Part shown: positions 1 through 64,000 of the stretch, in pieces
How positions within the stretch are numbered: position 1 is the first letter of the stretch
How the letters are laid out: each line of letters opens with the position of its first letter
NCBI GenBank assembly: GCA_011754535.1
Contig: JAAQVN010000001.1
Location: forward strand, 620,001 to 684,000
Reading direction: 5' to 3'
Origin: Enterobacter asburiae
GTDB taxonomy: Bacteria > Pseudomonadota > Gammaproteobacteria > Enterobacterales > Enterobacteriaceae
Length of the DNA: 64,000 nt
Position numbers and translations under genes: made by a program
Notes under the pieces: generated by a model
What the model saw: only the letters and a program-made list of their open reading frames with translations
Told to the model about the DNA's origin: nothing
The model's database searches: none

Positions 1-310
1 CTTTATCAGGCGAACGTAACAGTTTCAGAGCCATTACCCTTCGATTGCCTTCTGCAACAACGAAATCTTTATCTTTATTTTGCCAAACTACAACAGGGTC
101 GAATGATTGAAAACCTCGTGTCGCAATAGATCTCATTAAAGTTAAAAAGTTTTGTTCATCATTGTCATCAGATATTAACTCCTCAACAAAATCGCGAACT
201 GTAACGAGCTTACTTGAGGGATCTAAACGTGGATTATTAGACCATAACTTAAGGTTATCCACGGAACGTAGCACTCTTTTTTCCCACCATTTATTGTGTT
301 CTTGAATCAT
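1..310 (-). CDS. ParB/Srx-like domain protein (partial)
   Basis: The first 103 codons of a minus-strand gene that runs off the left edge. The frame is open from ATG 310. Near residues 80-100 it reads VVAEGNRRVMALKLL, the E-G-N-R-R-x-x-A-L-K signature of ParB/sulfiredoxin-like nuclease domains. That fold occurs in plasmid partition proteins and in many defence proteins, where it can bind or cut nucleic acid. The gene lies 88 bp downstream of the HNH restriction gene on the same strand, so the two may be co-transcribed. The low GC content of this stretch suggests acquisition by transfer. The rest of the protein, and so its function, cannot be seen. Confidence 0.7.
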   Translation of the reverse strand, partial: MIQEHNKWWEKRVLRSVDNLKLWSNNPRLDPSSKLVTVRDFVEELISDDNDEQNFLTLMRSIATRGFQSFDPVVVWQNKDKDFVVAEGNRRVMALKLLRSPDK

Positions 311-398
311 ATAATAAATATTCCATATGGTTATTAATTGTAGTATTAGATAACGGGTTATACTGTTGCAGTAATGATAAATAAAAAATGATCGAGTA

Positions 399-1277
399 TC
401 AGTAGAAGTCCATTTTATACACCTCCCTACGATGCCATTCTACAAAACCCTCTCCAGGATAGTTGCCTTTTATGATTGGCAGGGCAATCTGCTTCCCAGC
501 AAAATCCCAGAACAGTCTTCCAACTATCCCACTCCCATTCACCGCCTCGGACACGAGCAAACGCATATTCTCATCCAGCCCAATCGATCCTTTATCAAAC
601 GCCTTATGATGAATTGCACACAGCGCCAGCCCGTTGGGGATCTCACACGGCCCGCCAAACTGCTTCCATTTAATATGGGCGGCTTCAAGTCCTACAGAGG
701 CGTTATCATGCCGCATGTTAAATCCGCAAATAGCACACTCGTAGTTATAAGCACGCAGCACCTGCTGACGGAACAGCGGATCGCGAACCTTACGGATTTG
801 CTGGATATCAAAACCCATCTCATCCGCGAGCTCTTCCTGAATACTTTCAGGAAAATGCGCTTCAAGGATCTGCTGCGCCAGCGAGCTGATCAGGTTTTTG
901 TTCTTACTCAGCAACGCAAAGTGTTCTTCATCAAACCCGCCTGCAACGTTATGTTCCACAAGTTCTTTAACAGGCGGTTGCTTACTGCCAGTGGTCGAAC
1001 AGAACTCAGTATTCTTCAGATCCCAAAATCCATCCCCTTTGAGCCGCCAGAAAGGCATATTCGGGTAATGCGTCTTCCTCTGTGGGCCAAAGCGTTCTAG
1101 CAGGCTAAGCAACTGTTCGTGGACTTCGGTTCCATAGTTAAACAATCGCGCATGCCCATGCTGATAGTTCGCAAGCACGTACAGAAGCAATAAAGGTTTA
1201 TGCGGCGCACGCTGTTCGCCTTTGCGCCAGATGGTGATGTCGGCAATTGCCTGTTCGAGAGTTTTGCTGGAAGCCAT
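399..1277 (-). CDS. HNH restriction endonuclease, phosphorothioated-DNA-binding type
   Basis: A 292-residue protein if started at ATG 1277; the longer frame begins with TTG at 1319 and looks less likely. The N-terminal half carries RAPHKPLLLLYVL and MPFWRLKGDGFW, hallmarks of the sulfur-binding domain of ScoMcrA-like type IV enzymes that recognise phosphorothioate-modified DNA. The C-terminal HNH domain reads ECAICGF, then LEAAHIKW, then NGLALCAIHHKAFDKG, giving the Cys pair and His/Asn catalytic residues of a metal-dependent nuclease. It would cut incoming DNA bearing the Dnd/Ssp modification. No dnd or ssp modification genes are visible in this window, as expected for a type IV enzyme. Specificity is inferred from family resemblance only. 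Confidence 0.82.
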   Translation of the reverse strand: MASSKTLEQAIADITIWRKGEQRAPHKPLLLLYVLANYQHGHARLFNYGTEVHEQLLSLLERFGPQRKTHYPNMPFWRLKGDGFWDLKNTEFCSTTGSKQPPVKELVEHNVAGGFDEEHFALLSKNKNLISSLAQQILEAHFPESIQEELADEMGFDIQQIRKVRDPLFRQQVLRAYNYECAICGFNMRHDNASVGLEAAHIKWKQFGGPCEIPNGLALCAIHHKAFDKGSIGLDENMRLLVSEAVNGSGIVGRLFWDFAGKQIALPIIKGNYPGEGFVEWHRREVYKMDFY

Positions 1278-1425
1278 CGCGTTACGGAAGAAAGTAAATA
1301 ATTGCGATGATGCTCGCAAAACCTAGACCAATCAACCCGCAAACAACAAAAACATGACCTTACCGCACACAACACTAATTCCTGAATCCCCCTCGCAAAT
1401 TCCAAATTTACCCCACACCAAACCG

Positions 1426-1452
1426 CTGTATTTATATTCAGCCCTGTATAAT
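1426..1452 (+). promoter_or_regulatory. symE promoter with LexA-like box
   Basis: CTGTATTTATATTCAG at 1426-1441 matches the LexA consensus CTGT-N8-ACAG at 7 of 8 fixed positions. A perfect TATAAT (-10) follows at 1447-1452. The box therefore overlaps the spacer/-35 zone, a good position for repression. This fits the SOS control known for E. coli symE and predicts an untranslated leader of about 120 nt. Confidence 0.65.
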
Positions 1453-1507
1453 GAGCACCAGAAATTACGCCGAACGGCAAAGGAAGTAGCAAAGAATATT
1501 TAAAGAA

Positions 1508-1584
1508 GAATTCGCGATATGAAGGTGCTGCAACACCCCCATACCGCTAACCACTAACAACTAATCAGGAGTTGAAAATGGCTG
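1508..1584 (-). ncRNA. symR: candidate SymR antisense RNA
   Basis: On the minus strand inside the start of symE there is a promoter-like pair: TTGCAA (1613-1618) and TAAAAT (1591-1596) with a 16-bp spacer. Transcription from it would begin near 1584 and run across the symE start codon, ribosome site and leader. This is the arrangement of E. coli SymR, an RNA of about 77 nt that silences symE. The 3' end here is only a guess from that length; no clear U-tract terminator is visible. Confidence 0.45.
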
Positions 1585-2045
1585 CGACGAATTTTAAGCC
1601 AGAGTTTACTGTTTGCAAAACAGAATCAGACGCTTTCACCGGCATGATTGAAAACCGCGAGCTGGTACGCAAAAACAGCGCCCGCCGTTTACACGGCAAC
1701 CAGCTCAACGCGGCCCCCGTCCATCCCCGCGCGGAGACGCCGCAGGACAGTGCCGCCTGCTGCGAACTTTATTCCCGCATAGATATGAAATACCTTCTGC
1801 TGGGCGGCGAGTGGTTAACCCGTGCGGGCTTTATCGACGGCATGCCCGTAAAAATCCGCGCCATGAAAGACTGCATTGTGATTACGCCGCAGCATACAAG
1901 AGAATTATGGGGATGCCTGGAAGGTATGAGCGTGGTGAATATAAATAAGCAGAAAGTCGTGCAGTGGTTGAAAACCTTTCCGGGAGCGCTGAATGATACA
2001 GGTGATGTTCCGGTGATTAAGCGTGGGAGTGGGAAGGCCGTTTAA
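1578..2045 (+). CDS. symE: SymE family type I toxin
   Basis: 155 residues from ATG 1578, six bases after AGGAG (1567-1571). An in-frame TTG two codons earlier is less likely as the start. Residues 70-100 read KYLLLGGEWLTRAG and then GMPVKIRAMKDCIVITP, the AbrB-like SpoVT fold that defines SymE. In E. coli SymE is an SOS-induced toxin that affects nucleic acids and is held in check by LexA, the antisense RNA SymR and proteolysis. E. coli symE also sits beside restriction genes, and here the neighbour is an HNH type IV enzyme. The N-terminal 60 residues are poorly conserved and Arg/Asn-rich. Confidence 0.88.
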   Translation: MAATNFKPEFTVCKTESDAFTGMIENRELVRKNSARRLHGNQLNAAPVHPRAETPQDSAACCELYSRIDMKYLLLGGEWLTRAGFIDGMPVKIRAMKDCIVITPQHTRELWGCLEGMSVVNINKQKVVQWLKTFPGALNDTGDVPVIKRGSGKAV

Positions 2046-2059
2046 ACTTAAGACTAACG

Positions 2060-2089
2060 AGTGCGGGCATATGAGCACATGCCCGCACT
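2060..2089. terminator. hairpin between symE and the DUF1493 gene
   Basis: AGTGCGGGCAT (2060-2070) and ATGCCCGCACT (2079-2089) form a perfect 11-bp stem with an 8-base loop. It lies between two convergent genes. There is no strong T-run on either side, so it may be a weak bidirectional terminator or an mRNA-end hairpin. Confidence 0.55.
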
Positions 2090-2103
2090 ATGCTAAAAAT
2101 AAC

Positions 2104-2472
2104 TCAATCATGATCTACCTGTTCAACTGCCTTAACCAGCACAGCATGAAGCTCGCCAACGGTTAAATCGCGTATCACCGGTTCCGAAATGCCTCGCAAC
2201 CGGCGAATCAAGCGGCAGATACCAAAGTAATCTATGCCCTCGGTGCTAAAAAGAAACTCGTTTTCAGCGAGAGAAAAAGTTTTCTCATAACCATCTTCTT
2301 CAGTGACGAGCGTAACGCCAAACGCTGCCTCGCAGTCTTCAATCAGGGCATCGCCATCCATGCCGCATATATCGAGGTCGGCTTCGATTAGGGTGTTCTC
2401 ATCAATGCGCTTGCGATGATGTCCCGAGGACTGACGTACAACCTCAATGACCTGCGAAAGAGTGGGGTACAT
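2104..2472 (-). CDS. DUF1493 family acyl-carrier-like protein
   Basis: 122 residues, acidic, resembling the DUF1493 family of small enterobacterial proteins thought to have an acyl-carrier-like fold. The segment around residues 35-45 (DLDICGMDGDALIED) sits where carrier proteins hold the phosphopantetheine serine, but there is no DSL motif, so it is probably not a working carrier. It follows a small membrane-protein gene on the same strand with a 54-bp gap, a pairing common for this family. Function unknown. Confidence 0.72.
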   Translation of the reverse strand: MYPTLSQVIEVVRQSSGHHRKRIDENTLIEADLDICGMDGDALIEDCEAAFGVTLVTEEDGYEKTFSLAENEFLFSTEGIDYFGICRLIRRLRGISEPVIRDLTVGELHAVLVKAVEQVDHD

Positions 2473-2526
2473 TATGTTGGATTCCGTGGGTGAAGAAATG
2501 ACGTAGACATTGATTAATAGACTGAG

Positions 2527-2871
2527 TTAACGCTTGGGGCTTATTATTGAAGGTACAAAGAAAATTAAAACAATCCACGTAAACATCCCAATGATCTTTA
2601 TCGGCCAGGGTTCAAACACATCCAGACACACAATTGCGCCAATAACTAATAGCGGACCTTCTATTAGTTCAGCTATCCCCCCTAAAACATGTAACTTATG
2701 AGGCAGTGCCCGATTAAGTAATGTCGCAATAAGTTGTGCACTTCCTAAGATTATTGTTATTGCGATTGTACGGTCCTCCCAGTTATCAAAACTAACCAAA
2801 GAAATGAGGCATGTAGCCAGTACATAACCACAGAATAATATATTCAGCATGTAAATAATAAACTTGCCCAT
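2527..2871 (-). CDS. small membrane protein, partner of the DUF1493 gene
   Basis: 114 residues with about four hydrophobic helices (roughly 5-27, 35-52, 62-82 and 90-108), ending in a short basic tail. I do not recognise a named family. It is encoded just upstream of the DUF1493 protein and probably shares its transcript. The base composition is AT-richer than the core genes to the right, which suggests it belongs to the accessory patch at the left of the window. Confidence 0.6.
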   Translation of the reverse strand: MGKFIIYMLNILFCGYVLATCLISLVSFDNWEDRTIAITIILGSAQLIATLLNRALPHKLHVLGGIAELIEGPLLVIGAIVCLDVFEPWPIKIIGMFTWIVLIFFVPSIISPKR

Positions 2872-2997
2872 AGCATTTGCCGAGACGGTTAAAAAATAAA
2901 GAGTCTATGAATATAGCGCTCTTAATAGAATGACAAACAACAATGGCTAATAATGCATTTAAGAATTTATTGCGCCTTGCTTATTTTCGTAATAAAC

Positions 2998-3042
2998 GAG
3001 TTAGCGGCTTGATGCCGGTACCATACACTCCACCGCTAACTC
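2998..3042 (-). terminator. hairpin downstream of the second TrpRS gene
   Basis: GAGTTAGCGG (2998-3007) and CCGCTAACTC (3033-3042) are perfect 10-bp inverted arms around a 25-base loop. On the minus strand it starts about 18 bases after the synthetase stop and is followed by GTTTATTACG. It is probably the transcript end, although the large loop is unusual. Confidence 0.45.
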
Positions 3043-3059
3043 TCTCTTAACTCACACTT

Positions 3060-4061
3060 TCAAAACACCGGCACCCCCAGCCCCACCTTCACCTCCCTCA
3101 ACGTCGCCTGCGTCACCCCCTGCGCCCGTTCCGTGCCGCGCTTCAGCATCGCCATCAATTCCCCCTTGTCCTGCATATACATCGCCCTCCGCTCCCGCAT
3201 CGGCGCAATCAGCTCCTGCAAACACCCCTCCAGCTCGTTCTTACACGCCCGGTCGCCCAGCCCGCCCGCCTGATAGTGCGCCTTCATCGCCGCCACTTTC
3301 TCCTTGTCCGGATGAAACACGTCGAGGTACGTAAACACCACGTTCCCCTCAATCTGCCCCGGGTCGCTCACCTTCAGGTGGTTCGGGTCGGTGTACATGG
3401 CGCTGACCGCACGGTGGATCGTCTCTTCGCTGGCCGAAAGGTGCAGCGTGTTGCCCAGTGATTTCGACATCTTGGCGCTGCCGTCGATGCCGGGCAGGCG
3501 GCTGGTGTCGCTCAGCATCGCCTTGCAGTGGCGCAGCACCGGGGCGGGCAGCAGGCTGTTCATCTTGTGCACAATCTCGTTGGTCTGCTCAATCATCGGC
3601 AGCTGGTCGTCGCCGACGGGCACGCACTCGGCCTTAAACGCGGTGATGTCCGCCGCCTGGCTGATGGGGTAGGCCATAAACCCGACCGGCAGCGAGCGGG
3701 CGAAGCCCTTCTGCGCAATCTCGTTTTTCACCGTCGGGTTACGCTCCACGCGGGTGACGGTGACGATGTTCATATACAGCATCGTCAGCTCGGCGAGGGC
3801 GGGCAGGGCGGACTGCAGGCAGATCGTGGTCAGGTTTGGGTCGATGCCCGCGGCGAGGTAGTCGGCCAGCACTTCGGGGATGTTGTCGCGAATTTTTTGC
3901 GGGTTGCTACCGTTGTCGGTCAGCCCCTGAAGGTCGGCAATCAGCACAAACTGGCTGTGCGTCTGCTGGAGCGCTACGCGCTGGCGCAGCGATCCGACGA
4001 AGTGGCCGAGGTGCAGCGGGCCGGTTGGGCGATCGCCGGTGAGGATGGTGGGTGCGTTCAT
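3060..4061 (-). CDS. trpS: second tryptophanyl-tRNA synthetase
   Basis: A 333-residue class I aminoacyl-tRNA synthetase that charges tRNA-Trp with tryptophan. The HIGH-type motif is GPLHLGHFVGS near residue 14 and the KMSKS motif is GSAKMSKSLGN near residue 195. It is unlike the housekeeping E. coli TrpS, which lies in the dam-rpe-gph region, so this appears to be the extra TrpRS carried by some enterobacteria. AAGGAG stands before ATG 4061. Upstream is a Trp-codon leader peptide with mutually exclusive hairpins, so expression should rise when charged tRNA-Trp is scarce. Extra TrpRS enzymes in other bacteria resist indolmycin-like inhibitors; whether this one does is inference. Confidence 0.9.
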   Translation of the reverse strand: MNAPTILTGDRPTGPLHLGHFVGSLRQRVALQQTHSQFVLIADLQGLTDNGSNPQKIRDNIPEVLADYLAAGIDPNLTTICLQSALPALAELTMLYMNIVTVTRVERNPTVKNEIAQKGFARSLPVGFMAYPISQAADITAFKAECVPVGDDQLPMIEQTNEIVHKMNSLLPAPVLRHCKAMLSDTSRLPGIDGSAKMSKSLGNTLHLSASEETIHRAVSAMYTDPNHLKVSDPGQIEGNVVFTYLDVFHPDKEKVAAMKAHYQAGGLGDRACKNELEGCLQELIAPMRERRAMYMQDKGELMAMLKRGTERAQGVTQATLREVKVGLGVPVF

Positions 4062-4097
4062 AAAGACTCCTTAATGTGCAGTTGCCGAAAGGGGTCT

Positions 4098-4178
4098 TAG
4101 AAATGTGAAAGCCGCCTTTCGGCGGCTATCTGAAAATGGGGAAAACTACTCCGTGCCGCCTTTAAGAAGGCAGCCACC
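4098..4178 (-). promoter_or_regulatory. tryptophan transcription attenuator of trpS2
   Basis: Four segments on the minus strand form alternative pairings. Segment 1 (4167-4174, GCTGCCTT) pairs with segment 2 (4155-4162, AAGGCGGC). The GGCGGC of segment 2 can instead pair with the GCCGCC of segment 3 (4121-4127). Segment 3 (AGCCGCC) also pairs with segment 4 (4110-4116, GGCGGCT) across a GAAA loop, followed by TTTCACATTT, a terminator-like end. The leader's tandem Trp codons (4174-4179) overlap segment 1 and its stop codon lies in the 1:2 loop. A ribosome stalled at Trp would free segment 2 to form the antiterminator. This is the classic trp/pheS layout. Confidence 0.8.
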
Positions 4179-4215
4179 AGCGGTTTACGGTGAGCACGGT
4201 GTGGTTTATGTTCAT
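4162..4215 (-). CDS. Trp-rich leader peptide of trpS2
   Basis: A 17-residue peptide, [17 protein letters not shown], encoded from ATG 4215 to TAA 4162 just upstream of the trpS2 attenuator. Two consecutive Trp codons near the end are the sensing element: uncharged tRNA-Trp would stall the ribosome there. AAAGAG precedes the start as a modest ribosome site. Its start lies only 45 bp from the divergent fosA start, so the two promoters must be interleaved. It serves control, not a protein function. Confidence 0.78.
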
Positions 4216-4260
4216 CTCTTTACCGTACCACGTCCGGCGCGAAAAACAAAAGGGCACGTC

Positions 4261-4686
4261 ATGCTGCAATCTCTCAACCACCTGACCCTCGCGGTCAGCG
4301 ACCTGCAAAAAAGCGTCACCTTCTGGCACGAGCTGCTGGGGCTGACCCTGCACGCCCGCTGGAATACCGGGGCCTATCTCACCTGCGGCGATCTGTGGGT
4401 CTGCCTGTCGTACGACGAGGCGCGCCAGTACGTGCCGCCGCAGGAGAGCGACTACACCCACTACGCGTTTACCGTCGCGGAGGCGGATTTTGAACCGTTC
4501 TCACAAAGGCTTAAGCAGGCGGGCGTCACCGTCTGGAAGCAGAACAAAAGCGAGGGGGCGTCGTACTATTTTCTCGACCCGGACGGGCACAAGCTGGAGC
4601 TGCACGTGGGCAGCCTCGCCGCGCGGCTGGCGGCGTGTCGCGAGAAGCCCTACGCGGGCATGGTGTTTACCTCAGACGAGGCTTGA
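4261..4686 (+). CDS. fosA: FosA fosfomycin glutathione transferase
   Basis: 141 residues, the usual FosA length. It adds glutathione to fosfomycin and opens the epoxide in a Mn2+/K+-dependent reaction in the cytoplasm. The vicinal-oxygen-chelate metal ligands are present: His7 (NHLTL), His67 (THYAF) and Glu113 (KLELH), along with Thr9 and the KSEGASYYF loop. AAAAGGG lies before ATG 4261; a longer upstream frame is not needed. Chromosomal fosA of this length is typical of the E. cloacae complex and related genera. It is divergent from the trpS2 leader and overlaps the 3' end of the convergent lacI-type gene by 15 bp. Confidence 0.94.
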
Positions 4687-5679
4687 GGCGCGCACCTTCA
4701 GCCTGCCCGCCAGCGTCACGTGCGTGGCGGCATCTTCCTGATTGCACAGGTACTCCACCGCCAGCCGTCCCAGCTCGCTGTAGGGCAGCTGGATACTGGT
4801 CAGCGGCGGGGTGAGCTGCTCGGAAATCTTCTGGTCGTCGTAGCCCGCCAGCAGCATGTCCTGCGGGATGCGCACGCCGTTCACCGCCAGCGCCTGATAG
4901 CAGCCAATCGCCAGCCAGTCGCTGGCGCAGAAGATGGCGTCCGGGCGCTCGTTCAGCTCCAGCAGAGAAGTCGTGGCGGTAAAGGACTCGCTGAACTGCC
5001 AGTTGGTTTGGCGCACCAGGCTGTCGTCGCACGCCAGTCCGGCCTGCTGTAATGCCGCCTGGTAGCCCGCCAGACGCTGGCGCGAGGCCTCCATCCAGCT
5101 CTCCCCGGTGATGTGGGCGATGCGCGTGGCCCCGCAGGCGATGAGGTGTTTAGTCACCTGAAAAGCGTTGGCGTAGTCGTCCGGGATAAACGACGGCAGC
5201 AGCGGCGAGCCGGGGTCGCGCTGGTTGAGCAGCACCAGCGGGATGCGGGTGCAGTCCTGGAACGCCGTCATGTCCACCAGCGTGGTGACCGGAGACGCGA
5301 GAATAATCCCGATGCAGTTACGCTTCTCCAGCTGGCGGATTATGTTCAGCGCCAGCTCGATGTCGTCGCCGTAGTCGTAGACGGTGAGCAACGTCTCGTT
5401 GCGCCACGCCGCTTCCCGCGCCTGGCTGATGGCGTCGATAAACGGGTCGAAACTCTGCATGGAGCTCACCAGCAGGGCGATCTCTTCCTGGTTGCGCGGA
5501 GCGTGAACGGCGGGGAGGCGGTCGTAGCCGAGCTCGGTAGCCACGTTAATCACCCGCTGGCGGGTGTCGTCGCTGAGCTTGATGTTGCGGGACTGGTTAA
5601 GCACCAGCGATACCGTCGCCTGCGACACGCCCGCCGCCCGCGCAATATCGTTCATCGTCACTTTCGTTTTTCGCTTCAT
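4672..5679 (-). CDS. LacI family transcriptional regulator
   Basis: 335 residues. The N-terminal helix-turn-helix reads [21 protein letters not shown], followed by the hinge and a periplasmic-binding-like sugar-sensing domain (residues 65-335). The ATG at 5679 is preceded by GAGAGGA. It is divergent from the glycosidase-symporter operon at 5865, which it most likely represses, releasing it when the substrate sugar or oligosaccharide binds. A perfect AT-rich palindrome in the intergenic space is a candidate operator. Its 3' end overlaps fosA by 15 bp. Confidence 0.9.
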
Positions 5680-5823
5680 CCGTCCTCTCCCTTTCGCGAT
5701 TTCGCATCATACCCTAACCGCACGCTTTAGCGCCGTCGATCACGTTTCTCATTCATCGAAGCGTGAACTTTGTGAGAGCCGTCGCTTTTCGGTGCGCCGT
5801 GATTTGCGCATTTATCCCGCAAC

Positions 5824-5846
5824 TAATATTTATTAGCTAAATATTA
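5824..5846. promoter_or_regulatory. palindromic candidate operator of the glycosidase operon
   Basis: TAATATTTA (5824-5832) and TAAATATTA (5838-5846) are perfect 9-bp arms around TTAGC, ending 18 bp before the glycosidase start. The position would block the promoter or translation start. It lacks the central CG usual for LacI-type operators, so the regulator that binds it is uncertain. Confidence 0.45.
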
Positions 5847-5864
5847 TCAGTAAGAGGACGCGTA

Positions 5865-6953
5865 ATGAAAGAGCAGTGGAGCAGGGAGCAGGCACAGGCG
5901 TGGTACGAGCAAAAAGGCTGGCTGTGCGGGTTCAACTATCTGCCGTCGACGGCGGTGAACTGGACCGATATCTGGCAGGCAGAGACCTTCGATGCCGTAA
6001 CCATCGAGCGCGAGCTGGGCTGGGCGGCGGACGCGGGCTATAACACCTTGCGCATCAACCTGCCGTTTATCGTCTGGGAGCACGACCGCGACGGACTGAT
6101 GGCGCGCATCGACCGGTTTTTGACGATTGCCGACGGTCACGGGTTCAGCACCATGCTGACCCTGATGGACGACTGCGGCTTCTCCGGCGACGAGCCGTAC
6201 CTCGGCCCGCAAAAGCCACCGGTGCCGGGCAAGCACAACAGCCAGGCGGCGGCGAGCCCCGGTCGCGATAAGGTGTGCGATCCGGACTGCCGGGCAGACA
6301 TTGAGCGCTATATCCGCGACGTTGTCCGACAGTTCCGCGAGGATAAGCGCGTGCTGCTGTGGGATCTGTATAACGAGCCGGGCAACCGCGGCATTTTCGC
6401 GACGGGCACGCAGGAGGTGCAGTACGACGCGAAGCTGGAGACCTGCGCCCATGAGCTGATGAAGCTGGCGTTCCGGTGGGTGCGTGAAGAAGATCCGACC
6501 CAGCCGCTCACCGTCTGCGCGTGGCGTCTGCCGCCGGAAGAGGAGGGCGAGACGTTCTTCCGGCACCCGCTGGACCAGACCGCGCTGGCGCTCTCGGACG
6601 TGGTGAGCTTCCACGCCTACACCCACACCGGGCGCATGACGGCGATTATCCAGCAGCTGCAAAAGCTCGGCCGCCCGCTGTTCTGCACCGAATGGCTGGC
6701 TCGCCACGTAGGCAGCACCATCGAAGAGCAGCTCCCGCTGATGTACGCGGCGAAGGTCGCTCCGTACCAGTGGGGGCTGGTGCGCGGCAAAACCCAGACG
6801 TGGCTGCCGTGGCCGGTGGTGATGAAGGAGTCCACGGACTACTGTCGCCTCTGGTTCCACGACGTGTTTGAGGAGAACGGCATTCCGTTCTCGCGCCGTG
6901 AAATCGCATTAATGCAGCAGCTGCGCAAGATCGCCCCGAAAGTTCAGGGCTAA
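5865..6953 (+). CDS. cellulase-like glycoside hydrolase (clan GH-A)
   Basis: 362 residues with no signal peptide, so it acts in the cytoplasm on an imported oligosaccharide or glycoside. The acid/base motif LYNEPGNRG lies near residue 170 and the nucleophile motif LFCTEW near residue 272, the two glutamates of a retaining clan GH-A (GH5-like) TIM barrel. AGAGGA precedes ATG 5865. The next gene, 50 bp downstream, encodes a GPH-type sugar:cation symporter, so import and hydrolysis are coupled under the divergent LacI regulator. The exact substrate (beta-glucoside, xyloside, mannoside or other) cannot be told from sequence alone. Confidence 0.82.
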
Positions 6954-7003
6954 TAATATCGACCCGGTGGTCGACCGCCGGGCAACCAGGCAGGCATATA
7001 ACA

Positions 7004-8425
7004 ATGGCAACGACAATGAAAATACCGTCTCGCGAGTTGTGGTCTTATTTTGGCTATGGTTTAGGTCAGTGTTTTAGCTTTGGTTTAGTGGGTTCGTTTA
7101 TTAACTATTTTTACACCGACGTGCTGGGGATCTCGGCGCTGGCGGCGAGCACCATCTTCCTGATTGCCCGCGCGTGGGACGCGGTTCACGATCCGCTGTT
7201 TGCCAGCATTATGGACACCATTAACAGCCGGTTCGGCAAGTTTCGCCACTTTTTGCTGATCGCCCCGCTGCTGATCACCGGCGTCACGCTGCTGTCGTTC
7301 TATAAAATCGAAGCGGACATGACCACCAAAATCCTCTACGCCGGGGTGACCTATATCCTGTGGGGGACGCTGTACGCCATCTCCGATATCCCGTTCTGGT
7401 CGATGTCGTCGGTGATGACCAACGACTCCGCCCAGCGCACCCGCGCGGTGACGGCGGCGATGCTTGGGGTGAACGCGGGGATTGCCTGCGCCAACATCTT
7501 CTTCCCGAAGCTGGCGGCGTTCTTCGCCCAGTACAGCAACGATAAAGGCTACTTTATGGCGGCGCTGGTGATGATGCTGGTGGGCCTGCCGCTGATGCTC
7601 AACGGCTTTATGCAGATCAAAGAGCGCGTGCCGCCGAGCCCGGAAAAGGTGACCATCCGCGACACCTTCCACAACCTGCGCCAGAACAAGCCGCTGTTTA
7701 TCGTCCTGCTGTCGTTCTTTTTCTGCGTGTTCCACAACGTGGCGGGCGGGCTGTATATCTACTTCTTTATCAACAACCTGGGCGACGGCAGCCTGCAGAT
7801 GGCGATTGGCGTGATGGGGATCGTGGCGGCGGTGCTGTGCCTGGTTGCCCCGATGCTGACGCGGCGGATGCAGAAGCGGAAGCTGTTTATGATCCTCTGC
7901 GGGCTGGACGTGGCGGTGCGCGTGGTGATGTGGTTTGTCGGCTATCAGCAGGTGACGATGCTGTTTATTCTGCTCGGGCTGAGCACGCTGTTCGTGATGA
8001 TGACCAACATCCTCACCTCGTCGATGATTGCCGACACCATCGAGTACGCGGAGTACCACACCCACAAGCGCTGCGCGGCGATCACCTTCTCCGGGCAGAC
8101 CTTTACCGGCAAGATGTCGGTGGCGGTGGGCGGCGGGTTAATCGGCGTGTTTCTGACGATGATCGGCTACGTGCCGCAGGCGCAAATTCAGAGCGAAGGC
8201 GTGCTGTCGGGGCTGTTCTTCGGGATCTGTTTGTTACCGGCTATCGGCTCGCTGATCCGAATGGGCTTTATGTCGCGCTTTACCTTCACCGAGGAGAAGC
8301 ATGCGGAGATTTGTCGGCTGCTGGCGGAGCGGAACGCGTCTGCGAAAGCGCCGGGTGGCGGCTGCGCCTTACCCGGCCTGGAAAAAATTACAGCGACTTC
8401 ACAAACGCCAGCAGATCTTCGTTGA
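7004..8425 (+). CDS. GPH/MelB-type sugar:cation symporter
   Basis: 473 residues with 12 membrane helices, of the glycoside-pentoside-hexuronide family. The segments ARAWDAVHDPLFA (helix 2, with the Asp residues of the cation site) and MIADTIEYAEYHTHKR (cytoplasmic loop 10-11) are typical. It should import the glycoside cut by the preceding enzyme. The C-terminal tail after about residue 448 (SAKAPGGGCALPGLEK) is encoded by a REP element, and the stop lies 38 bp inside the 3' end of the convergent hydrolase gene. The tail is therefore an accidental extension relative to family length. Confidence 0.88.
   Translation: MATTMKIPSRELWSYFGYGLGQCFSFGLVGSFINYFYTDVLGISALAASTIFLIARAWDAVHDPLFASIMDTINSRFGKFRHFLLIAPLLITGVTLLSFYKIEADMTTKILYAGVTYILWGTLYAISDIPFWSMSSVMTNDSAQRTRAVTAAMLGVNAGIACANIFFPKLAAFFAQYSNDKGYFMAALVMMLVGLPLMLNGFMQIKERVPPSPEKVTIRDTFHNLRQNKPLFIVLLSFFFCVFHNVAGGLYIYFFINNLGDGSLQMAIGVMGIVAAVLCLVAPMLTRRMQKRKLFMILCGLDVAVRVVMWFVGYQQVTMLFILLGLSTLFVMMTNILTSSMIADTIEYAEYHTHKRCAAITFSGQTFTGKMSVAVGGGLIGVFLTMIGYVPQAQIQSEGVLSGLFFGICLLPAIGSLIRMGFMSRFTFTEEKHAEICRLLAERNASAKAPGGGCALPGLEKITATSQTPADLR
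8350..8381. repeat. REP element inside the symporter C-terminus
   Basis: A GCCGGGTGGCGGCTGCGCC...ACCCGGCCT palindromic unit of the enterobacterial REP family. Unusually it is in coding sequence, read through by the symporter frame. Similar units occur at 26783-26813 and 60502-60576. Confidence 0.8.
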
Positions 8426-9209
8426 GCTGGTCCTGGTGGGTCAGCGCGAAGCCGTGCGGCGCGTTGTCGTACACCTTCAGCGTGGCGTTTTTGATCATCT
8501 CTGCCGCCAGCTTGCCGGTGCTTTCAAACGGCACGATCTGGTCGTTGCTGCCGTGAATAACCAGCGTCGGCACGTCGATTTTCGCCATATCCGGGCGGAA
8601 GTCGGTTTCGCCGAAGGCGGTCACGCAGTCGATGGTGCCCTTCAGCGACGCCAGCAGAGCGATGTTCAGCGTCTGGGTCAGGGCACCGGCAGAGACGGTC
8701 TGCCCGGCGTTGGTGCCGTAGAACGGCGTCGCGAAGTCGCTGATGAACTGGGCGCGATCTTTACGCAGTCCGTCGCGAATGCCGTCGAACACGCTCTGAT
8801 CCACACCCTGCGGGAAGGAGTCGGATTTGCCAAAGATTGGCGTTACCGCGCCCAGCAGCGCCAGACCGGCCACGCGCGCGCTGCCGTAGTTGTTGATGTA
8901 GCGCGTCACGTCGCCGCCGCCCATGGAGAAGCCCACCAGCGTCACGTCGCGTAGATCCAGAGTGGTAATCAGGTCGTTGATGTCGGACGCAAAGGTGTCG
9001 TAGTCGTAGCCGTTCCACGGCTGATCCGAGCGGCCAAAGCCGCGACGGTCAAAGGCGATGGCGCGGAAGCCGCGCTCGGCCAGGTAGTTCAGCTGGCTGT
9101 CCCACATGTCGCCGTCCAGCGGCCAGCCGTGGCTGAAGAGAACCGGTTTGCCCGCGCCGCAGTCTTTGTAGTAAATCTGCGTGCCGTCTTTTGCCTTAAA
9201 CGTTGCCAT
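8388..9209 (-). CDS. alpha/beta hydrolase, non-haem chloroperoxidase type
   Basis: 273 residues of the alpha/beta hydrolase fold. The nucleophile elbow is GFSMGGGD (Ser near residue 97), the acid is in HGSNDQIVP (near residue 222) and the catalytic His is in NAPHGFALTH (near residue 250). The oxyanion-hole segment is SHGWPLDGDMW. Family members hydrolyse esters and, with peracid, halogenate in vitro (cofactor-free haloperoxidases). AGAGGAAG precedes ATG 9209. The next operon to the right is also on the minus strand, ending 30 bp upstream. The physiological substrate is unknown. Confidence 0.88.
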   Translation of the reverse strand: MATFKAKDGTQIYYKDCGAGKPVLFSHGWPLDGDMWDSQLNYLAERGFRAIAFDRRGFGRSDQPWNGYDYDTFASDINDLITTLDLRDVTLVGFSMGGGDVTRYINNYGSARVAGLALLGAVTPIFGKSDSFPQGVDQSVFDGIRDGLRKDRAQFISDFATPFYGTNAGQTVSAGALTQTLNIALLASLKGTIDCVTAFGETDFRPDMAKIDVPTLVIHGSNDQIVPFESTGKLAAEMIKNATLKVYDNAPHGFALTHQDQLNEDLLAFVKSL

Positions 9210-9239
9210 AGTGTCTTCCTCTACAGGTGATTGTTATGT

Positions 9240-10859
9240 TTAAACCGGCGCGACCAGATAGCGAATTGCCGGTGATGTTGTGCCCTGATGAAAAGCCAGA
9301 ACGCGGCTCTGCAGCAGGAGGTCATTCATGGTGTGGCGCTCCTGCTGGCGCAGATGCTCAATCCAGGAGCCCATCAGGAAGGTCTCGATAAACAGACCGG
9401 GGCGCTCAATATCCTCATACACCGCCCAGCTCATCGCCCCGGCGCGGCGGCGCACCCGGCGCAGCTCGTGTACCGCCTCCAGGAAGGCCTTCGTGTTCTG
9501 CGGGTCGATGATGTACTCGTGCGATACCAGCACCGGGCCGCGCTCGTTCGGCAGGTCAATCTCCACGCCGTCCAGCGGCTGGCCGCTGAGGTCGAGGTTC
9601 AGGTCCGGATCTTTGCCCAGCTTCCAGCGGAACACGGTGGCGCTCGCCAGCACCATCCCCAGCGTGGCGACAACCAGCGAGGTTGGGGTGCCGAACTGCG
9701 AGGCGATTTGCCCCCAGATGGCGCTGCCCGCGGTCATCGAGCCGAAGAATACCGTCAGGTAGACCGCCAGCGCGCGGGCCTTCACCCAGCGGGCGGCGCT
9801 GCGCTGCGCGCCGAGGTTGAGGGTGGAGAGCACCGCAATCCACGCGAAGCCGGTGAAGAACTCAAACAGGTTCAGCAGCCAGACGTGGCGCACAAACGCC
9901 AGCGCCAGCATGGTGAGGGCAAAGGTCAGGCTGGCGGCCACCATCAGGCGGTCGGCGTTCAGCCGCTGGCGCAGGCGCGGCAGCAGGATGGCTCCGGCAA
10001 TCGCTCCAAGGCCAATGCACGCCAGCATCACGCCGTAGCCCGCCGGGCCTAAGCCCAGCTCGCGGCGCGCCACCAGCGGCAGCAGCGCCCAGCCCGCGCT
10101 CCCGAAAACGAAGAAGGCCACGGTGCGCACCAGCACGTTGCGCAGCACCGGGGCGGCGTGCACGTAGCGAATGCCGGAGCGCACCGCCGAGAAGAAGTGC
10201 TCCGGCGGCAGGCGCTGCACGGATGGCGCCGGACGCCAGCGCCACAGCACCCACGCCACGCCGACCACGGACAGCGCGTTCAGGGCAAACACCATCCACG
10301 GCCCGGCGAGCGACAGCAGAAAACCGCCCAGCGCGGGGCCAATCGCCCGGCTGATGTTCACCCCGAGCGAGTTCAGCGCCACGGCGGCACCCAGCTCCGG
10401 CTTGCTCACCAGATCGGGCACCACGGCCTGGAACGGCGGCGAGCTCATCGCCGCGCCCACGCTCAGCAGAAACGTCGCCACCAGCAGAACGGTAGGGGTA
10501 ACGTGTCCGGTGAAGGAGAGCACCGTCAGTACGGCGGCGGCGATGAACACCCACAGCTGGGAGAAGAGCAGGTATTTACGTCGGTCGACGATGTCCGCCA
10601 TCACCCCGGACGGCAGGGCGAAGAGGAACATCGGCAGGCTGCTGGCCGCCTGTACCAGCGCGATATCCAGCGGGTCGGCGCTCAGGGTCAGCATGCTCCA
10701 GTTGATGCCGACGTCGCTCATCCATGAGCCGACGTTAGAGACCACCGTGGCGATCCACAGCATGCGGAACACCGGCTGGCTCAGCGGCTGCCAGGGAGAA
10801 ACCGTCGATGCGGGCGTCGTCTCGACGTGTGCGTCGCGAACGTCGTTAACCTGGGTCAT
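9240..10859 (-). CDS. MFS exporter with C-terminal ABM-like domain
   Basis: 539 residues. Residues 20-420 form a 12-helix major facilitator transporter of the EntS-like group, with ALPSGVMADIVDRRKYLL as the loop 2-3 signature. The last 110 or so residues (from about 430) are soluble and resemble a ferredoxin-like antibiotic-biosynthesis-monooxygenase dimer domain. Such fusions occur in bacterial MFS proteins, but the role of the tail is not known. The start overlaps the DoxX gene by 4 bp (ATGA), so the amidohydrolase, DoxX and this gene form one translationally coupled operon. It may export or import the amidohydrolase substrate or product. Confidence 0.82.
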   Translation of the reverse strand: MTQVNDVRDAHVETTPASTVSPWQPLSQPVFRMLWIATVVSNVGSWMSDVGINWSMLTLSADPLDIALVQAASSLPMFLFALPSGVMADIVDRRKYLLFSQLWVFIAAAVLTVLSFTGHVTPTVLLVATFLLSVGAAMSSPPFQAVVPDLVSKPELGAAVALNSLGVNISRAIGPALGGFLLSLAGPWMVFALNALSVVGVAWVLWRWRPAPSVQRLPPEHFFSAVRSGIRYVHAAPVLRNVLVRTVAFFVFGSAGWALLPLVARRELGLGPAGYGVMLACIGLGAIAGAILLPRLRQRLNADRLMVAASLTFALTMLALAFVRHVWLLNLFEFFTGFAWIAVLSTLNLGAQRSAARWVKARALAVYLTVFFGSMTAGSAIWGQIASQFGTPTSLVVATLGMVLASATVFRWKLGKDPDLNLDLSGQPLDGVEIDLPNERGPVLVSHEYIIDPQNTKAFLEAVHELRRVRRRAGAMSWAVYEDIERPGLFIETFLMGSWIEHLRQQERHTMNDLLLQSRVLAFHQGTTSPAIRYLVAPV

Positions 10860-11263
10860 GCGAACCTCTCCGTTGCCTTACGCTGTAGCCGCCACTGGCC
10901 CGGCCCGGTGAGGGCGAGGGTGGTGAAGATAATCAGCAGCAGCCAGCCAAACTGCCCTTCGGCAATTGACCAGTTCGGGTGGACCGCCAGCATCGCCACC
11001 AGCAGCACGGCGATAATCGGCAGGCACGCCAGGCGGGTGTACACGCCCGCAATGATCAACAGCGGGCAGATCACCTCAGCGAATATTGCCGGGATCAGGC
11101 TGGCGTAAGGCCCGAAGCCAAACGGATCTTCAATGCGCGTCAGCTCTTCGCTGAAGTGCAGCACCTTCGGCAGGCCGTGCACGTAGAGCAGCAGCAGGCT
11201 GCCGGTCAGGCGCAGGAAGAACAGCCCCAGGTCGACCCGGGGCGGCATAGTGGTGTTTTTCAT
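10856..11263 (-). CDS. DoxX family membrane protein
   Basis: 135 residues with four membrane helices, matching the DoxX/SURF4-like family: LFFLRLTGSLLLLYVHGLPKV in helix 1, then FAEVICPLLIIAGVYTRLA. DoxX proteins are small quinone- or thiol-linked inner-membrane proteins of uncertain role. Its ATG at 11263 shares one base with the TGA of the upstream amidohydrolase, and its end overlaps the MFS start, so the three genes are tightly coupled. Confidence 0.82.
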   Translation of the reverse strand: MKNTTMPPRVDLGLFFLRLTGSLLLLYVHGLPKVLHFSEELTRIEDPFGFGPYASLIPAIFAEVICPLLIIAGVYTRLACLPIIAVLLVAMLAVHPNWSIAEGQFGWLLLIIFTTLALTGPGQWRLQRKATERFA

Positions 11264-13134
11264 CAGAATGCAAAGCAGCTGCAGCCCAGCGCCCCCCAGA
11301 AAGCGTTATCGTCGGACACCGGCATCTCTGACGTGCGGGCGAAATCATGCTGGTGGCTGTGAACCCCGCACGGGCCGCTGCAGTGGTGAATTGGGTTCAT
11401 GCCAACGCGTGCGGCCTGCGGTGGCGCGCTGCGGTAGTGGCCCGGCACCTTCACCACCGGGGACCACTCGGGCAGAACCGGAATGGCCGGCGGCGCGAGC
11501 GGGCCAAAGCTGCCTGCGGCGTAGACGATATCGCCGTTGACCACCGTCAGGACGGATTCGATGCCCTTGATCTCCTCTTCCGGCACGCGGAAGTAGTCTT
11601 TGCTCAGTACTGCCAGGTCGGCGAGCTGGCCGACTTTGATCTGCCCTTTCTGATTTTGCTCGCTGGAGAACCACGCGCTGCCCTGGGTCCAGAGCATCAG
11701 GGCGGTGCCGCGATCCAGACGGGCGCTGTGATCGTACATCTGCATCCCGCCGACGGTGCGCCCGGAGACCAGCCAGTAGAGCGCGGTCCACGGGTTGTAG
11801 CTCGCCACGCGGGTAGCGTCCGTTCCTAAGCCCACCGGCACGCCGGTCTCCAGCATTTTCGCCACCGGCGGCGTGTGGCGGGTGGCTTCGATGCCGTAAC
11901 GCTCGGCAAAGTACTCGCCCTGGAAGGCCATGCGGTGCTGCACGGCAATGCCTCCGCCCAGCGCTTTGATGCGGTCGATGTTGGCCTGGGTAACGGTTTC
12001 CGCATGGTCGAAGAACCAGTGCAGGCCGTTGAACGGAATGTCGCGGTTCACCTTCTCGAAGACGTCCAGCATGCGGCTGATGGATTCGTTGTAGGTGGCG
12101 TGCAGGCGGAACGGCCAGCGGTGCTCCACCAGATGGCGCACCACGCGCTCCAGTTCGTCCTCCATGCCCGGCGCGAGGTCAGGGCGCGGTTCGAGGAAAT
12201 CTTCAAAATCGGCGGCGGAGAAGACCAGCATCTCGCCCGCGCCGTTGTGGCGGAAGAAGTCGCTGCCCTGGCCGGGCGTGAGCATGTCGGTCCATTTTTC
12301 AAAGTCTTCCAGCTCGTGGCCCGGACGCTGGGTAAACAGGTTGTAGGCGATGCGGATGGTCATCTGCTTTTTCTCGTGCAGCTCGGCAATCACCTCATAA
12401 TCTTCCGGGTAGTTCTGGAAGCCGCCGCCCGCGTCGATGGCGCTGGTCAGCCCCAGGCGGTTCAGCTCACGCATGAACTGACGGGTGGAGTTGACCTGCT
12501 GCTCCAGCGGCAGCTTCGGCCCTTTGGCCAGCGTGGCGTAGAGGATCATGGCGTTCGGACGGGCAATCAGCATCCCGGTCGGATTGCCGTTGGCGTCGCG
12601 CTGGATCTCGCCGCCCGGCGGGTTGGGCGTGTCTTTGGTGTAGCCGACCACCTTCAGCGCGGCGCGGTTGAGCAGGGCGCGGTCGTACAGGTGCAGGATG
12701 AAGACCGGGGTATCCGGCGCGGCGTCGTTAATTTCGTCCAGGGTCGGCATGCGGCGCTCGGCAAACTGGAACTCGGTCCAGCCGCCCACCACGCGCACCC
12801 ACTGGGGTGACGGCGTGCGCAGAGCCTGCTCTTTCAGCATCCGCAGGGCGTCGGCCAGGGACGGCACGCCTTCCCAGCGCAGCTCAAGGTTGTAGTTCAG
12901 CCCGCCGCGAATGAGGTGCAGGTGCGAGTCGTTCAGGCCGGGGATGGCGGTGTGGCCTTTTAAGTCGACCACTTTGGTGCCGTCGCAGTGGTGCTGCATC
13001 ACCTCGGCGACGGTACCCACTTCCAGAAATTTTCCGTCGCGCACGGCAACGGCTTCCGCGACAGGATTTTCGCGATCGACGGTGTGAAACTGGCCGTTAA
13101 CCAGAATGAGATCGGCTTTACCGAGGGTAACCAT
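11263..13134 (-). CDS. YtcJ-like amidohydrolase (amidohydrolase family 3)
   Basis: 623 residues from ATG 13134, which follows TCAGGAG by five bases; a longer frame to 13206 lacks such a site. The metal-dependent hydrolase barrel shows GLNDSHLHL (metal His pair), HWFFDHAE, and GLGTDATR near the C-terminal metal Asp. The last 70 or so residues, with a Cys/His-rich stretch (HHCSGPCGVHSHQHD), are not typical and could bind a metal. Family members hydrolyse amides or cyclic ureas; the substrate is unknown. It heads the amidohydrolase-DoxX-MFS operon and is divergent from the isochorismatase/kinase operon. Confidence 0.85.
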   Translation of the reverse strand: MVTLGKADLILVNGQFHTVDRENPVAEAVAVRDGKFLEVGTVAEVMQHHCDGTKVVDLKGHTAIPGLNDSHLHLIRGGLNYNLELRWEGVPSLADALRMLKEQALRTPSPQWVRVVGGWTEFQFAERRMPTLDEINDAAPDTPVFILHLYDRALLNRAALKVVGYTKDTPNPPGGEIQRDANGNPTGMLIARPNAMILYATLAKGPKLPLEQQVNSTRQFMRELNRLGLTSAIDAGGGFQNYPEDYEVIAELHEKKQMTIRIAYNLFTQRPGHELEDFEKWTDMLTPGQGSDFFRHNGAGEMLVFSAADFEDFLEPRPDLAPGMEDELERVVRHLVEHRWPFRLHATYNESISRMLDVFEKVNRDIPFNGLHWFFDHAETVTQANIDRIKALGGGIAVQHRMAFQGEYFAERYGIEATRHTPPVAKMLETGVPVGLGTDATRVASYNPWTALYWLVSGRTVGGMQMYDHSARLDRGTALMLWTQGSAWFSSEQNQKGQIKVGQLADLAVLSKDYFRVPEEEIKGIESVLTVVNGDIVYAAGSFGPLAPPAIPVLPEWSPVVKVPGHYRSAPPQAARVGMNPIHHCSGPCGVHSHQHDFARTSEMPVSDDNAFWGALGCSCFAF

Positions 13135-13212
13135 AACTGCTCCTGACTGAGAGGGGGAATGGTCAGGATTATGGGAACCGGTTTCGGCAAAGATCCAGTT
13201 ATACAATAGGAT

Positions 13213-13238
13213 AGGTATACCAAAGTATAACTATACCT
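13213..13238. promoter_or_regulatory. inverted repeats in the amidohydrolase/isochorismatase divergent promoter
   Basis: AGGTATA (13213-13219) and TATACCT (13232-13238) are perfect arms, with further copies of the core (AGTATA at 13224-13229 and CTATAC at 13247-13252) nearby. The cluster lies 79 bp from the amidohydrolase start and about 115 bp from the isochorismatase start. It is a good candidate binding site for the FixJ-type regulator at 20580. No binding evidence exists. Confidence 0.45.
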
Positions 13239-13353
13239 AAGGTTAACTATACGAAGAGATAATTACGCGCGGCGACGGAAAACCGCAGGATGAGGGTGAC
13301 TTTATCGTCGTGGCACTCACGGCGATTTCTACCCTTAACCACTGGAAAATGCT

Positions 13354-14040
13354 ATGACCTCTTCAAAGCTCGAAGTGTTAACCCCTGCGAACTGTCAGGT
13401 AATCTTTATCGATCACCAGCCACAGATGGCGTTTGGCGTGCAGTCTATTGACCGCCAGGTGCTGAAAAACAACACCGTGGCGCTGGCGAAAGCGGCCAAA
13501 GTGTTCAACATCCCGACCATCATCACCACCGTTGAGACCGAAAGCTTCTCCGGTAACACCTATCCGGAGCTGCTGGACGTCTTCCCGGGCCAGGACATCC
13601 TGGAGCGTACCTCCATGAACTCCTGGGACGACCAGAAGGTGCGTGATGCGCTGAAGGCCAACGGCAAGAAGAAGGTGGTGGTTGCCGGCCTGTGGACCGA
13701 AGTGTGCAACAACAGCTTTGCCCTGTGCGCGATGCTGGAAGGCGACTACGAAATTTATATGGTGGCGGACGCGTCCGGCGGCACCTCCAAAGAAGCCCAT
13801 GACTTCGCGATGCAGCGCATGATCCAGGCGGGCGTGATCCCGGTGACCTGGCAGCAGGTGATGCTGGAGTGGCAGCGCGACTGGGCGCGTAAAGAGACCT
13901 ACACCGCGGTGATGGATATCGTACGCGAGCACTCCGGCGCGTACGGCATGGGCGTGGATTACGCTTACACCATGGTGCACAAAGCGCCGTCTCGCCAGAA
14001 GAGCGAGCACCGCACCTTAGCGCCTGTTCCGGCTCGCTAA
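13354..14040 (+). CDS. YcaC-like isochorismatase family hydrolase
   Basis: 228 residues of the cysteine hydrolase fold. The triad is visible as Asp20 in IFIDHQPQMAF, Lys in the KKKVVVAG strand region, and the Cys of GLWTEVCNNSFALCA. YcaC-type proteins are octameric hydrolases of unknown natural substrate. It is the first gene of an operon that continues with two XapX genes, a receiver protein and a giant sensor kinase, and is divergent from the amidohydrolase operon. Linked amidohydrolase and isochorismatase activities suggest stepwise breakdown of an amide- or ureide-type compound, which is inference. Confidence 0.87.
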   Translation: MTSSKLEVLTPANCQVIFIDHQPQMAFGVQSIDRQVLKNNTVALAKAAKVFNIPTIITTVETESFSGNTYPELLDVFPGQDILERTSMNSWDDQKVRDALKANGKKKVVVAGLWTEVCNNSFALCAMLEGDYEIYMVADASGGTSKEAHDFAMQRMIQAGVIPVTWQQVMLEWQRDWARKETYTAVMDIVREHSGAYGMGVDYAYTMVHKAPSRQKSEHRTLAPVPAR

Positions 14041-14101
14041 GTTCCGCTGGCGGGCTGGTCCCTCATCCGGCTCGCCGCTGCCTCTTTCTCTGGAGTTCAC
14101 A

Positions 14102-14323
14102 ATGAGTACTGGGCTGATATCCCTTGCGGCAGGCGTGTTGATTGGCCTGATGTATGCCGTGCTGAAGGTGCGCTCCCCCGCGCCGCCCGCGCTGGCGCTG
14201 ATTGGCCTGCTCGGGATGCTGGCGGGTGAACAGGCGACGCGCCATCTGTTATCCCGCGATGGCGCGCCGCCGCCTCAGGTGACGGTTCCGCAGGCCAACT
14301 CGCAGACGGGAGCGACCTCATGA
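14102..14323 (+). CDS. XapX domain (DUF1427) protein, copy 1
   Basis: 73 residues with two membrane helices in the XapX/DUF1427 pattern: LISLAAGVLIGLMYAVLKVRSPAPPALALIGLLGMLAGEQ. TCTGGAG precedes the ATG. XapX proteins are tiny inner-membrane proteins of unknown role, often beside hydrolases and transporters. The stop overlaps the start of a second XapX gene (ATGA), and the two copies are clearly related, so this is a tandem duplication. They might form a heteromeric membrane unit. Confidence 0.82.
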   Translation: MSTGLISLAAGVLIGLMYAVLKVRSPAPPALALIGLLGMLAGEQATRHLLSRDGAPPPQVTVPQANSQTGATS

Positions 14324-14580
14324 AAGCATGGATAATTTCTCTGGTGTGCGGCGTGGGTGCTGGGGTAATTTACGCTCTGCTCGACGTCCATTCCCCGGCG
14401 CCGCCGGTTGTCGCCCTGCTTGGCCTGTTTGGCATGCTGGTGGGCGAACAGCTCATCCCGGTGGGACGGCGTTTACTGAGTCGCGAACCGCTTACCCTCG
14501 CCTGGTTTCGTCACGAATGCGTACCGAAAATCAGCGGCACGGCGCCCCCTGCGCCCGCGAAGGACGATCGCGACGTTTAA
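14320..14580 (+). CDS. XapX domain (DUF1427) protein, copy 2
   Basis: 86 residues. The first 50 match copy 1 closely (GVGAGVIYALLDVHSPAPP, then LLGLFGMLVGEQ), followed by a different, longer basic and proline-rich tail. It starts within the stop of copy 1 (ATGA overlap), and its own stop overlaps an alternative ATG of the receiver gene, so translation is coupled along the operon. Function unknown. Confidence 0.8.
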   Translation: MKAWIISLVCGVGAGVIYALLDVHSPAPPVVALLGLFGMLVGEQLIPVGRRLLSREPLTLAWFRHECVPKISGTAPPAPAKDDRDV

Positions 14581-14603
14581 TGATTTGTTTGAGGAAAGAC
14601 AGC

Positions 14604-14984
14604 ATGACGCTGCCGTGGCGCATTGCCATCATTGATGACGAACGTTCCGTCCGCAGCGGGCTGAGTAATCTCCTGGAGTCGGAAGGCTATGCCGCCGACA
14701 CGTTTGATTCGGCAGAGGTATTTCTGAGCCATCCGCTCGCCCTGTCCGGCGCGGCGATGGTGATCGCCGATATCAAGCTGCGGGGCATGAGCGGCCTGGA
14801 GCTGTTTGAAAAGCTGCGGCTGCTGGCCGTTCCCCCGCCGCCGGTGATCTTTATCTCCGGTCATGCTGATGAAAATATGCAGCGGTACGCTCTCAGCCTG
14901 GGCGCCGCTGCATTTTTGCGTAAACCCATTAACATCGATATTCTGCTGGATCATATACAGCGGGAGCTGGCCCGCCGACGATAA
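14604..14984 (+). CDS. stand-alone receiver (REC) response regulator
   Basis: 126 residues from ATG 14604, after GAGGAAAG. An in-frame ATG at 14580 overlapping the previous stop would add eight residues. It is a single receiver domain: acidic pair in AIIDDERS, phospho-acceptor Asp in MVIADIKLRGMSG, the switch Ser in FISGHAD, and Lys in FLRKPI. There is no output domain, so like CheY or Spo0F it must act by protein contact or as a phosphate relay. It lies 9 bp upstream of the giant kinase gene. Confidence 0.87.
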   Translation: MTLPWRIAIIDDERSVRSGLSNLLESEGYAADTFDSAEVFLSHPLALSGAAMVIADIKLRGMSGLELFEKLRLLAVPPPPVIFISGHADENMQRYALSLGAAAFLRKPINIDILLDHIQRELARRR

Positions 14985-14993
14985 GGATCGCGG

Positions 14994-17900
14994 ATGAACG
15001 AACACGAGCAGCCTGCATTCTGGCCCGCCCAGGGGAATCTTCACCAGGGGCGGGTTTTTGTCCTTAAAGAGGATGTGATTTTTACCGTGCTGGCGCAGGA
15101 GGGCGGTATCTCCTGGATGAACGCGCGCCATCCCCATTCCGGCGGCTCGTTCATCATTGCCACCGCGGTGAGTGACGAAGAAGAGGAGCGGGCGACACGG
15201 CTGCTCAAAAACGAGTTTGCCCTGCGCGACGTGCTGCAGGATAGCTGGGCCATCCGCGCCGTCGCGTCCACCCAGTACCGGGGACGTTTCGCGCTGGTGT
15301 ATGCGCCGTTTTCGTTTGAACTGCTGGCGCGGCGCGCGGGCAGGGCGATCTCGGGGATCTCGCGCTTTATCGAACTGGCGATCCAGATCTGCGCTCCCCT
15401 GCGCCAGATGCACCTGCAAAACCTGATCCACGGCGATATCAAGCCCGGCTCGATATTTGTTCATCACGATGGCGCCTGCCGTCTGGGCAGCTTTGGCCTC
15501 TCCTGCAGCCTCTCCGGCGCCTTTTCCCAGACCCGGCTTGCCGTTTCAGGCGGTACGCCCGCCTACATGTCGCCGGAGCACACCACCCGCACCCGGCGCC
15601 CCGTTGACGGCCGCAGCGATCTCTACAGCCTCGGCATGGTGCTGTATGAACTCCTGACCGGACGCCTGCCGTTTGAGTTGGGGGAGGACGATCAGACCAA
15701 CTGGGCGCACTACCATATTGCCTCGGAGCCGCTGGCCCCGGACGTGATTCGCCCGGACGTGCCGGGAATGCTGTCCACTATTATCCTGAAGCTGCTGGAA
15801 AAGCACCCCGATAACCGCTACCAGACGGTCGACGGGCTGATTGCCGACCTCCGCCGCTGCCAGGCGACGCTGACCTGCGAGGGCGAGATCGTCGCCTTTA
15901 CCCCCGGCCAGCAGGACCGCACCCCGGCGATCCATCTGGCGGACTCGCTGTTCGCGACGCATCCGCAGGCGAATGACGTCATTGCCGCGTTTGAGCGGGT
16001 GGGGCAGAGCCTGGTGCCGGAGCTGGTAACGATCGGCGGGCCGTCGGGGATCGGCAAATCGTCGATCATCGCGACGGCGCTCAAAACGCTGCAGCAGCGT
16101 AAGGTGCTGCTGGCGGTGGGGAAAGTCGATCAGTTTTCGCCGTCCCTGCCCTACGGCGTATTAAGCTCCGCGTTCCGCACCTTGACGCTGCACCTGCTGG
16201 GGCTGCCCGCAGACGAGGTGGCGAAGTGGAAAATCCGCCTCTCCCGCGCCCTTGAGGGGTACGAAGCGCTGGCCGTCAGCCTGGTGCCCGAGCTGGGCCT
16301 GCTGCTTGAGAGCAAGCCGCGCTTCTCGGCGGATACGTTTTCCATTGATGCCCGGGCGCGCTTCAGCCATATGGTGCTGGCCCTGGTGAAAACCTTTGCC
16401 ACTCAGGGCTGCCCGCTGGTGCTGGTGCTCGACGATCTTCAGTGGAGCGACGCCGCCAGCCTGCATACGCTGAAACATCTGCTGGTGACCTGCGGCGCTA
16501 TCCCGCTGCTGCTGGTAATCGCCCACCGCGATATCGGTTCGTTGTCCGAACCGACACTGCAACAGCAGCTGGCGAGCCTGCCGGAGGCAGCGCAAAACGC
16601 GACTGAAATTGTCCCGCAGGCGCTGTCCGTGAAGGCGGTGGCGCGCTGGCTGGCGACGATATTTCGCACCCGCAGCGCGGCGACGACCGACCTCGCCACG
16701 CTGATCCATGAAAAAACCGGGGGCAACCCGCTCTTTGTGCACGAGTTTTTCCGCCGCATCGTGGATGACGGGCTGGTGGTGCACAACAAATATCAGGATA
16801 AGTGGCACTACGATCTGCAGGCGATCCGCGCCCGACACTACACCGAGAACGTCGTGACTCTGGTGCTGGAGCAGCTTGAAGAGCTGCCCGACGAGACGCG
16901 CCGTCTGCTGGGCAGCCTCGCCTGCCTCGGCGGCACGGGCGAGATGGAGATGATATGCCGCGTGGTCGGCATGTCGATGGCGGAAATGCGCTATGCGCTG
17001 CACCCGGCGGTGATGGCCCAGCTCATCGTGCTGACGGAAAAAGAGTACGCCTTCACCCATGACAGGGTGCAGGAGGCCGCCTTTGCGCTGCTGGATCAGC
17101 ATGAGAAAAGTCATCTTCACCTGACCACAGCCAGCCTGCTGGCCGACGCCGCGCGTCAGGCGGCGGGGAACGAACTGCTGTTCCGCGCCGTTCACCACGT
17201 CACGGCCGCGCTGGACAGCATTCAGCCCGCGCCGCAGCGGCAGATGTTCCGCGAGCTGAGCCTGCTGGCCGCGCGACGGGCGAAGCGCACGGGGGATTAT
17301 CTTTCGGCGCTCGGCTATATCCAGACCGCCAGAGCGCTGGGCAACGCCGGGGCGGTGTCAGACTTCATGCTCGATATCGAAGAGGCGGGCTGCGAGTTTG
17401 CGCTGGGGCACCTGGAGCGGACCCGCGAGCTGTGTGACGCCATTCTCGGCTGCCCCGGCGGGCTGACCGAAAAGGCGCTGGCGGCCAACCTGCTGGTGGA
17501 AGTCTACACTCGCCAGTCGGACAGCCGTCTGGCGCTGGAGGCGGCGCTCTGCTGGCTGGGGATTTTTGGTATTCAGATTGGCCGTTATCCGGAAGATGCC
17601 GACTGTGACGAGGCCTGGGCGCTTTTTTGCAACCGCACGGGCGACGCGCCGCAAAATCTTTTTGCCCAGCTCTCGCGGATGGATAACCCGGAAACCGAAG
17701 CGGTGATGAACCTGCTCTACAGCGCCAGCATTTGCGCCGGCTTCATCTGCCCGCGTCTGCACTTTTTGCTGCTCTGCCGCATGATGCACCTGACGCTCGA
17801 CCACGGCATCACCGGCGCCTCCACCACGGCGATGGCCTGGTTTGGCGTGCTGATTGGCCACCGCTACGCCGAGTATCGCCTCGGGTTCCAGTACGGCACC

Positions 17901-20576
17901 CTGGCCCGCGAGATGGTGAACCGCCACGGCTACGACGCGTTCGAAGCCAAAACCCTGCTGCCCCTCGACCAGCTCAGCGTCTGGACCCAGCCTTTATCGT
18001 TTACCATCGAGTGCGCAAAGGCCTGCTTCACCGCCGCAGTGACCCACGGGGATATGACGGTAGCCTGCTTTGCGGCCTGCCATCAGGTCATTAACTTCCT
18101 CTCGCGGGGCGATCATCTGGACGGGGTGTTGACCAGCATCGATCGTGGCCTGGCGTTTGTGCGTAAAACCCACTTCCAGGACGTTGAGACCATTTTGATG
18201 CTCCAGCGCACCTTCGTGGAGTTTTTGCGCACGCCGGTCATCGGTACCTGGACCGCGTCGCAGGCGCTGCCCGAGACGCTGCTTCCCGCGTCGCCGGAGC
18301 AGGCCCCGGAGCAGACCTCGACCATGCTGTTCTGGTACTGGCTCTACCGCGGCATGGCGCACTTTACCTGCGGCGAGTATGCCGACGCGCAGGCGGATCT
18401 CGAGATGGCAGGCTGGTACGCGTGGTCTGCGCCGGGGCACATTCATCTGCTGGATTACCATCTCTACAGCGCGCTGGCGCTCTCCCGTCAGCTGACGCCG
18501 GAGACGTTTTCGGCGAATCACCGCCGCAGCATCCACGCTCACTACGACAAAATCGCCCTCTGGGCGCGCGTTAATCCCGGCACGTTCGCGGATAAAGAGG
18601 CGCTGATCTACGCCGAAATCGTCCGTCTGGACGGGATGAACAGCATTGCGCTTGAGCAGTATGAGAAGGCGGTCCGGCTCTCCCGCGAGGGCGGGTTTAA
18701 CCCGATCAACGCCCTGGCCCACGAGCTGGCGGGCCGCTTCGCGCTGGCCTGCGGCTACCCGACCGCGTCGGACGCCCACTTCCGCGGCTCGATTGCCGCC
18801 TGGGGCCGCGCGGGCGCGCAGGCTAAGGTACGCCAGCTGGAGCAGGATTTCCCGCACCTGCTGGCCTCCGGGCAGGCCAGCGCCTACGACACGGTGGCGT
18901 TCGCCCAGAATGAAACGATCCGCGATCTGCAGAGCGTGATCAAAGCTTCCCGCGCGCTGTCGGAAGAGATCAATCTTGAGCGCCTGATTGAAAACCTGAT
19001 GACGATCCTGCTCGAACGCGCCGGGGCGCAGCGCGGTCTGCTGCTTCGCGTGAGTGATAATCTGATCCCGGAGATCGAGGCCAGCGCCTGGACCAGCACC
19101 GACGGCGTGCGGGTGCGGATCCTGAAAGACGTGCCGACGGCGACCGACATGCCGCTGTCGGTGCTGGCAGCGGTGATCCGCACCGGGCAGGAGATCCGCA
19201 CCGGTAAGCCGGAGGAGTTTCATCCCTTCAGCCAGGATCCCTATCTGGTGACCTCGGGGGCGGCGGTTATGTGCGTTCCGATGTTCAAACAGGCGCGGCT
19301 GGTGGGCGTGCTCTACCTGGAAAACCGCCTGATGCCGGAGGTCTTCACCGCCGAGCACTCGCGCGTGGTTAGCCTCTTGGGCGCGCAGGCCGCGGTCTCC
19401 CTGGAGACGGCGCGGCTGTACGCCGAGCTGCTGGCGGAGAACATCCAGCGCCGCCGGGTGGAAAAAGAGCTACGCGCCAGCCAGACCTCGCTGATGCTGG
19501 GCGAGCAGATCAGCCACACTGGCAGCTGGCGCTGGGAGCTGGAGCAGGATCTGATGTTTGTCTCGGAAGAGTACGCCCGCATTCTCGGCCTGCCCGAGCA
19601 GCAAAAGATGATCTCCATGGCGGAGTTTTTGACCTTCGTTCACGAGGATGATTACGCCCGCATCAGCGCCATCGTCACCCAGAGCGTGCGCGACGGGCTC
19701 TCCATGCGCGCGGAGTTTCGCGTTAAGCGTCCCGACGGCTCTACGCGCTACATCCTCGGCATTGGCGATCCGGTGGGCGTGGGCAGCGAGGTGAACGAGT
19801 ACTACGGCATCATCACCGATATCACCAGCCAGCGCGCCGCGGAGGATGCCATGCGGGTCGCGCAGGCGGATCTGGCGCGCGTTTCCCGGGCCACCACCGT
19901 CGGACAGCTGACCTCCTCCATCGCCCACGAGATCAACCAGCCGCTGATGTCCATCGTCTCGAACGCCGGGGCGAGCCTGCGCTGGCTCAGCCGCGAGCCC
20001 GCCCGGCTGGATAAAGTGCGTGAAGGGCTGGAGGAGATCGCCGCGGAAGGCGCGCGGGCGGGGGAGATCATTCGCAGCATCCAGTCCCTGACGCGCAAGC
20101 AGGATCCCACCTTCTCGCGCATCGACATGCACTACCTGATCCGCCATATCCTCACGCTCTCCCGCAGCGAGCTGGAGCAGCGACACATTAGCGTTGATTA
20201 TCTGTTAAAGGCGCAGGACAGCTTTATCACCGGCGACAGCGTGCAGATCCAGCAGGTGCTGCTGAATCTGGTGATGAACGCGGTAGAGGCGATGGCCGAG
20301 GTGAAGGATCGCGCCAGCACCATTACCCTCAGCACCGGCAACGCGGACGGAAAAGTGATCGTCGAGATCGCTGATACCGGCAGCGGCATTGAGCCCGAGC
20401 GGCTGGAGCAGATTTTTGACTCGTTCTACTCCACCAAGCCGCAGGGGATGGGGATGGGGCTGACCATCAGCGCCAGCATCATCGAGCGACACTGCGGGAA
20501 GCTGAGCGCGCGCCGCCGGGAGCCGCACGGCACGGTGTTTACCTTTGCGCTGCCGCTGGCGGCGCAGGAAGGGTAA
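14994..20576 (+). CDS. giant hybrid sensor: Ser/Thr (pseudo)kinase-ATPase-GAF-PAS-histidine kinase
   Basis: 1860 residues with no membrane helices, so cytoplasmic. In order: a Ser/Thr-kinase-like domain (about 15-280), an AAA-type ATPase (Walker A GGPSGIGKSS near 347, Walker B LVLVLDDLQWSD near 475), a long helical TPR-like region (about 680-1290), GAF (about 1330-1490), PAS (about 1500-1612), HisKA (IAHEINQPLMS, His near 1643) and a HATPase (LNLVMNAVEA, DTGSGI, GMGMGL). The histidine kinase parts are intact. In the first domain HGDIKPGSI replaces HRDxKPxN and SFG replaces DFG, and no VAIK-type lysine is evident, so it is probably a pseudokinase. It follows a lone receiver and ends 3 bp before a convergent FixJ-type regulator. 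Confidence 0.9.
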   Translation: MNEHEQPAFWPAQGNLHQGRVFVLKEDVIFTVLAQEGGISWMNARHPHSGGSFIIATAVSDEEEERATRLLKNEFALRDVLQDSWAIRAVASTQYRGRFALVYAPFSFELLARRAGRAISGISRFIELAIQICAPLRQMHLQNLIHGDIKPGSIFVHHDGACRLGSFGLSCSLSGAFSQTRLAVSGGTPAYMSPEHTTRTRRPVDGRSDLYSLGMVLYELLTGRLPFELGEDDQTNWAHYHIASEPLAPDVIRPDVPGMLSTIILKLLEKHPDNRYQTVDGLIADLRRCQATLTCEGEIVAFTPGQQDRTPAIHLADSLFATHPQANDVIAAFERVGQSLVPELVTIGGPSGIGKSSIIATALKTLQQRKVLLAVGKVDQFSPSLPYGVLSSAFRTLTLHLLGLPADEVAKWKIRLSRALEGYEALAVSLVPELGLLLESKPRFSADTFSIDARARFSHMVLALVKTFATQGCPLVLVLDDLQWSDAASLHTLKHLLVTCGAIPLLLVIAHRDIGSLSEPTLQQQLASLPEAAQNATEIVPQALSVKAVARWLATIFRTRSAATTDLATLIHEKTGGNPLFVHEFFRRIVDDGLVVHNKYQDKWHYDLQAIRARHYTENVVTLVLEQLEELPDETRRLLGSLACLGGTGEMEMICRVVGMSMAEMRYALHPAVMAQLIVLTEKEYAFTHDRVQEAAFALLDQHEKSHLHLTTASLLADAARQAAGNELLFRAVHHVTAALDSIQPAPQRQMFRELSLLAARRAKRTGDYLSALGYIQTARALGNAGAVSDFMLDIEEAGCEFALGHLERTRELCDAILGCPGGLTEKALAANLLVEVYTRQSDSRLALEAALCWLGIFGIQIGRYPEDADCDEAWALFCNRTGDAPQNLFAQLSRMDNPETEAVMNLLYSASICAGFICPRLHFLLLCRMMHLTLDHGITGASTTAMAWFGVLIGHRYAEYRLGFQYGTLAREMVNRHGYDAFEAKTLLPLDQLSVWTQPLSFTIECAKACFTAAVTHGDMTVACFAACHQVINFLSRGDHLDGVLTSIDRGLAFVRKTHFQDVETILMLQRTFVEFLRTPVIGTWTASQALPETLLPASPEQAPEQTSTMLFWYWLYRGMAHFTCGEYADAQADLEMAGWYAWSAPGHIHLLDYHLYSALALSRQLTPETFSANHRRSIHAHYDKIALWARVNPGTFADKEALIYAEIVRLDGMNSIALEQYEKAVRLSREGGFNPINALAHELAGRFALACGYPTASDAHFRGSIAAWGRAGAQAKVRQLEQDFPHLLASGQASAYDTVAFAQNETIRDLQSVIKASRALSEEINLERLIENLMTILLERAGAQRGLLLRVSDNLIPEIEASAWTSTDGVRVRILKDVPTATDMPLSVLAAVIRTGQEIRTGKPEEFHPFSQDPYLVTSGAAVMCVPMFKQARLVGVLYLENRLMPEVFTAEHSRVVSLLGAQAAVSLETARLYAELLAENIQRRRVEKELRASQTSLMLGEQISHTGSWRWELEQDLMFVSEEYARILGLPEQQKMISMAEFLTFVHEDDYARISAIVTQSVRDGLSMRAEFRVKRPDGSTRYILGIGDPVGVGSEVNEYYGIITDITSQRAAEDAMRVAQADLARVSRATTVGQLTSSIAHEINQPLMSIVSNAGASLRWLSREPARLDKVREGLEEIAAEGARAGEIIRSIQSLTRKQDPTFSRIDMHYLIRHILTLSRSELEQRHISVDYLLKAQDSFITGDSVQIQQVLLNLVMNAVEAMAEVKDRASTITLSTGNADGKVIVEIADTGSGIEPERLEQIFDSFYSTKPQGMGMGLTISASIIERHCGKLSARRREPHGTVFTFALPLAAQEG

Positions 20577-20579
20577 ACG

Positions 20580-21197
20580 TTACTCCGCGGGCTGGCTTTT
20601 GGTCAGGCGCTCAACGGCCCTGACCAGCTCGGCCACGGAGCGCACCTGCATTTTTTCCATCACGCGGCGGCGGTGCACCTTCACCGTGATCTCGCTGACG
20701 CCCAGCTCGGCGGCAATCTGCTTGTTGAGCTTGCCGGTGATGGCAAGCTCAAGCACCTCGTGCTCGCGCGGCGTGAGGGACAGATGGCGCTGCTTCAGGG
20801 CGTAGTGCTCTTTATTGCGCGCGGCGTTGTGTTCCGCCAGCTGAAGCGCGGATTCAATGGCGTCGATAAGCGCAGTGGATTCGACGGGCTTGGTGAGAAA
20901 TTCGTACGCGCCGCCTTTAATGGCGCGCACCGACATCGGAATAGTGCCGTGGCCGGTGAGAAAAATAATCGGGATCTCGCGCCCGCTGTCCTTGAGCGCG
21001 TCAGCCACCTCAAAGCCCGAGATGGCGGGCATTTGCATGTCGAGGATCACGCACGACGGCAGATCCTCAAAGCGATGCTGAAGAAACGTTTCTGCCGATG
21101 AAAAGCCGACGGCGTTCAGGCCCGCTGATTCCAGCAGCCCGATTACGGACTGCCTGACTGCGTCATCGTCATCAACCACATACACAATGTGTTCCAT
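20580..21197 (-). CDS. FixJ/NarL-type LuxR response regulator
   Basis: 205 residues. The receiver domain (1-120) has VVDDDDAVR, the phospho-acceptor Asp in CVILDMQMPAISG, LTGHG and FLTKPV. The LuxR/GerE helix-turn-helix follows (LTPREHEVLELAITGKLNKQIAAEL, quoted in part, near 140-165, then VKVHRRRVMEKM). The gene is convergent with the hybrid kinase and separated from it by 3 bp, so it is the likely DNA-binding partner. The probable targets are the amidohydrolase and isochorismatase promoters at 13.2 kb. Confidence 0.9.
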   Translation of the reverse strand: MEHIVYVVDDDDAVRQSVIGLLESAGLNAVGFSSAETFLQHRFEDLPSCVILDMQMPAISGFEVADALKDSGREIPIIFLTGHGTIPMSVRAIKGGAYEFLTKPVESTALIDAIESALQLAEHNAARNKEHYALKQRHLSLTPREHEVLELAITGKLNKQIAAELGVSEITVKVHRRRVMEKMQVRSVAELVRAVERLTKSQPAE

Positions 21198-21298
21198 TCA
21201 CCGCCCCGGTGCTGATTTAAATGTCGAGATGCAAACCGTCCCGGTGGGTACGTAAGGGACTGTTTATGCTGCCTTTCATCTTAACACATTAACTATCA

Positions 21299-21320
21299 TT
21301 ATCATTTAACAATATGATAA
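21299..21320. promoter_or_regulatory. inverted repeat upstream of the FixJ-type regulator
   Basis: TTATCAT (21299-21305) and ATGATAA (21314-21320) are perfect arms with an 8-base spacer, about 100 bp upstream of the regulator start. It could be an autoregulatory site or part of the promoter; the surrounding DNA is AT-rich. Confidence 0.35.
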
Positions 21321-21375
21321 CCATATGAAGTATAGCGAGCCGGGGCAGGGGCGGTGAAGGAGCGAAACGTTGTTT

Positions 21376-21762
21376 TTATGCACCGACAAGCTCAATGCGG
21401 TTGCCGTCCGGGTCCGCGATCACCGCTTCATAAAAGCCGTCTCCGGTCATGCGCGGGGCGCTGAGCAGCGTGCCGTTTGCCTGTGCCTGCGCTGCCATAC
21501 GGTCCACCTGCGCTTTGCTGCCGACGTTGATGGCGATATGCGCCCAGCCGATAAACTCCGGGTGCGTGGGGGCGTCCGGCAGGTCCGGCAGCGTCATCAG
21601 CTCGATGGTCGGCCCGTCATCCAGGGTAATAAAGTGTGATTCGAAACCGGGGCGATTTTTACTGACGTAGCGTTCGTTGCTGCGGCCATTAAAAACCGTT
21701 TCCCAGAACTGAACCTGTGCGTTCAGGCTGCGGGTCCAGAGTGCGACATGTGCAATATTCAT
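21376..21762 (-). CDS. VOC (glyoxalase/dioxygenase-fold) family protein
   Basis: 128 residues from ATG 21762, after GAGGGT; the longer upstream frame is not supported. It has the paired beta-alpha-beta-beta-beta units of the vicinal oxygen chelate fold: MNIAHVALWTRSL at the N-terminus and DPDGNRIELVGA at the C-terminus, with the His and Glu metal-ligand positions. Function is unassigned; candidates include glyoxalase-like or resistance roles. It is divergent from the DeoR-type regulator 81 bp away, which may control it. Confidence 0.82.
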   Translation of the reverse strand: MNIAHVALWTRSLNAQVQFWETVFNGRSNERYVSKNRPGFESHFITLDDGPTIELMTLPDLPDAPTHPEFIGWAHIAINVGSKAQVDRMAAQAQANGTLLSAPRMTGDGFYEAVIADPDGNRIELVGA

Positions 21763-21843
21763 AGTTACCCTCGTTGTTTGTGTTGCGCGGTTATGCAACA
21801 TTATGCGCATTGATACTCGATTAGACTTTTCAAAGGACTTTAA

Positions 21844-22614
21844 ATGCTCGATTATGCAGCTTTTCCTGAACAGCGACAAGAGCGGATCCGACAGATCCTT
21901 CAGGAGAGCGGAAGGGTGGTCTGTACCGAGCTGGCGAGCCAGATGAACGTGTCCGAGCACACTATTCGCCGTGATTTACATGAACTTAGCAAAGAGGGCT
22001 ATTGTAAAAAGGTCTACGGCGGCGCGGTGCTTCAGCTTCCGGATGCGGGCAGTTTTTTCAGCCGTGAGCAGAAAATAAGTGCAGAAAAGCACACAATCGC
22101 GCAGAAAGCAGCAACACTGGTTCAGGCAGGTGGGTGCATTTTTATCGACGCAGGGACAACAAACCTGGCGCTGGCAAAAGCCCTTCCGGCGGATCTTAAC
22201 GTCACGGTGGTGACCAATTCTCCGGCGATTGCCGCGGAGCTGCTGCTGCATCCTCTGTGCGAGGTGATTGTCACCGGCGGGCAGGTCCAGCGAGCGTCCG
22301 GCGGAACGGTTGGCGCTACGGCGGCGAGCCAGATTCAGGACATTATCTTCGATCAGGCCTTTATCGGCGGCTGTGCGATGGATCCTGAGGCGGGGCTTAC
22401 GGGGTTTGATTTTGCCGACTGCGAGTTTAAAAAAGCCGTGATTGCCCGGAGCACCCAGACCATTGTGGCCCTGACCGCAGACAAGCTTCCTGGCGTCGCG
22501 CGCTTTGTGGTAGCGAAGAGCCGCGACATTGACGTGCTGGTGGTGGAAGAGGGGATGGAGCAGGGCGTTTTTGACGCGCTGGCGGCGCAGGATGTTCGCA
22601 TTGTGTGCGCCTGA
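21844..22614 (+). CDS. DeoR family transcriptional regulator
   Basis: 256 residues. The N-terminal helix-turn-helix is QRQERIRQILQESGRV, then VSEHTIRRDLHELSKEG. The sugar-phosphate-sensing DeoR C-terminal domain shows FIDAGTTNLALAKAL, VTGGQV and the late KKAVIARSTQTIVA pattern, where the Lys/Asp positions bind a phosphorylated ligand. No sugar catabolic operon is adjacent, so the target could be the divergent VOC gene, the downstream clpP-like gene 63 bp away, or a distant locus. Confidence 0.87.
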   Translation: MLDYAAFPEQRQERIRQILQESGRVVCTELASQMNVSEHTIRRDLHELSKEGYCKKVYGGAVLQLPDAGSFFSREQKISAEKHTIAQKAATLVQAGGCIFIDAGTTNLALAKALPADLNVTVVTNSPAIAAELLLHPLCEVIVTGGQVQRASGGTVGATAASQIQDIIFDQAFIGGCAMDPEAGLTGFDFADCEFKKAVIARSTQTIVALTADKLPGVARFVVAKSRDIDVLVVEEGMEQGVFDALAAQDVRIVCA

Positions 22615-22677
22615 GGACTTTCACGGGTAAAACAGGCTACACTCTGGTTTTGAGCGCGACAAGCTAAGGAAATAACA

Positions 22678-23280
22678 ATGCACTACACACTGAAAGATAG
22701 CGACAAGGAAAAGGCGGAAGGGTCAAACGGCGCGGGCGCTCTGCAGCAAAAACTGCTGGAGTCTCGTTCGATTGTGATCTCCGGTGAGATCAACCAGGAG
22801 CTGGCGCAGAAGGTCATCACCCAGATGATCCTGCTGCAAAGCGTCAGCAACGATCCGATCAAGCTGTACATCAACAGCCAGGGCGGCCACGTGGAAGCGG
22901 GCGATACCATCCACGACTTCATCAAATTCATTCGCCCGGAAGTGCACGTCATCGGCACCGGCTGGGTGGCGAGCGCCGGGATCACCATCTTCCTGGCGGC
23001 GAAGAAAGAGCACCGCTACTCGCTGCCAAATACCCGCTTTATGATCCACCAGCCGCTGGGCGGCGTGCGCGGCCAGGCAACGGACATTGAGATCGAAGCG
23101 CGCGAGATCATCCGCATGCTGGATCGCGTGAACAAGCTGATCGCCGACGCCACCGGCCAGCCGCTGGAAAAAGTGAAAAAAGACACCGACCGCAACTACT
23201 GGATGTCTCCGGCAGAAGCGCTGGACTACGGCATCGTGGGTAAACTGATTACCCATTATGACGAGCTGAACCTGGATTAA
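22678..23280 (+). CDS. second ClpP-like serine protease
   Basis: 200 residues of the ClpP fold. The catalytic Ser is in WVASAGITIFLAA (where canonical ClpP has QAASMGAFLL), the His in MIHQPLGG and the Asp in DTDRNYWMSPAEALDYG. The gene is alone, without tig, clpX or lon beside it, so it is a paralogue of the housekeeping protease. The N-terminal loops that contact ClpX/ClpA differ (HYTLKDSDKEKAEGSNG), so partner use is uncertain. AAGGAA lies before ATG 22678. A long perfect hairpin follows the gene. Confidence 0.88.
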   Translation: MHYTLKDSDKEKAEGSNGAGALQQKLLESRSIVISGEINQELAQKVITQMILLQSVSNDPIKLYINSQGGHVEAGDTIHDFIKFIRPEVHVIGTGWVASAGITIFLAAKKEHRYSLPNTRFMIHQPLGGVRGQATDIEIEAREIIRMLDRVNKLIADATGQPLEKVKKDTDRNYWMSPAEALDYGIVGKLITHYDELNLD

Positions 23281-23288
23281 GTTTTCGC

Positions 23289-23323
23289 GGCGTGTAGGTC
23301 GGGTGATACCCGACCTACACGCC
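23289..23323. terminator. strong hairpin after the clpP paralogue
   Basis: A perfect 16-bp stem (GGCGTGTAGGTCGGGT at 23289-23304 with its complement at 23308-23323) and a 3-base loop GAT, followed by CTCGTTT. It is probably a terminator for the ClpP-like gene, or a relative of the enterobacterial GTAGGTCGGG-type intergenic repeats. Confidence 0.6.
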
Positions 23324-23402
23324 CTCGTTTGACCCATGACAAGTTCCCCCTCTGCCTTCTTGCCTATAATCGCGCCTGTTTCCCCTCTCACTGGTGCTAC
23401 CC

Positions 23403-24524
23403 ATGGCGTATCAACTGAACCTGAACTGGCCGGAATTTCTTGAGAAATACTGGCAAAAACAACCCGTAGTGCTGAAAAATGCCTTCCCAAATTTTGTCGA
23501 CCCGATTACCCCGGATGAGCTGGCTGGCCTGGCGATGGAGCCGGAAGTCGATAGCCGCCTGGTGAGCCATTTCAACGGCAAGTGGCAGGCCAGCAATGGT
23601 CCGTTTGAGCACTTTGACGATCTGGGCGAAACTGGCTGGTCGCTGTTGGCGCAGGCGGTGAACCACTGGCATATGCCCGCGGCGGAGCTGGTGCGTCCGT
23701 TCCGCGTCCTGCCGGACTGGCGTCTGGACGATCTGATGATCTCCTTCTCCGTGCCGGGCGGCGGCGTGGGTCCGCATATCGATCAGTACGACGTGTTTAT
23801 CATTCAGGGGATGGGCAGCCGCCGCTGGCGCGTGGGCGACAAGCTGCCGATGCGTCAGTTCTGCCCGCATCCGGCGCTGCTGCATGTCGATCCGTTTGAG
23901 CCGATTATTGACGAAGATCTGGCCCCGGGCGATATCCTCTACATCCCGCCTGGATTCCCGCACGACGGCTTTACCCATGAGACGGCGCTCAACTACTCCG
24001 TTGGCTTCCGCGGGCCGAACGGTCGCGATCTGATCAGCAGCTTCGCCGATTACGCGCTGGAAAACGATCTGGGCGGCGAGCACTACAGCGATCCGGATCT
24101 GACCTGTCGCGAACACCCGGGCCGCGTGGAGCAGTACGAACTCGATCGTCTTCGTCAGATGATGATCGACATGATTAGCAAGCCGGAAGATTTCACAAAA
24201 TGGTTCGGCAGCTTTGTCTCCACGCCGCGTCACGAGCTGGACATTGCCGCCGCCGAGCCGCCGTACGCGCCGGAAGAGGTACTGGACGCGCTGCAGGGCG
24301 GCGAAACGCTGTCTCGCCTGAGCGGCCTGCGCGTGCTGAACGTCAGCGGCAGCTTCTTCATCAACAGCGAGCAGCTGGAGACGGTGGACGCGAAGGCGGC
24401 GGATGCGCTGTGCCGCTACACCGAACTCGGCCAGGCCGAGCTGGGCGATGCGCTGAATAACCCGGCGTTTGTCGAAGAGCTCACCGGGCTGATTAACCAG
24501 GGGTACTGGTACTTCGACGAGTAG
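23403..24524 (+). CDS. YcfD/RoxA-like cupin (JmjC) oxygenase
   Basis: 373 residues from ATG 23403; a GTG three codons earlier is less likely. The Fe(II)/2-oxoglutarate oxygenase core shows GPHIDQYD (metal His125 and Asp127), PPGFPHDG (third His near 187) and GSRRWRVG (2-oxoglutarate-binding Arg region), followed by the winged-helix C-terminal part. E. coli YcfD/RoxA hydroxylates an arginine of ribosomal protein uL16. Against my memory of the E. coli protein this copy looks only moderately similar, and its neighbours are not those of ycfD, so it may be a paralogue. TATAAT at 23365-23370 is a likely -10. Confidence 0.85.
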   Translation: MAYQLNLNWPEFLEKYWQKQPVVLKNAFPNFVDPITPDELAGLAMEPEVDSRLVSHFNGKWQASNGPFEHFDDLGETGWSLLAQAVNHWHMPAAELVRPFRVLPDWRLDDLMISFSVPGGGVGPHIDQYDVFIIQGMGSRRWRVGDKLPMRQFCPHPALLHVDPFEPIIDEDLAPGDILYIPPGFPHDGFTHETALNYSVGFRGPNGRDLISSFADYALENDLGGEHYSDPDLTCREHPGRVEQYELDRLRQMMIDMISKPEDFTKWFGSFVSTPRHELDIAAAEPPYAPEEVLDALQGGETLSRLSGLRVLNVSGSFFINSEQLETVDAKAADALCRYTELGQAELGDALNNPAFVEELTGLINQGYWYFDE

Positions 24525-24555
24525 TGCGGCACGGTTTTCTCCCTCTCCCTGTGGG

Positions 24556-24981
24556 CTGAGGAATCCCCAGTAATGATTAAACAGAAGCAATAACGTTGTT
24601 TCAGAAAGATTGAAGACTTACAGCGACGCCCTGGTCCGGCTGTAAATCGCTGAGGCGTTTGCCTTCCGGCCGGGGCGAGGCGCAGGGATGCGCCGAGAGG
24701 GCGGGCTTTACAGGGACGTTACCTCCGCCCGTACCCGATAAGCCGGAAGGAATAAGCCGAGGGCACCGCGAAGCGGCGATTTACCGCCGGGAGCCCGGGT
24801 CGCCAGGGTGGTGGCGACTGAGCCACCCTGGCACGTTCACCGGTCATGTCGTTACAGAGTAGCAAGGAACATAAAGTGAACGGAATGACCACCAGAGCTG
24901 TATGTTCCCCCTCACCCCAGCCCTCTCCCTCAAGGGAGAGGGGGTCGTCCGTGCTGGCATTATTTTGTGGGGATCCCTCAG
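24556..24981. mobile_element. 426-bp MITE with IS10-like ends
   Basis: The left end CTGAGGAATCCCC (24556-24568) and the inverted right end GGGGATCCCTCAG (24969-24981) match at 12 of 13 positions. Both are flanked by CCCTGTGGG (24547-24555 and 24982-24990), a 9-bp target duplication. IS10/IS4-family ends begin CTGAGAGATCCCC and also give 9-bp duplications, so a transposase of that group probably moved it. No transposase frame is inside. The interior is GC-rich with stable hairpins (for example GCCAGGGTGG pairing with CCACCCTGGC near 24802-24832) and holds a nested repeat at 24907-24944. It fills most of the 496-bp gap between the oxygenase gene and yjiR. Confidence 0.85.
24907..24944. repeat. 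palindromic intergenic repeat nested in the MITE
   Basis: CCCCTCACCCCAGCCCTCTC followed by CCTCAAGGGAGAGGGGG is a copy of the same repeat family that the MITE itself interrupts. The flanking sequence resembles that of the copy at 32679-32718. Confidence 0.75.
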
Positions 24982-25020
24982 CCCTGTGGGAGAGGGCCGG
25001 GGTGAGGGCATCAGGCCGCA

Positions 25021-26439
25021 CTAGCCCTCCTCCATCGCAATCACAATCGCCTCGCCCATCTTCTTCAACGCTTCACGATTTTTCTCCGTCGGCGGCAGCG
25101 CCACGTTGATCCGCAAACAGTTGCGGTACTTCCCGGAGGCGGAAAACAGCGACCCGGCCGCGGCCTGGATCTTCAGCCGACACAGCTGCTTGCTGACGCA
25201 CACCATGTCGACCTTCTCCGGCAGCTCAATCCACAGCAGGAAGCTACCCTGCGGGCGCGTGACGCAAATCTCTGCCGGAAAATACTGCCGCACCCAGCAG
25301 GTGTAGGTTTCCATATTCTGCTGATAAATCTGGCGCATACGGCGCACGTGGCGATGGTAATGCCCGTCGCGAATAAACGCCGCCACCGCCATCTGGGTGC
25401 CCGGCACGTTAAACCCGCCCGCGGCGTATTTCATGTGCATCACCCGGTCGTAATAGCGCCCCGGCACAATCCAGCCGACGCGCAGGCCCGGCGCCACGGT
25501 TTTGGTAAATGAGCTGCAGAGGATCACGCGGCCGTCGATATCCATCGAATGAATAGTGCGAGGGCGCGGGTACTCCGCCGCCAGCTCGCCGTAAATGTCA
25601 TCCTCCACAATCACGATATCGTGCCGCTGGGCGAGGGCTAACACCTGCTTTTTCCGCGCTTCGGGCATGATAAAGCCGAGCGGGTTATTGCAGTTGGGCA
25701 CCAGGATCACCGCCTTGATCGGCCACTGCTCCAGCGCCAGCTCTAACGCCTCGATGCTGATCCCGGTCTCGGGATCGGTAGGAATTTCAATCGCCTTGAT
25801 GTCAAACCCGCGTAGCATCTGCATGGTGCCGTGGAACGACGGCGATTCTACCGCCACGATGTCCCCCGGTTTACACACCGAGAGCAGGGCGATCGACAGC
25901 GCGCCGTGGCAGCCGTTGGTGATGACAATCTCGTTCGCCGCCACGGTAGAGCCGCTGTCCAGCATCAGGCGGGCGATCTGCTCGCGCAGCTCCAGGCGCC
26001 CGTCGAGCACGTCATAGCTCAGCATCTCGCTCGGGTTATGCTGCGCGATACGGCTCATCTCGCGCCACAGGGGCTTCAGGCTCGGCTGATTCACGTCCGG
26101 CGAGCCGCCGCCGAAGGAGATCATCTCTTTGTCGGCGCGGGCGTCCAGCAGCATCATCACCTCGTCCCACTGGGTGACGTCCACCGGGCGCTGAACCGGG
26201 CGGGTCATGGCCGGGACAGGCGGCTGGGCCTTGCGCTGCGAGACAAAATAGCCGGAGCGCGGCTGGGGTGTGATGAGCTGGAGGTTTTCGAGGATCTGGT
26301 AGGCCTGCTGTATGGTGCTGATGCTCACGCCGTGCTCCTGGCTCAGCGCGCGCACCGACGGCAGACGTTCGCCGCTGCGGTACAGCCCTTGTTCAATGCG
26401 TTCTGCCAGAAGGTTGGCCAGATGTTGATAGCGCGTCAT
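25021..26439 (-). CDS. yjiR: YjiR, MocR/GntR-type PLP-dependent regulator
   Basis: 472 residues, matching E. coli YjiR closely at the N-terminus (MTRYQHLANLLAERIEQGLY). The GntR winged helix (1-70) is fused to a fold-type I aminotransferase domain with the PLP-binding lysine in SSFTKTVAPGLRVGW (near 310) and the Asn of PNCNNPLGF. MocR proteins sense PLP or amino compounds and regulate a divergent gene. Here that gene is yjiS, as in E. coli, and the space between holds repeated ACAGATT motifs. The stop codon lies close to the split intergenic repeat. Confidence 0.93.
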   Translation of the reverse strand: MTRYQHLANLLAERIEQGLYRSGERLPSVRALSQEHGVSISTIQQAYQILENLQLITPQPRSGYFVSQRKAQPPVPAMTRPVQRPVDVTQWDEVMMLLDARADKEMISFGGGSPDVNQPSLKPLWREMSRIAQHNPSEMLSYDVLDGRLELREQIARLMLDSGSTVAANEIVITNGCHGALSIALLSVCKPGDIVAVESPSFHGTMQMLRGFDIKAIEIPTDPETGISIEALELALEQWPIKAVILVPNCNNPLGFIMPEARKKQVLALAQRHDIVIVEDDIYGELAAEYPRPRTIHSMDIDGRVILCSSFTKTVAPGLRVGWIVPGRYYDRVMHMKYAAGGFNVPGTQMAVAAFIRDGHYHRHVRRMRQIYQQNMETYTCWVRQYFPAEICVTRPQGSFLLWIELPEKVDMVCVSKQLCRLKIQAAAGSLFSASGKYRNCLRINVALPPTEKNREALKKMGEAIVIAMEEG

Positions 26440-26460
26440 GCTGTATCCTTTGTTTTCACC

Positions 26461-26562
26461 ATACAGATTATAAAACCAGTACAGATTGCCGTAAAAATTG
26501 GTATGCAGATACTGTTTTAGCGGATCTGTATGTTAAAAAAAAGTTGTTTTTGAGTCTGTATT
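26461..26562. promoter_or_regulatory. repeated ACAGATT motifs between yjiR and yjiS
   Basis: Direct copies ACAGATT at 26463-26469 and 26481-26487, a variant GCAGAT at 26505-26510, and inverted copies ATCTGTA at 26524-26530 and TCTGTA at 26555-26560. Spaced direct and inverted repeats in the divergent gap are typical of MocR operators, so this is the probable YjiR binding region. Confidence 0.6.
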
Positions 26563-26615
26563 GCACGGGCCGATTTCCAGGATGATAACCCTACTGGCAC
26601 AGCGAGGAGAGCATC

Positions 26616-26777
26616 ATGGAATTCTACGAAAACCGTTCAAAACGTCCGTTTATTGTGTTTGTCTGGATCGGCAAAACGATCTGCAGCTGGTATCGCATCA
26701 ACCGTACCCGCCGCATCCTGAGCCAGATGAGCGACGAGCAGCTCAAGGACGTTGGGTTATCCCGCAATGATATTTAA
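26616..26777 (+). CDS. yjiS: YjiS, DUF1127 small protein
   Basis: 53 residues, preceded by GCGAGGAG. The N-terminus MEFYENRSKRPFI matches E. coli YjiS, and the C-terminal RRILSQMSDEQLKDVGLSRN is the DUF1127 signature, a short arginine-rich element linked in other bacteria to RNA turnover and stress. It is divergent from yjiR, its probable regulator, as in E. coli. A REP element follows six bases after the stop. Confidence 0.88.
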   Translation: MEFYENRSKRPFIVFVWIGKTICSWYRINRTRRILSQMSDEQLKDVGLSRNDI

Positions 26778-26782
26778 ACCAC

Positions 26783-26813
26783 AGGCCGGGTAAGGCGTAG
26801 CCGCCACCCGGCG
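26783..26813. repeat. REP element between yjiS and the MocR gene
   Basis: A single GGCCGGGTAAGGCGTAGCCG...CACCCGGCG palindromic unit between two convergent genes, the usual location for REPs. Confidence 0.85.
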
Positions 26814-26817
26814 ATGT

Positions 26818-28206
26818 TCAGTCCAACAGCGCAAGCGTCTGCCGCTTCGGCCTTTCCAGCAGCTCAACCGCCTCTTCATACGTCCGCACGTTGTTATAGC
26901 CCATCACCAGCCCGTAGCGTTTGCCCGACCCGCGATACCACTCCGAAAGCGCGTTCACCTGCAACTGCTGTTCCTGCCAGCAGCGCGCCACTTCCCGGTC
27001 ACAGCTTCCTTTGGTCAGGAACGCCACAACATGCATTCCGCCGTCGTTTTGCTCGGTGAAAAACAGATCGCCATACACCTCGCGCAGGGCGGCAATCATC
27101 CAGTCGCGGCGGGTCTGATACAGCGCGCGCATCTTTTTCAAATGACGGAAAAAATGCCCTTCGTTGAGAAACGCGGTGAGGATCTTTTGCGTCAGCACCG
27201 GCTGGCCGCTGGTGGTAATGTCCGCGCAGTCGGTAAAAGCCCCGACGGTGCTGGCGGGCATCACCACGTAGCCCATGCGCAGCGAAGGCATGATGGTTTT
27301 ACTGAAGGTGCCCATAAAAATCACCCGGTCATGCCGGTCGAGGCTTTTCAGCGACGGCAGCACTTTGCGGGTGTAGTGAAACTCTCCGTCATAATCATCT
27401 TCGATGATCCACGCTTCGTTCTGGCTGGCCCAGTCGAGCAACTGCTGCTTGCGCGGCAGCGAGAGCGTCACCGCCAGCGGGCTCTGGTGCGACGGGGTGA
27501 CGATGGCAAAACGCGCGTCGCGATGGTGACGGAGCAGGTACTCGGTATCGATACCCGAACGATCGACCGGCACGGTGTGCAGGCGCGGCACGATCCGCTT
27601 GAGCAATTGCTGGCCCATAAAGTAGCCCGGATCCTCAAACACCACCTTGTCGCTGCGGCTGGCGAGGGTGTCGAGGATCAGCCGCAGGCTGCCGCTGTAG
27701 CCGCTGGTGATCAGCACCTGTTCGGCGCTGCAGGACAGCCCACGTGAAATGTTGAGATAGCTGGCGATGGCCTGGCGCAGCGGATACCAGCCCAGAACGG
27801 GCGGGTTGAGCATCTCCTCCTGACGCATGGCGCGAGTCGCCTGGCCCGCCAGCAGCAGCCATTTTTTATACGGGAAGCTGTCGAGGGCGGGTATGCCGGG
27901 GCGCAGAAACCCCGCCCGCTCGCGCTGGCTGATGAGCGATGCCGGAAGCGCTCCGGTGGGCTGTTCCGCAGGGGCAGGCTTATCTGGCAGCAGTAAATCG
28001 GGGTTAACCCGCGTGCCGCGCGCGCCCTGGCTCACCAGATACCCTTCACCTGTCAGAATGGCATACGCCGTTTCGACGGTTTTACGCGCCACCTTCAACT
28101 CTTCCGCCAGCACGCGGATGGCAGGCACCTTATCGCCCGGCTTCAGCACCCCGCGCGTGATGTTGTCGCGATAGCGGGTATAAATCTCGTGATAGCCCGG
28201 CTTCAT
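26818..28206 (-). CDS. PdxR-like MocR/GntR aminotransferase-type regulator
   Basis: 462 residues: a GntR winged helix (YTRYRDNITRGVLKPGDKVP, then VARKTVETAYAILTGEGYL) and an aminotransferase-like domain with the PLP lysine in MGTFSKTIMPSLRMGY (near 300). It belongs to the same superfamily as YjiR but is clearly a different protein. It is divergent from the AhpD-like gene 101 bp away, its probable target, with an inverted repeat in the gap. The 3' end faces yjiS across a REP. Confidence 0.88.
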   Translation of the reverse strand: MKPGYHEIYTRYRDNITRGVLKPGDKVPAIRVLAEELKVARKTVETAYAILTGEGYLVSQGARGTRVNPDLLLPDKPAPAEQPTGALPASLISQRERAGFLRPGIPALDSFPYKKWLLLAGQATRAMRQEEMLNPPVLGWYPLRQAIASYLNISRGLSCSAEQVLITSGYSGSLRLILDTLASRSDKVVFEDPGYFMGQQLLKRIVPRLHTVPVDRSGIDTEYLLRHHRDARFAIVTPSHQSPLAVTLSLPRKQQLLDWASQNEAWIIEDDYDGEFHYTRKVLPSLKSLDRHDRVIFMGTFSKTIMPSLRMGYVVMPASTVGAFTDCADITTSGQPVLTQKILTAFLNEGHFFRHLKKMRALYQTRRDWMIAALREVYGDLFFTEQNDGGMHVVAFLTKGSCDREVARCWQEQQLQVNALSEWYRGSGKRYGLVMGYNNVRTYEEAVELLERPKRQTLALLD

Positions 28207-28244
28207 GTCCTACCTCATTTCACGCTTTTTGTATCTTTTTACTA

Positions 28245-28281
28245 TGTCATGAACGGCGTAGATTTGCTTCATCGCATGACA
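28245..28281. promoter_or_regulatory. inverted repeat in the MocR/AhpD-like divergent promoter
   Basis: TGTCATG (28245-28251) and CATGACA (28275-28281) are perfect arms 23 bases apart, about two helical turns, within the 101-bp divergent gap. This suits a dimeric MocR regulator. Confidence 0.4.
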
Positions 28282-28307
28282 CATGCCGCACAAAAAGAGG
28301 AAAGACA

Positions 28308-28787
28308 ATGAGCACTCGCGTTAACCACCATAAAGTTACACCTGCCCTCGCCAACGCGCTGTCTGCCCTGAGCATGGAGGTGGCAAAAACCTCCATCGAC
28401 CCGGCGCTGAAGCATCTGATCGACATTCGCGTATCGCAGCTGAACGGCTGTACCTTCTGCCTGGATATGCACTCGAAAGAGGCCAAAATTGCCGGCGAGC
28501 GCGAGCTGCGCCTGTACCATCTGGCGGCCTGGCGCGAGTCCCCGCTGTTCAGCGCCCGGGAGAAAGCCGCGCTGGCCTTCACCGAAGCGCTGACCCAGAT
28601 TGGCGTTCACGGCGTGAGCGACGCGCTGTACCGCAGCGTGGCGGAGCACTTCTCGGACGTGGAGATTTCAGAGCTGAACTTCGCCATCGTGGCGATCAAC
28701 GCCTGGAACCGTCTGGGGATCACCTCCCGCATGGCGCCGGGCTCGCTGGACGCGGCTTACGGGCTGAATAAGGCTAACCTGGAATAG
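28308..28787 (+). CDS. carboxymuconolactone decarboxylase / AhpD-like protein
   Basis: 159 residues of the all-helical AhpD-like fold. The redox motif NGCTFCLDMHSKEA carries the CxxC pair and following His typical of alkylhydroperoxidase-like members, so a peroxidase or thiol-reductase role is more likely than ring decarboxylation. GAGGAAAG precedes ATG 28308. The gene is divergent from the MocR regulator, and its end overlaps the convergent LysR gene by 14 bp. Confidence 0.88.
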   Translation: MSTRVNHHKVTPALANALSALSMEVAKTSIDPALKHLIDIRVSQLNGCTFCLDMHSKEAKIAGERELRLYHLAAWRESPLFSAREKAALAFTEALTQIGVHGVSDALYRSVAEHFSDVEISELNFAIVAINAWNRLGITSRMAPGSLDAAYGLNKANLE

Positions 28788-29676
28788 TTCCGCGCTCGCG
28801 GATCATCGCCACCAGCGCCCGTAATCCCGGCGGGACGTGGCGATGGCCGGGGTAATACAGGCGTAGCCCGGCAAAGGGCTGCGCCCAGTCGTTTAAAACG
28901 CTCACCAGCTCTCCATTCTCAAGTTCTTCCCGGATATACAGTTCCGGCAAAAATCCTACCCCTAATCCCGCCTTTACGGCGCGGATCGAGGCAAAAAGAT
29001 CGGATGTCGCAAAGCGCGGCGGTACGGCAAGGGCGTACGTTTCCCCCCGACGCGCCAGCTCCCAGCGGTAGATCCCGCCGTGGGCCATGCGCATGCCGAT
29101 CCCCTGATGTGAAAGCAGATCGTCCGGCGTCTGCGGAATGCCGTGACGGGCAAAATAGTCCGGCGTGGCGGTGACCAGCTGGCGGATCTCCCCGGTCAGC
29201 GGCACGGCGATCATATCCTGCGGCACGGACTCTTCGAGGCGGATCCCCGCGTCATAGCCTTCCGCGACGATGTCGATCATCCTCGCTTCGCTCACCGTTT
29301 CCACGCGCATCTTCGGATAGCGGATCATAAAGTCGATCAGCAGTTGGTCCAGAAACAGGGTGCCGATATGGTTCGGCACGTTCAGACGCAGCGTGCCGGC
29401 GGGTTCCCCGGTGTCGCTGTGGATCTCCTCGCCGGCGAGACGGATCTCCTGCAGGGCCGGGCCGATACGCGCCACGTAGCGCTGTCCGGCGTCGGTGAGC
29501 GCCACGCTGCGGGTGGTGCGGTTAAAGAGGCGGCTATCAAGGCGGCTCTCCAGTCCGGCGATGGCGTTACTGACCGCCGTGGCGGACATGCCCAGCTCCT
29601 GCGCCGCGCCGCGAAAGCTGCCGCGCCGCACCACCGCCATGACCACTTCCAGCTCTGTCAGACCTGAACGATGCAT
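28774..29676 (-). CDS. LysR family transcriptional regulator
   Basis: 300 residues. The N-terminal winged helix (LEVVMAVVRRGSFRGAAQEL, then SATAVSNAIAGLE) is followed by the two-lobed effector domain starting near residue 90 (GTLRLNVPNHIG). It is divergent from the aldehyde dehydrogenase gene across 100 bp, the usual layout for a LysR protein and its target operon. The inducer is unknown. Confidence 0.9.
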   Translation of the reverse strand: MHRSGLTELEVVMAVVRRGSFRGAAQELGMSATAVSNAIAGLESRLDSRLFNRTTRSVALTDAGQRYVARIGPALQEIRLAGEEIHSDTGEPAGTLRLNVPNHIGTLFLDQLLIDFMIRYPKMRVETVSEARMIDIVAEGYDAGIRLEESVPQDMIAVPLTGEIRQLVTATPDYFARHGIPQTPDDLLSHQGIGMRMAHGGIYRWELARRGETYALAVPPRFATSDLFASIRAVKAGLGVGFLPELYIREELENGELVSVLNDWAQPFAGLRLYYPGHRHVPPGLRALVAMIRERGTIPG

Positions 29677-29776
29677 AGATTATCCTGAAAATCGAAACAA
29701 CCCTTGCAGCATAGCGTGGATTATCGCAACGGAGAAGCCGTGCCAGACTGTGCTCACACAGCCTGAGGAGGTTTAT

Positions 29777-31192
29777 ATGCACACCATCGAACAGATCTTT
29801 ATTAACGGCGAATTTGTTACCCCGCACGGCACCGAGTGGTTTGATTTGTACAACCCGGCGACGGCGCAGGTTATAGGGCAGGTACGTCTGGCGGATGAGG
29901 TTGACGCAGAGCGCGCCGTTGCGGCGGCAAAAGCGGCGTTTCCGGCGTGGTCGAAGACCACAAAGCAGGAACGCATCGCGGCGCTGAAGCGCATGCACGC
30001 CGCCGTGGCCGCTCGTCACGACGATCTGCTGGAAGCGGTCATCGAAGAGTACGGCGCCCCAGCCTCGCGCTCGGCGTGGATGGCCAGCTATCCGACGGAA
30101 GTGATTGCTCAGGCCATTGAGGCGCTGGAGGCGTTTGAGTTCGTCACCTCCGCAGGCGCTGCAACGGTGCAGATGACGCCGCTTGGGGTAGCCGGGCTTA
30201 TCACACCCTGGAACAGCGACGCCGGGTTTATCTGCGGCAAGCTGGCGGCCGCGCTGGCGGCGGGCTGCACGGCGGTCATCAAGCCGAGCGAAATGAGCGC
30301 CCTGCAAACGCAGATTGTCACCGAAGCGCTGCGCGACGCCGCCCTGCCGCCGGGCGTGTTTAACATCGTCACCGGACGCGGCGAGACGGTAGGTGAGACC
30401 ATCAGCCGCCATCCGGACGTGGCAAAAATCTCGTTTACCGGCTCCACGAATACCGGCAAAGCGATCCTGCGCAATGCGGCGGAGAGCTTTAAGCGCGTAA
30501 CGCTGGAGTTAGGCGGTAAATCGCCGACCATCCTGCTGGATGATGTGGATCTGGCGCAGGCGATCCCGCTGGTGATTCAGGCCGGGTTTATGAACAGCGG
30601 GCAGGCGTGCGTGGCCGGAACGCGTATTCTGGTGCCGCAGGCGCGTAAGGCGGAGATTGAAACCGCGCTGGCGCAGGCCGTCGCTGCAGTGAGATCCGGC
30701 GACCCGCGCGACAGCGCGACGGACGTCGGCCCTATGGTCAGCGAAAAGCAGTGGCTGCGGGTGCAGGGCTATATCCGTAAAGGCATCGAAGAGGGGGCGC
30801 ATCTGCTGGCGGGTGGTGAAGGGAGACCGGACGGGACGCGAGACGGCTGGTTTGTGCGCCCGACGCTGTTTACCGACGTGAACAACCGGATGACGATCGC
30901 CCGTGACGAGATTTTTGGCCCGGTGCTGTGCGTCATCCCCTATCGTGACGAGGCGGAGGCTGTTGCGATTGCCAACGACACGGACTACGGCCTGAGCGCG
31001 ATGGTGCTGGGCAGCGATGCGGAGCGCGCGCGCCGCGTAGCGCAGCAGATTGTCTCCGGTCGCGTGCTGGTGAACACCCTTGCCCATGAACCGAAAGCGC
31101 CGTTCGGCGGGTTTAAGTACTCCGGCGTGGGGCGCGAGATGGGCGAGTGGGGGATTAGGGCGTTTATGGAGCCGAGGTCGGTTCTGGGCTAA
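29777..31192 (+). CDS. NAD(P)-dependent aldehyde dehydrogenase
   Basis: 471 residues from ATG 29777, six bases after GAGGAG; the longer frame to 29495 runs back into the LysR gene. Catalytic Cys in MNSGQACVAGTRI and general-base Glu in LELGGKSPT are both present, with FTGST for cofactor binding. The usual PWNFP is PWNSDAGF, which may mark a distinct subgroup. It oxidises an unknown aldehyde to the acid under the divergent LysR regulator. A small ABM-like gene follows after 75 bp. Confidence 0.9.
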   Translation: MHTIEQIFINGEFVTPHGTEWFDLYNPATAQVIGQVRLADEVDAERAVAAAKAAFPAWSKTTKQERIAALKRMHAAVAARHDDLLEAVIEEYGAPASRSAWMASYPTEVIAQAIEALEAFEFVTSAGAATVQMTPLGVAGLITPWNSDAGFICGKLAAALAAGCTAVIKPSEMSALQTQIVTEALRDAALPPGVFNIVTGRGETVGETISRHPDVAKISFTGSTNTGKAILRNAAESFKRVTLELGGKSPTILLDDVDLAQAIPLVIQAGFMNSGQACVAGTRILVPQARKAEIETALAQAVAAVRSGDPRDSATDVGPMVSEKQWLRVQGYIRKGIEEGAHLLAGGEGRPDGTRDGWFVRPTLFTDVNNRMTIARDEIFGPVLCVIPYRDEAEAVAIANDTDYGLSAMVLGSDAERARRVAQQIVSGRVLVNTLAHEPKAPFGGFKYSGVGREMGEWGIRAFMEPRSVLG

Positions 31193-31267
31193 AACTTCGC
31201 TCTTTACCGAAGCATTGTGCTTTTCCATCCCGCATTCTCTCCTCAACATCACAGCGGAGAGACCCTC

Positions 31268-31591
31268 ATGATCGCAGTCATTTTCGAAGCCAAAGCCGCG
31301 CCTGCCCATCAGGCGCGCTACCTGCAGCTTGCCGCAGAGCTTAAGCCTTTGCTGGCCGACATCGACGGCTTTATTGATATCGAACGGTTCCAGAGCCTGA
31401 CGACCGACGGCAAAATCCTGTCCCTTTCCTGGTGGCGGGATGAAGAGGCCGTCCGCCGCTGGAAGCAGAACGTTTTCCATCAGGCGGCGCAGGCCGAAGG
31501 GCGGGAGTCGATTTTTACTTTCTACCGTATTCGGGTGGCGCAGCTGGTGCGGGAATACAGTTCCGAAACCGGAGGGCACGCGGATGTATGA
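31268..31591 (+). CDS. antibiotic biosynthesis monooxygenase (ABM) family protein
   Basis: 107 residues from ATG 31268. The ferredoxin-like ABM fold is suggested by MIAVIFEAKAAP, then LSLSWWRDEEAVRRWKQN and HQAAQAEGRESIF. Family members range from quinol monooxygenases to cofactor-free oxygenases and haem-degrading enzymes. It is the first of three overlapping genes (ABM, ACT, ArsR), overlapping the next by 8 bp, so the products probably act together. Confidence 0.82.
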   Translation: MIAVIFEAKAAPAHQARYLQLAAELKPLLADIDGFIDIERFQSLTTDGKILSLSWWRDEEAVRRWKQNVFHQAAQAEGRESIFTFYRIRVAQLVREYSSETGGHADV

Positions 31592-31979
31592 CGTTCACGT
31601 GATTTTCAGCGACAGGCCCGGCGAGCTGGCGCGCTTTGGAGAGCTGTTGGGGCGCAACGGCGTGGGGCTTGAGGGCGGCGGCGTATTCGGTACCGATGCC
31701 CATTTCCTGGTGGAGGACGGGGAAAAAGCCCGCCGCGTGTTGATGGAGGCCGGGTTTATCGTGCAGGCGGTGTGCAGGCCGGTTATCAGAAAACTCAAGC
31801 AGGAGCGGCCCGGCGAGCTGGGTGAAATTGCGGCGGCGCTGGCGGCACGCGGCGTGTCTGTTCTTACCCAGTACAGCGACCATGCAAATCACCTTATTCT
31901 GCTGACGGATGATGATAAGCTGGCCGCAGAGATCACCGAACCCTGGGCGGCACATGTTAAAGACAAGCTTACCGACTGA
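31584..31979 (+). CDS. ACT-domain amino-acid-binding-type protein
   Basis: 131 residues with two ACT-like halves: YDVHVIFSDRPGELARFGEL at the N-terminus and ERPGELGEIAAALAARGV near residue 80. ACT domains usually bind amino acids and regulate enzymes. Its start lies in the end of the ABM gene, and its end overlaps the ArsR-type gene by 26 bp. It may be the ligand-sensing part of this three-gene unit. Confidence 0.8.
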   Translation: MYDVHVIFSDRPGELARFGELLGRNGVGLEGGGVFGTDAHFLVEDGEKARRVLMEAGFIVQAVCRPVIRKLKQERPGELGEIAAALAARGVSVLTQYSDHANHLILLTDDDKLAAEITEPWAAHVKDKLTD

Positions 31980-32649
31980 TAACAGCGTGGCGCTGGAACA
32001 GGCCATCGCGGCGGTGGCGGCGGCAATGGCCGATCCGTCGCGGGTGAAGATGCTGTGCGCGCTGATGGACGGGCGAGCATGGACCGCCACCGAACTGAGC
32101 ACCGCGGCAGACGTCGCCCCGTCGACCGCCAGCGGGCATCTCGCCCGGCTGGTGGAGGGAAAGTTGATTACCTGCCTGTCTCAGGGGCGGCACCGCTACT
32201 ATCGTCTGGCGGGGCACGACGTGGCGGAGTTGGTCGAACAGATGATGGGGCTCTCCTGGAGCCGCATTGCGCCGCCGGAAACCACCGCGCCGAAGGCCAT
32301 GCGGGAAGCGCGGACCTGCTACGACCATCTTGCCGGAACGGTCGCGGTGCAAATCTATGATTTCATGCAGGCAGAAGGCTGGCTGGAGTCAGACGGTTCA
32401 GCGCTCACACTGCATGGCCGGGAGCGGTTTATGAAGCTTGGGATTCCGATAAATTCTCAATCCCGTCGCAAGGCCTGCTGCGCCTGTCTGGACTGGAGCG
32501 AGCGGCGGTTTCATCTTGGCGGTGAGGCGGGCGCGGCGCTGCTTATTCATCTGGAAAGCAAAGGGTGGATACAGCGGGTGCCGGGGTACAGGGAGGTGGT
32601 AGTGACGGCGTCGGGGAAGGGTGCTATCACTCGCCATTTTAGCCGCTAA
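31954..32649 (+). CDS. ArsR-family winged-helix regulator
   Basis: 231 residues from ATG 31954; a start 45 bp upstream in the same frame is possible. The ArsR helix-turn-helix lies at about 15-90 (MADPSRVKMLCALMDGRAWT, then ASGHLARLVEGKLI). The C-terminal half has ACCACLDWSERRFHLGG, a Cys-rich element shared with long ArsR-like regulators, which could bind metal or sense thiols. It overlaps the ACT gene by 26 bp. It probably regulates this operon and is followed by an intergenic repeat. Confidence 0.82.
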   Translation: MLKTSLPTDNSVALEQAIAAVAAAMADPSRVKMLCALMDGRAWTATELSTAADVAPSTASGHLARLVEGKLITCLSQGRHRYYRLAGHDVAELVEQMMGLSWSRIAPPETTAPKAMREARTCYDHLAGTVAVQIYDFMQAEGWLESDGSALTLHGRERFMKLGIPINSQSRRKACCACLDWSERRFHLGGEAGAALLIHLESKGWIQRVPGYREVVVTASGKGAITRHFSR

Positions 32650-32678
32650 GCGCCGCTGTGTGAGGGATGCACGGACGG

Positions 32679-32718
32679 CTCCCTCTCCCTTGAGGGAGAG
32701 GGCTGGGGTGAGGGGGAG
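32679..32718. repeat. palindromic intergenic repeat
   Basis: CTCCCTCTCCCTTGAGGGAG followed by AGGGCTGGGGTGAGGGGGAG, lying between the ArsR and MarR genes. The flanks (GCACGGACG before, GAACAT after) match those of the copy nested in the MITE at 24907-24944. Confidence 0.82.
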
Positions 32719-32814
32719 AACATCCTTTTCGCAATTCCTGCGCTTTTACCTCTCGTTTCTTGATACTTACCCTGATAACTATTATCTTGCCTGCGTGTGA
32801 CGAGAGGTTTCCCC

Positions 32815-33285
32815 ATGAGTGAAGAAGAACTGTTTAGCCGCAGGCCGATGGGCATGCGGATGGCGATGATCGTGCGCCAGTGGCGTGCGGTGATCGACGA
32901 CGCCATTCTCGATACCGGGTTAACCCAGTCGAGCTGGACGGTGATGATGCAGCTTCATCAGCTCGGGGATAACGTTTCAATGAGTGAGCTGGCGGAGGTG
33001 CAGGGCATTGAACTGCCGCCGCTGATGCGCACCCTGACACAGCTGGAAAAACAGGGTTACCTGCTGCGCACCACATCGCCTTATGACAAGCGCATCCGGC
33101 TTCTGACGCTGACGCCTGAGGGAAAAGCCATATTAAAAAGGCTCACTCAGGTGATTGAGACCTATCAGGCGCGCGTATCGCAACACATCGCGCCGGAACA
33201 TATCGAGATTTTCAGCGCTACGTTGAATCAAATCGCCTGCAATTTGCGGACAATCCGCGAAGAAGACAACAAGACCGAAAAATAA
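32815..33285 (+). CDS. MarR family transcriptional regulator
   Basis: 156 residues from ATG 32815, after GAGAGG; an upstream GTG (32797) is possible. The winged helix reads TQSSWTVMMQLHQLGDNVSM, then LPPLMRTLTQLEKQGYLLRT, with the wing SPYDKRIRLLTLTPEG. It heads an operon with a membrane-fusion protein and a DUF2955 permease: its stop overlaps the next start (TAATG). It probably senses a phenolic or toxic compound and controls its own efflux genes. Confidence 0.9.
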   Translation: MSEEELFSRRPMGMRMAMIVRQWRAVIDDAILDTGLTQSSWTVMMQLHQLGDNVSMSELAEVQGIELPPLMRTLTQLEKQGYLLRTTSPYDKRIRLLTLTPEGKAILKRLTQVIETYQARVSQHIAPEHIEIFSATLNQIACNLRTIREEDNKTEK

Positions 33286-34349
33286 TGACCCCTGAACAAA
33301 AGTTTGCCCGCTGGGTAAGGGTGAGTATTGCCTCTTTCCTGCTGATGTTTATCTATTTTGTCGTCGCGGATATCTGGATCCCGCTGACGCCGGACTCCAC
33401 CGTGATGCGCGTAGTGACGCCGGTTTCTCCGCGCGTCTCCGGCTACGTGGCGGCGGTACATGTCCACAACAACAGCCAGGTGAAGAAAGGCGATCTGCTG
33501 TTTGAGCTCGACGACACGCCGTTTCGCAATAAAGTGGAAGCGGCGCAAATCGCGCTGGAGCAGGCACGCCTGTCCAACGAACAGCTGGACGCGCAGATCG
33601 CCGCCGCGCAGGCCAGCCTGAAAACCGCGGTGCTGACGGCGCGGAACGACAAAGTGACCTTTGACCGCTACCAGAAACTGAGCACGTTACAGAACGTTTC
33701 GCAGGCAGATCTGGATAAAGTTCGCACCGCCTGGCAGAGCAGCGAGCAGTCCGTCAGCTCCATTCAGGCCAACATCCGGAACCTGCGCATCCAGCGCGGC
33801 GAGCGCGAAGAGCACCGCAACGTGACGCTGCAAAAATACCGCAACGCGCTGGATGAAGCAGAGCTGAACCTCGGCTGGACAAAGGTCTACGCCCAGGCGG
33901 ACGGCACGGTCAGTAACCTGCAGTTAAGTCCCGGTTTTTACGCCTCATCCGGCTCCGCCGCGCTGGCGCTGGTAAACAACCAGACCGATATCGTGGCCGA
34001 TTTCCGCGAGAAGAGCCTGCGCCATACCCATCAGGGCACCGATGCCGCCGTGGTGTTTGACGCCTTCCCGGGACAGGTGTTCCGCGCCCACGTGGCCAGC
34101 AGTGACGCGGGGATCCTCGCAGGCCAGGAGGCGGTTAACGGCCAGCTCTCCCAGCCGGAGACCTCTAACCGCTGGGTACGAGACGCCCAGCGCATGCGCA
34201 TTCACGTCACGCTGGATGATTCGCTGCCGAAGCCGCTGCCAACCGGCGCGCGGGCAACCGTGCAACTCTACAACAGCGAAGGGCCGTTTGCGCGCTTCTT
34301 CTCAGGGATGCAGATCCACCTGGTGAGCCTGCTGCACTATGTCTATTAA
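33285..34349 (+). CDS. HlyD/EmrA-type membrane fusion protein
   Basis: 354 residues. One N-terminal membrane helix (12-32) is followed by the split biotinyl-lipoyl domain (SPRVSGYVAAVHVHNNSQVK, residues 45-80), an alpha-helical coiled-coil hairpin (about 85-190) and a beta-barrel region. It spans the periplasm as the adaptor of a tripartite efflux system. The partner is the DUF2955 permease, whose start overlaps by 11 bp. The arrangement resembles the aromatic-acid efflux pair AaeA/AaeB in E. coli. Confidence 0.88.
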   Translation: MTPEQKFARWVRVSIASFLLMFIYFVVADIWIPLTPDSTVMRVVTPVSPRVSGYVAAVHVHNNSQVKKGDLLFELDDTPFRNKVEAAQIALEQARLSNEQLDAQIAAAQASLKTAVLTARNDKVTFDRYQKLSTLQNVSQADLDKVRTAWQSSEQSVSSIQANIRNLRIQRGEREEHRNVTLQKYRNALDEAELNLGWTKVYAQADGTVSNLQLSPGFYASSGSAALALVNNQTDIVADFREKSLRHTHQGTDAAVVFDAFPGQVFRAHVASSDAGILAGQEAVNGQLSQPETSNRWVRDAQRMRIHVTLDDSLPKPLPTGARATVQLYNSEGPFARFFSGMQIHLVSLLHYVY

Positions 34350-35415
34350 TACGCTGGCGCGGGTGTTTACCCCGCACGGCAACATCGTCTATACGGCAAA
34401 CGACTTTCGCCAGACCCTGCGCATCGTCTTTGCCGGGATGATTGCCCTGAGCATATCGAGCTTCTACAACACCAGCTATGGCGTGTTTTTCGTGGTCTAC
34501 CCGATCATGCTGCTGTCGCTGGTGCCGGTGTTTAACCGCCACGTGGCGAAGCAGTTTATCTTCAGCGCATCGCTAAACTGCATCGAAATGGTGATTATCA
34601 TCGGCTATCTGTCGCAATGGCCGGTTATCATGACGCTGGTGGTGTTTGCCCTGTACGTGATGCGTTTTCGCTTTATGAGCAAAGGGCCGCTGTTCCTGTT
34701 TGGCTCGATGGGCGTGGTGTGCCAGAGCGTAATGCTCAACTTTATGAGCTACCCCACCACCAACTGGCACACGCTGCTGTTTTCCAACATCGAAGCGAGC
34801 GTGATGGCGGTGTGCCTGAGCGCGCTGATGAACTACCTGCTGCCAGACGTTGAGCCCCGCAAGCCGCCGCCGCTGATTGAGAAAGACGACGCCCGCGTGC
34901 GCCACGAGTCGCTGCTCTCCGGCAGCGTCGCGACGATGATTTTCGTGGTGTTTCAGATTAGCGACTTAAGCGATTCGCTCTCTGCGCTGATGGCAGGGAT
35001 TCTGATCCTGTTCCCGATGCACTATCGCGGCGCGGTGATGAGCTCCATCTGGCGCGTGGCCGGGGTGGTGCTGGGCTGCCTCTATATTCTGGTGGTGCAG
35101 CTTATCCTCTACGATCACAGCAGCCATATGCTGCTGATGATGCCGCTGATTGGCCTCGGGCTGGCGTTTGGCGCGCGTCTGCACGTGATGGAGAAAGTGG
35201 GCGCGGGCGTGGGTTTTTCCAGCATCACCACCATCGGCATTATGTTCGGGCAGAACATGCACCCGGACAGCGATCTGGTGTTCAGCGATCTCTACCGCAT
35301 CACCTCCGTGACATTTTCGCTGGTGGCGACGCTGACGATGGTCTTCCTGGTGCACCTGATCCTCAACCGCTTCGAGGCAACGCGCTACGTCATCGCGCCG
35401 CCCAAAGTAGATTAA
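34339..35415 (+). CDS. DUF2955 / FUSC-like inner membrane permease
   Basis: 358 residues with about ten helices in two halves joined by a hydrophilic segment (near 170-195, [20 protein letters not shown]). This is the DUF2955 type related to the aromatic acid exporter family. It should form the inner-membrane component for the upstream HlyD-like protein, exporting organic anions or toxic compounds. The stop overlaps the yjiN stop region on the other strand by 4 bp, so the operon ends against yjiN. Confidence 0.85.
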
Positions 35416-36683
35416 TGCCCCAGCACGGCAGGCAACTGCGAGAGTAAAAACAGGATCAGACCAATCGTCCCGCCCACCAGCGTGCCGTTGACGCGGATGA
35501 ACTGCAGATCTTTACCGATGTTAAGCTCAATCTGGCGGGACATGTCTTTAGCGTCCCAGCTTTTGACCGTGTCGCTGATGTGGCGGGTCAGAAACGCCGC
35601 GAAATCCGGCGCAAGGCGGTGCGCGGCCTGCTCCAGATGCTCGTTCAGCGACGCCCGCAGGCTGGCGTCGTTAGACAGCGTTTCGCCAAACCACAGCCCG
35701 GCGTTGGCGATGCGTTGCTTCACGCGGGAGTCCTCGCTCTGCATATCCGCCTTCAGCCACTGGCGCAGGTCGGCCCACATCTCCCCCAGATAGCGATTAA
35801 ACGCCTCGTCGTTTTTCAGGTAGTGCTTGATGTTGTCGGCTTTGGCCGCCATCTCCGGGTCGTTTTTCAGATTGTCGATAAGCTTCAGCGTGGCGCGGTC
35901 AAACGCCTGACGGATCTGGTGCGTGCGGTCGTGGCTAATATCGTCCAGCAGGGTATTCACCGCCTTTGACACCATCTCCGCGCTTTGATCGCCCAGCCAC
36001 TCGGTGGGCAGCACCATCGCCTTGCGCGGGTGTTCGGTCTTCAGCCAGTGGACGATCTGGTCAGAGATAAACTCTCGCGTGCTTTCCCGCTGAATCAGGG
36101 TAATCAGGCGGTTGATGATGGCGTCCAGCAGCACCTGGTGGCGGTTGTTTTTGGTCATGCTCTCCAGCATCACGGCGCTGGTCTCGGTGAAATCCACCTT
36201 GTCGATGGCCTTATGCACCGCCCGTTTAAGCAGGCGCTGAATGCGCCCGTCATCGGTCAGTTCGAGAAAACCGCTCATCACCTGCATCAGATGCAGCCCG
36301 ACGCGCTGGGCGTTGTCGGGCTTGCTGAACCAGGCGCCAATCATTTGCGCGGGTTCATAGCGGCGGATCAACGCGACCAGCGACTGGGTATCGAGAAATT
36401 TCTCCTGCACAAACTGGCCAAGATTGTCGCCAATCCGGTCCTTATTGCGCGGGATAATCGCCGTATGGCGCGAGATAAACGGAATGGGCACCCGACGGAA
36501 CAGCGCGACGACGGCAAACCAGTCCGCCAGCGCGCCGACCATCGCCGCCTCGGCAATGGCCTTCACGCCGCGCACCCAGAAGGTCTGCGGCAGGAAGAGG
36601 GTGGTGATAAACGCCGCGGCGGCAACCAGCAGCAGCGACAGCGCAAGAAGCTTGGCGCGTTTGAGTTCAGCGATTTTTTCCAT
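35412..36683 (-). CDS. yjiN: YjiN, DUF445 membrane protein
   Basis: 423 residues from ATG 36683, matching the length and sequence of E. coli YjiN ([20 protein letters not shown] near residue 35, [19 protein letters not shown] in the middle and the C-terminal [20 protein letters not shown]). It has an N-terminal membrane segment, a long helical domain and a C-terminal helix, the DUF445 pattern. Function is unknown. A longer start at 36719 has less support. It is one of the markers tying this region to the E. coli yji cluster. Confidence 0.92.
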
Positions 36684-36810
36684 GGGGTAAGGATAGAGGG
36701 AAGCGGGGGGAAAGTGCAAAGAAGGAGAAGGACCTCCGCGTTTCAGCTTCTGGAATGCGCCTTCAGAAAATGAAATTGAACGATGTCGACCGGTTCAATT
36801 TACGAACGTT

Positions 36811-36837
36811 TTGTATATGCTTTTTTGTATATACAAT
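36811..36837 (+). promoter_or_regulatory. brnTA promoter and operator palindrome
   Basis: TTGTATATACAA (36825-36836) is a perfect 12-bp palindrome, with a partial copy TTGTATAT at 36811-36818. It overlaps a TACAAT -10 (36832-36837), 17 bp before the brnT start. This suits autorepression by BrnA, the DNA-binding antitoxin. Confidence 0.6.
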
Positions 36838-36853
36838 AAGGGAAGGGTACACT

Positions 36854-37141
36854 ATGCCAACGGAGTTTGAATGGGATACCAACAAAGCGAAAAGTAATCT
36901 CATTAAGCATGGGATCCGCTTTGAAGAGGCTGTTCTGGTGTTTGACGATCCTTACCATTTATCTCTGCAGGATCGTCATGAAAATGGAGAGTTCCGTTGG
37001 CAGACCATTGGTCTTGTACATGGTCTAATTGTCATTATGGTCGCACACACGGTACGTTTTGAAAGTGGTGACGAAGTCATTCGAATCATTAGCGCACGAA
37101 AGGCGAACCGTAAAGAGAGGAGCCGTTATGAGCATGGTTAA
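36854..37141 (+). CDS. brnT: BrnT toxin (type II toxin-antitoxin)
   Basis: 95 residues from ATG 36854, after GGAAGGG. FEWDTNKAKSNLIKHGIRFEEA and the late ISARKANRKERSRYE are the BrnT signatures. BrnT is a RelE-like ribonuclease that stops translation and is neutralised by BrnA. The toxin gene comes first and overlaps brnA by 14 bp, the usual order. The pair lies between yjiN and a LysE gene and is lower in GC than both, so it is probably a recent insertion. Confidence 0.93.
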   Translation: MPTEFEWDTNKAKSNLIKHGIRFEEAVLVFDDPYHLSLQDRHENGEFRWQTIGLVHGLIVIMVAHTVRFESGDEVIRIISARKANRKERSRYEHG

Positions 37142-37430
37142 ACATAAACGCGGTAGTGCGCCTGAGGTTAGCGCTCGTCGTGAGGCTGAGCTCAAAGCAC
37201 TCGCCGAAAAATCGGAAGCAGAGATTGATTACAGCGATATCCCTGCCACGGGGGATGAACAGTGGTCAGGGGCGGTGCGAGGGAAGTTCTATCGACCACT
37301 CAAAACTCAGGCATCTGTACGTATCGACGCTGACGTGATGGAGTGGCTTAAACGGCCTGGAAAAGGTTATCAGACGAGGCTCAATGCTATTTTGCGTGAA
37401 GCAATGCTGCGCGATCAAAACAAAAAATAA
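37128..37430 (+). CDS. brnA: BrnA antitoxin
   Basis: 100 residues with GAGAGGAG before ATG 37128. The C-terminal ribbon-helix-helix region (KTQASVRIDADVMEWLKRPG, then YQTRLNAILREAML) binds DNA, and the N-terminal half masks BrnT. The conserved SDIPATGDEQWSGAVRGKFY segment is typical. It should repress the brnTA promoter at the palindrome upstream. Confidence 0.93.
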   Translation: MSMVKHKRGSAPEVSARREAELKALAEKSEAEIDYSDIPATGDEQWSGAVRGKFYRPLKTQASVRIDADVMEWLKRPGKGYQTRLNAILREAMLRDQNKK

Positions 37431-37460
37431 GCAATGGGCGGCGTCAGGCTGCCCGCTATC

Positions 37461-38099
37461 TCAGCGTAAAATTTCCAGTAGCCGCCACAGCACCCACCCC
37501 CCAAACCCCATCAGCACCACCCCTGCCGTGCGCTCAATCCACCACAGCGAACGGCTGAGCTTCTGTTGCACCGCCGATAAGCCCATCAGCGTCACCAGCG
37601 CCAGATCCCACACCAGCACCACCATCACCATCCAGACGCCGCAGATCGCCTGCTGAAGCAGCGTGACGTCCGGCCCCAGCAGCGCCGTCATCAGCGCCAG
37701 ATAGAACAGCGCGTTCTTCGGATTAAGCAGCGCCGAACCGAGCCCCAGCAGGATCTGCTTTCGCAGCGAAGGGAAGCGCTGGTGAGTTTCATTTAGCGCC
37801 AGCGCCTGAGATCGGCTGCGCACCAGATGCGAGCCGATCCACAGCAGATACAGAGCCCCGCAAAGCTCGATCAGCGTAAACAGCCACGTAAACTGGCGCA
37901 GCGCGCTCCAGCCGATAATCACCAGAACAATATAGAGCGCGTTACCCGCGGCGATGCCGACGCACAGCCCGGCGCTGCCACGCAGCCGATAGCGCGCCGC
38001 GTAGCCCACAAGCAGGAAAAAATCCGGGCCCGGGCTCAACAGCGCAACAAAATGCGCCAGCGCCAGGGCGAGAAAAGCGGAAGGGAAGAACAGTTCCAT
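37461..38099 (-). CDS. LysE/RhtB family amino-acid exporter
   Basis: 212 residues from ATG 38099, after GAGGTC. About six membrane helices; the N-terminal VALLSPGPDFFLLVGYAARY is the family motif (SPGP). Members export basic amino acids, threonine, homoserine or related metabolites. The substrate here is unknown. It is on the same strand as the following AraC-type gene, 47 bp away, which may regulate it. Confidence 0.88.
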   Translation of the reverse strand: MELFFPSAFLALALAHFVALLSPGPDFFLLVGYAARYRLRGSAGLCVGIAAGNALYIVLVIIGWSALRQFTWLFTLIELCGALYLLWIGSHLVRSRSQALALNETHQRFPSLRKQILLGLGSALLNPKNALFYLALMTALLGPDVTLLQQAICGVWMVMVVLVWDLALVTLMGLSAVQQKLSRSLWWIERTAGVVLMGFGGWVLWRLLEILR

Positions 38100-38146
38100 A
38101 GCGACCTCAGTTAACAATCTGAGGTCAGAGTACGGTGCTGCAGAAC

Positions 38147-38890
38147 CTATTTATTGTCTGATATTGATCGGCCCGTGGCGTACTGGCGCGGCGTGGCGGC
38201 GGTATAGCTGACGAAGGTCTTATGAAAATGGCTCTGGTCGGCAAAGCCGCTCTGGTAGCCGACGTCGGCGATGTCGTCCCCGGCGCGCAGCCGCGCTTTG
38301 GCGAACTCCACGCGGGAGACGTTGAGAAAGCTGCCCGGCGTCAGGCCGGTGTCCTGCCGGAAGGTGCGGATCAGCGTCTCCTTGCGCAGCGAGAAGCGTT
38401 GTGCAAGCTCTTCGAGAGAGGGCGGGCAGGTGAGATCGCAAAGAAATGCCTGCTGAACCTGCTGGCTGGTTGAGCGAAGCGCGTCTGCGTTATACGCGCA
38501 GCGGGGAAGGGCAGAAAGCAGCGTGTCCAGGGATGCAGGCGACATCGTCTCAACAATATCAAGGTAGTGCCTAAAGAGCGTAGGGTCGCGAATCACCTGT
38601 AGCGCCAGCGGAAGCTCGGTGTCGATATAGAGCATATGGTAGCTGCGCGGCTGCCCGGCGACGGGGTTGCAGCTGTGCGGCGCAGAGGCCGGGATCACAA
38701 TGAGGTCCCCGGGATGAAGGATGTACTCTCTGTCATGACACACGCAGCAGGTCTGGCCTTCCACAATCGCGCCGATGGAGAGCTGAGGGTGACTATGGCG
38801 TTTGTACGCCTGCGTGCTCTGCCAGGTGCTGCGCAGCTCAAGGCCCTGGGTACGGTGAAAAGTCTGGCGAACGTGTCGGGTATCGGTCAT
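38147..38890 (-). CDS. AraC family transcriptional regulator
   Basis: 247 residues from ATG 38890, with AAGGAG before it; the longer frame to 39043 is unlikely. The N-terminal cupin-like sensing domain (HPQLSIGAIVEGQTCC, then YILHPGDLIVIPASAPHSC) is joined to two AraC helix-turn-helices (LEELAQRFSLRKETLIRTF and IADVGYQSGFADQSHFHKTF). It is divergent from the succinate-semialdehyde dehydrogenase 151 bp away and upstream of the LysE exporter, so either is a possible target. Confidence 0.9.
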   Translation of the reverse strand: MTDTRHVRQTFHRTQGLELRSTWQSTQAYKRHSHPQLSIGAIVEGQTCCVCHDREYILHPGDLIVIPASAPHSCNPVAGQPRSYHMLYIDTELPLALQVIRDPTLFRHYLDIVETMSPASLDTLLSALPRCAYNADALRSTSQQVQQAFLCDLTCPPSLEELAQRFSLRKETLIRTFRQDTGLTPGSFLNVSRVEFAKARLRAGDDIADVGYQSGFADQSHFHKTFVSYTAATPRQYATGRSISDNK

Positions 38891-39041
38891 GGGAACTCCT
38901 TCTGGAGGTTTTTTATACCACGTCAGCGAACCGTCTGGCAGCGCTTCATTAAGAACCTTCCGGATATACCCAACTTTACCTCCATCGCCAGTCATGTTGA
39001 CTACCCTTAATACCCTAAGCGGTAAAACAAGGAGATTCGAC

Positions 39042-40412
39042 ATGGCTTATCAGACAGTAAATCCTGCCACTAACCAGCTCATCAAAGAATACCCCTCACA
39101 TACCGACGCGGATATCGAAGCGGCGCTCAGGGCGGCCGATGCGCTTTATCATTCCGAGTGGGCGAAAGGCGACATCAACCAGCGCCTGCCGGTGCTGCAT
39201 AAGCTCGCCGACCTGATCGACGAGCGCGTGGAGGATCTGGCGAAAATTGCCAGCCAGGAGATGGGTAAGCTCATCGAACAGAGCCGCGGCGAGGTGAAGC
39301 TGTGCGCGCAGATCGCCCGCTACTACGCCGACAACGCGAAGCAGTTCCTGGCCCCGGTGAAGTATGACTCTGAACTCGGGGAAGCGTGGGTGGAGCATCA
39401 CCCCATCGGCGTGCTGATGGCCGTTGAGCCGTGGAACTTCCCGTATTACCAGTTGATGCGCGTTCTGGCGCCGAACCTGGCTGCGGGGAACCCCGTCATC
39501 GCCAAGCATGCCAGCATCGTGCCGCACTGCGCCGAGATCTTTGCGCACCTGGTGCGCGAGGCGGGGGCGCCGGAAGGTGCGTGGACCAACCTGTTTATCT
39601 CGTCCGAGCAGGTGGCGAACATCATTGCCGACGATCGCGTACAGGGCGCAGCGCTGACCGGCTCTGAAAAGGCCGGCAGCGTGGTGGCCGCGCAGGCGGC
39701 GAAGCACATCAAAAAATCTACGCTGGAGCTGGGCGGTAACGACGTCTTCGTCGTGTTGGATGATGCAGACCTGGAGAAGGCCGTCAAAATTGGCGTGAAT
39801 GCGCGGCTCAACAACGCCGGGCAGGTCTGTACCGCGGCGAAGCGCTTTATCCTGCATGAAAAGATTGCGGATGCCTTCCTGAGCAAATTCACCGAAGCGT
39901 TTAAGCAGGTGAAAATCGGCGATCCGTTGGACGAAAGCACCACGCTGGGGCCGCTGTCGTCTAAAGATGCGCTGGAAACGCTCACCAGACAGGTTAACGA
40001 GGCGGTGAAAAACGGTGCCACACTGCATTATGGTGGCAAGCCGGTGCAGCGCGACGGGAGCTTCTTCGAACCGACGATCCTGACGAATATCTCCCGTGAC
40101 AACCCGGCGTACTTCGAAGAGTTCTTCGGTCCGGTGGCGCAAATGTACGTGGTGAAAAACGACGACGAGGCGGTCGCCCTGGCAAACGACTCCCACTACG
40201 GCCTGGGCGGGGCGGTGTTCAGCCAGGATATCGAGCGCGCGAAGAAAATGGCGTCGCGGATCGAGACCGGTATGGTGTATATCAACTGGCTCACCGATAC
40301 CGCGCCAGAACTGCCGTTCGGCGGCGTTAAGCGCTCCGGCTACGGGCGCGAGCTGTCGGATCTGGGTATCAAAGAGTTTGTGAACCAGAAGCTGGTGGTG
40401 GTGCGTAAGTAA
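39042..40412 (+). CDS. NAD-dependent succinate-semialdehyde dehydrogenase (Sad-like)
   Basis: 456 residues from ATG 39042, after AAGGAG; the upstream part of the frame lies in the divergent promoter. The catalytic Cys is in NNAGQVCTAAKRF, the Glu in LELGGNDVFVVL, and PWNFPYYQLMR is typical of the Sad/YneI group, as is the C-terminal GYGRELSDLGIKEFVNQK. It would oxidise succinate semialdehyde to succinate with NAD. Succinate semialdehyde is also the end product of the hpa pathway in this window, so it could complete that route. A strong terminator follows. Confidence 0.88.
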   Translation: MAYQTVNPATNQLIKEYPSHTDADIEAALRAADALYHSEWAKGDINQRLPVLHKLADLIDERVEDLAKIASQEMGKLIEQSRGEVKLCAQIARYYADNAKQFLAPVKYDSELGEAWVEHHPIGVLMAVEPWNFPYYQLMRVLAPNLAAGNPVIAKHASIVPHCAEIFAHLVREAGAPEGAWTNLFISSEQVANIIADDRVQGAALTGSEKAGSVVAAQAAKHIKKSTLELGGNDVFVVLDDADLEKAVKIGVNARLNNAGQVCTAAKRFILHEKIADAFLSKFTEAFKQVKIGDPLDESTTLGPLSSKDALETLTRQVNEAVKNGATLHYGGKPVQRDGSFFEPTILTNISRDNPAYFEEFFGPVAQMYVVKNDDEAVALANDSHYGLGGAVFSQDIERAKKMASRIETGMVYINWLTDTAPELPFGGVKRSGYGRELSDLGIKEFVNQKLVVVRK

Positions 40413-40420
40413 GAGGTAAT

Positions 40421-40450
40421 AAAAAACCTGCCAGCCGGCAGGTTTTTTTT
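40421..40450. terminator. bidirectional rho-independent terminator
   Basis: CCTGCC (40427-40432) pairs with GGCAGG (40437-40442), flanked by A6 on the left and T8 on the right. It therefore works for both convergent genes: the dehydrogenase on the plus strand and the lipoprotein on the minus strand. Confidence 0.9.
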
Positions 40451-40457
40451 AAAGGGA

Positions 40458-40778
40458 TTATTGCACTTCGATCTTGTCCCAGCCGCTTTTAAACATGCAG
40501 CTGTCGACTAACGTATCCCGGCGATATTCATTCGCGTCTTCTACCGTGTAGCTCGTGGAAATATCCTTTTTCTTGTTCTTTTTGTCCGTTTTTTCCGAGC
40601 TCGAACCGGTCACTACGTTATCCGGGGGCAGATCGATCAGGGCCTGCGCTTCGCATTCCGTGAGCTTTTTATTCATCTCAGTATCGCTGACGCCCGGTTT
40701 TACCCATTTGTACTGGACGCACCCGGTGAGCATCAGCGTGAGGCTCAAAACGCAAAGCGCGGTGATGCGGTGTTTCAT
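40458..40778 (-). CDS. small lipoprotein
   Basis: 106 residues with a lipoprotein signal peptide: basic N-terminus, hydrophobic core (ALCVLSLTLMLTGC) and lipobox LTGC, giving a mature Cys at residue 20. The mature part has a lysine-rich stretch (EKTDKKNKKKD) and two further Cys residues. I do not recognise a characterised family. Its start shares a base with the stop of the YfaZ-like gene, so the two envelope genes form an operon. Confidence 0.8.
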   Translation of the reverse strand: MKHRITALCVLSLTLMLTGCVQYKWVKPGVSDTEMNKKLTECEAQALIDLPPDNVVTGSSSEKTDKKNKKKDISTSYTVEDANEYRRDTLVDSCMFKSGWDKIEVQ

Positions 40779-41323
40779 CAGAAGCTGACTCCACCGCCTA
40801 CATATGCGCCGTCAATCAGGGTGTGGTTTGGACGACCATCTTTGCCGTCAACGCTCACGTGGCGGTAGCCCACTTTCAGCGTAACCGGTTTGATTGGGGT
40901 CCAGCTTACGCCGCCGTTGGCTTCTACGTAATTTTTCACGCTGTTGTTCAGGCCTTCTGGTGCCGCATAGCCTTCACCGTACACGTGGATGCTGTCGGTC
41001 AGCGCAACGTTTACGCCGCCGCCAATCGGGAAAGCAACGCCGTTATCGCCTTTTTTCGGGCCGATGTAGATGGCTTTTGCGCCCGCGTTCAGCATCACCG
41101 GGCCCACTTCCAGGTTGTAACCTGCGCCCACGCCGCCAGTCTGGGTACCGTCGTCGGTGTTTTTCAGCCAGTTACTTTCGAGATAAACACCGGATGAGGA
41201 TTTCCCCATTTCCAGATTGAGGTTGGTAAAGTTTTTACCCTGTTCAATGCTGCCGCCCATTGCCAGTGCGGAACCTGATACGGCAGCCAGAGCAGAAAGG
41301 AGAAGGATATTCATTTTTTTCAT
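40778..41323 (-). CDS. yfaZ: YfaZ family outer membrane protein
   Basis: 181 residues with a cleavable signal peptide (ILLLSALAAVSGSALA). The mature protein has alternating amphipathic strands ending in a C-terminal aromatic (YVGGGVSF), consistent with a small beta-barrel. GYRHVSVDGKDGRPNHTLIDG is typical of the YfaZ family. Possible roles are structural or transport; none is proved. It is co-transcribed with the downstream lipoprotein. Confidence 0.85.
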   Translation of the reverse strand: MKKMNILLLSALAAVSGSALAMGGSIEQGKNFTNLNLEMGKSSSGVYLESNWLKNTDDGTQTGGVGAGYNLEVGPVMLNAGAKAIYIGPKKGDNGVAFPIGGGVNVALTDSIHVYGEGYAAPEGLNNSVKNYVEANGGVSWTPIKPVTLKVGYRHVSVDGKDGRPNHTLIDGAYVGGGVSF

Positions 41324-41733
41324 GTTTCGTGCCTCATCATCAAATTAATCTGGGGGCACCTTAACAAGCGATGTTTATGACTGCAAATGTGATGCAAATC
41401 GACTTTTAATGCTGGTATTGTTAATTTTTTTATCTTTATTTGTAACGCCAAGGTTGGGTTGTTGGTGTGTCAACGCACAAATTTCAGGCGTTGAGGAACA
41501 GTTTAATTTTGTGACTAAACGAAATCTGAACGAGCCGGGGATAGTAATTTGAGATGAATTAATTGGGATTCTAATAATTTCCAATTCCATTTCTAAAATC
41601 ACATAAAAAAACAATTTTTTACAACTTTGTGGTCAATATTCGTTCAGATGCCCGGCCACGTTTTCGTTCTATGTCATTTTTCTGACACGTTTGTTCATTA
41701 CGTTGTGGGCTTCACTTTCTGGATACTAACAAT
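41324..41733. other. AT-rich intergenic region between yfaZ and the phytase-like gene
   Basis: 410 bp with no credible coding frame. It separates two divergent promoters. The right part holds a Pho-box-like site (41671-41688). The middle has several T-rich runs but no obvious RNA gene or terminator. Confidence 0.7.
41671..41688 (+). promoter_or_regulatory. candidate PhoB (Pho) box
   Basis: ATGTCAT-TTTT-CTGACAC has two 7-base halves 11 bp apart. Each matches CTGTCAT/CTGTCAC at 6 of 7 positions, with the AT-rich 4-bp spacer of the Pho box. It lies 46 bp upstream of the phytase-like gene. Confidence 0.5.
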
Positions 41734-43092
41734 ATGAAAAGAAGAATTATTCCTGTGCTTATCGGTTGTGCGCTCTCTTTCTCTGGCCTGGCGGCGCAGC
41801 CCACGGCGGAGCGCTATGTCGTCAGCTTCCCTGACGGCTCACACGTAAAATACAGCGGCGCGTTTGCCGACGCGTTTCCGAATGGACTCCCGGTGGGGAT
41901 TGGTTCTGGCCTGCTGTTTACGGGCAAGCAGGGCGATGCCCTTACCTTCGCGACCGTGACCGATCGCGGTCCCAACGCCGATGCGCCCAAAATGGGCAAA
42001 AACGAAGCCAAAATTTTTGTCACTCCGGATTTCGCGCCGCTACTGATGACTATCCGCGTTCAGAACGGCAAAGCTGAGGCAACGGATGCCCGCCCGCTGC
42101 ATGATGATAAAGGCGAGATTAACGGCCTGCCGCTGCAAAGCGGCGTGATTGGCTCCACCAATGAAGTGGCGTTCAGCGATACCCTCAAAATTCTGAAGGG
42201 TGACAACCGCGGGCTGGACACGGAAGGCATCACCCCGGACGGCAAAGGCGGCTTCTGGCTGTGCGACGAGTATGGCCCGTTCCTGATTAACGTCGACAGC
42301 AAAGGGAAAATTCTGGCGATCCACGGGCCGCAGGCTGCGGAAGGGGAAAAATCCATCGCAGGTGGTCTGCCAAACGTCATCAAATGGCGCCAGCCGAACC
42401 GTGGCTTTGAAGGCCTGACCCGGATGCCGGACGGGCGTATTATCGCCGCCGTGCAAAGCACGCTGGATATCGACGGTAAGAGCAAAAAGCAGGCATTGTT
42501 TACGCGTCTGGTCAGCTTCGACCCGGCGACCGGGAAAACGGCGATGTACGGCTACCCCATCGACAGCGCGGCCTACAGCAAAAACAGCGATGCTAAAATC
42601 GGCGACATCGTGGCGCTGGATGACCAGCACGTCCTGCTGATTGAGCAGGGTGAGGATAAAAACGACGCGATGCGTAACCTTATCTACAAGGTGGATCTGA
42701 GCAAGGCGAGCGACCTGACCGCCTTCGACAAGCCGGGCGAGTACCCGGAGTTTGATGATGAGAAAACCCTGGTGCAGCGCGGCATTACCCTTGCTGCAAA
42801 AACGCAGGTCGTCGATCTGCGCGCGCTGGGTTGGCAGCAAGAGAAAGCCGAAGGGCTGGCGCTGATCGACAGCAAACGGCTTGCGGTGGCGAACGATAAC
42901 GACTTTGGCGTGAAGGTGGCGATGCAGCACACGGTCGAGGGCAAAAAGCTCAAGGATTATCGAGTGAACGCGGAAGGCAAGCTGACGCTGGATGATAAAC
43001 CGGTGGAAACCACGCTCAGCGTGAAGCCGCTGAAGAAGCCGGAGTCAGACAGCGAGCTATGGATTGTGACGCTGCCGGAGGCGTTGAAATAA
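41734..43092 (+). CDS. secreted phytase-like esterase family protein
   Basis: 452 residues with a signal peptide (IIPVLIGCALSFSGLAAQ), so periplasmic or secreted. It matches the 'esterase-like activity of phytase' family, a beta-propeller-like domain: VTDRGPNADAP near residue 85, GLDTEGITPDGKGGFWLCDEYGPF near 165-190 (quoted in part), and EGLALIDSKRLAVANDNDFG near 375. The Asp/Glu-rich loops probably bind calcium. Substrates may be phosphate or other esters. An upstream Pho-box-like site suggests phosphate-starvation control, which is inference. Confidence 0.82.
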   Translation: MKRRIIPVLIGCALSFSGLAAQPTAERYVVSFPDGSHVKYSGAFADAFPNGLPVGIGSGLLFTGKQGDALTFATVTDRGPNADAPKMGKNEAKIFVTPDFAPLLMTIRVQNGKAEATDARPLHDDKGEINGLPLQSGVIGSTNEVAFSDTLKILKGDNRGLDTEGITPDGKGGFWLCDEYGPFLINVDSKGKILAIHGPQAAEGEKSIAGGLPNVIKWRQPNRGFEGLTRMPDGRIIAAVQSTLDIDGKSKKQALFTRLVSFDPATGKTAMYGYPIDSAAYSKNSDAKIGDIVALDDQHVLLIEQGEDKNDAMRNLIYKVDLSKASDLTAFDKPGEYPEFDDEKTLVQRGITLAAKTQVVDLRALGWQQEKAEGLALIDSKRLAVANDNDFGVKVAMQHTVEGKKLKDYRVNAEGKLTLDDKPVETTLSVKPLKKPESDSELWIVTLPEALK

Positions 43093-43111
43093 TACCAGGC
43101 GTAACCCCGCA

Positions 43112-43148
43112 CCCCTCACCCTAACCCTCTCCCCGCAGGGGAGAGGGG
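43112..43148. repeat. palindromic intergenic repeat
   Basis: CCCCTCACCCTAACCCTCTC followed by CCCGCAGGGGAGAGGGG, between the convergent phytase-like gene and yjiA. Same family as 32679 and 50054. Confidence 0.82.
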
Positions 43149-43162
43149 ATTGTTCGGTGCGG

Positions 43163-44116
43163 TTATTTTTTCAGACCCGCAAACGCCGCCCGAATCTCTT
43201 CTTCCGGCAACTGTATGCCAATAAACACCATCACGCTGTGCGGTGGTTCATCGCCCCACGGGCGATCCCAGTCGGCGCTGTACAGGCGCTGTACGCCCTG
43301 GAACAGCAGACGGTTCGGCTCGCCGTCTATCCACAGCATCCCTTTGTAGCGCAGCAGCTTGTCGGCAAACGACAGCAGCAGGTTTTCCATCACGCGGGAG
43401 ACCTCGCTGATGTCCACCGGGTAGTCCAGCTCCACCACAATCGACGCCACGTCGTTTTGCTTGTCGGACATAAAGTGGAAGCGCGGTTTCGCAGTGACGT
43501 TCTCCTCCAGCATAAAGCCGTTGGTGTTGAACAGCTGAGACAGATCGATGTCTCCATGCGTCACCGTGTAAATCGGCGCGCGGGAATTAATGCGCGTCAG
43601 CCGCTCGCGCAGTTTTTCGCTGGGTCCCGCCACGTCGGTTTTGGTCAGCAGGATGCGGTCGGCGTAGCCCACCTGAGACTGGGCGATGGTGAACTGGTTC
43701 ATCTGCTCGTCGGCGTGAACCGCATCCACCAGGGCAATCACGCCGTCCAGCAGGTAGCGCTGGCAAAGAATCTCATGGGAGAAAAAGGTCTGAATGATCG
43801 GGCCGGGGTCGGCCATGCCGGTGCACTCGATCACCAGACGGTCAAAGTCGATGTCGCCACGATCGCGGCTGTCGAGCAGGTCCAGCAGGGCGTCTTCTAA
43901 TTCATTAGAGCGGGTGCAGCAGATGCAGCCGTTGGTGAGGGTTTTGATCTGAGTGGCGCGATCGCCAATCAGCTGATCGTCAACCGAGACTTCGCCAAAT
44001 TCGTTTTCGATGACGGCGATTTTGAAGCCGTGCTGCTCGTTCAGGATGTGGCGCAGCAGGGTGGTTTTACCGGCGCCGAGGAAACCGGTCAGCAGGGTAA
44101 CGGCAATCGGGGTCAT
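43163..44116 (-). CDS. yjiA: YjiA, CobW/COG0523 family GTPase
   Basis: 317 residues from ATG 44116, with AAAGGAG before it; a longer start at 44155 lies in the yjiX end. The P-loop is LLTGFLGAGKTTLL, the metal-binding motif NGCICCTRS, and the G3/G4 elements VIECTGMADPGP and LLTKTDVAG. The protein matches E. coli YjiA closely. COG0523 proteins are metal chaperones; YjiA binds zinc and other metals and hydrolyses GTP. It lies downstream of yjiX and btsT, as in E. coli. Confidence 0.95.
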   Translation of the reverse strand: MTPIAVTLLTGFLGAGKTTLLRHILNEQHGFKIAVIENEFGEVSVDDQLIGDRATQIKTLTNGCICCTRSNELEDALLDLLDSRDRGDIDFDRLVIECTGMADPGPIIQTFFSHEILCQRYLLDGVIALVDAVHADEQMNQFTIAQSQVGYADRILLTKTDVAGPSEKLRERLTRINSRAPIYTVTHGDIDLSQLFNTNGFMLEENVTAKPRFHFMSDKQNDVASIVVELDYPVDISEVSRVMENLLLSFADKLLRYKGMLWIDGEPNRLLFQGVQRLYSADWDRPWGDEPPHSVMVFIGIQLPEEEIRAAFAGLKK

Positions 44117-44126
44117 GGTCTCTCCT

Positions 44127-44330
44127 TTAGCAGCAGCGGACGCCGCCTTCTCCACTTCCGCCGTAGCGCGCTTCCTGACGCTCGCGGAAGAATTCGGTGT
44201 AGGTCATGTACGGCTTGTCCGGATGATTGGTCTTCATATGCTCAACATAGTTGTCATAGTCCGGAATGCCAATCAGCATTTTCGCAGCCTGACCGAGGTA
44301 TTTTTTCGCTTGTCCTAAGTTACCAAACAT
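44127..44330 (-). CDS. yjiX: YjiX, YbdD/YjiX family protein
   Basis: 67 residues with a conserved body ([20 protein letters not shown], then [14 protein letters not shown]) and a Cys-rich end (GGVRCC). The same small partner follows CstA-family pyruvate transporters across enterobacteria (btsT-yjiX and cstA-ybdD). It is thought to be needed for transporter function. The gap to btsT carries a hairpin, and yjiA starts 10 bp after. Confidence 0.94.
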
Positions 44331-44349
44331 CGCAAATCCTGATAAGAAT

Positions 44350-44373
44350 CAAGCCCTGCATTCGCAGGGCTTG
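44350..44373 (-). terminator. hairpin between btsT and yjiX
   Basis: CAAGCCCTGC (44350-44359) and GCAGGGCTTG (44364-44373) form a perfect 10-bp stem with an ATTC loop. It is followed on the transcript by ATTCTTATC. It may partly terminate or stabilise the btsT mRNA so that yjiX and yjiA are made in smaller amounts. Confidence 0.65.
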
Positions 44374-44381
44374 ATGGCCTA

Positions 44382-46535
44382 TTAATGATGTGAAGAGGTT
44401 TTCACGCCGCCTTCCGGTACCGGCACGTACGGGGTTTCTTTATCCGTACGGCCTTCGGTGTTGCGCACTTTCATCCAGGTTTTGATGCCGTAGAAGATAA
44501 TGCTGTACACCACCACCAGGAACAGAATGCTCAGACCTGCGTTGGTGTAGTTGTTCACCACGATATGGTTCATGTTGGCAATCTGCTGGGCGGTCAGATC
44601 CGCGCCGCCTGCGGCAATCTTCTCTTTGTACTGGTTAGCCATGAAGAAGAAGCCTTCCAGCTGTGGGTTGGTGCTGAACAGCTTCAGGCCCAGCGCCCAG
44701 GTGGTGCAGAGCAGCAGCCACAGCGCGGGAACGACGGTCACCCAGATGTATTTGGTGCGTTTCATCTTCACGAGGACAACGGTGCCCAGCACCAGGGCTA
44801 CGGCTGCCAGCATCTGGTTAGAGATACCGAACAGCGGCCACAGGCTCTTCACGCCGCCGAGCGGGTCAACAACGCCCTGATACAGCAGATAACCCCACAG
44901 ACCTACGCAGCCGGCAGTACCCAGAACACCCGCTACCAGAGAGTCGGTTTTCTTCAGGAACGGCACGAAGTTGCCGAGCAGATCCTGCAGCATGAAGCGG
45001 CCCGCACGGGTACCTGCATCCAGCGCGGTGAGGATGAACAGCGCTTCAAACAGAATACCGAAGTGGTACCAGAAACCCATGTCCGCCCACGGCAGCACTT
45101 TGTGGAATACGTGTGCGATACCCACTGCCAGCGTCGGCGCACCGCCTGCACGGTTCAGCACTGACGGCTCGCCGATGTCTTCCGCGGTCTGCATGATCTG
45201 CTCAGGCGAAATCACGAAGCCCCAGGAGCTGACGGTTGCCGCCGCGTGTGCGCTGGCGTCTTTCAGCTGCGCCATGATCAGCGCGGTATTTTCGCCACCC
45301 ATCTCGTGCAGGTTTGGCATGGTGATGCCCAGACCCGCCGGCGGGGTGTTCATCGCGAAGTACAGACCTGGCTCGATGATAGATGCCGCGACCAGCGCCA
45401 TAATCGCCACGAAGGACTCCATCAGCATTGCGCCGTAACCGATGAAGCGCGCGTCGGTTTCGTTGGCCATCAGCTTCGGCGTGGTGCCGGAGGAGATCAG
45501 CGCGTGGAAGCCAGACACGGCACCGCAGGCGATGGTTATAAACAGGAACGGGAACAGGGCGCCTTTCCACAGCGGACCGGTACCGTCAATATACTGCGTC
45601 ACCGCCGGCATTTTCAGCTCAGGGTTGATGAGCACAATCCCGATCGCCAGCCCGACGATCACGCCGATTTTCAGGAAGGTCGCCAGGTAGTCGCGCGGAG
45701 CCAGAATCAGCCACACCGGCAGCAGGGCGGAAACGAACGCGTAACCGATCAGCGCGAAGGTGATGGTGGTGTCTTTAAAGGTCAGCGCCGGGCCCCAGTA
45801 CGGGTCGTGCGCAATCACGCCGCCGAAGTAGATGGAGGCGACCAGCAGCACGATACCGATGACCGACACTTCGCCCACGCGGCCAGGGCGCAGGAAGCGC
45901 ATGTAGATGCCCATGAACAGCGCAATCGGTACGGTAGAGCAGACGGTGAAGACGCCCCACGGACTTTCGGCCAGTGCCTTCACCACGATCAGCGCCAGCA
46001 CCGCCAGGATGATGATCATAATCAGGAAGCAGCCGAAGAGGGCGATCGTGCCCGGCACGCGGCCCATCTCTTCTTTGATCATCTCGCCCAGCGACGAGCC
46101 GTTACGGCGTGAGGAGATAAACAGCACCATAAAGTCCTGCACCGCCCCCGCCAGCACCACGCCCGCCAGCAGCCAGAGCGTACCCGGCAGGTAGCCCATC
46201 TGCGCGGCCAGCACCGGGCCGACCAGCGGGCCCGCGCCTGCAATGGCGGCAAAGTGGTGACCAAACAGCACGTAGCGGTTGGTTGGCACGTAGTTCAGGC
46301 CGTCGTTGTTAATGACCGCCGGGGTGGCGCGGGTCGGGTCGAGCTTCATGACCTTCTGCGCGATGTACAAGCTGTAGTAGCGATAAGCCACAAGATAGAC
46401 GGAGACAGACGCGACCACGATCCACAGGGCGCTTACGTGTTCGCCCCGGCGCAATGCGACAACCGCCAGACAGAAAGCACCGAGGATCCCGAGTAAGGCC
46501 CAGGGCACGTGCTTAAGTAGTTTTTTAGTATCCAT
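44382..46535 (-). CDS. btsT: BtsT, pyruvate:proton symporter
   Basis: 717 residues of the CstA carbon-starvation family with at least 16 membrane helices. Typical segments are HHFAAIAGAGPLVGPVLAAQ near residue 72, YNPTNRY-like sequence (NYVPTNRYVLF), and HALISSGTTPKL in the middle. E. coli BtsT (formerly YjiY) is the high-affinity pyruvate/H+ symporter induced by the BtsS/BtsR system. BtsR-type direct repeats and a CRP site lie upstream. The order btsT-yjiX-yjiA matches E. coli. Confidence 0.95.
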   Translation of the reverse strand: MDTKKLLKHVPWALLGILGAFCLAVVALRRGEHVSALWIVVASVSVYLVAYRYYSLYIAQKVMKLDPTRATPAVINNDGLNYVPTNRYVLFGHHFAAIAGAGPLVGPVLAAQMGYLPGTLWLLAGVVLAGAVQDFMVLFISSRRNGSSLGEMIKEEMGRVPGTIALFGCFLIMIIILAVLALIVVKALAESPWGVFTVCSTVPIALFMGIYMRFLRPGRVGEVSVIGIVLLVASIYFGGVIAHDPYWGPALTFKDTTITFALIGYAFVSALLPVWLILAPRDYLATFLKIGVIVGLAIGIVLINPELKMPAVTQYIDGTGPLWKGALFPFLFITIACGAVSGFHALISSGTTPKLMANETDARFIGYGAMLMESFVAIMALVAASIIEPGLYFAMNTPPAGLGITMPNLHEMGGENTALIMAQLKDASAHAAATVSSWGFVISPEQIMQTAEDIGEPSVLNRAGGAPTLAVGIAHVFHKVLPWADMGFWYHFGILFEALFILTALDAGTRAGRFMLQDLLGNFVPFLKKTDSLVAGVLGTAGCVGLWGYLLYQGVVDPLGGVKSLWPLFGISNQMLAAVALVLGTVVLVKMKRTKYIWVTVVPALWLLLCTTWALGLKLFSTNPQLEGFFFMANQYKEKIAAGGADLTAQQIANMNHIVVNNYTNAGLSILFLVVVYSIIFYGIKTWMKVRNTEGRTDKETPYVPVPEGGVKTSSHH

Positions 46536-46651
46536 AGTAAGACCTGGTTTTTTATGTAATGAAAAAAGGGTCAGGGTTCGTTGTGAGGAGGTATTGATAA
46601 TGCTGGAGCGATCGTGCCAGATCCGCGCGCGCGTAAAGGGCGGTAAATGCG

Positions 46652-46700
46652 TGAGTGGTTGAAAGTGACGGGTGAGCGGTCAAAGAACGCGGCGAGTGGT
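46652..46700 (-). promoter_or_regulatory. BtsR-type direct repeats upstream of btsT
   Basis: On the minus strand ACCGCTCA (46673-46680) and ACCACTCA (46652-46659) are separated by exactly 13 bp, the spacing and motif ACC(G/A)CT(C/T)A I recall for BtsR (YehT) in E. coli. A third near-copy, ACCACTCG (46693-46700), lies 12 bp upstream. They precede btsT by about 120-165 bp. Confidence 0.75.
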
Positions 46701-46725
46701 TAAGGCTCGCCGCTGGCGGGGGAAA

Positions 46726-47643
46726 TTATGTGATTGAGATCACGTGGTTTTCCGGGCTGCGCTCCATCGACAGGTAGTTTTCCAGCGTCTTGATGAGCTT
46801 CTCCTTCAGCCAGCTCGGCTCCAGGATCTGAATATTCGGCAGCCAGTAGAACAGCAGCGGCAGGATCTGGTTTTCGTGTGCTGCCTGGCAGCGAAGCGTG
46901 ACGCCGCCGCGTTGCTGCTCCAGCAGCTCTTGTTCCGGCAGGAGATCGCGGCGCAGGAAGTAATGTGAAATATTATCCTTAATGAATATTTTCACGGTGA
47001 AAGTAGTTTCGGAAACCCACGGGTCGAGGCTTTTTTCCAGCAATGCCCGCACATTTTCATCAGAGGTAAAAACGTTTTTTTGAATATCAAACCAGCTAAT
47101 CTGGCTTAATGAAAAGGATTTCAACCGGCTATTTTCGGTAGCTTGTAAATACCATATATTTTTTTTGTTAATGAGTTTATAGGGATTAATCAGACGGGTT
47201 TTACCCTTATAAACGATCTGACAAACATTATGGTTCTTAATCGATTTCTCGATTTTTGCTAAATGGCGGCGGATATCACGCTGTACCGTGTGCTCTGCGT
47301 CATTACCGAGGATGAGAATATGGTTTTCGTCGACGCGCGCCTCCAGTTTTTGCCAGAAGTCCGTATTTCTTTCAGGGAAAAAATTATCGGCATTCAGGAA
47401 GTTAGCCAGAGCGTGATGTAATCCCTGCCCGCCGGGAGATTGGGCGGAGTGGATCAGCCGATATAGCCCGTTACCGGTATGTTCAACAATGGGCGAGAGC
47501 GCATTTAAATCCCGGTAGACGGTACGCTCGGTAATTTTAAATTTCTCCATTATCGCACTGCGGTTTACCACGCCATGTAAATGTAGCTCAAGGAGAATAT
47601 CGACCAGACGTTCAGCCGAGCGGCTCCGCGTCGTTTTAGCCAT
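46726..47643 (-). CDS. WYL-domain transcriptional regulator
   Basis: 305 residues. The N-terminal HTH (AERLVDILLELHLHGVVNRS, then FKITERTVYRDLNALSPIV) is followed by a WYL domain (CQIVYKGKTRLINPYKLINK, then NIWYLQATENSRLKSFSLSQ) and a C-terminal extension. WYL proteins bind nucleic acid or small ligands and control metabolism or defence genes. It is AT-richer than its neighbours and lies between btsT and the hpa cluster, where E. coli K-12 has no such gene, so it may be acquired. Target unknown. Confidence 0.85.
   Translation of the reverse strand: MAKTTRSRSAERLVDILLELHLHGVVNRSAIMEKFKITERTVYRDLNALSPIVEHTGNGLYRLIHSAQSPGGQGLHHALANFLNADNFFPERNTDFWQKLEARVDENHILILGNDAEHTVQRDIRRHLAKIEKSIKNHNVCQIVYKGKTRLINPYKLINKKNIWYLQATENSRLKSFSLSQISWFDIQKNVFTSDENVRALLEKSLDPWVSETTFTVKIFIKDNISHYFLRRDLLPEQELLEQQRGGVTLRCQAAHENQILPLLFYWLPNIQILEPSWLKEKLIKTLENYLSMERSPENHVISIT
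46729..46744. promoter_or_regulatory. crp site: CRP-cAMP binding site
   Basis: TGTGATTGAGATCACG matches TGTGA-N6-TCACA at 9 of 10 fixed positions. It lies upstream of the BtsR repeats, overlapping the last codons of the WYL regulator gene, and suits the known CRP dependence of btsT. Confidence 0.7.
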
Positions 47644-47821
47644 AAGGTCTTCCTGTATATTGGGTATGCGCTGAACAATGCAAAAAGCACTGACCGGAGA
47701 TGTCAGTATTCAGGCACAGAAAATTTCTCTTATGGATATATAACGGCGTGATTTAGCGGAAACCTTAGGAATTTTTGTAGAAAGCGGCGCTGGCCCGAAA
47801 AAAGGCCAGCGCGAGGGGGGA

Positions 47822-48334
47822 TCACACGGCGGCTTCCGCCTCCATCATGACCGGATGGAAACGACGCCTGAAGTAGATCAGGCCGTGTCCCGCGTCACTC
47901 AGGATGATGTTTTTCACTTCGACAAGATAAACCAGATGCGTGCCGATGGTTTGCACCTGAGTAATCTCGCCTTCGAGGCTGGCCAGCGCGCCTTTCAGCA
48001 CCGGCTGCGCCAGCAGGCCTTTCTGCCAGCAGGAGAGGGCGAAGCGCTCCTCCATTGTCATGGCGGTCATTCCGGCGAAGTGGCGGGCCATGATCTCCTG
48101 CTCGTGGTTCAGCACGTTAACGCACAGCCTGCCGTTGCCCTGAAAGACCGGGTTCATGGCGCTGTTGGCGTTGATGCACACCATCACCGACGGCGGAGTA
48201 TCCGTCACCGAGCAGACGGCGGTGGCGGTAATGCCGCAGCGGCCCGCCTCGCCCTCGGTGGTGACCACATTGACCGCCGCCGACAGGCTGCTCATTGCGT
48301 CGCGAAAACGCAGGCGTTGTTCATCTAAATGCAT
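47822..48334 (-). CDS. hpaC: HpaC, flavin reductase of 4-HPA 3-monooxygenase
   Basis: 170 residues from ATG 48334, after GGGAGG. FRDAMSSLSAAVNVVTTEGE, then GITATAVCSVTDTPPSVMVC and FAGMTAMTMEERF are HpaC features of the flavin-reductase-like split beta-barrel fold. It reduces FAD with NADH and passes FADH2 to HpaB. It follows hpaB after 17 bp in the same operon. Confidence 0.95.
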   Translation of the reverse strand: MHLDEQRLRFRDAMSSLSAAVNVVTTEGEAGRCGITATAVCSVTDTPPSVMVCINANSAMNPVFQGNGRLCVNVLNHEQEIMARHFAGMTAMTMEERFALSCWQKGLLAQPVLKGALASLEGEITQVQTIGTHLVYLVEVKNIILSDAGHGLIYFRRRFHPVMMEAEAAV

Positions 48335-48351
48335 TGCAACCTCCCGCTGCG

Positions 48352-49914
48352 CTATTTCAGCAGCTTGTCGAGCATGTTGATATCGCTGTTGTTGTGCAGG
48401 TGCGGCACCGTCCAGCCGTGCTGGTCGTATTCGGACATGCAGCGGTCGACCATCGCCATCATTTTGTCCATGTTGCCGGAGCTCTGCGCCTGACGCAGGC
48501 ACTGCAGGCGGATCTCATCCTGGCTGCCGGAGTAGTTGATTTCGTACAGCTCGTGGCGGCCGCCAAACTCGCTGCCGATGGCGTCCCACATCAGTTTTAA
48601 AATCTTGATGCGTTCAACGTGGTCCATACCGTTGGAGCCGCGCACGTATTTCGCCAGATACTGGTCGATCTGCGGGTTGTTCAGATCCCGGGCGCTGGAC
48701 GGCAGGTAGATCAGCCCGGACGTCACGTTACGCTCGATGATGTTCTTGATCTTCGCGTAGGCCATCGGGGCCATGACGCGGTAGGTTTGCAGCGCGGCGT
48801 GATCCGGCAGATACGCGCCGTTTACCCACGGGGTGGCTTCGGAACACATGGAGTCGCTCAGCGCCCAGAACATATTGCGCCAGGCCACCACTTCGCCGAG
48901 ATCCGCCTGTACGCCGCGGAACTCCAGGGTACCGGTGCACTCCAGGGATTTCTTCAGCAGGGCGGTGATGAAGTCGAGCTTCACCGCCAGGCGCACGCAG
49001 GCCTGCAGCGGGTACATGCGTGCAAAGCCGCCCTCCATCGTCCAGCGACGGCAGCGGTCGAAATCGCGGTAGATCAGCACGTTTTCCCACGGGATCAGCA
49101 CGTGATCCATCACCAGAATCGCGTCGTTCTCATCGAAGCGGCTGGAGAGCGGGTAGTCGTACGGGGAGCCGGTAGCGCCTGCCACCATCTCGTAAGAGGC
49201 GCGGGAGATCAGCTTCACGCCTTCGGCATCCATCGGCGCGACGAACATCAGCGCGAAGTCCGGGTTTTCACCCATCACCTGCGCGGAGCCGAAGCCGATC
49301 ATGTTGTAGTGGGTCAGCGCCGAGTTGGTTGCCACCACTTTCGCACCGCTGACGATAATCCCGGCGTCGGTCTCTTTCTCCAGCTTGATGTAGACGTCTT
49401 TCACCTCGTCCGCAGGCTTGTGGCGGTCGATCGGCGGGTTAACGATGGCGTGGTTGAAGTACAGGCCGGTTTCCTGAATGCGGGTGTACCAGTTGCGGGC
49501 GTTCTGCTCGAACTGGCCGTAGAAGGCCGGGTTGGCGCCGAGCGCGCAGCCGAACGCGGCCTTGTAGTCCGGCGTACGTCCCATCCAGCCGTAGCTCAGG
49601 CGCGACCACTCAGCGATGGCGTCGCGCTGCTGGCGAAGGTCGTCGGCGCTTTTCGCCACGCGGAAAAACTTGTGGGTATAGCCGCCGCTGCCGGTGTCGG
49701 TGCCCCAGCAGAGCGTGTCCTGCATGTCCGGCTTGTGCAGGGCGTCGTACATCTGCGCGATGGAGGCCGCCGCGTTGCGAAACGCCGGATGGGTGGTGAC
49801 GTCTTTGACGCGCTCGCCGTAGATATAAATCTCACGACCGTCCTGCAGGCTTTTTAAATACTCTTCGCCGGTTAACGGACGTTTGGCGTCTGCGCGAAAA
49901 TCTTCAGGCTTCAT
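48352..49914 (-). CDS. hpaB: HpaB, 4-hydroxyphenylacetate 3-monooxygenase oxygenase
   Basis: 520 residues, the family length. It uses FADH2 and O2 to hydroxylate 4-hydroxyphenylacetate to homoprotocatechuate, the first step of the pathway. Conserved stretches include RPLTGEEYLKSLQDGREIYI at the N-terminus, YNHAIVNPPIDRHK (as FNHAIVNPPIDRHK) near 155, and TNSALTHYNMIGFGSAQVMG near 200. Flavin contacts sit in the acyl-CoA-dehydrogenase-like fold. It has its own upstream region of 177 bp separating it from hpaA. Confidence 0.96.
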   Translation of the reverse strand: MKPEDFRADAKRPLTGEEYLKSLQDGREIYIYGERVKDVTTHPAFRNAAASIAQMYDALHKPDMQDTLCWGTDTGSGGYTHKFFRVAKSADDLRQQRDAIAEWSRLSYGWMGRTPDYKAAFGCALGANPAFYGQFEQNARNWYTRIQETGLYFNHAIVNPPIDRHKPADEVKDVYIKLEKETDAGIIVSGAKVVATNSALTHYNMIGFGSAQVMGENPDFALMFVAPMDAEGVKLISRASYEMVAGATGSPYDYPLSSRFDENDAILVMDHVLIPWENVLIYRDFDRCRRWTMEGGFARMYPLQACVRLAVKLDFITALLKKSLECTGTLEFRGVQADLGEVVAWRNMFWALSDSMCSEATPWVNGAYLPDHAALQTYRVMAPMAYAKIKNIIERNVTSGLIYLPSSARDLNNPQIDQYLAKYVRGSNGMDHVERIKILKLMWDAIGSEFGGRHELYEINYSGSQDEIRLQCLRQAQSSGNMDKMMAMVDRCMSEYDQHGWTVPHLHNNSDINMLDKLLK

Positions 49915-50053
49915 AGGGACCTCGTATCGGAATTGGGTTGTTAAATTTATGTTTTGTTTTTGTTGTTTAATTGAAGCCTGAGAGGGGCGAGGCGTGAAGG
50001 GACGATTGGGACAACGGCGGGTACTTTTCGCGAGAGATCGCAGAGTGTGATTT

Positions 50054-50130
50054 CCCTCACCCTAACCCTCTCCCAAAGGGAGAGGGGACGGTTACTCCCT
50101 CTCCCTTTGGGAGAGGGCAGGGGTGAGGGG
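50054..50130. repeat. two head-to-head palindromic repeats at the hpaA 3' end
   Basis: One copy at 50054-50087 (CCCTCACCCTAACCCTCTCC, then CAAAGGGAGAGGGG) and an inverted copy at 50095-50130 (CTCCCTCTCCCTTTGGGAGA, then GGGCAGGGGTGAGGGG). The second is read as the last codons of hpaA. Together they can form a large hairpin that may end the transcript. Confidence 0.82.
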
Positions 50131-51024
50131 AACAGGCGACACCGGTACTTTCTGCGCCCGATACGCGCTCGGTGAGCACCCCACTAATCGGTTAAAAAAC
50201 CGGGCAAAATAGGCAGGATCCTTAAACCCCAGCTGCCAGGCAATCTCGCTGACCGCGCTGTCGGAGAAGAGCAGCAGCCGTCTGGCTTCGCGCAGCTGGC
50301 GGTCGAAGATCAGCCGCTTCGGCGGGCGGTTGGCAAAGCGGCGGCAGATATCGGTCAGGCGGGATTCGGTGAGGTGCAGCTCGCCAGCGTATTCCGGCAC
50401 CGTCCAGTGCTGGTGGTAGTGCGCATCAATCAGCTGGGTAAAGCGCTGGAACAGCTTCAGCTCGCCGCGCATACCGCCCGAAGCGTGGTCGTCGAGCTTT
50501 GCGTTGCGCAGCAGCAGGGTAAAGACCGCCTGCGCCAGCAGGACCAGCGTGTGCTCGCGCCCCGGCAGCTGTTCCGTGGATTCCCGGGCAATCAGCTGCC
50601 AGTAATGCTTCAGCGCCGCCAGCTCGTCCGGCCTGTCGGCCAGCGAGAGGCAGATCCCCGGCAGGCCGAAAGCTTCCCGGGTGCCGGGGTAGAGCACCTC
50701 CAGCAGCGGCCAGATCAGATCCTCGCGTACCGTCAGCACGTGGCCGTCGCTGTCGGATTCGGTGATAAACGCGTGCGGCACCGACGGCGGCGTGAGGACG
50801 AACAGCGGGGCCTGCACCGAGTAGCGGTGATCGTCGAGCTGGAGCTCAATTTGCCCGGTATCGAGAAAGTGCATCTGAAAATACTGATCATGACGATGCG
50901 CCTGCATGTCGCGGCCAAAAAAGGCCGCCATGCGGGCGAACGACTGGTAGTGCACATCGTCGGTGCCCAGACTTTCGTCGTACTCCTTGCTGATATCAAT
51001 GTTGGCGATAGGGCTCTGGCACAT
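50092..51024 (-). CDS. hpaA: HpaA, AraC-type activator of hpaBC
   Basis: 310 residues. An N-terminal effector-binding cupin (HRHDQYFQMHFLDTGQIELQ, then LTPPSVPHAF) and C-terminal AraC helix-turn-helices (PEYAGELHLTESRLTDICRR and VSEIAWQLGFKDPAYFARFF). In E. coli W HpaA activates hpaBC in response to 4-HPA and related phenols. The tail VPLTPALSQRERE is translated from the intergenic repeat, an extension with no expected function. The start overlaps hpaX by 29 bp. Confidence 0.93.
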   Translation of the reverse strand: MCQSPIANIDISKEYDESLGTDDVHYQSFARMAAFFGRDMQAHRHDQYFQMHFLDTGQIELQLDDHRYSVQAPLFVLTPPSVPHAFITESDSDGHVLTVREDLIWPLLEVLYPGTREAFGLPGICLSLADRPDELAALKHYWQLIARESTEQLPGREHTLVLLAQAVFTLLLRNAKLDDHASGGMRGELKLFQRFTQLIDAHYHQHWTVPEYAGELHLTESRLTDICRRFANRPPKRLIFDRQLREARRLLLFSDSAVSEIAWQLGFKDPAYFARFFNRLVGCSPSAYRAQKVPVSPVPLTPALSQRERE

Positions 51025-52342
51025 GCTCGTTCCTCTGTTGATCCCGCTGCGTCATCGGAATGCGCGTCAGCACCAGCGCGCCGACCACCAGCAGCCCGGC
51101 CACAAACCACAGCCCGGAGCTGAAGCTGCCGGTCGCGTCGCGCAGGATCCCAATCAGCAATGGGCTGACGGCGGATCCGACGTTGCCGATGGCGTTGATC
51201 ACTGCCAGCGCCACCGCCCGGGACTGCAGGCTAATAACCTGGTCCGGCGTGGTCCAGAATATCGCCATGGCGGTAAAGGATCCGGTTGAGGCCATAATGA
51301 TGCCAAGCAGCTGGATCAGGCTGTGATCGGTGGCTGAGGCCAGCATCCATCCCGCCGCAGCGAACAGGTACGGCAGGATGGTGTGCTTTTTTCGCTCTTT
51401 CAGCCTGTCGGAGCGGCGGCTCCACCAGATCATCCCGAGGATGGTGCAAAACTGCGGGATCGCCGCCAGCAGGCCGATGACGATGTTGCTGCTGCCCGTG
51501 TTGAAGCTTTGCAGGATCTGTGGCGTCCAGATGTTAATGGCGCTCAGGGTGTTGGTCAGGCAGAAGTAGGCCAGCGTGTAGAGCAGCACCGCAGGCGTCA
51601 GCACCTCGCGCAGCGTCGATCGCGGCGTGACGGATTGGGCAATGGCGACCTCCTGCTCGCGGGCGATCATCGCTTTCAGCGCCCGCTTTTCGTCATCGTC
51701 CAGCCAGGTGGCCTGATCCGGCGTGTCGTTGAGGTAAAACCAGGTCACCAAGCCGAGCACCACCGACGGCAGCCCCTCCAGCAGGAACAGCCACTGCCAG
51801 CCCTTCAGGTTCCATAGCCCGTCCATCGCCAGAATGTAGCCGGAGAGGATCGAGCCAAGCATCATGGTCACCGGCATGGCGATCATAAACAGCGCGTTGG
51901 CGCGGGCGCGGTGATAGGCCGGGAACCACCAGGTGAGATAGACCAGGATCCCCGGCAGGAAGCCAGCTTCGGCGATGCCCACCAGCATGCGCAGGACGTA
52001 GAGCGTTTCAGGGCTGGTGGCGAACATGGTGCAGGTGGAGGCGATGCCCCACACCACCATGATCCCGGCGATCCAGCGGCGAGCGCCGATTTTCGCCAGC
52101 ATGATGTTGCTCGGGATCCCGCACAGCACGTAGGTGACGTAAAACAGCGTCGCGGCCAGGCCAAACATGGTCGACGTGAGGCCCAGATCTTTACCCATCG
52201 TCAGCCCGGCAAAGCCGATGTTGATGCGGTCAAGGAACGAAAAGACAAACAGGATAAAGAGAAACACGATCAAACGACGGAACAGCTTGTTGATCGCGCG
52301 ATGTTCTATAGCTTTCATATCTTGCAGGGTAGAGGTCGTCAT
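50996..52342 (-). CDS. hpaX: HpaX, 4-hydroxyphenylacetate permease
   Basis: 448 residues with 12 helices, of the anion:cation symporter branch of the MFS. FSFLDRINIGFAGLTMGKDL in helix 1-2 is the family motif (D-R-x-N), and MIWWSRRSDRLKERKKH the middle loop. It imports 4-HPA with protons. It lies between hpaI (21 bp upstream) and hpaA, as in E. coli W. Confidence 0.94.
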   Translation of the reverse strand: MTTSTLQDMKAIEHRAINKLFRRLIVFLFILFVFSFLDRINIGFAGLTMGKDLGLTSTMFGLAATLFYVTYVLCGIPSNIMLAKIGARRWIAGIMVVWGIASTCTMFATSPETLYVLRMLVGIAEAGFLPGILVYLTWWFPAYHRARANALFMIAMPVTMMLGSILSGYILAMDGLWNLKGWQWLFLLEGLPSVVLGLVTWFYLNDTPDQATWLDDDEKRALKAMIAREQEVAIAQSVTPRSTLREVLTPAVLLYTLAYFCLTNTLSAINIWTPQILQSFNTGSSNIVIGLLAAIPQFCTILGMIWWSRRSDRLKERKKHTILPYLFAAAGWMLASATDHSLIQLLGIIMASTGSFTAMAIFWTTPDQVISLQSRAVALAVINAIGNVGSAVSPLLIGILRDATGSFSSGLWFVAGLLVVGALVLTRIPMTQRDQQRNEHVPEPYRQH

Positions 52343-52363
52343 GCTGCGCTCCAGATCTTACGT

Positions 52364-53161
52364 TTAGTAGACGGATTTATTGTTATTCACTGACGTAACC
52401 GGTTGTTCGATAAAGCGCGCCGCCAGCGCTTCGGCGCCGCGGGCGAGCAGGGTGGTGTCGACGCCGACGGCGACAAACAGCGCGCCGAGTTCAAGGTAGC
52501 GTTTCGCCAGCTGCTCGTTCGCCATCAGAATGCCGGGGGCTTTACCCGCCGCACGGATCTGCGCGATTGCCTGCTCGATGGCGGCCTGCACCTCTGGGTG
52601 CTGCGGGTTGCCGGCAAAGCCCATGTCGGCGCTCAGATCCGCCGGGCCGATAAACACGCCGTCGACCCCTTCCACGTCCAGGATCTGCGGCAGGTTTTTC
52701 AGCGCCTCGCGGGTTTCAATCTGCACCAGCACGCACATGGCGTCGTTGGCCTGCTGCAGGTAGTCCGGGATGCGGTTCCAGCGCGAGGCGCGCGCCAGGG
52801 CGCTGCCGACGCCGCGAATGCCCGCGGGCGGGTAGCGGGTGGCACGTACCGCCAGCAGCGCCTCGTCGGCGTTTTGCACCATCGGCACCAGCAGGGTTTG
52901 CGCCCCCACGTCCAGCAGCTGTTTGATCTGCACCGGGTCGTTCCACGAAGGGCGCACCACCGGCTGGCTGGTGTACGGCGCGATAGCCTGCAGCTGGGTT
53001 AAGACGGTCTGCACGCTGTTCGGCGCGTGCTCGCCGTCGATCAGCAGCCAGTCGAAGCCTGCCCCCGCCAGCAGCTCGGCGCTGTAGCTGCTGGTCAGCC
53101 CCAGCCATAACCCGATTTGCGGACGGCCCGCCTGCAGCGCCGCTTTGAATACGTTTTGCAT
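52364..53161 (-). CDS. hpaI: HpaI, 4-hydroxy-2-oxoheptanedioate aldolase
   Basis: 265 residues from ATG 53161, after GTAAGGAG; the 18-base longer frame overlaps hpaH. This is a class II pyruvate aldolase that splits HHED to pyruvate and succinate semialdehyde. Metal-site Glu/Asp lie in [11 protein letters not shown] and [12 protein letters not shown], and the catalytic His-Arg region is [10 protein letters not shown] and VVRPSWND. Last enzyme of the route. Confidence 0.95.
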
Positions 53162-53171
53162 GTTTGTCTCC

Positions 53172-53975
53172 TTACACAAAGCGGCAGCTGATGGAGCCCA
53201 TGCTGCCGTAGTCGACGTGGAAGGTGTCGCCTCTGCTGGCCGGCACCGGGCGGGTAAACGAGCCGCCGAGGATTATTTGTCCCGGCTCAAGCTGCACGTC
53301 GTACGGCGCAAGCTTGTTCGCCAGCCACGCCACGCCGTTCGCCGGGTGGTTAAGCACGCCTGCGGCAACGCCGGTCTCTTCGATCACGCCGTTGCGGTAG
53401 AGCAGGGCGGAGATCCAGCGCAGATCCAGCTCGTCGGGCTTAATCGGGCGACCGCCGAGGATCACCCCCGCGTTGGCGGCGTTATCGGAGATAGTGTCGA
53501 ACACCTTGCGCGGGCGCTGGGTTTCCGGGTCGACGTTGTGGCAGCGGGCATCGATCAGCTCCAGCGCGGGGATGACGTAGTCCGTGGCGTTGTAGACGTC
53601 GAAGATCGTGCAGTTCGGGCCGCGCAGCGGTTTTGCCAGTACGAAGGCCAGCTCCACTTCGATGCGCGGGACGATGAAGCGATCGACGGGGATGTCGCTG
53701 CCGTCGTGGAAGAACATGTCGTCCAGCAGCGCGCCGTAGTCCGGCTCGCTGATCTGCGAGCTGGCCTGCATCGCTTTGGAGGTGAGGCCGATCTTGTGGC
53801 CTTTCAGCACGCGGCCTTCGGCGATTTTCAGGCTCACCCATTCGCGCTGGACGGCATAGGCGTCTTCAATCGTAATCTCCGGGTACTCAAGGGAGATCGC
53901 ACGGATCTGCTCCCGGGACTGCTCCGCCTGATGCAGGCGATGGGCGATCAGGGTATGGGTATGTTTGTCGAGCAT
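53172..53975 (-). CDS. hpaH: HpaH, 2-oxo-hept-4-ene-1,7-dioate hydratase
   Basis: 267 residues of the FAA-hydrolase-like hydratase family. It adds water to OHED to give HHED with Mg2+. Typical segments are [32 protein letters not shown] and [12 protein letters not shown], with the metal-binding acidic residues. It precedes hpaI by 10 bp and is separated from hpaF by 69 bp that contain an intergenic repeat. Confidence 0.95.
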
Positions 53976-54002
53976 GGCGATATCCTGTTATACGTTTGTT
54001 TT

Positions 54003-54038
54003 CTCCCTCTCCCCGTGGGAGAGGGACGGGGTGAGGGG
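54003..54038. repeat. palindromic intergenic repeat inside the hpa operon
   Basis: CTCCCTCTCCCCGTGGGAGA followed by GGGACGGGGTGAGGGG, between hpaF and hpaH. Unlike the other copies it lies within an operon, so its hairpin may lower or adjust expression of the genes downstream (hpaH, I, X, A). Confidence 0.82.
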
Positions 54039-54044
54039 ACGGTT

Positions 54045-54425
54045 TTACTTAAACAACGCGTGCACGTTGTTCTGTTTGTAATTGAGCGTCGGGTGCAGCT
54101 CGTCGAGCTCAAACGACAGCGCCAGATAGCGGCTCGCCATCAGATCTGCAAAATGCGTTTTGATCAGTGCAAACAGCATCTCCCCCACGGCTTCCCGGCT
54201 CTCCAGACTGCGCCCGGCGCCGATTTTCAGCGTCATATGCACAAAGGCGTAATCGTGCTTGCCGTCGGCCATCTGCCAGGTATCCAGCCAGTGGGCGCGA
54301 CTGCGGATACCGCCGATGGGGAAGATGCCCGTGGCGGCGAGTGCCTCGTTCACTTTGGCGAACAGCCCCGGCAGGTCGGCCTGCTCGCGGATGTTGTCGG
54401 TACATTCGGCAATAAAGTGCGGCAT
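54045..54425 (-). CDS. hpaF: HpaF, 5-carboxymethyl-2-hydroxymuconate isomerase
   Basis: 126 residues of the tautomerase superfamily (CHMI). The catalytic amino-terminal Pro follows Met (MPHFIAECTDNIREQ). It isomerises CHM to OPET as a trimer. It starts 9 bp after the hpaD stop. Confidence 0.95.
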   Translation of the reverse strand: MPHFIAECTDNIREQADLPGLFAKVNEALAATGIFPIGGIRSRAHWLDTWQMADGKHDYAFVHMTLKIGAGRSLESREAVGEMLFALIKTHFADLMASRYLALSFELDELHPTLNYKQNNVHALFK

Positions 54426-54434
54426 GGTGGCTCC

Positions 54435-55286
54435 TTACGCGGGCAGCGGGAAAACGGCGTTAACCTGGCCGGTGCCGGAGCTGGCGAACAGCTCGGTGAG
54501 GAACTCCACCCTGCCGTCGTATTTGTCCCAGCCGAGCATCCCCAGCAGCATCACCGTGTCGTGCATGTTGCCCTCGCCGTAGCAGTAGTCGGCGTACTCC
54601 GGCAGCATGCTGCAAAACTCTTTGAACTGGCCTTCGCGCCACAGCTTCACCACGCGCTCGTCCATCTGGCGGTCGAACTCGCGGGTGTAGCTGTTCATTC
54701 CCTCTTCCGCGCGCTGGTCGTCGATAAAGCGGTGTGACAGCGAGCCGCTGGCGAGCACCGCCACGGTGCCGTCGTATTTCTCGATGGCGCTGACGATGGC
54801 CTCGCCCAGCCGGCGGCTGTCGGCGAAGTCGTGAACCGTGCAGAACGCCGAGATGGAGACCACTTTGAAGTGCTTATCCGCGTTCATGTAGCGCATCGGC
54901 ACCAGCGTGCCGTACTCCAGCTTGAGGCTCGGGATGTTGTGCGCTTTGGCGCGCACGCCCAGCTTCACCGCCTCGTCGGCAATCAGCTGGCCGAGCGCCG
55001 GGTTGCCGTCGTAGTCGTAGGTCATGTCGCGGATAAAGTGCGGCAGCTCGTTGCTGGTGTAGACGCCCGAGAAATGGTCCGCACAGTTAATGTGGTACGC
55101 GCTGTTCACCAGCCAGTGGGTGTCGAACACGATGATGGTGTCCACGCCCAGCTCGCGGCAGCGCTTGCTGATTTCTTTATGTCCGTCGATGGCCGACTGT
55201 CGGCAGCCGTGGTTTTTGCCCGGCAGCTCGGAGAGGTACATCGACGGCACATGGGTGATTTTTGCCGCTAACGCCAGTTTACCCAT
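54435..55286 (-). CDS. hpaD: HpaD, homoprotocatechuate 2,3-dioxygenase
   Basis: 283 residues from ATG 55286, preceded by a GGGGG stretch at the end of hpaE. This is a type III extradiol (LigB-like) dioxygenase that opens the ring of homoprotocatechuate with Fe2+. Metal His positions are in ITHVPSMYL and LPGKNHGCRQ, and the catalytic-His region in VLASGSLSHRF. A five-codon longer frame overlaps hpaE and is less likely. Confidence 0.94.
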   Translation of the reverse strand: MGKLALAAKITHVPSMYLSELPGKNHGCRQSAIDGHKEISKRCRELGVDTIIVFDTHWLVNSAYHINCADHFSGVYTSNELPHFIRDMTYDYDGNPALGQLIADEAVKLGVRAKAHNIPSLKLEYGTLVPMRYMNADKHFKVVSISAFCTVHDFADSRRLGEAIVSAIEKYDGTVAVLASGSLSHRFIDDQRAEEGMNSYTREFDRQMDERVVKLWREGQFKEFCSMLPEYADYCYGEGNMHDTVMLLGMLGWDKYDGRVEFLTELFASSGTGQVNAVFPLPA

Positions 55287-55288
55287 GA

Positions 55289-56755
55289 TCAGATCCCCCA
55301 TTTTGGAATCGGGTGGTCGCCCATCGAGATGCAGACGTTCTTCATCTCGGCGAACACTTCGAAGCTGTACTCGCCGCCCTCGCGGCCGGTGCCGGATGCC
55401 TTCACGCCGCCAAACGGCTGGCGCAGGTCGCGCACGTTTTGGGTGTTGACGAAAACCATCCCCGCTTCGATGCTGCGCGCCAGGCGCAGCACTTTGCTGA
55501 CGTCCTGGGTCCAGATGTATGACGCCAGGCCGTACTCCACGTCGTTCGCCAGGCGCAGGCCCTCCGCTTCGTCCTTAAACGGCAGCAGGCAGGCCACCGG
55601 CCCGAAGATTTCCTCCTGCGCCACGCGCATGCGGTTGTCGACGTCCGCCAGCACCGTCGGGCGCAGGAAGTTGCCGCCTTTCAGGTGCGCGGGCAGATCG
55701 GTCGGTTTGTCCGGGCCGCCCGCCAGCAGGGTTGCACCCTCTTCAATGCCGAGGCGGATGTAGCCGGAGACTTTCTCCCAGTGCTGCTGGCTGATGAGCG
55801 CGCCAATCTGGGTATTCGGATCGTTTGGATCCCCAACGCGCAGGCGGTTGGCGCGCTCGGCAAAGCGCTTGACGAACTCCGGGTAGATGCTCTGCTGAAT
55901 GAAGATGCGCGAGCCCGCGGTGCAGCGCTCGCCGTTGATCGAGAAGATGGTGAACAGGGCGGCGTCCAGCGCGCGCTCGATGTCGGCATCTTCAAAAATC
56001 AGCACCGGGGATTTGCCGCCCAGCTCCATGGAGTATTTCTTCAGCCCGGCGTTTTTCATGATGTTACGCCCGGTGGCGGTGCCGCCGGTGAAGGAGACGG
56101 CGCGCACGTCGTGGTGGCGCACCAGCGCGTCGCCTGCCGTTGCGCCGTAGCCCTGCACTACGTTCAGCACGCCCGCCGGAATGCCCGCCTCCAGCGCCAG
56201 CTCGCCCAGACGGTCGGCGGTTAGCGGGGAGAGTTCAGACATCTTCAGCACCGCGGTGTTTCCGAGTGCCAGGCACGGCGCAACCTTCCAGGTGGCGGTC
56301 ATAAACGGCACGTTCCACGGCGACACCAGCGCGCAGACGCCCACCGGCTGCACCAGGGTGTAGTTGAGCATCTTGTCGTCAACCGGGTAGGTTTTGCCGT
56401 TCATCTGCTGGCACACCTCGGCGAAGAACTCGAAGTTGTGCGAGGCGCGCGGAATGAGCACGTTTTTGGTCTGGTGGATCGGCAGGCCGGTGTCGGCTGT
56501 TTCCATCGCGGCGATCTCAGGCACGTTTTGGTCGATCAGATCCCCCAGGCGACGCATCAGGCGCGCGCGCTCCTTCATCGGCAGGTTAGCCCACTTCGGG
56601 AATGCCTCTTTGGCGGCGGCGACGGCCTGGTGAATTTCAGCTTCTCCGCCGGAGGCGACTTCTGCTAATACCTCGCCGGAGGCCGGGTTGGTGGTGTGGA
56701 AGTACTCGCTTCCGGCGACGTTTTTACCGTTGATCCAGTGGTTAATCTTTTTCAT
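55289..56755 (-). CDS. hpaE: HpaE, CHMS dehydrogenase
   Basis: 488 residues of the aldehyde dehydrogenase family. It oxidises 5-carboxymethyl-2-hydroxymuconic semialdehyde with NAD+. The catalytic Cys is in INGERCTAGSRIF, the Glu in MELGGKSPVLIF, with VSPWNVPFMTATWK and FTGGTATGR. The start overlaps hpaG by 4 bp (ATGA). Confidence 0.96.
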   Translation of the reverse strand: MKKINHWINGKNVAGSEYFHTTNPASGEVLAEVASGGEAEIHQAVAAAKEAFPKWANLPMKERARLMRRLGDLIDQNVPEIAAMETADTGLPIHQTKNVLIPRASHNFEFFAEVCQQMNGKTYPVDDKMLNYTLVQPVGVCALVSPWNVPFMTATWKVAPCLALGNTAVLKMSELSPLTADRLGELALEAGIPAGVLNVVQGYGATAGDALVRHHDVRAVSFTGGTATGRNIMKNAGLKKYSMELGGKSPVLIFEDADIERALDAALFTIFSINGERCTAGSRIFIQQSIYPEFVKRFAERANRLRVGDPNDPNTQIGALISQQHWEKVSGYIRLGIEEGATLLAGGPDKPTDLPAHLKGGNFLRPTVLADVDNRMRVAQEEIFGPVACLLPFKDEAEGLRLANDVEYGLASYIWTQDVSKVLRLARSIEAGMVFVNTQNVRDLRQPFGGVKASGTGREGGEYSFEVFAEMKNVCISMGDHPIPKWGI

Positions 56756-58029
56756 TTTGCAGTCTCCTCGCTGACAATCCGGTTTACCAGGCGGCCTACG
56801 CCTTCCACTTCCACCACCACTTCATCCCCCGGCACCACGTCTGACAGCCCTTTTGGCGTGCCGGTGGCAATCATGTCGCCCGGCTGCAGGGTCATAAAAT
56901 CGCTCAGGTACGCGATCAGGAACGGGATGCTGAAAATGAGATCGGCGGTGGTCCCTTCCTGACGCAGCTCGCCGTTGACGAAGGTGCGAAGACGAAGGTT
57001 GTGCGGGTCGGGGATGGCCGCTTTCGGCATGATGTTCGGGCTAATGGGCGTAAGCCCGTCGCGGCTTTTGACCCGCAGGTTCGGGCGGTAGTAGTTTTCC
57101 AGGTAGTCGCGGATGGCGTAGTCGTTGCAGACCGTATAGCCCGCAACATACTCCATCGCCTCGGCTTCGCTGACCTTACGCGCGGTTTTACCGATGACCA
57201 CCACCAGCTCCGCTTCGTAATGCATGTATTCGATATTGTTCGGGCGCACCGAGGTCTGGCCGTCGCCATTAAAGGTGTTTGGCGCTTTGATAAACACCAG
57301 CGGCTCGGTGGGGGGCTTGAAGTCCAGCTCGCTGGCGTGGTCGGCATAGTTCAGGCCGAGGGCAAACAGCGTGGCCTGCGGCGGCGTGCTGTGCGCAATA
57401 ATGACGTTGCGCTCATCCACCACCGGGTTTTCCAGCGGCGGAAACCCTTCCGCCAGAATACGCACGCGATCCCCCGGGCGGATCTCAACGCGGCTTTGCG
57501 GGGTGCCGAGCAATATTGCATCGCCGGGGTTAAGGGTAGCGAACTCGCTCAGGGCGCTCAGCAGTTCGGCGGCGTTGCGCTGAAGATCGGCCGTGTTCCA
57601 GTGGTCCGCTTCGCGGCCGTTGATCTCGGTGATGATGGTCAGGTTGTCGACGTTATCAACGGCGACAGGTTCGCCGAGCGGGCAAAATCCGTCCCGGCAT
57701 TTGGCCTTGATGGCCGGGCGGTAGAAGCTCTCCTCCGGCAGGCTCACCTCGTTGGCCAGCGCATACCCCGCGATGTATTCCGCGGCCTCCTCCACGCGCA
57801 CCCTGCTGGCGGTTTTACCCACCACCAGTGCCACCGTCGCGCCGCTCAGCACCGTTTCCCCCTGTGGGAAGGGGATCGGTTCGCCCGCGCGAATCACGGT
57901 GTTATGCGGTTTGATAAACCACACCGGCGTTTTCGGCGGCGTGTTGTAGGGGGCTTTTTCAAATGCCTCACGCCAGGCTTCACGCTGGCTGTGATGGTTC
58001 AGCGCGACGGCAAAAACGGTACCTTTCAT
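56752..58029 (-). CDS. hpaG: HpaG, bifunctional OPET decarboxylase/HHDD isomerase
   Basis: 425 residues made of two tandem FAA-hydrolase-like halves (about 1-205 and 210-425). The C-terminal half keeps the metal Glu/Asp pattern YEAELVVVIGKTAR, IDPHNLRL-type sequence (IPDPHNLRLRTFVNGE) and MIATGTPKGLSD. The N-terminal half has a matching ALVVGKTASRV but is divergent. First gene of the hpaGEDFHIXA operon, facing hpaR across 271 bp. Confidence 0.95.
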   Translation of the reverse strand: MKGTVFAVALNHHSQREAWREAFEKAPYNTPPKTPVWFIKPHNTVIRAGEPIPFPQGETVLSGATVALVVGKTASRVRVEEAAEYIAGYALANEVSLPEESFYRPAIKAKCRDGFCPLGEPVAVDNVDNLTIITEINGREADHWNTADLQRNAAELLSALSEFATLNPGDAILLGTPQSRVEIRPGDRVRILAEGFPPLENPVVDERNVIIAHSTPPQATLFALGLNYADHASELDFKPPTEPLVFIKAPNTFNGDGQTSVRPNNIEYMHYEAELVVVIGKTARKVSEAEAMEYVAGYTVCNDYAIRDYLENYYRPNLRVKSRDGLTPISPNIMPKAAIPDPHNLRLRTFVNGELRQEGTTADLIFSIPFLIAYLSDFMTLQPGDMIATGTPKGLSDVVPGDEVVVEVEGVGRLVNRIVSEETAK

Positions 58030-58066
58030 TCACATACTCCTTACCCCGACGGCCCGGGTTATGATT

Positions 58067-58084
58067 TCATTAATATATTAATGA
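58067..58084. promoter_or_regulatory. HpaR operator palindrome
   Basis: TCATTAATATATTAATGA is a perfect 18-bp palindrome, 38 bp upstream of the hpaG start. MarR-type repressors such as HpaR bind AT-rich palindromes of this size. A half-site-like TTAATGATG occurs near 58277-58285, before hpaR. Confidence 0.7.
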
Positions 58085-58300
58085 TCTGGTTTTATGCTTT
58101 TGCTGTTCATTTCGCAATCAGAAGTGAAGAATTTGTGATATGAATAACAATAAATTTACATATTGATTTTTATGTCTATTAAAATCATATGGTTAAATAA
58201 ATTGACTGGTTTCTGTTAGACTTTTTGACGGAAAACGTGTTGTTTATAAAAACATCTTTTATGGATTGTTTACTTGTTAATGATGCAAAGGGGAGAGGCT

Positions 58301-58741
58301 ATGCATGATTCATTAACCATCGCGCTATTGCAGGCGCGGGAAGCGGCGATGTCCTACTTCCGACCGATTGTGAAGCGCCATAACCTCACCGAGCAGCAGT
58401 GGCGCATCGTGCGCGTGCTGGCTGAGCATCCGTCGATGGATTTTCACGACCTGGCGTTTCGCACCTGCATTTTGCGCCCGAGCCTGACCGGCATTCTGAC
58501 GCGCATGGAGCGCGACGGCCTGGTGCTGCGCCTGAAGCCGGTGAACGACCAGCGCAAGCTGTACGTGTCGCTGACCAAAGAGGGCAATGCGCTGTACGAG
58601 CACGCCCAGGCGCAGGTGGAAGAGGCGTATCAGCAGATTGAGGCGGAATACACGCCGGAGAAGATGAAGCAGCTGACGGCGCTGCTGGAAGAGTTTATTG
58701 AACTCGGAAACCGCCATAACGCAGCGCGGGAAGAAGAGTAA
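58301..58741 (+). CDS. hpaR: HpaR, MarR-type repressor of the hpa meta-cleavage operon
   Basis: 146 residues from ATG 58301, after GGGAGAGG. The winged helix reads [20 protein letters not shown], then [20 protein letters not shown], with the wing [14 protein letters not shown]. In E. coli W HpaR represses hpaG and its own promoter until 4-HPA or homoprotocatechuate binds. It is divergent from hpaG. Confidence 0.95.
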
Positions 58742-58768
58742 AAACCACAAATTCCAGGATGATTTTCG

Positions 58769-58795
58769 TAAAGTTTTCCCTTTCCAGGCCGAAAA
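58769..58795 (+). promoter_or_regulatory. FliA (sigma-28) promoter of tsr
   Basis: TAAAGTTT (58769-58776), an 11-bp spacer and GCCGAAAA (58788-58795) match the sigma-28 consensus TAAAGTTT-N11-GCCGATAA at 15 of 16 positions. It lies about 30 bp before the tsr start, so tsr belongs to the flagellar regulon. Confidence 0.88.
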
Positions 58796-58824
58796 TTCTG
58801 TATCTGTCTGAGGAAAGAGAAAAC

Positions 58825-60489
58825 ATGTTAAACCGTATCAAGATTGTCACCAGCTTAATGCTGGTTTTAGCTATATTTGGCCTGTTACAACTCACATCCG
58901 GTGGTCTTTTCTTTAATGCTCTGAAGAATGACAAAGAGAATTTCACCGTCCTGCAAACCATTCGTCAGCAACAATCCACCCTGAACGGGAGTTGGGTTGC
59001 GCTGCTGCAAACCCGTAATACCCTTAACCGCGCGGGCATCCGCTACATGATGGATCAGAGCAATATCGGCAGCGGCGCGACCGTTAACGATCTGATGCAA
59101 ATTGCGTCTGCCTCGCTGAAACAGGCGGAAAAAAACTGGGCTGACTATGAAGCCCTGCCGCGCGACCCGCGTCAAAGCGACGCCGCTGCGCTGGAGATTA
59201 AGCGTAACTACGATATCTACCACGGTGCGCTGGCAGAGCTGATTCAGCTGCTGGGGGCAGGTAAAATCAACGCCTTCTTCGACCAGCCGACCCAGAGCTA
59301 CCAGGATGGTTTTGAGAAGCAGTACGTGAGCTACCTGCAGCAGAACGACAAGCTGTACCAGATGGCGGTTGAAGACAGCAACAGCTCCTTCAGCCAGGCG
59401 ATCTGGGTGTTGATAAGCGTGCTGGTTGCCGTGTTGGTGGTGATCGTGGCTGTCTGGCTGGGTATCAAGCAGGCGCTGATCTCTCCGCTGACGCGTCTGA
59501 TCGACAATATTCGCCATATCGCCAGCGGCGATCTGGTGAAGCGCATTGACGTGGAAGGGTCCAACGAGATGGGTGAACTGGCTGACTCGCTGCGTCATAT
59601 GCAGAGTGAGCTGGTGCGTACCGTGGGCGACGTGCGTAACGGCGCGAATGCGATCTACAGCGGCGCGAGCGAAATCGCGATGGGCAATAACGATCTCTCT
59701 TCCCGTACTGAACAGCAGGCCGCTTCCCTGGAAGAGACCGCTGCCAGCATGGAGCAGCTGACGGCGACCGTTAAGCAGAACGCCGAGAACGCCCGTCAGG
59801 CGAGCCATCTGGCGCTGAGCGCGTCTGAAACCGCGCAGAAAGGCGGTAAAGTGGTGGACAACGTGGTGCAAACCATGCGAGACATTGCCGGCAGTTCACA
59901 GAAGATTGCCGACATTATCAGCGTGATCGACGGCATTGCCTTCCAGACCAACATCCTGGCACTGAACGCGGCGGTAGAAGCGGCGCGTGCGGGCGAGCAG
60001 GGCCGTGGTTTTGCGGTGGTGGCAGGGGAAGTGCGTAACCTGGCCCAGCGCAGCGCCCAGGCAGCTCGTGAAATTAAGAGCCTGATTGAAGACTCTGTGG
60101 GCCGCGTGGAAGTGGGCTCAACGCTGGTAGAAAGCGCCGGTGAAACCATGGGTGAGATCGTGAACGCGGTGACCCGCGTGACCGACATCATGGGCGAGAT
60201 TGCGTCTGCCTCTGACGAGCAGAGCCGCGGTATCGACCAGGTGGGTCTGGCGGTAGCAGAGATGGACCGCGTGACGCAGCAGAACGCCTCGCTGGTGGAA
60301 GAGTCTGCCGCAGCAGCGGCGGCGCTGGAAGAGCAGGCGAGCCGCCTGACGCAGGCCGTGGCGGTGTTCCGCATTCAGCAGGAGCAGATGAAGGCGCGCG
60401 AGTTTGCTTCCGCGAAAAGCGTTGCCGCGCCGGTGATATCGCGTAAGGCCGCGACGGCGGACGCGGGCGATAACTGGGAAACGTTCTAA
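58825..60489 (+). CDS. tsr: Tsr, serine methyl-accepting chemotaxis protein
   Basis: 554 residues from ATG 58825, after GAGGAAAG. Order: membrane helix 1 (7-30), four-helix periplasmic ligand domain with the serine-binding RAGIRYMMD segment (near 65-73), membrane helix 2 (about 190-215), HAMP, methylation helices ([20 protein letters not shown]), and the kinase-control hairpin tip ([20 protein letters not shown]). The tail ends in NWETF, the CheR/CheB docking pentapeptide. It senses serine and related attractants. The gene follows hpaR, as in E. coli strains with hpa. Confidence 0.97.
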
Positions 60490-60501
60490 TCCTGCGCGTT
60501 G

Positions 60502-60576
60502 TGCCGGGTGGCGGCTGCGCCCTGCCCGGCCTACGGAAAGGTGTTGTAGGCCCGGTAAGCGAAGCGCCACCGGGCG
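60502..60576. repeat. BIME: two inverted REP units after tsr
   Basis: GCCGGGTGGCGGCTGCGCCC (from 60502) and an inverted unit ending CGCCACCGGGCG (to about 60576), joined by CTACGGAAAGGTGTTGTAGG. A typical two-unit BIME between the convergent tsr and GNAT genes. Confidence 0.85.
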
Positions 60577-60579
60577 ATA

Positions 60580-61086
60580 TCAAAGCGGCAGACGCATGGC
60601 GCAGCGGGAGTTATACGCTAAGCCGTGCGCTGCTTCTTCTTCACGTTTTTCACGCAGTTCAGGCGTGAGTTCAGTGACGTATTCAAACCCCAGCTTTGCA
60701 TAGAAGGGCGCATTCCACGGAACGTCCCGGAACGTCGTCAGCGTCAGCGATGTCAGCCCCACTTTGCGGGCATGGTCAGCCGCACGGGCGATGAGCTGCC
60801 GACCAATTCCTTTTCCCTGCCAGGCCAGATCAACCGAGAGCTCCACAATAAACAGTGACGAAGGGTGTGCCTCTGCAAGGAGAAACCCCACGGGACGCTC
60901 GTTCGCCAGCGCCAGCCAGCTTAGCCCCCGTTCGGCATAGCCGAGGTGCTGTTCAGCGGAAATGACCTCACCCTCGGCAAGCCAGGCGAGATCCGGGTCG
61001 TCACGAAAACGTTCGCCCGCCGCGCGTTCAAGGGCGGGCAGGGCGGCAACGTCGTCGCTGGTGGTGGGGCGAATGTAAATGTTCAT
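60580..61086 (-). CDS. GNAT family N-acetyltransferase
   Basis: 168 residues from ATG 61086. An ATG at 61116 that overlaps the preceding stop (TAATG) is an alternative and would add ten residues. The acetyl-CoA-binding segment is VDLAWQGKGIGRQLIARAADHA (quoted in part, near residue 85). The C-terminus has LGFEYVTELTPELREKREEE. It would acetylate an unknown amine. It follows the FidL-like gene and ends in front of the BIME. Confidence 0.82.
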   Translation of the reverse strand: MNIYIRPTTSDDVAALPALERAAGERFRDDPDLAWLAEGEVISAEQHLGYAERGLSWLALANERPVGFLLAEAHPSSLFIVELSVDLAWQGKGIGRQLIARAADHARKVGLTSLTLTTFRDVPWNAPFYAKLGFEYVTELTPELREKREEEAAHGLAYNSRCAMRLPL

Positions 61087-61115
61087 GGCGGGAAGTATAG
61101 CCTGACCTTCCGACA

Positions 61116-61589
61116 TTATTCCGAGCAGACCAGCACCGGCGAGTAAAAGTTGCTAATCACCAGCGCATCATGCGGCGTGCGCTCTATCGTCAGGAGCCTT
61201 TTTTTCCCCAGCGTCAGGCCTGCCACGTATTTTTCAAATACGCCGGGCGGCATCGCATCGTGGCTAAAACGCTCCACTTTTTGAATGATGATTTCATAGA
61301 GTTCCCCCTCCACGTGCCGCCACTTAAACATCTCCTGCCGCGACACTTCCCAATTTTGCGGGGCGTTCTCGACGTTGCCGTTTAGGGTGATGTACCCGGT
61401 TTTGTCGGGGTGGAACCGCATGATGATCTCCCCATCAAACGTGAAATCGTGATTGTCGCGTCTGTCGGAGAAGGTCAGGTTACCGTCGCAGGCCACCGAC
61501 AGCGGGGGCGTGTAGAAGTACCACGCCAGCGCGGCGCCGATGAGCATCAGGTTAAAGATCAGAATGAGCCAAATTTTTATCTGTCGCAT
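61116..61589 (-). CDS. FidL-like membrane-anchored protein
   Basis: 157 residues with one N-terminal membrane helix (IWLILIFNLMLIGAALAWYF) and a soluble domain outside the membrane (CDGNLTFSDRRDNHDFTFDG). This resembles FidL-type proteins that accompany CadC-like regulators of fimbrial operons. It starts 1 bp after the CadC-like gene ends, so it is co-transcribed and may modulate that sensor. Confidence 0.72.
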   Translation of the reverse strand: MRQIKIWLILIFNLMLIGAALAWYFYTPPLSVACDGNLTFSDRRDNHDFTFDGEIIMRFHPDKTGYITLNGNVENAPQNWEVSRQEMFKWRHVEGELYEIIIQKVERFSHDAMPPGVFEKYVAGLTLGKKRLLTIERTPHDALVISNFYSPVLVCSE

Positions 61590-61590
61590 A

Positions 61591-62331
61591 TCACCACTCG
61601 TAATAGTAAAGCGTACGGCAGGCGCTCGCTTTATCCCGCGTGAGGGAACACTGGGAAAGCACCAGCCGTCCTTCGTGGCCGTAAAAAAGCGTTCTCTGGA
61701 TGTGCATATAGAAAATGGAATTTTTCAGACACGGGAGATGGCCGTCCTGCTGAAGGGTTTGCGCCAGGGCAATCGCCTTCTCGTGAAACACATCCGCCAG
61801 CGGCGTAAAGGTGTAGACCGGACAGGAGCCGATATGGGTCAGCAGATGGATTTCCCTCTGCGGGTTTACTGGTTTGATCGCCGTTATCCAGAGGCACAGC
61901 GTCACGATCGCCAGAGTAAGCGCGCCGCAGAACAGCCGTTCCGGTCGAGCGCGCCATGCCGGTTTCGCCATTTTGGCGGCCGGGGGCGCCTCCTCCTGGG
62001 GCGTTACCGTGACGTCGGCGCTGAGCATAAAGCCCGTCTTAGGGACCGTGACGATAAACAGCGCGTCGGGAAGCAGGCTTGCCAGCATTTTGCGCAAAAT
62101 ACTGATGTACTGGTTTAACGAGTTGTTCGATCCCTGGAGCCCTCGCCGATCCCAGACCTCATGGAGAAAGGTGTCCCGTTCAATCACGTTGCCATGATGC
62201 TGGACCAGCAGCTTCAGGATGGTATTGGCCGTGCAGGTGAGGATCTGCGCATCCTCATCCGGCGCATTGATAAGAGAAACAGAACCGTCCTCGTCGTTGT
62301 AGACGATGGCGTCAGCAAGCAGGTATTTCAT
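61591..62331 (-). CDS. CadC/ToxR-like membrane-bound winged-helix regulator
   Basis: 246 residues. An N-terminal OmpR-type winged helix (NTILKLLVQHHGNVIERDTF, then GSNNSLNQYISILRKMLASL and VTVPKTGFML) is followed by a single membrane helix (about 133-151) and a C-terminal periplasmic domain with Cys residues (near 169, 201, 228 and 237). It is encoded downstream of fimbrial genes on the same strand and most likely regulates them in response to an external signal. Confidence 0.82.
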   Translation of the reverse strand: MKYLLADAIVYNDEDGSVSLINAPDEDAQILTCTANTILKLLVQHHGNVIERDTFLHEVWDRRGLQGSNNSLNQYISILRKMLASLLPDALFIVTVPKTGFMLSADVTVTPQEEAPPAAKMAKPAWRARPERLFCGALTLAIVTLCLWITAIKPVNPQREIHLLTHIGSCPVYTFTPLADVFHEKAIALAQTLQQDGHLPCLKNSIFYMHIQRTLFYGHEGRLVLSQCSLTRDKASACRTLYYYEW

Positions 62332-62459
62332 AAGTTGTTGTAAAACAGACAGAGATAATGAAAAAAAAGAGAAGGTGTTTACATCTTCTAAGCAGAGCTG
62401 CTGGCTATTTTAACGCCATTGTTACCGATAACATTGATCCAGACGGTTTTTTGAGTGGT

Positions 62460-63416
62460 TTAATAAGTCAGCGTAATTATCACGTCGTCAATAAATTCCC
62501 CCGTACCGCTCAGAGGCTGGGCCGGGACTTCTCCGTAAACGGTGAAGCTTTGGGTGCCGCCTGCGGGATGGGTGACGACCAGCGCATCCCCGCTGCGCGA
62601 ATCGCCCCAGCGTTGCGTGGCAGCGGCATCCTGCCAGAGCGCATAGCGCAGGCACTGGCCTTCGTCGTTGCAAAGCTGCCGCTGATTGCCGCTGGCATGG
62701 TTGCCGTTGCCCATGGCAAGGGTAAACGCCGTGCCGGCCGGACATCGCGTGGTGAGTGTTGCCGTGGAACGCGTCGGGCGCAGCGTGGCGGTGCTGCTCA
62801 GCGTGCCGAAGTTAAGCGGGGTGACGCGTTCTATGTAGCACCCCTGGCTGATTTCGGCCTGCGCGCTGGTGCCGCCCTGCACCTGCTCGCCCTCCGCGGA
62901 GCCGTCCGAGCAATTTTGCAGCGCATCCTGACGGGTGGCGCTGTGCCAGGCGATGCGCAGATTCATGTTGTAGTTGTAATAGTGGTACGCCGGCAGTTGG
63001 TTTTGCCCCGGCGGGAGGGTGGCGATAAGCGGAAAGCTACCGCTGATGCTGGTATTGCTTTGTGCAGTCAGGGTCTGCTGAATGAGATCCCCGCCGCTGG
63101 CGGGGCCCAGCTCCTGAGAGCGCGCGACGCCGTTAAGCAGGCGGAAGAGCAGGGTGTACTGTTTCCCCTCCTGGTCCCCGTTCGAGAGCATCTGAAAGGG
63201 TGGAGCATCAATGCTGCTCAGGCAGACGTTGATATATTCCATCGTGCCGTTATTGTCGGCCTGACAGCTAAATTTAACCTCGGTGTTGGTCGAGGCGGCA
63301 TTTCCCGCCACGACGCTGCCAAAGTTGATGGCGGCGGGTGAGGTTATCCAGCACGCTGCCGCCATCGCCTTCATGGACAGCACGAGCAGCAGCAATAACG
63401 GTGTTTTTAATGACAC
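62460..63416 (-). CDS. spore coat U domain fimbrial subunit/tip protein
   Basis: 318 residues from a GTG start at 63416, seven bases after GGAG and overlapping the usher gene by 10 bp; the frame to 63479 has no such site. A signal peptide (LLLLLVLSMKAMAA) precedes two spore-coat-U (SCPU) domains (about 20-165 and 170-318), each with paired Cys residues. Two-domain SCPU proteins form the tip adhesin of archaic (Csu-type) chaperone-usher pili. The C-terminal strand ends DDVIITLTY, the usual chaperone-donor-strand region. Confidence 0.85.
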   Translation of the reverse strand: MSLKTPLLLLLVLSMKAMAAACWITSPAAINFGSVVAGNAASTNTEVKFSCQADNNGTMEYINVCLSSIDAPPFQMLSNGDQEGKQYTLLFRLLNGVARSQELGPASGGDLIQQTLTAQSNTSISGSFPLIATLPPGQNQLPAYHYYNYNMNLRIAWHSATRQDALQNCSDGSAEGEQVQGGTSAQAEISQGCYIERVTPLNFGTLSSTATLRPTRSTATLTTRCPAGTAFTLAMGNGNHASGNQRQLCNDEGQCLRYALWQDAAATQRWGDSRSGDALVVTHPAGGTQSFTVYGEVPAQPLSGTGEFIDDVIITLTY

Positions 63417-64000
63417 AGTTGTTCTCCAATATTCTGTATTGATGACGCGGTGCGCGGGGCCGGAAGCGTGACCCGACACTCCCCCTCGCCGGTTTTCACC
63501 ACCAGTTCACCCGGCAGGGGCGGATCTTCAAGCCAGATAAAACCGTCGCGTCCGACGATGGTCGCGCCGCGTGGCGTTGAAACGATGCTGCCCAGCGGGA
63601 GCGGCTTGTGGCGGCTGTCGACCAGCCGGGCCTGAACCGTCACGGCGTGATGGACATTAAAATCGACCTTTACCGCGCTGCCGTTGCCCGGTCTGGCATC
63701 CATGTCGGTGACGGGGGCCATAACATCGGCAGGGAGATCCAGCGGATTGATGCTGACCTTGCTGCTGTGGTATTGCGGCAGGTCGGTCAGCAGCAGATAG
63801 CCGTTTTCATCGGTTTCGCCTGCAGGGCGGTTTTCCAGCATTACCGGCACGTGTCCAACGCCGTGGGTGGAGACCAGCGCCAGACCCTGTTGGCTGTAGC
63901 GCAGGGCATGAAGGCTGCCATCCAGCAGCGTCAGGCTGCCTTCGGCTGAGGCGTACTGGTTGCCCAGCCTGGCGCCTTGCTCCAGCCCGACGTGCCACTC
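63407..64000 (-). CDS. fimbrial usher, C-terminal part (partial)
   Basis: The frame is open from the right edge of the window to TAA at 63407, giving the last 197 residues of an outer-membrane usher. GLALVSTHGVGHVPVMLENR, then GYLLLTDLPQYHSSKVSINP and LPADVMAP are typical of the usher plug-adjacent barrel end and C-terminal domains of archaic chaperone-usher systems. It exports and assembles pilus subunits. The N-terminal part lies outside the window. Confidence 0.87.
   Translation of the reverse strand, partial: EWHVGLEQGARLGNQYASAEGSLTLLDGSLHALRYSQQGLALVSTHGVGHVPVMLENRPAGETDENGYLLLTDLPQYHSSKVSINPLDLPADVMAPVTDMDARPGNGSAVKVDFNVHHAVTVQARLVDSRHKPLPLGSIVSTPRGATIVGRDGFIWLEDPPLPGELVVKTGEGECRVTLPAPRTASSIQNIGEQLCH

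Follow-up and report, generated by a model that had tools for sequence, protein, structure and literature searches.

The window analysed here, a stretch of 64,000 nucleotides of Enterobacter asburiae DNA (contig JAAQVN010000001.1), comes from a genome of 4.96 Mb in two contigs and carries trpS2, the gene of a second tryptophanyl-tRNA synthetase (TrpRS), preceded by a leader whose features are collected in Table 1.

The trpS2 gene and its neighbours

The solved structure closest to TrpS2 is that of Tryptophanyl-tRNA synthetase II (2a4m, E 2.1e-111), and the protein shares 28% identity with the genome's other TrpRS; the similarity to Tryptophanyl-tRNA synthetase II and the presence of another TrpRS place it among the auxiliary enzymes (TrpRS II). 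Against the main TrpRS, the motif GAQP is changed to GDRP and DLHA to DLQG. We take the H of DLHA to be Bst H43 and the Q of GAQP to be Bst Q9. Bst H43 is named as a determinant in the accessible part of a work on indolmycin and TrpRS (PMC4899734), and passages of PMC5069768 and PMC6804068 also treat this inhibitor and enzyme.

The gene fosA (4261–4686, forward strand) diverges from the trpS2 leader, and only 45 bases (4216–4260) lie between the leader AUG and the fosA start, with the leader promoter boxes inside them. Elsewhere in the window, positions 1572–2045 encode a domain of a SymE-type toxin (PF08845) and positions 399–1319 a 306-aa ORF with an HNH endonuclease domain (PF13391).

In Salmonella transposon insertions in trpS are tolerated and trpS2 was suggested as the substitute, according to an excerpt of PMC3487940, which also gives E. 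coli K-12 as lacking trpS2, and a 2-fold rise of trpS2 together with trpDCBA in biofilm is given in a passage of PMC2805695. The Salmonella trpS2 (STM4508) was co-regulated with SPI-2 in the cluster analysis of PMC2639726, as far as its accessible part goes, for which our model gives no explanation. At the Salmonella locus L019 (positions 2671–2831) the sRNA isrQ (RF01399) stands head-to-head with the trpS2 leader on the opposite strand; it was placed between STM4508 and STM4509, with 0 reads (PMC2515195). In Pseudoalteromonas luteoviolacea DSM 6061 (L079, 2941–5842) the violacein genes vioE and vioD lie tail-to-tail with trpS2. The violacein pathway consumes tryptophan. P. luteoviolacea is also an indolmycin maker, and a Trp-tRNA ligase was proposed inside the indolmycin cluster (PMC5069768, in part), the identity of which with the trpS2 of L079 is a possibility.

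Table 1. Features of trpS2 and its leader in the window (all on the reverse strand).
Feature	Position	Strand	Basis
-35-like box TTGTTT of the putative leader promoter	4244–4249	-	sequence; share of T in 45 sequences, 73% at -35 and 53% at -34
Putative extended -10, TGG TACGGT, -15 to -7 from the leader AUG	4222–4230	-	TAnnnT position across 45 sequences
Leader peptide ORF, mRNA probably leaderless	4162–4215	-	sequence; no SD ahead beyond background
Tandem Trp codons UGG UGG, proposed stall site	4174–4179	-	119/127 trpS2 loci
Segment 1, pairs with 2	4167–4174	-	cognate -16.4 versus swapped -12.8 kcal/mol
Segment 2, pairs with 1, or with 3 via 4155–4160	4155–4162	-	2:3, 95.8% of cells paired (A1), nearly invariant
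Segment 3	4121–4126	-	3:4, 95.8% of cells paired (A1)
Segment 4, closes 3:4 over the GAAA loop 4117–4120; weak U-rich tail next	4111–4116	-	
Segment 5	4084–4098	-	4084–4092 complementary to the 3:4 tip (4115–4123, 9 bp); 4089–4098, anti-SD arm
Segment 6, trpS2 SD (GGAG 4067–4070), predicted to be sequestered by segment 5	4063–4072	-	folding, swap tests
trpS2, second tryptophanyl-tRNA synthetase, 333 aa	3060–4061	-	TIGR00233, 213.5 bits

A tandem-tryptophan leader peptide and its distribution

The first-pass annotation of this DNA had proposed a 17-residue peptide with Trp codons ahead of trpS2 and a stop codon in the loop of hairpin 1:2. The 17-codon ORF is present and its UAA lies in that loop; the whole element, however, exceeds the 4098–4215 interval first assigned to it, the promoter-like boxes reaching 4249 and segments 5 and 6 reaching 4063. 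Conservation of the tandem Trp codons (WW) in relatives, which the annotation had named as a check, is extensive: an ATG ORF of 9–35 codons with TGGTGG lies within 270 nt upstream of 119 of the 127 trpS2 genes, and in the controls the same search was positive for 2 of 301 regions upstream of other ATG ORFs and for 216 of 14,689 random 270-nt windows. The control ORFs were ATG ORFs of at least 200 codons found mechanically on both strands of 80 named loci. Beyond WW and the C-terminal residues coded by segment 1 the leader peptides diverge widely. The leader is real, widely conserved and tied to trpS2, and it has the cognate-codon reading frame of the trpL-type attenuators.

The 127 loci, the window included, are those with a TrpS2 at least 58% identical to that of the window, and there are many close relatives among them, such as Aeromonas species. 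A contig search supplied the 80 named loci and more came from genomes of the order and class, where TrpS2 was matched at E 1e-60 in 49 of 295 and in 16 of 369 genomes, respectively (own genome counted in both). WW is missing from eight of the 127 loci, namely four of Acinetobacter (L076, L077, L078, L082), L140, L126, and L024 and L133, which have a single Trp where the others have WW; it is also missing from all 17 loci below 58% identity. In the phylum-level search 33 of 398 genomes matched, 10 of these from the order; eight matches (two fragments and six at 37–39% identity) were left out of the locus set and of the spare/sole count given below. The 15 phylum-level loci outside the order comprise nine with WW (L154–L158, L160–L163), one with a single W (L150) and five without WW (L148, L149, L159, L164, L165).

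The plasmid sample consists of 11 records among the matches listed (40 of 102). Five of the six named alpha- and betaproteobacterial plasmid loci among these matches have WW (Methylocystis, Burkholderia, Variovorax, Agrobacterium and Roseibium), the Rhizobium leguminosarum plasmid trpS2 being without a WW leader. The leader is also absent from the four loci labelled Streptomyces, Staphylococcus, Enterococcus and Bacteroides among the matches listed, and these four gave no Rfam match at gathering score. One 9.3 kb plasmid record labelled Streptomyces griseorubiginosus (L172) has an AT-rich region upstream of trpS2 that is, by eye, nearly identical to that of a Staphylococcus epidermidis plasmid, possibly owing to contamination or transfer. 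In E. coli the leader region was matched in 2 of 5426 genomes, both times on plasmids (H41, H42; L182); one match spans all 175 bases and is adjoined by a partial FosA-like hit and an IS3000 element, and the other covers 53%, with an IS1-like transposase annotated.

The leader tracks the spare status of the TrpRS. Where the genome has another TrpRS, WW was found in 52 of 54 cases (44/44 in the order, 2/3 elsewhere in the class, 6/7 in other classes), as against 1 of 10 genomes in which TrpS2 is the sole TrpRS (Fisher p 1.9e-8, with relatedness ignored). The exceptions among genomes with a second TrpRS are L159, without WW, and L150, with its single W; in G907 (L160) TrpS2 is apparently the only TrpRS and the WW leader is kept (MNFSYPHSLLQAWWRR), contrary to the rule. 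For these counts 64 genomes were searched with the main TrpRS and 12 again with a Burkholderiales-type TrpRS, the genome of the window being added; in G285 the call of a sole TrpRS comes from a genome that is 79% complete. Besides the eight phylum-level matches, the count excludes G163, whose second copy is only about 40% identical, and the 14 other class-level loci L113–L126 (13 at 36–43% identity and the fragment L126); G163 and these 14 loci all lack WW.

The bases ahead of the leader are patterned as well. Counted from the leader AUG, TAnnnT occupies exactly -12 to -7 in 23 of 45 sequences, no other scanned offset having it in more than four, and T at -15 (51%), G at -14 (53%), T at -35 (73%) and T at -34 (53%) are also enriched; for this count the leader AUG was picked by peptide length alone. 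In the window a generic sigma-70 scan did not call the -35-like box TTGTTT. Promoter boxes stand at just these distances from a transcription start, which would accordingly fall at the leader AUG itself, as far as the placement of promoter-like boxes can indicate it. For SD-like pairing, the bases preceding the leader AUG score at background level in the 45 sequences (mean -2.3 versus random -2.0 kcal/mol), with 8 of 45 at -5 or better; ahead of trpS2 the mean is -7.1 kcal/mol, and 43 of 45 are at -5 or better. Judged from sequence, the leader mRNA is probably leaderless or nearly so.

Competing pairings from the leader to the trpS2 SD

Folding and swap tests were made on 35 dissimilar gammaproteobacterial representatives (6-mer sharing below 45%), drawn from 118 script-delimited WW loci. 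Twenty of them form set A1 and 12 set A2, the named members of which are Pseudoalteromonas and Photobacterium; L069, L071 and L073 are in neither, and the Enterobacteriaceae core numbers 12. The alignment-free swap tests were used because the MAFFT alignment was poor for 5:6 and gave no covariation for 1:2; they include no tree model and were repeated inside clades.

Folding of the 169-nt leader yields -56.4 kcal/mol (z -3.7), a stability that none of 200 shuffles equalled. All three pairings of the first-pass annotation exist in the window: 1:2 has 8 bp (4174–4167 with 4162–4155), 2:3 has 6 bp (4160–4155 with 4126–4121) and 3:4 has 6 bp (4126–4121 with 4116–4111; GCCGCC-GAAA-GGCGGC, then UUUCACAUUUCU), and they are mutually exclusive as in attenuators of the trpL type. 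Cognate 1:2 partners pair at -16.4 kcal/mol and swapped ones at -12.8, with 0 of 5000 permutations as good (A1 0, A2 0, core 10 of 5000 within sets), but covariation of 1:2 is absent on the MAFFT alignment of A1. For 2:3 the values are -12.0 and -11.3 kcal/mol (9 of 5000 permutations; 3546 in A1, 57 in A2 and 424 in the core), and because this pairing is almost invariant in the clade of the window it gives no covariation evidence there.

The T-rich end ascribed to hairpin 3:4 is present as 7 T in 12 bases, but the longest run in the window is 3 and a scan of 3900–4500 found no intrinsic-terminator-like site. T runs of 5–7 follow 3:4 in L052, L057, L034, L025, L036, L043 and L049; in the 12 A2 sequences the longest run is 1–4, and by eye strong runs are few in the alpha- and betaproteobacterial loci (L163, L181). 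A search of 3900–4400 of the window against Rfam release 15 returned five weak matches, with E values as high as 5, all of them short of the gathering score. No T-box, riboswitch or Trp leader family was matched in the window, and these candidates were set aside.

Immediately ahead of the trpS2 SD, the 35 representatives carry a stretch with two complementary partners, the SD itself and the tip of hairpin 3:4. The second of these duplexes (34:5) pairs at -21.6 kcal/mol with cognate, -15.4 with swapped and -12.8 with shuffled partners, and 0 of 5000 permutations were as good (A1 0, A2 0, core 9). Paired cells amount to 91.7% in A1 and 93.7% in A2, as compared with at most 68% for slid versions, and the covariation score exceeds all 500 shuffles in both sets. 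For 5:6 the cognate mean is -13.2 and the swapped mean -8.9 kcal/mol, with 0 of 5000 permutations as good (A1 0, A2 9, core 0); the pair counts in A2 show 84.4% paired, 5 of 500 shuffles reaching the score, and on the MAFFT alignment of A1 the pairing is unsupported (65.7% paired, poor register, a slid version scoring higher). Both pairings recur in the 15 alpha- and betaproteobacterial loci when wider segments and hand-picked trpS2 starts are used (34:5, -32.4 versus swapped -24.6 kcal/mol; 5:6, -13.2 versus -11.0; 0/5000 each), and in L156 the 34:5 duplex reaches 13 contiguous pairs, GCCGCCAGCCAUG with CAUGGCUGGCGGC. Within a single sequence the match of 34:5 and 5:6 to the partner is of only moderate rarity: random 30-mers of the same locus match 34:5 in a median of 2% (window 7%) and 5:6 in a median of 3% (window 4%), and the best of 100 random 30-mers equals or beats 34:5 in 25 of 35 representatives. 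An RNA model built from A1 had 23 matches in 148 genomes; those abutting trpS2 are all seven that exceed 60 bits together with three of lower score, and the other 13 (25–32 bits, away from trpS2) are probably due to chance.

The conserved WW, the cognate 1:2 pairing, the specificity of the RNA model and the link with spare status strongly support the original proposal that a Trp-codon leader controls the second TrpRS, and we regard Trp-codon control of trpS2 as very likely. The form given to it, a classical four-segment termination attenuator, is correct as to the pairings but incomplete, because segments 5 and 6, which covary, link the hairpin to the SD, and because the window has a weak U-tract and many relatives only a short one. 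Attenuation of the trpL type only, with 3:4 as an intrinsic terminator, 2:3 as the antiterminator and the SD hairpin as an incidental feature, would account for the GC-rich 3:4 stem with its GNRA-type loop and for the T runs of 5–7 in some relatives; it is nevertheless unlikely, since the tail in the window is weak with no terminator called, long runs are lacking in A2 and scarce in the alpha and beta loci, and both conservation and covariation are seen for the SD hairpin and for 34:5. The opposite reading, in which attenuation is purely translational and no termination takes place in this host, agrees with the negative terminator scan and with the sequences that keep all remaining features without a U-tract, yet the 7 T after the stem of the window and the longer runs in relatives such as L025 make it a still less probable one. 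Because sequences with no long T run still have the SD hairpin and 34:5, we take SD occlusion to be the probable shared output, with termination an add-on. The SD of trpS2 is paired in the OFF hairpin, as the downstream SD of a translational attenuator is, and SD control of trpS2 is likely.

A proposed switch and its place among attenuators

In our preferred interpretation, which we hold with fair confidence, the element is a ribosome-mediated attenuator sensing the charging of tRNA(Trp) through a leaderless or nearly leaderless peptide and acting mainly by hiding and exposing the SD, some lineages adding intrinsic termination as a further layer of control. When charged tRNA is replete, the ribosome would pass WW and halt in the 1:2 loop; 3:4 would then close with its tight tetraloop, some transcripts may be terminated where a U-tract follows, and segment 5 would pair with the SD, giving the OFF state. 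When charged tRNA is short, a ribosome stalled on WW would cover segment 1, so that 2 pairs with 3 on emergence and the loop together with segment 4 is left open as a toehold for segment 5. Segment 5 would bind this toehold and invade segment 3 to form the 34:5 duplex, leaving the SD free (ON). Because the leader RNA combines two Trp codons with rival folds that hide or free the SD, the spare enzyme is probably made only under shortage of charged tRNA-Trp, and we infer that trpS2 would be induced by starvation and equally when the main TrpRS falls behind through inhibition or loss.

The direction of this switch was considered in energetic terms in the 35 representatives. At equilibrium the mean probability of the SD being unpaired is 0.10 in the free leader; masking segment 1 gives 0.14, masking both 1 and 2 gives 0.12, and locking 2:3 gives 0.15; thus the predicted stalled state stays largely OFF and the SD is not freed. 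A simple thermodynamic relay, in which 2:3 alone frees the SD, was rejected, as just 3 of 35 representatives gain over 0.2 in this probability when 2:3 is locked. Capture of the anti-SD by the loop and segment 4 alone was also rejected since the full 34:5 duplex is needed, and the kinetic reading alone remained. The stalled state being mostly OFF at equilibrium, the model rests on kinetics. Before the SD is transcribed the estimated median barriers are 4.6 kcal/mol for 2:3 to 34:5, 19.6 for 3:4 to 34:5 and 8.8 for 2:3 to 3:4, these being heuristic path searches between hand-chosen structures rather than simulations. The barrier to 34:5 is lower from 2:3 than from closed 3:4 in 35 of 35, and 34:5 is more stable than 3:4 at this stage in 20 of 35; the barrier from ON to OFF has a median of 18.3 kcal/mol and is below 5 in 7 of 35. 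These estimates allow, and tend to favour, a kinetic cotranscriptional switch.

A peptide or leader RNA acting in trans, or a peptide arresting the ribosome, could replace the sensing of tRNA charging, and the leaderless trpL RNA and peptide of Sinorhizobium meliloti do have trans roles according to the available part of PMC7298713. This appears very improbable for trpS2, where the peptides vary widely outside WW and the C-terminus coded by segment 1 and where the RNA pairings are made in cis with the trpS2 SD.

Taken at its broadest, the attenuator proposed here may represent a Proteobacteria-wide RNA family that has no match in Rfam 15, a generalisation towards which we incline by a small margin. 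In such a family a leaderless Trp leader peptide would drive a six-segment toehold-exchange switch, the arm antisense to the whole tip of a terminator-like hairpin would at the same time be the anti-SD, and one stalled ribosome would set both termination and initiation for the spare TrpRS; control of translation would be ancestral, termination having come later in some lineages, e.g. Enterobacteriaceae and Aeromonas. The element would add a codon-sensing RNA to the aminoacyl-tRNA synthetase controls known in Proteobacteria and would couple a classical attenuator to SD sequestration in a form well suited to study by compensatory mutagenesis. On this view a silent spare TrpRS would be present in many bacteria and would come into use when the main enzyme is inhibited, a prediction that bears on antibiotics against TrpRS such as indolmycin. 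The element may also serve as an experimentally accessible example, from Proteobacteria, of an attenuator peptide translated from a leaderless mRNA.

The enterobacterial trpL, hisL and pheM (pheST) leaders contain cognate codons and mutually exclusive 1:2, 2:3 and 3:4 pairings. The trpS2 leader shares both features with them and differs in having segments 5 and 6 that extend to the SD, an optional U-tract and no recognisable SD of its own. In the erm and cat translational attenuators a stalled leader ribosome refolds the RNA and a hidden SD is freed. The stalled leader ribosome would free a hidden SD here too, but stalling there is brought about by drug and peptide and here would be brought about by codons, with a terminator-like hairpin built in. 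The leader of the Streptomyces auxiliary trpS was reportedly the subject of experimental work by Vecchione and Sello in 2010. The accessible parts of the literature searched contain no proteobacterial trpS2 leader, and a mention in Vecchione and Sello 2010, Vitreschak 2004 or Panina 2001 is possible. The opinion of the first-pass annotation that leader attenuation of a TrpRS gene is known only from Streptomyces fits the excerpts of PMC1262725, where a candidate attenuator of S. avermitilis trpS2 is given, and of PMC8079986 on S. lividans trpL2. These leaders resemble ours in placing Trp codons before a TrpRS gene; compared by description, they differ in being presented as transcription attenuation, with a segment sequestering the SD going unmentioned in those excerpts. 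S. lividans trpL2 is also alike in its leaderless transcript with no uridine-rich sequence downstream, and unlike in its one Trp codon (MMTRTCTQLWRAA) as opposed to WW here (PMC8079986, in part). The trpL/rnTrpL of S. meliloti, in the available portion of PMC7298713, likewise has a Trp leader in which the 5' end of the RNA is the AUG, but its target is trpE(G), reached through transcription attenuation, whereas the leader described here would act mainly on the SD of a spare synthetase.
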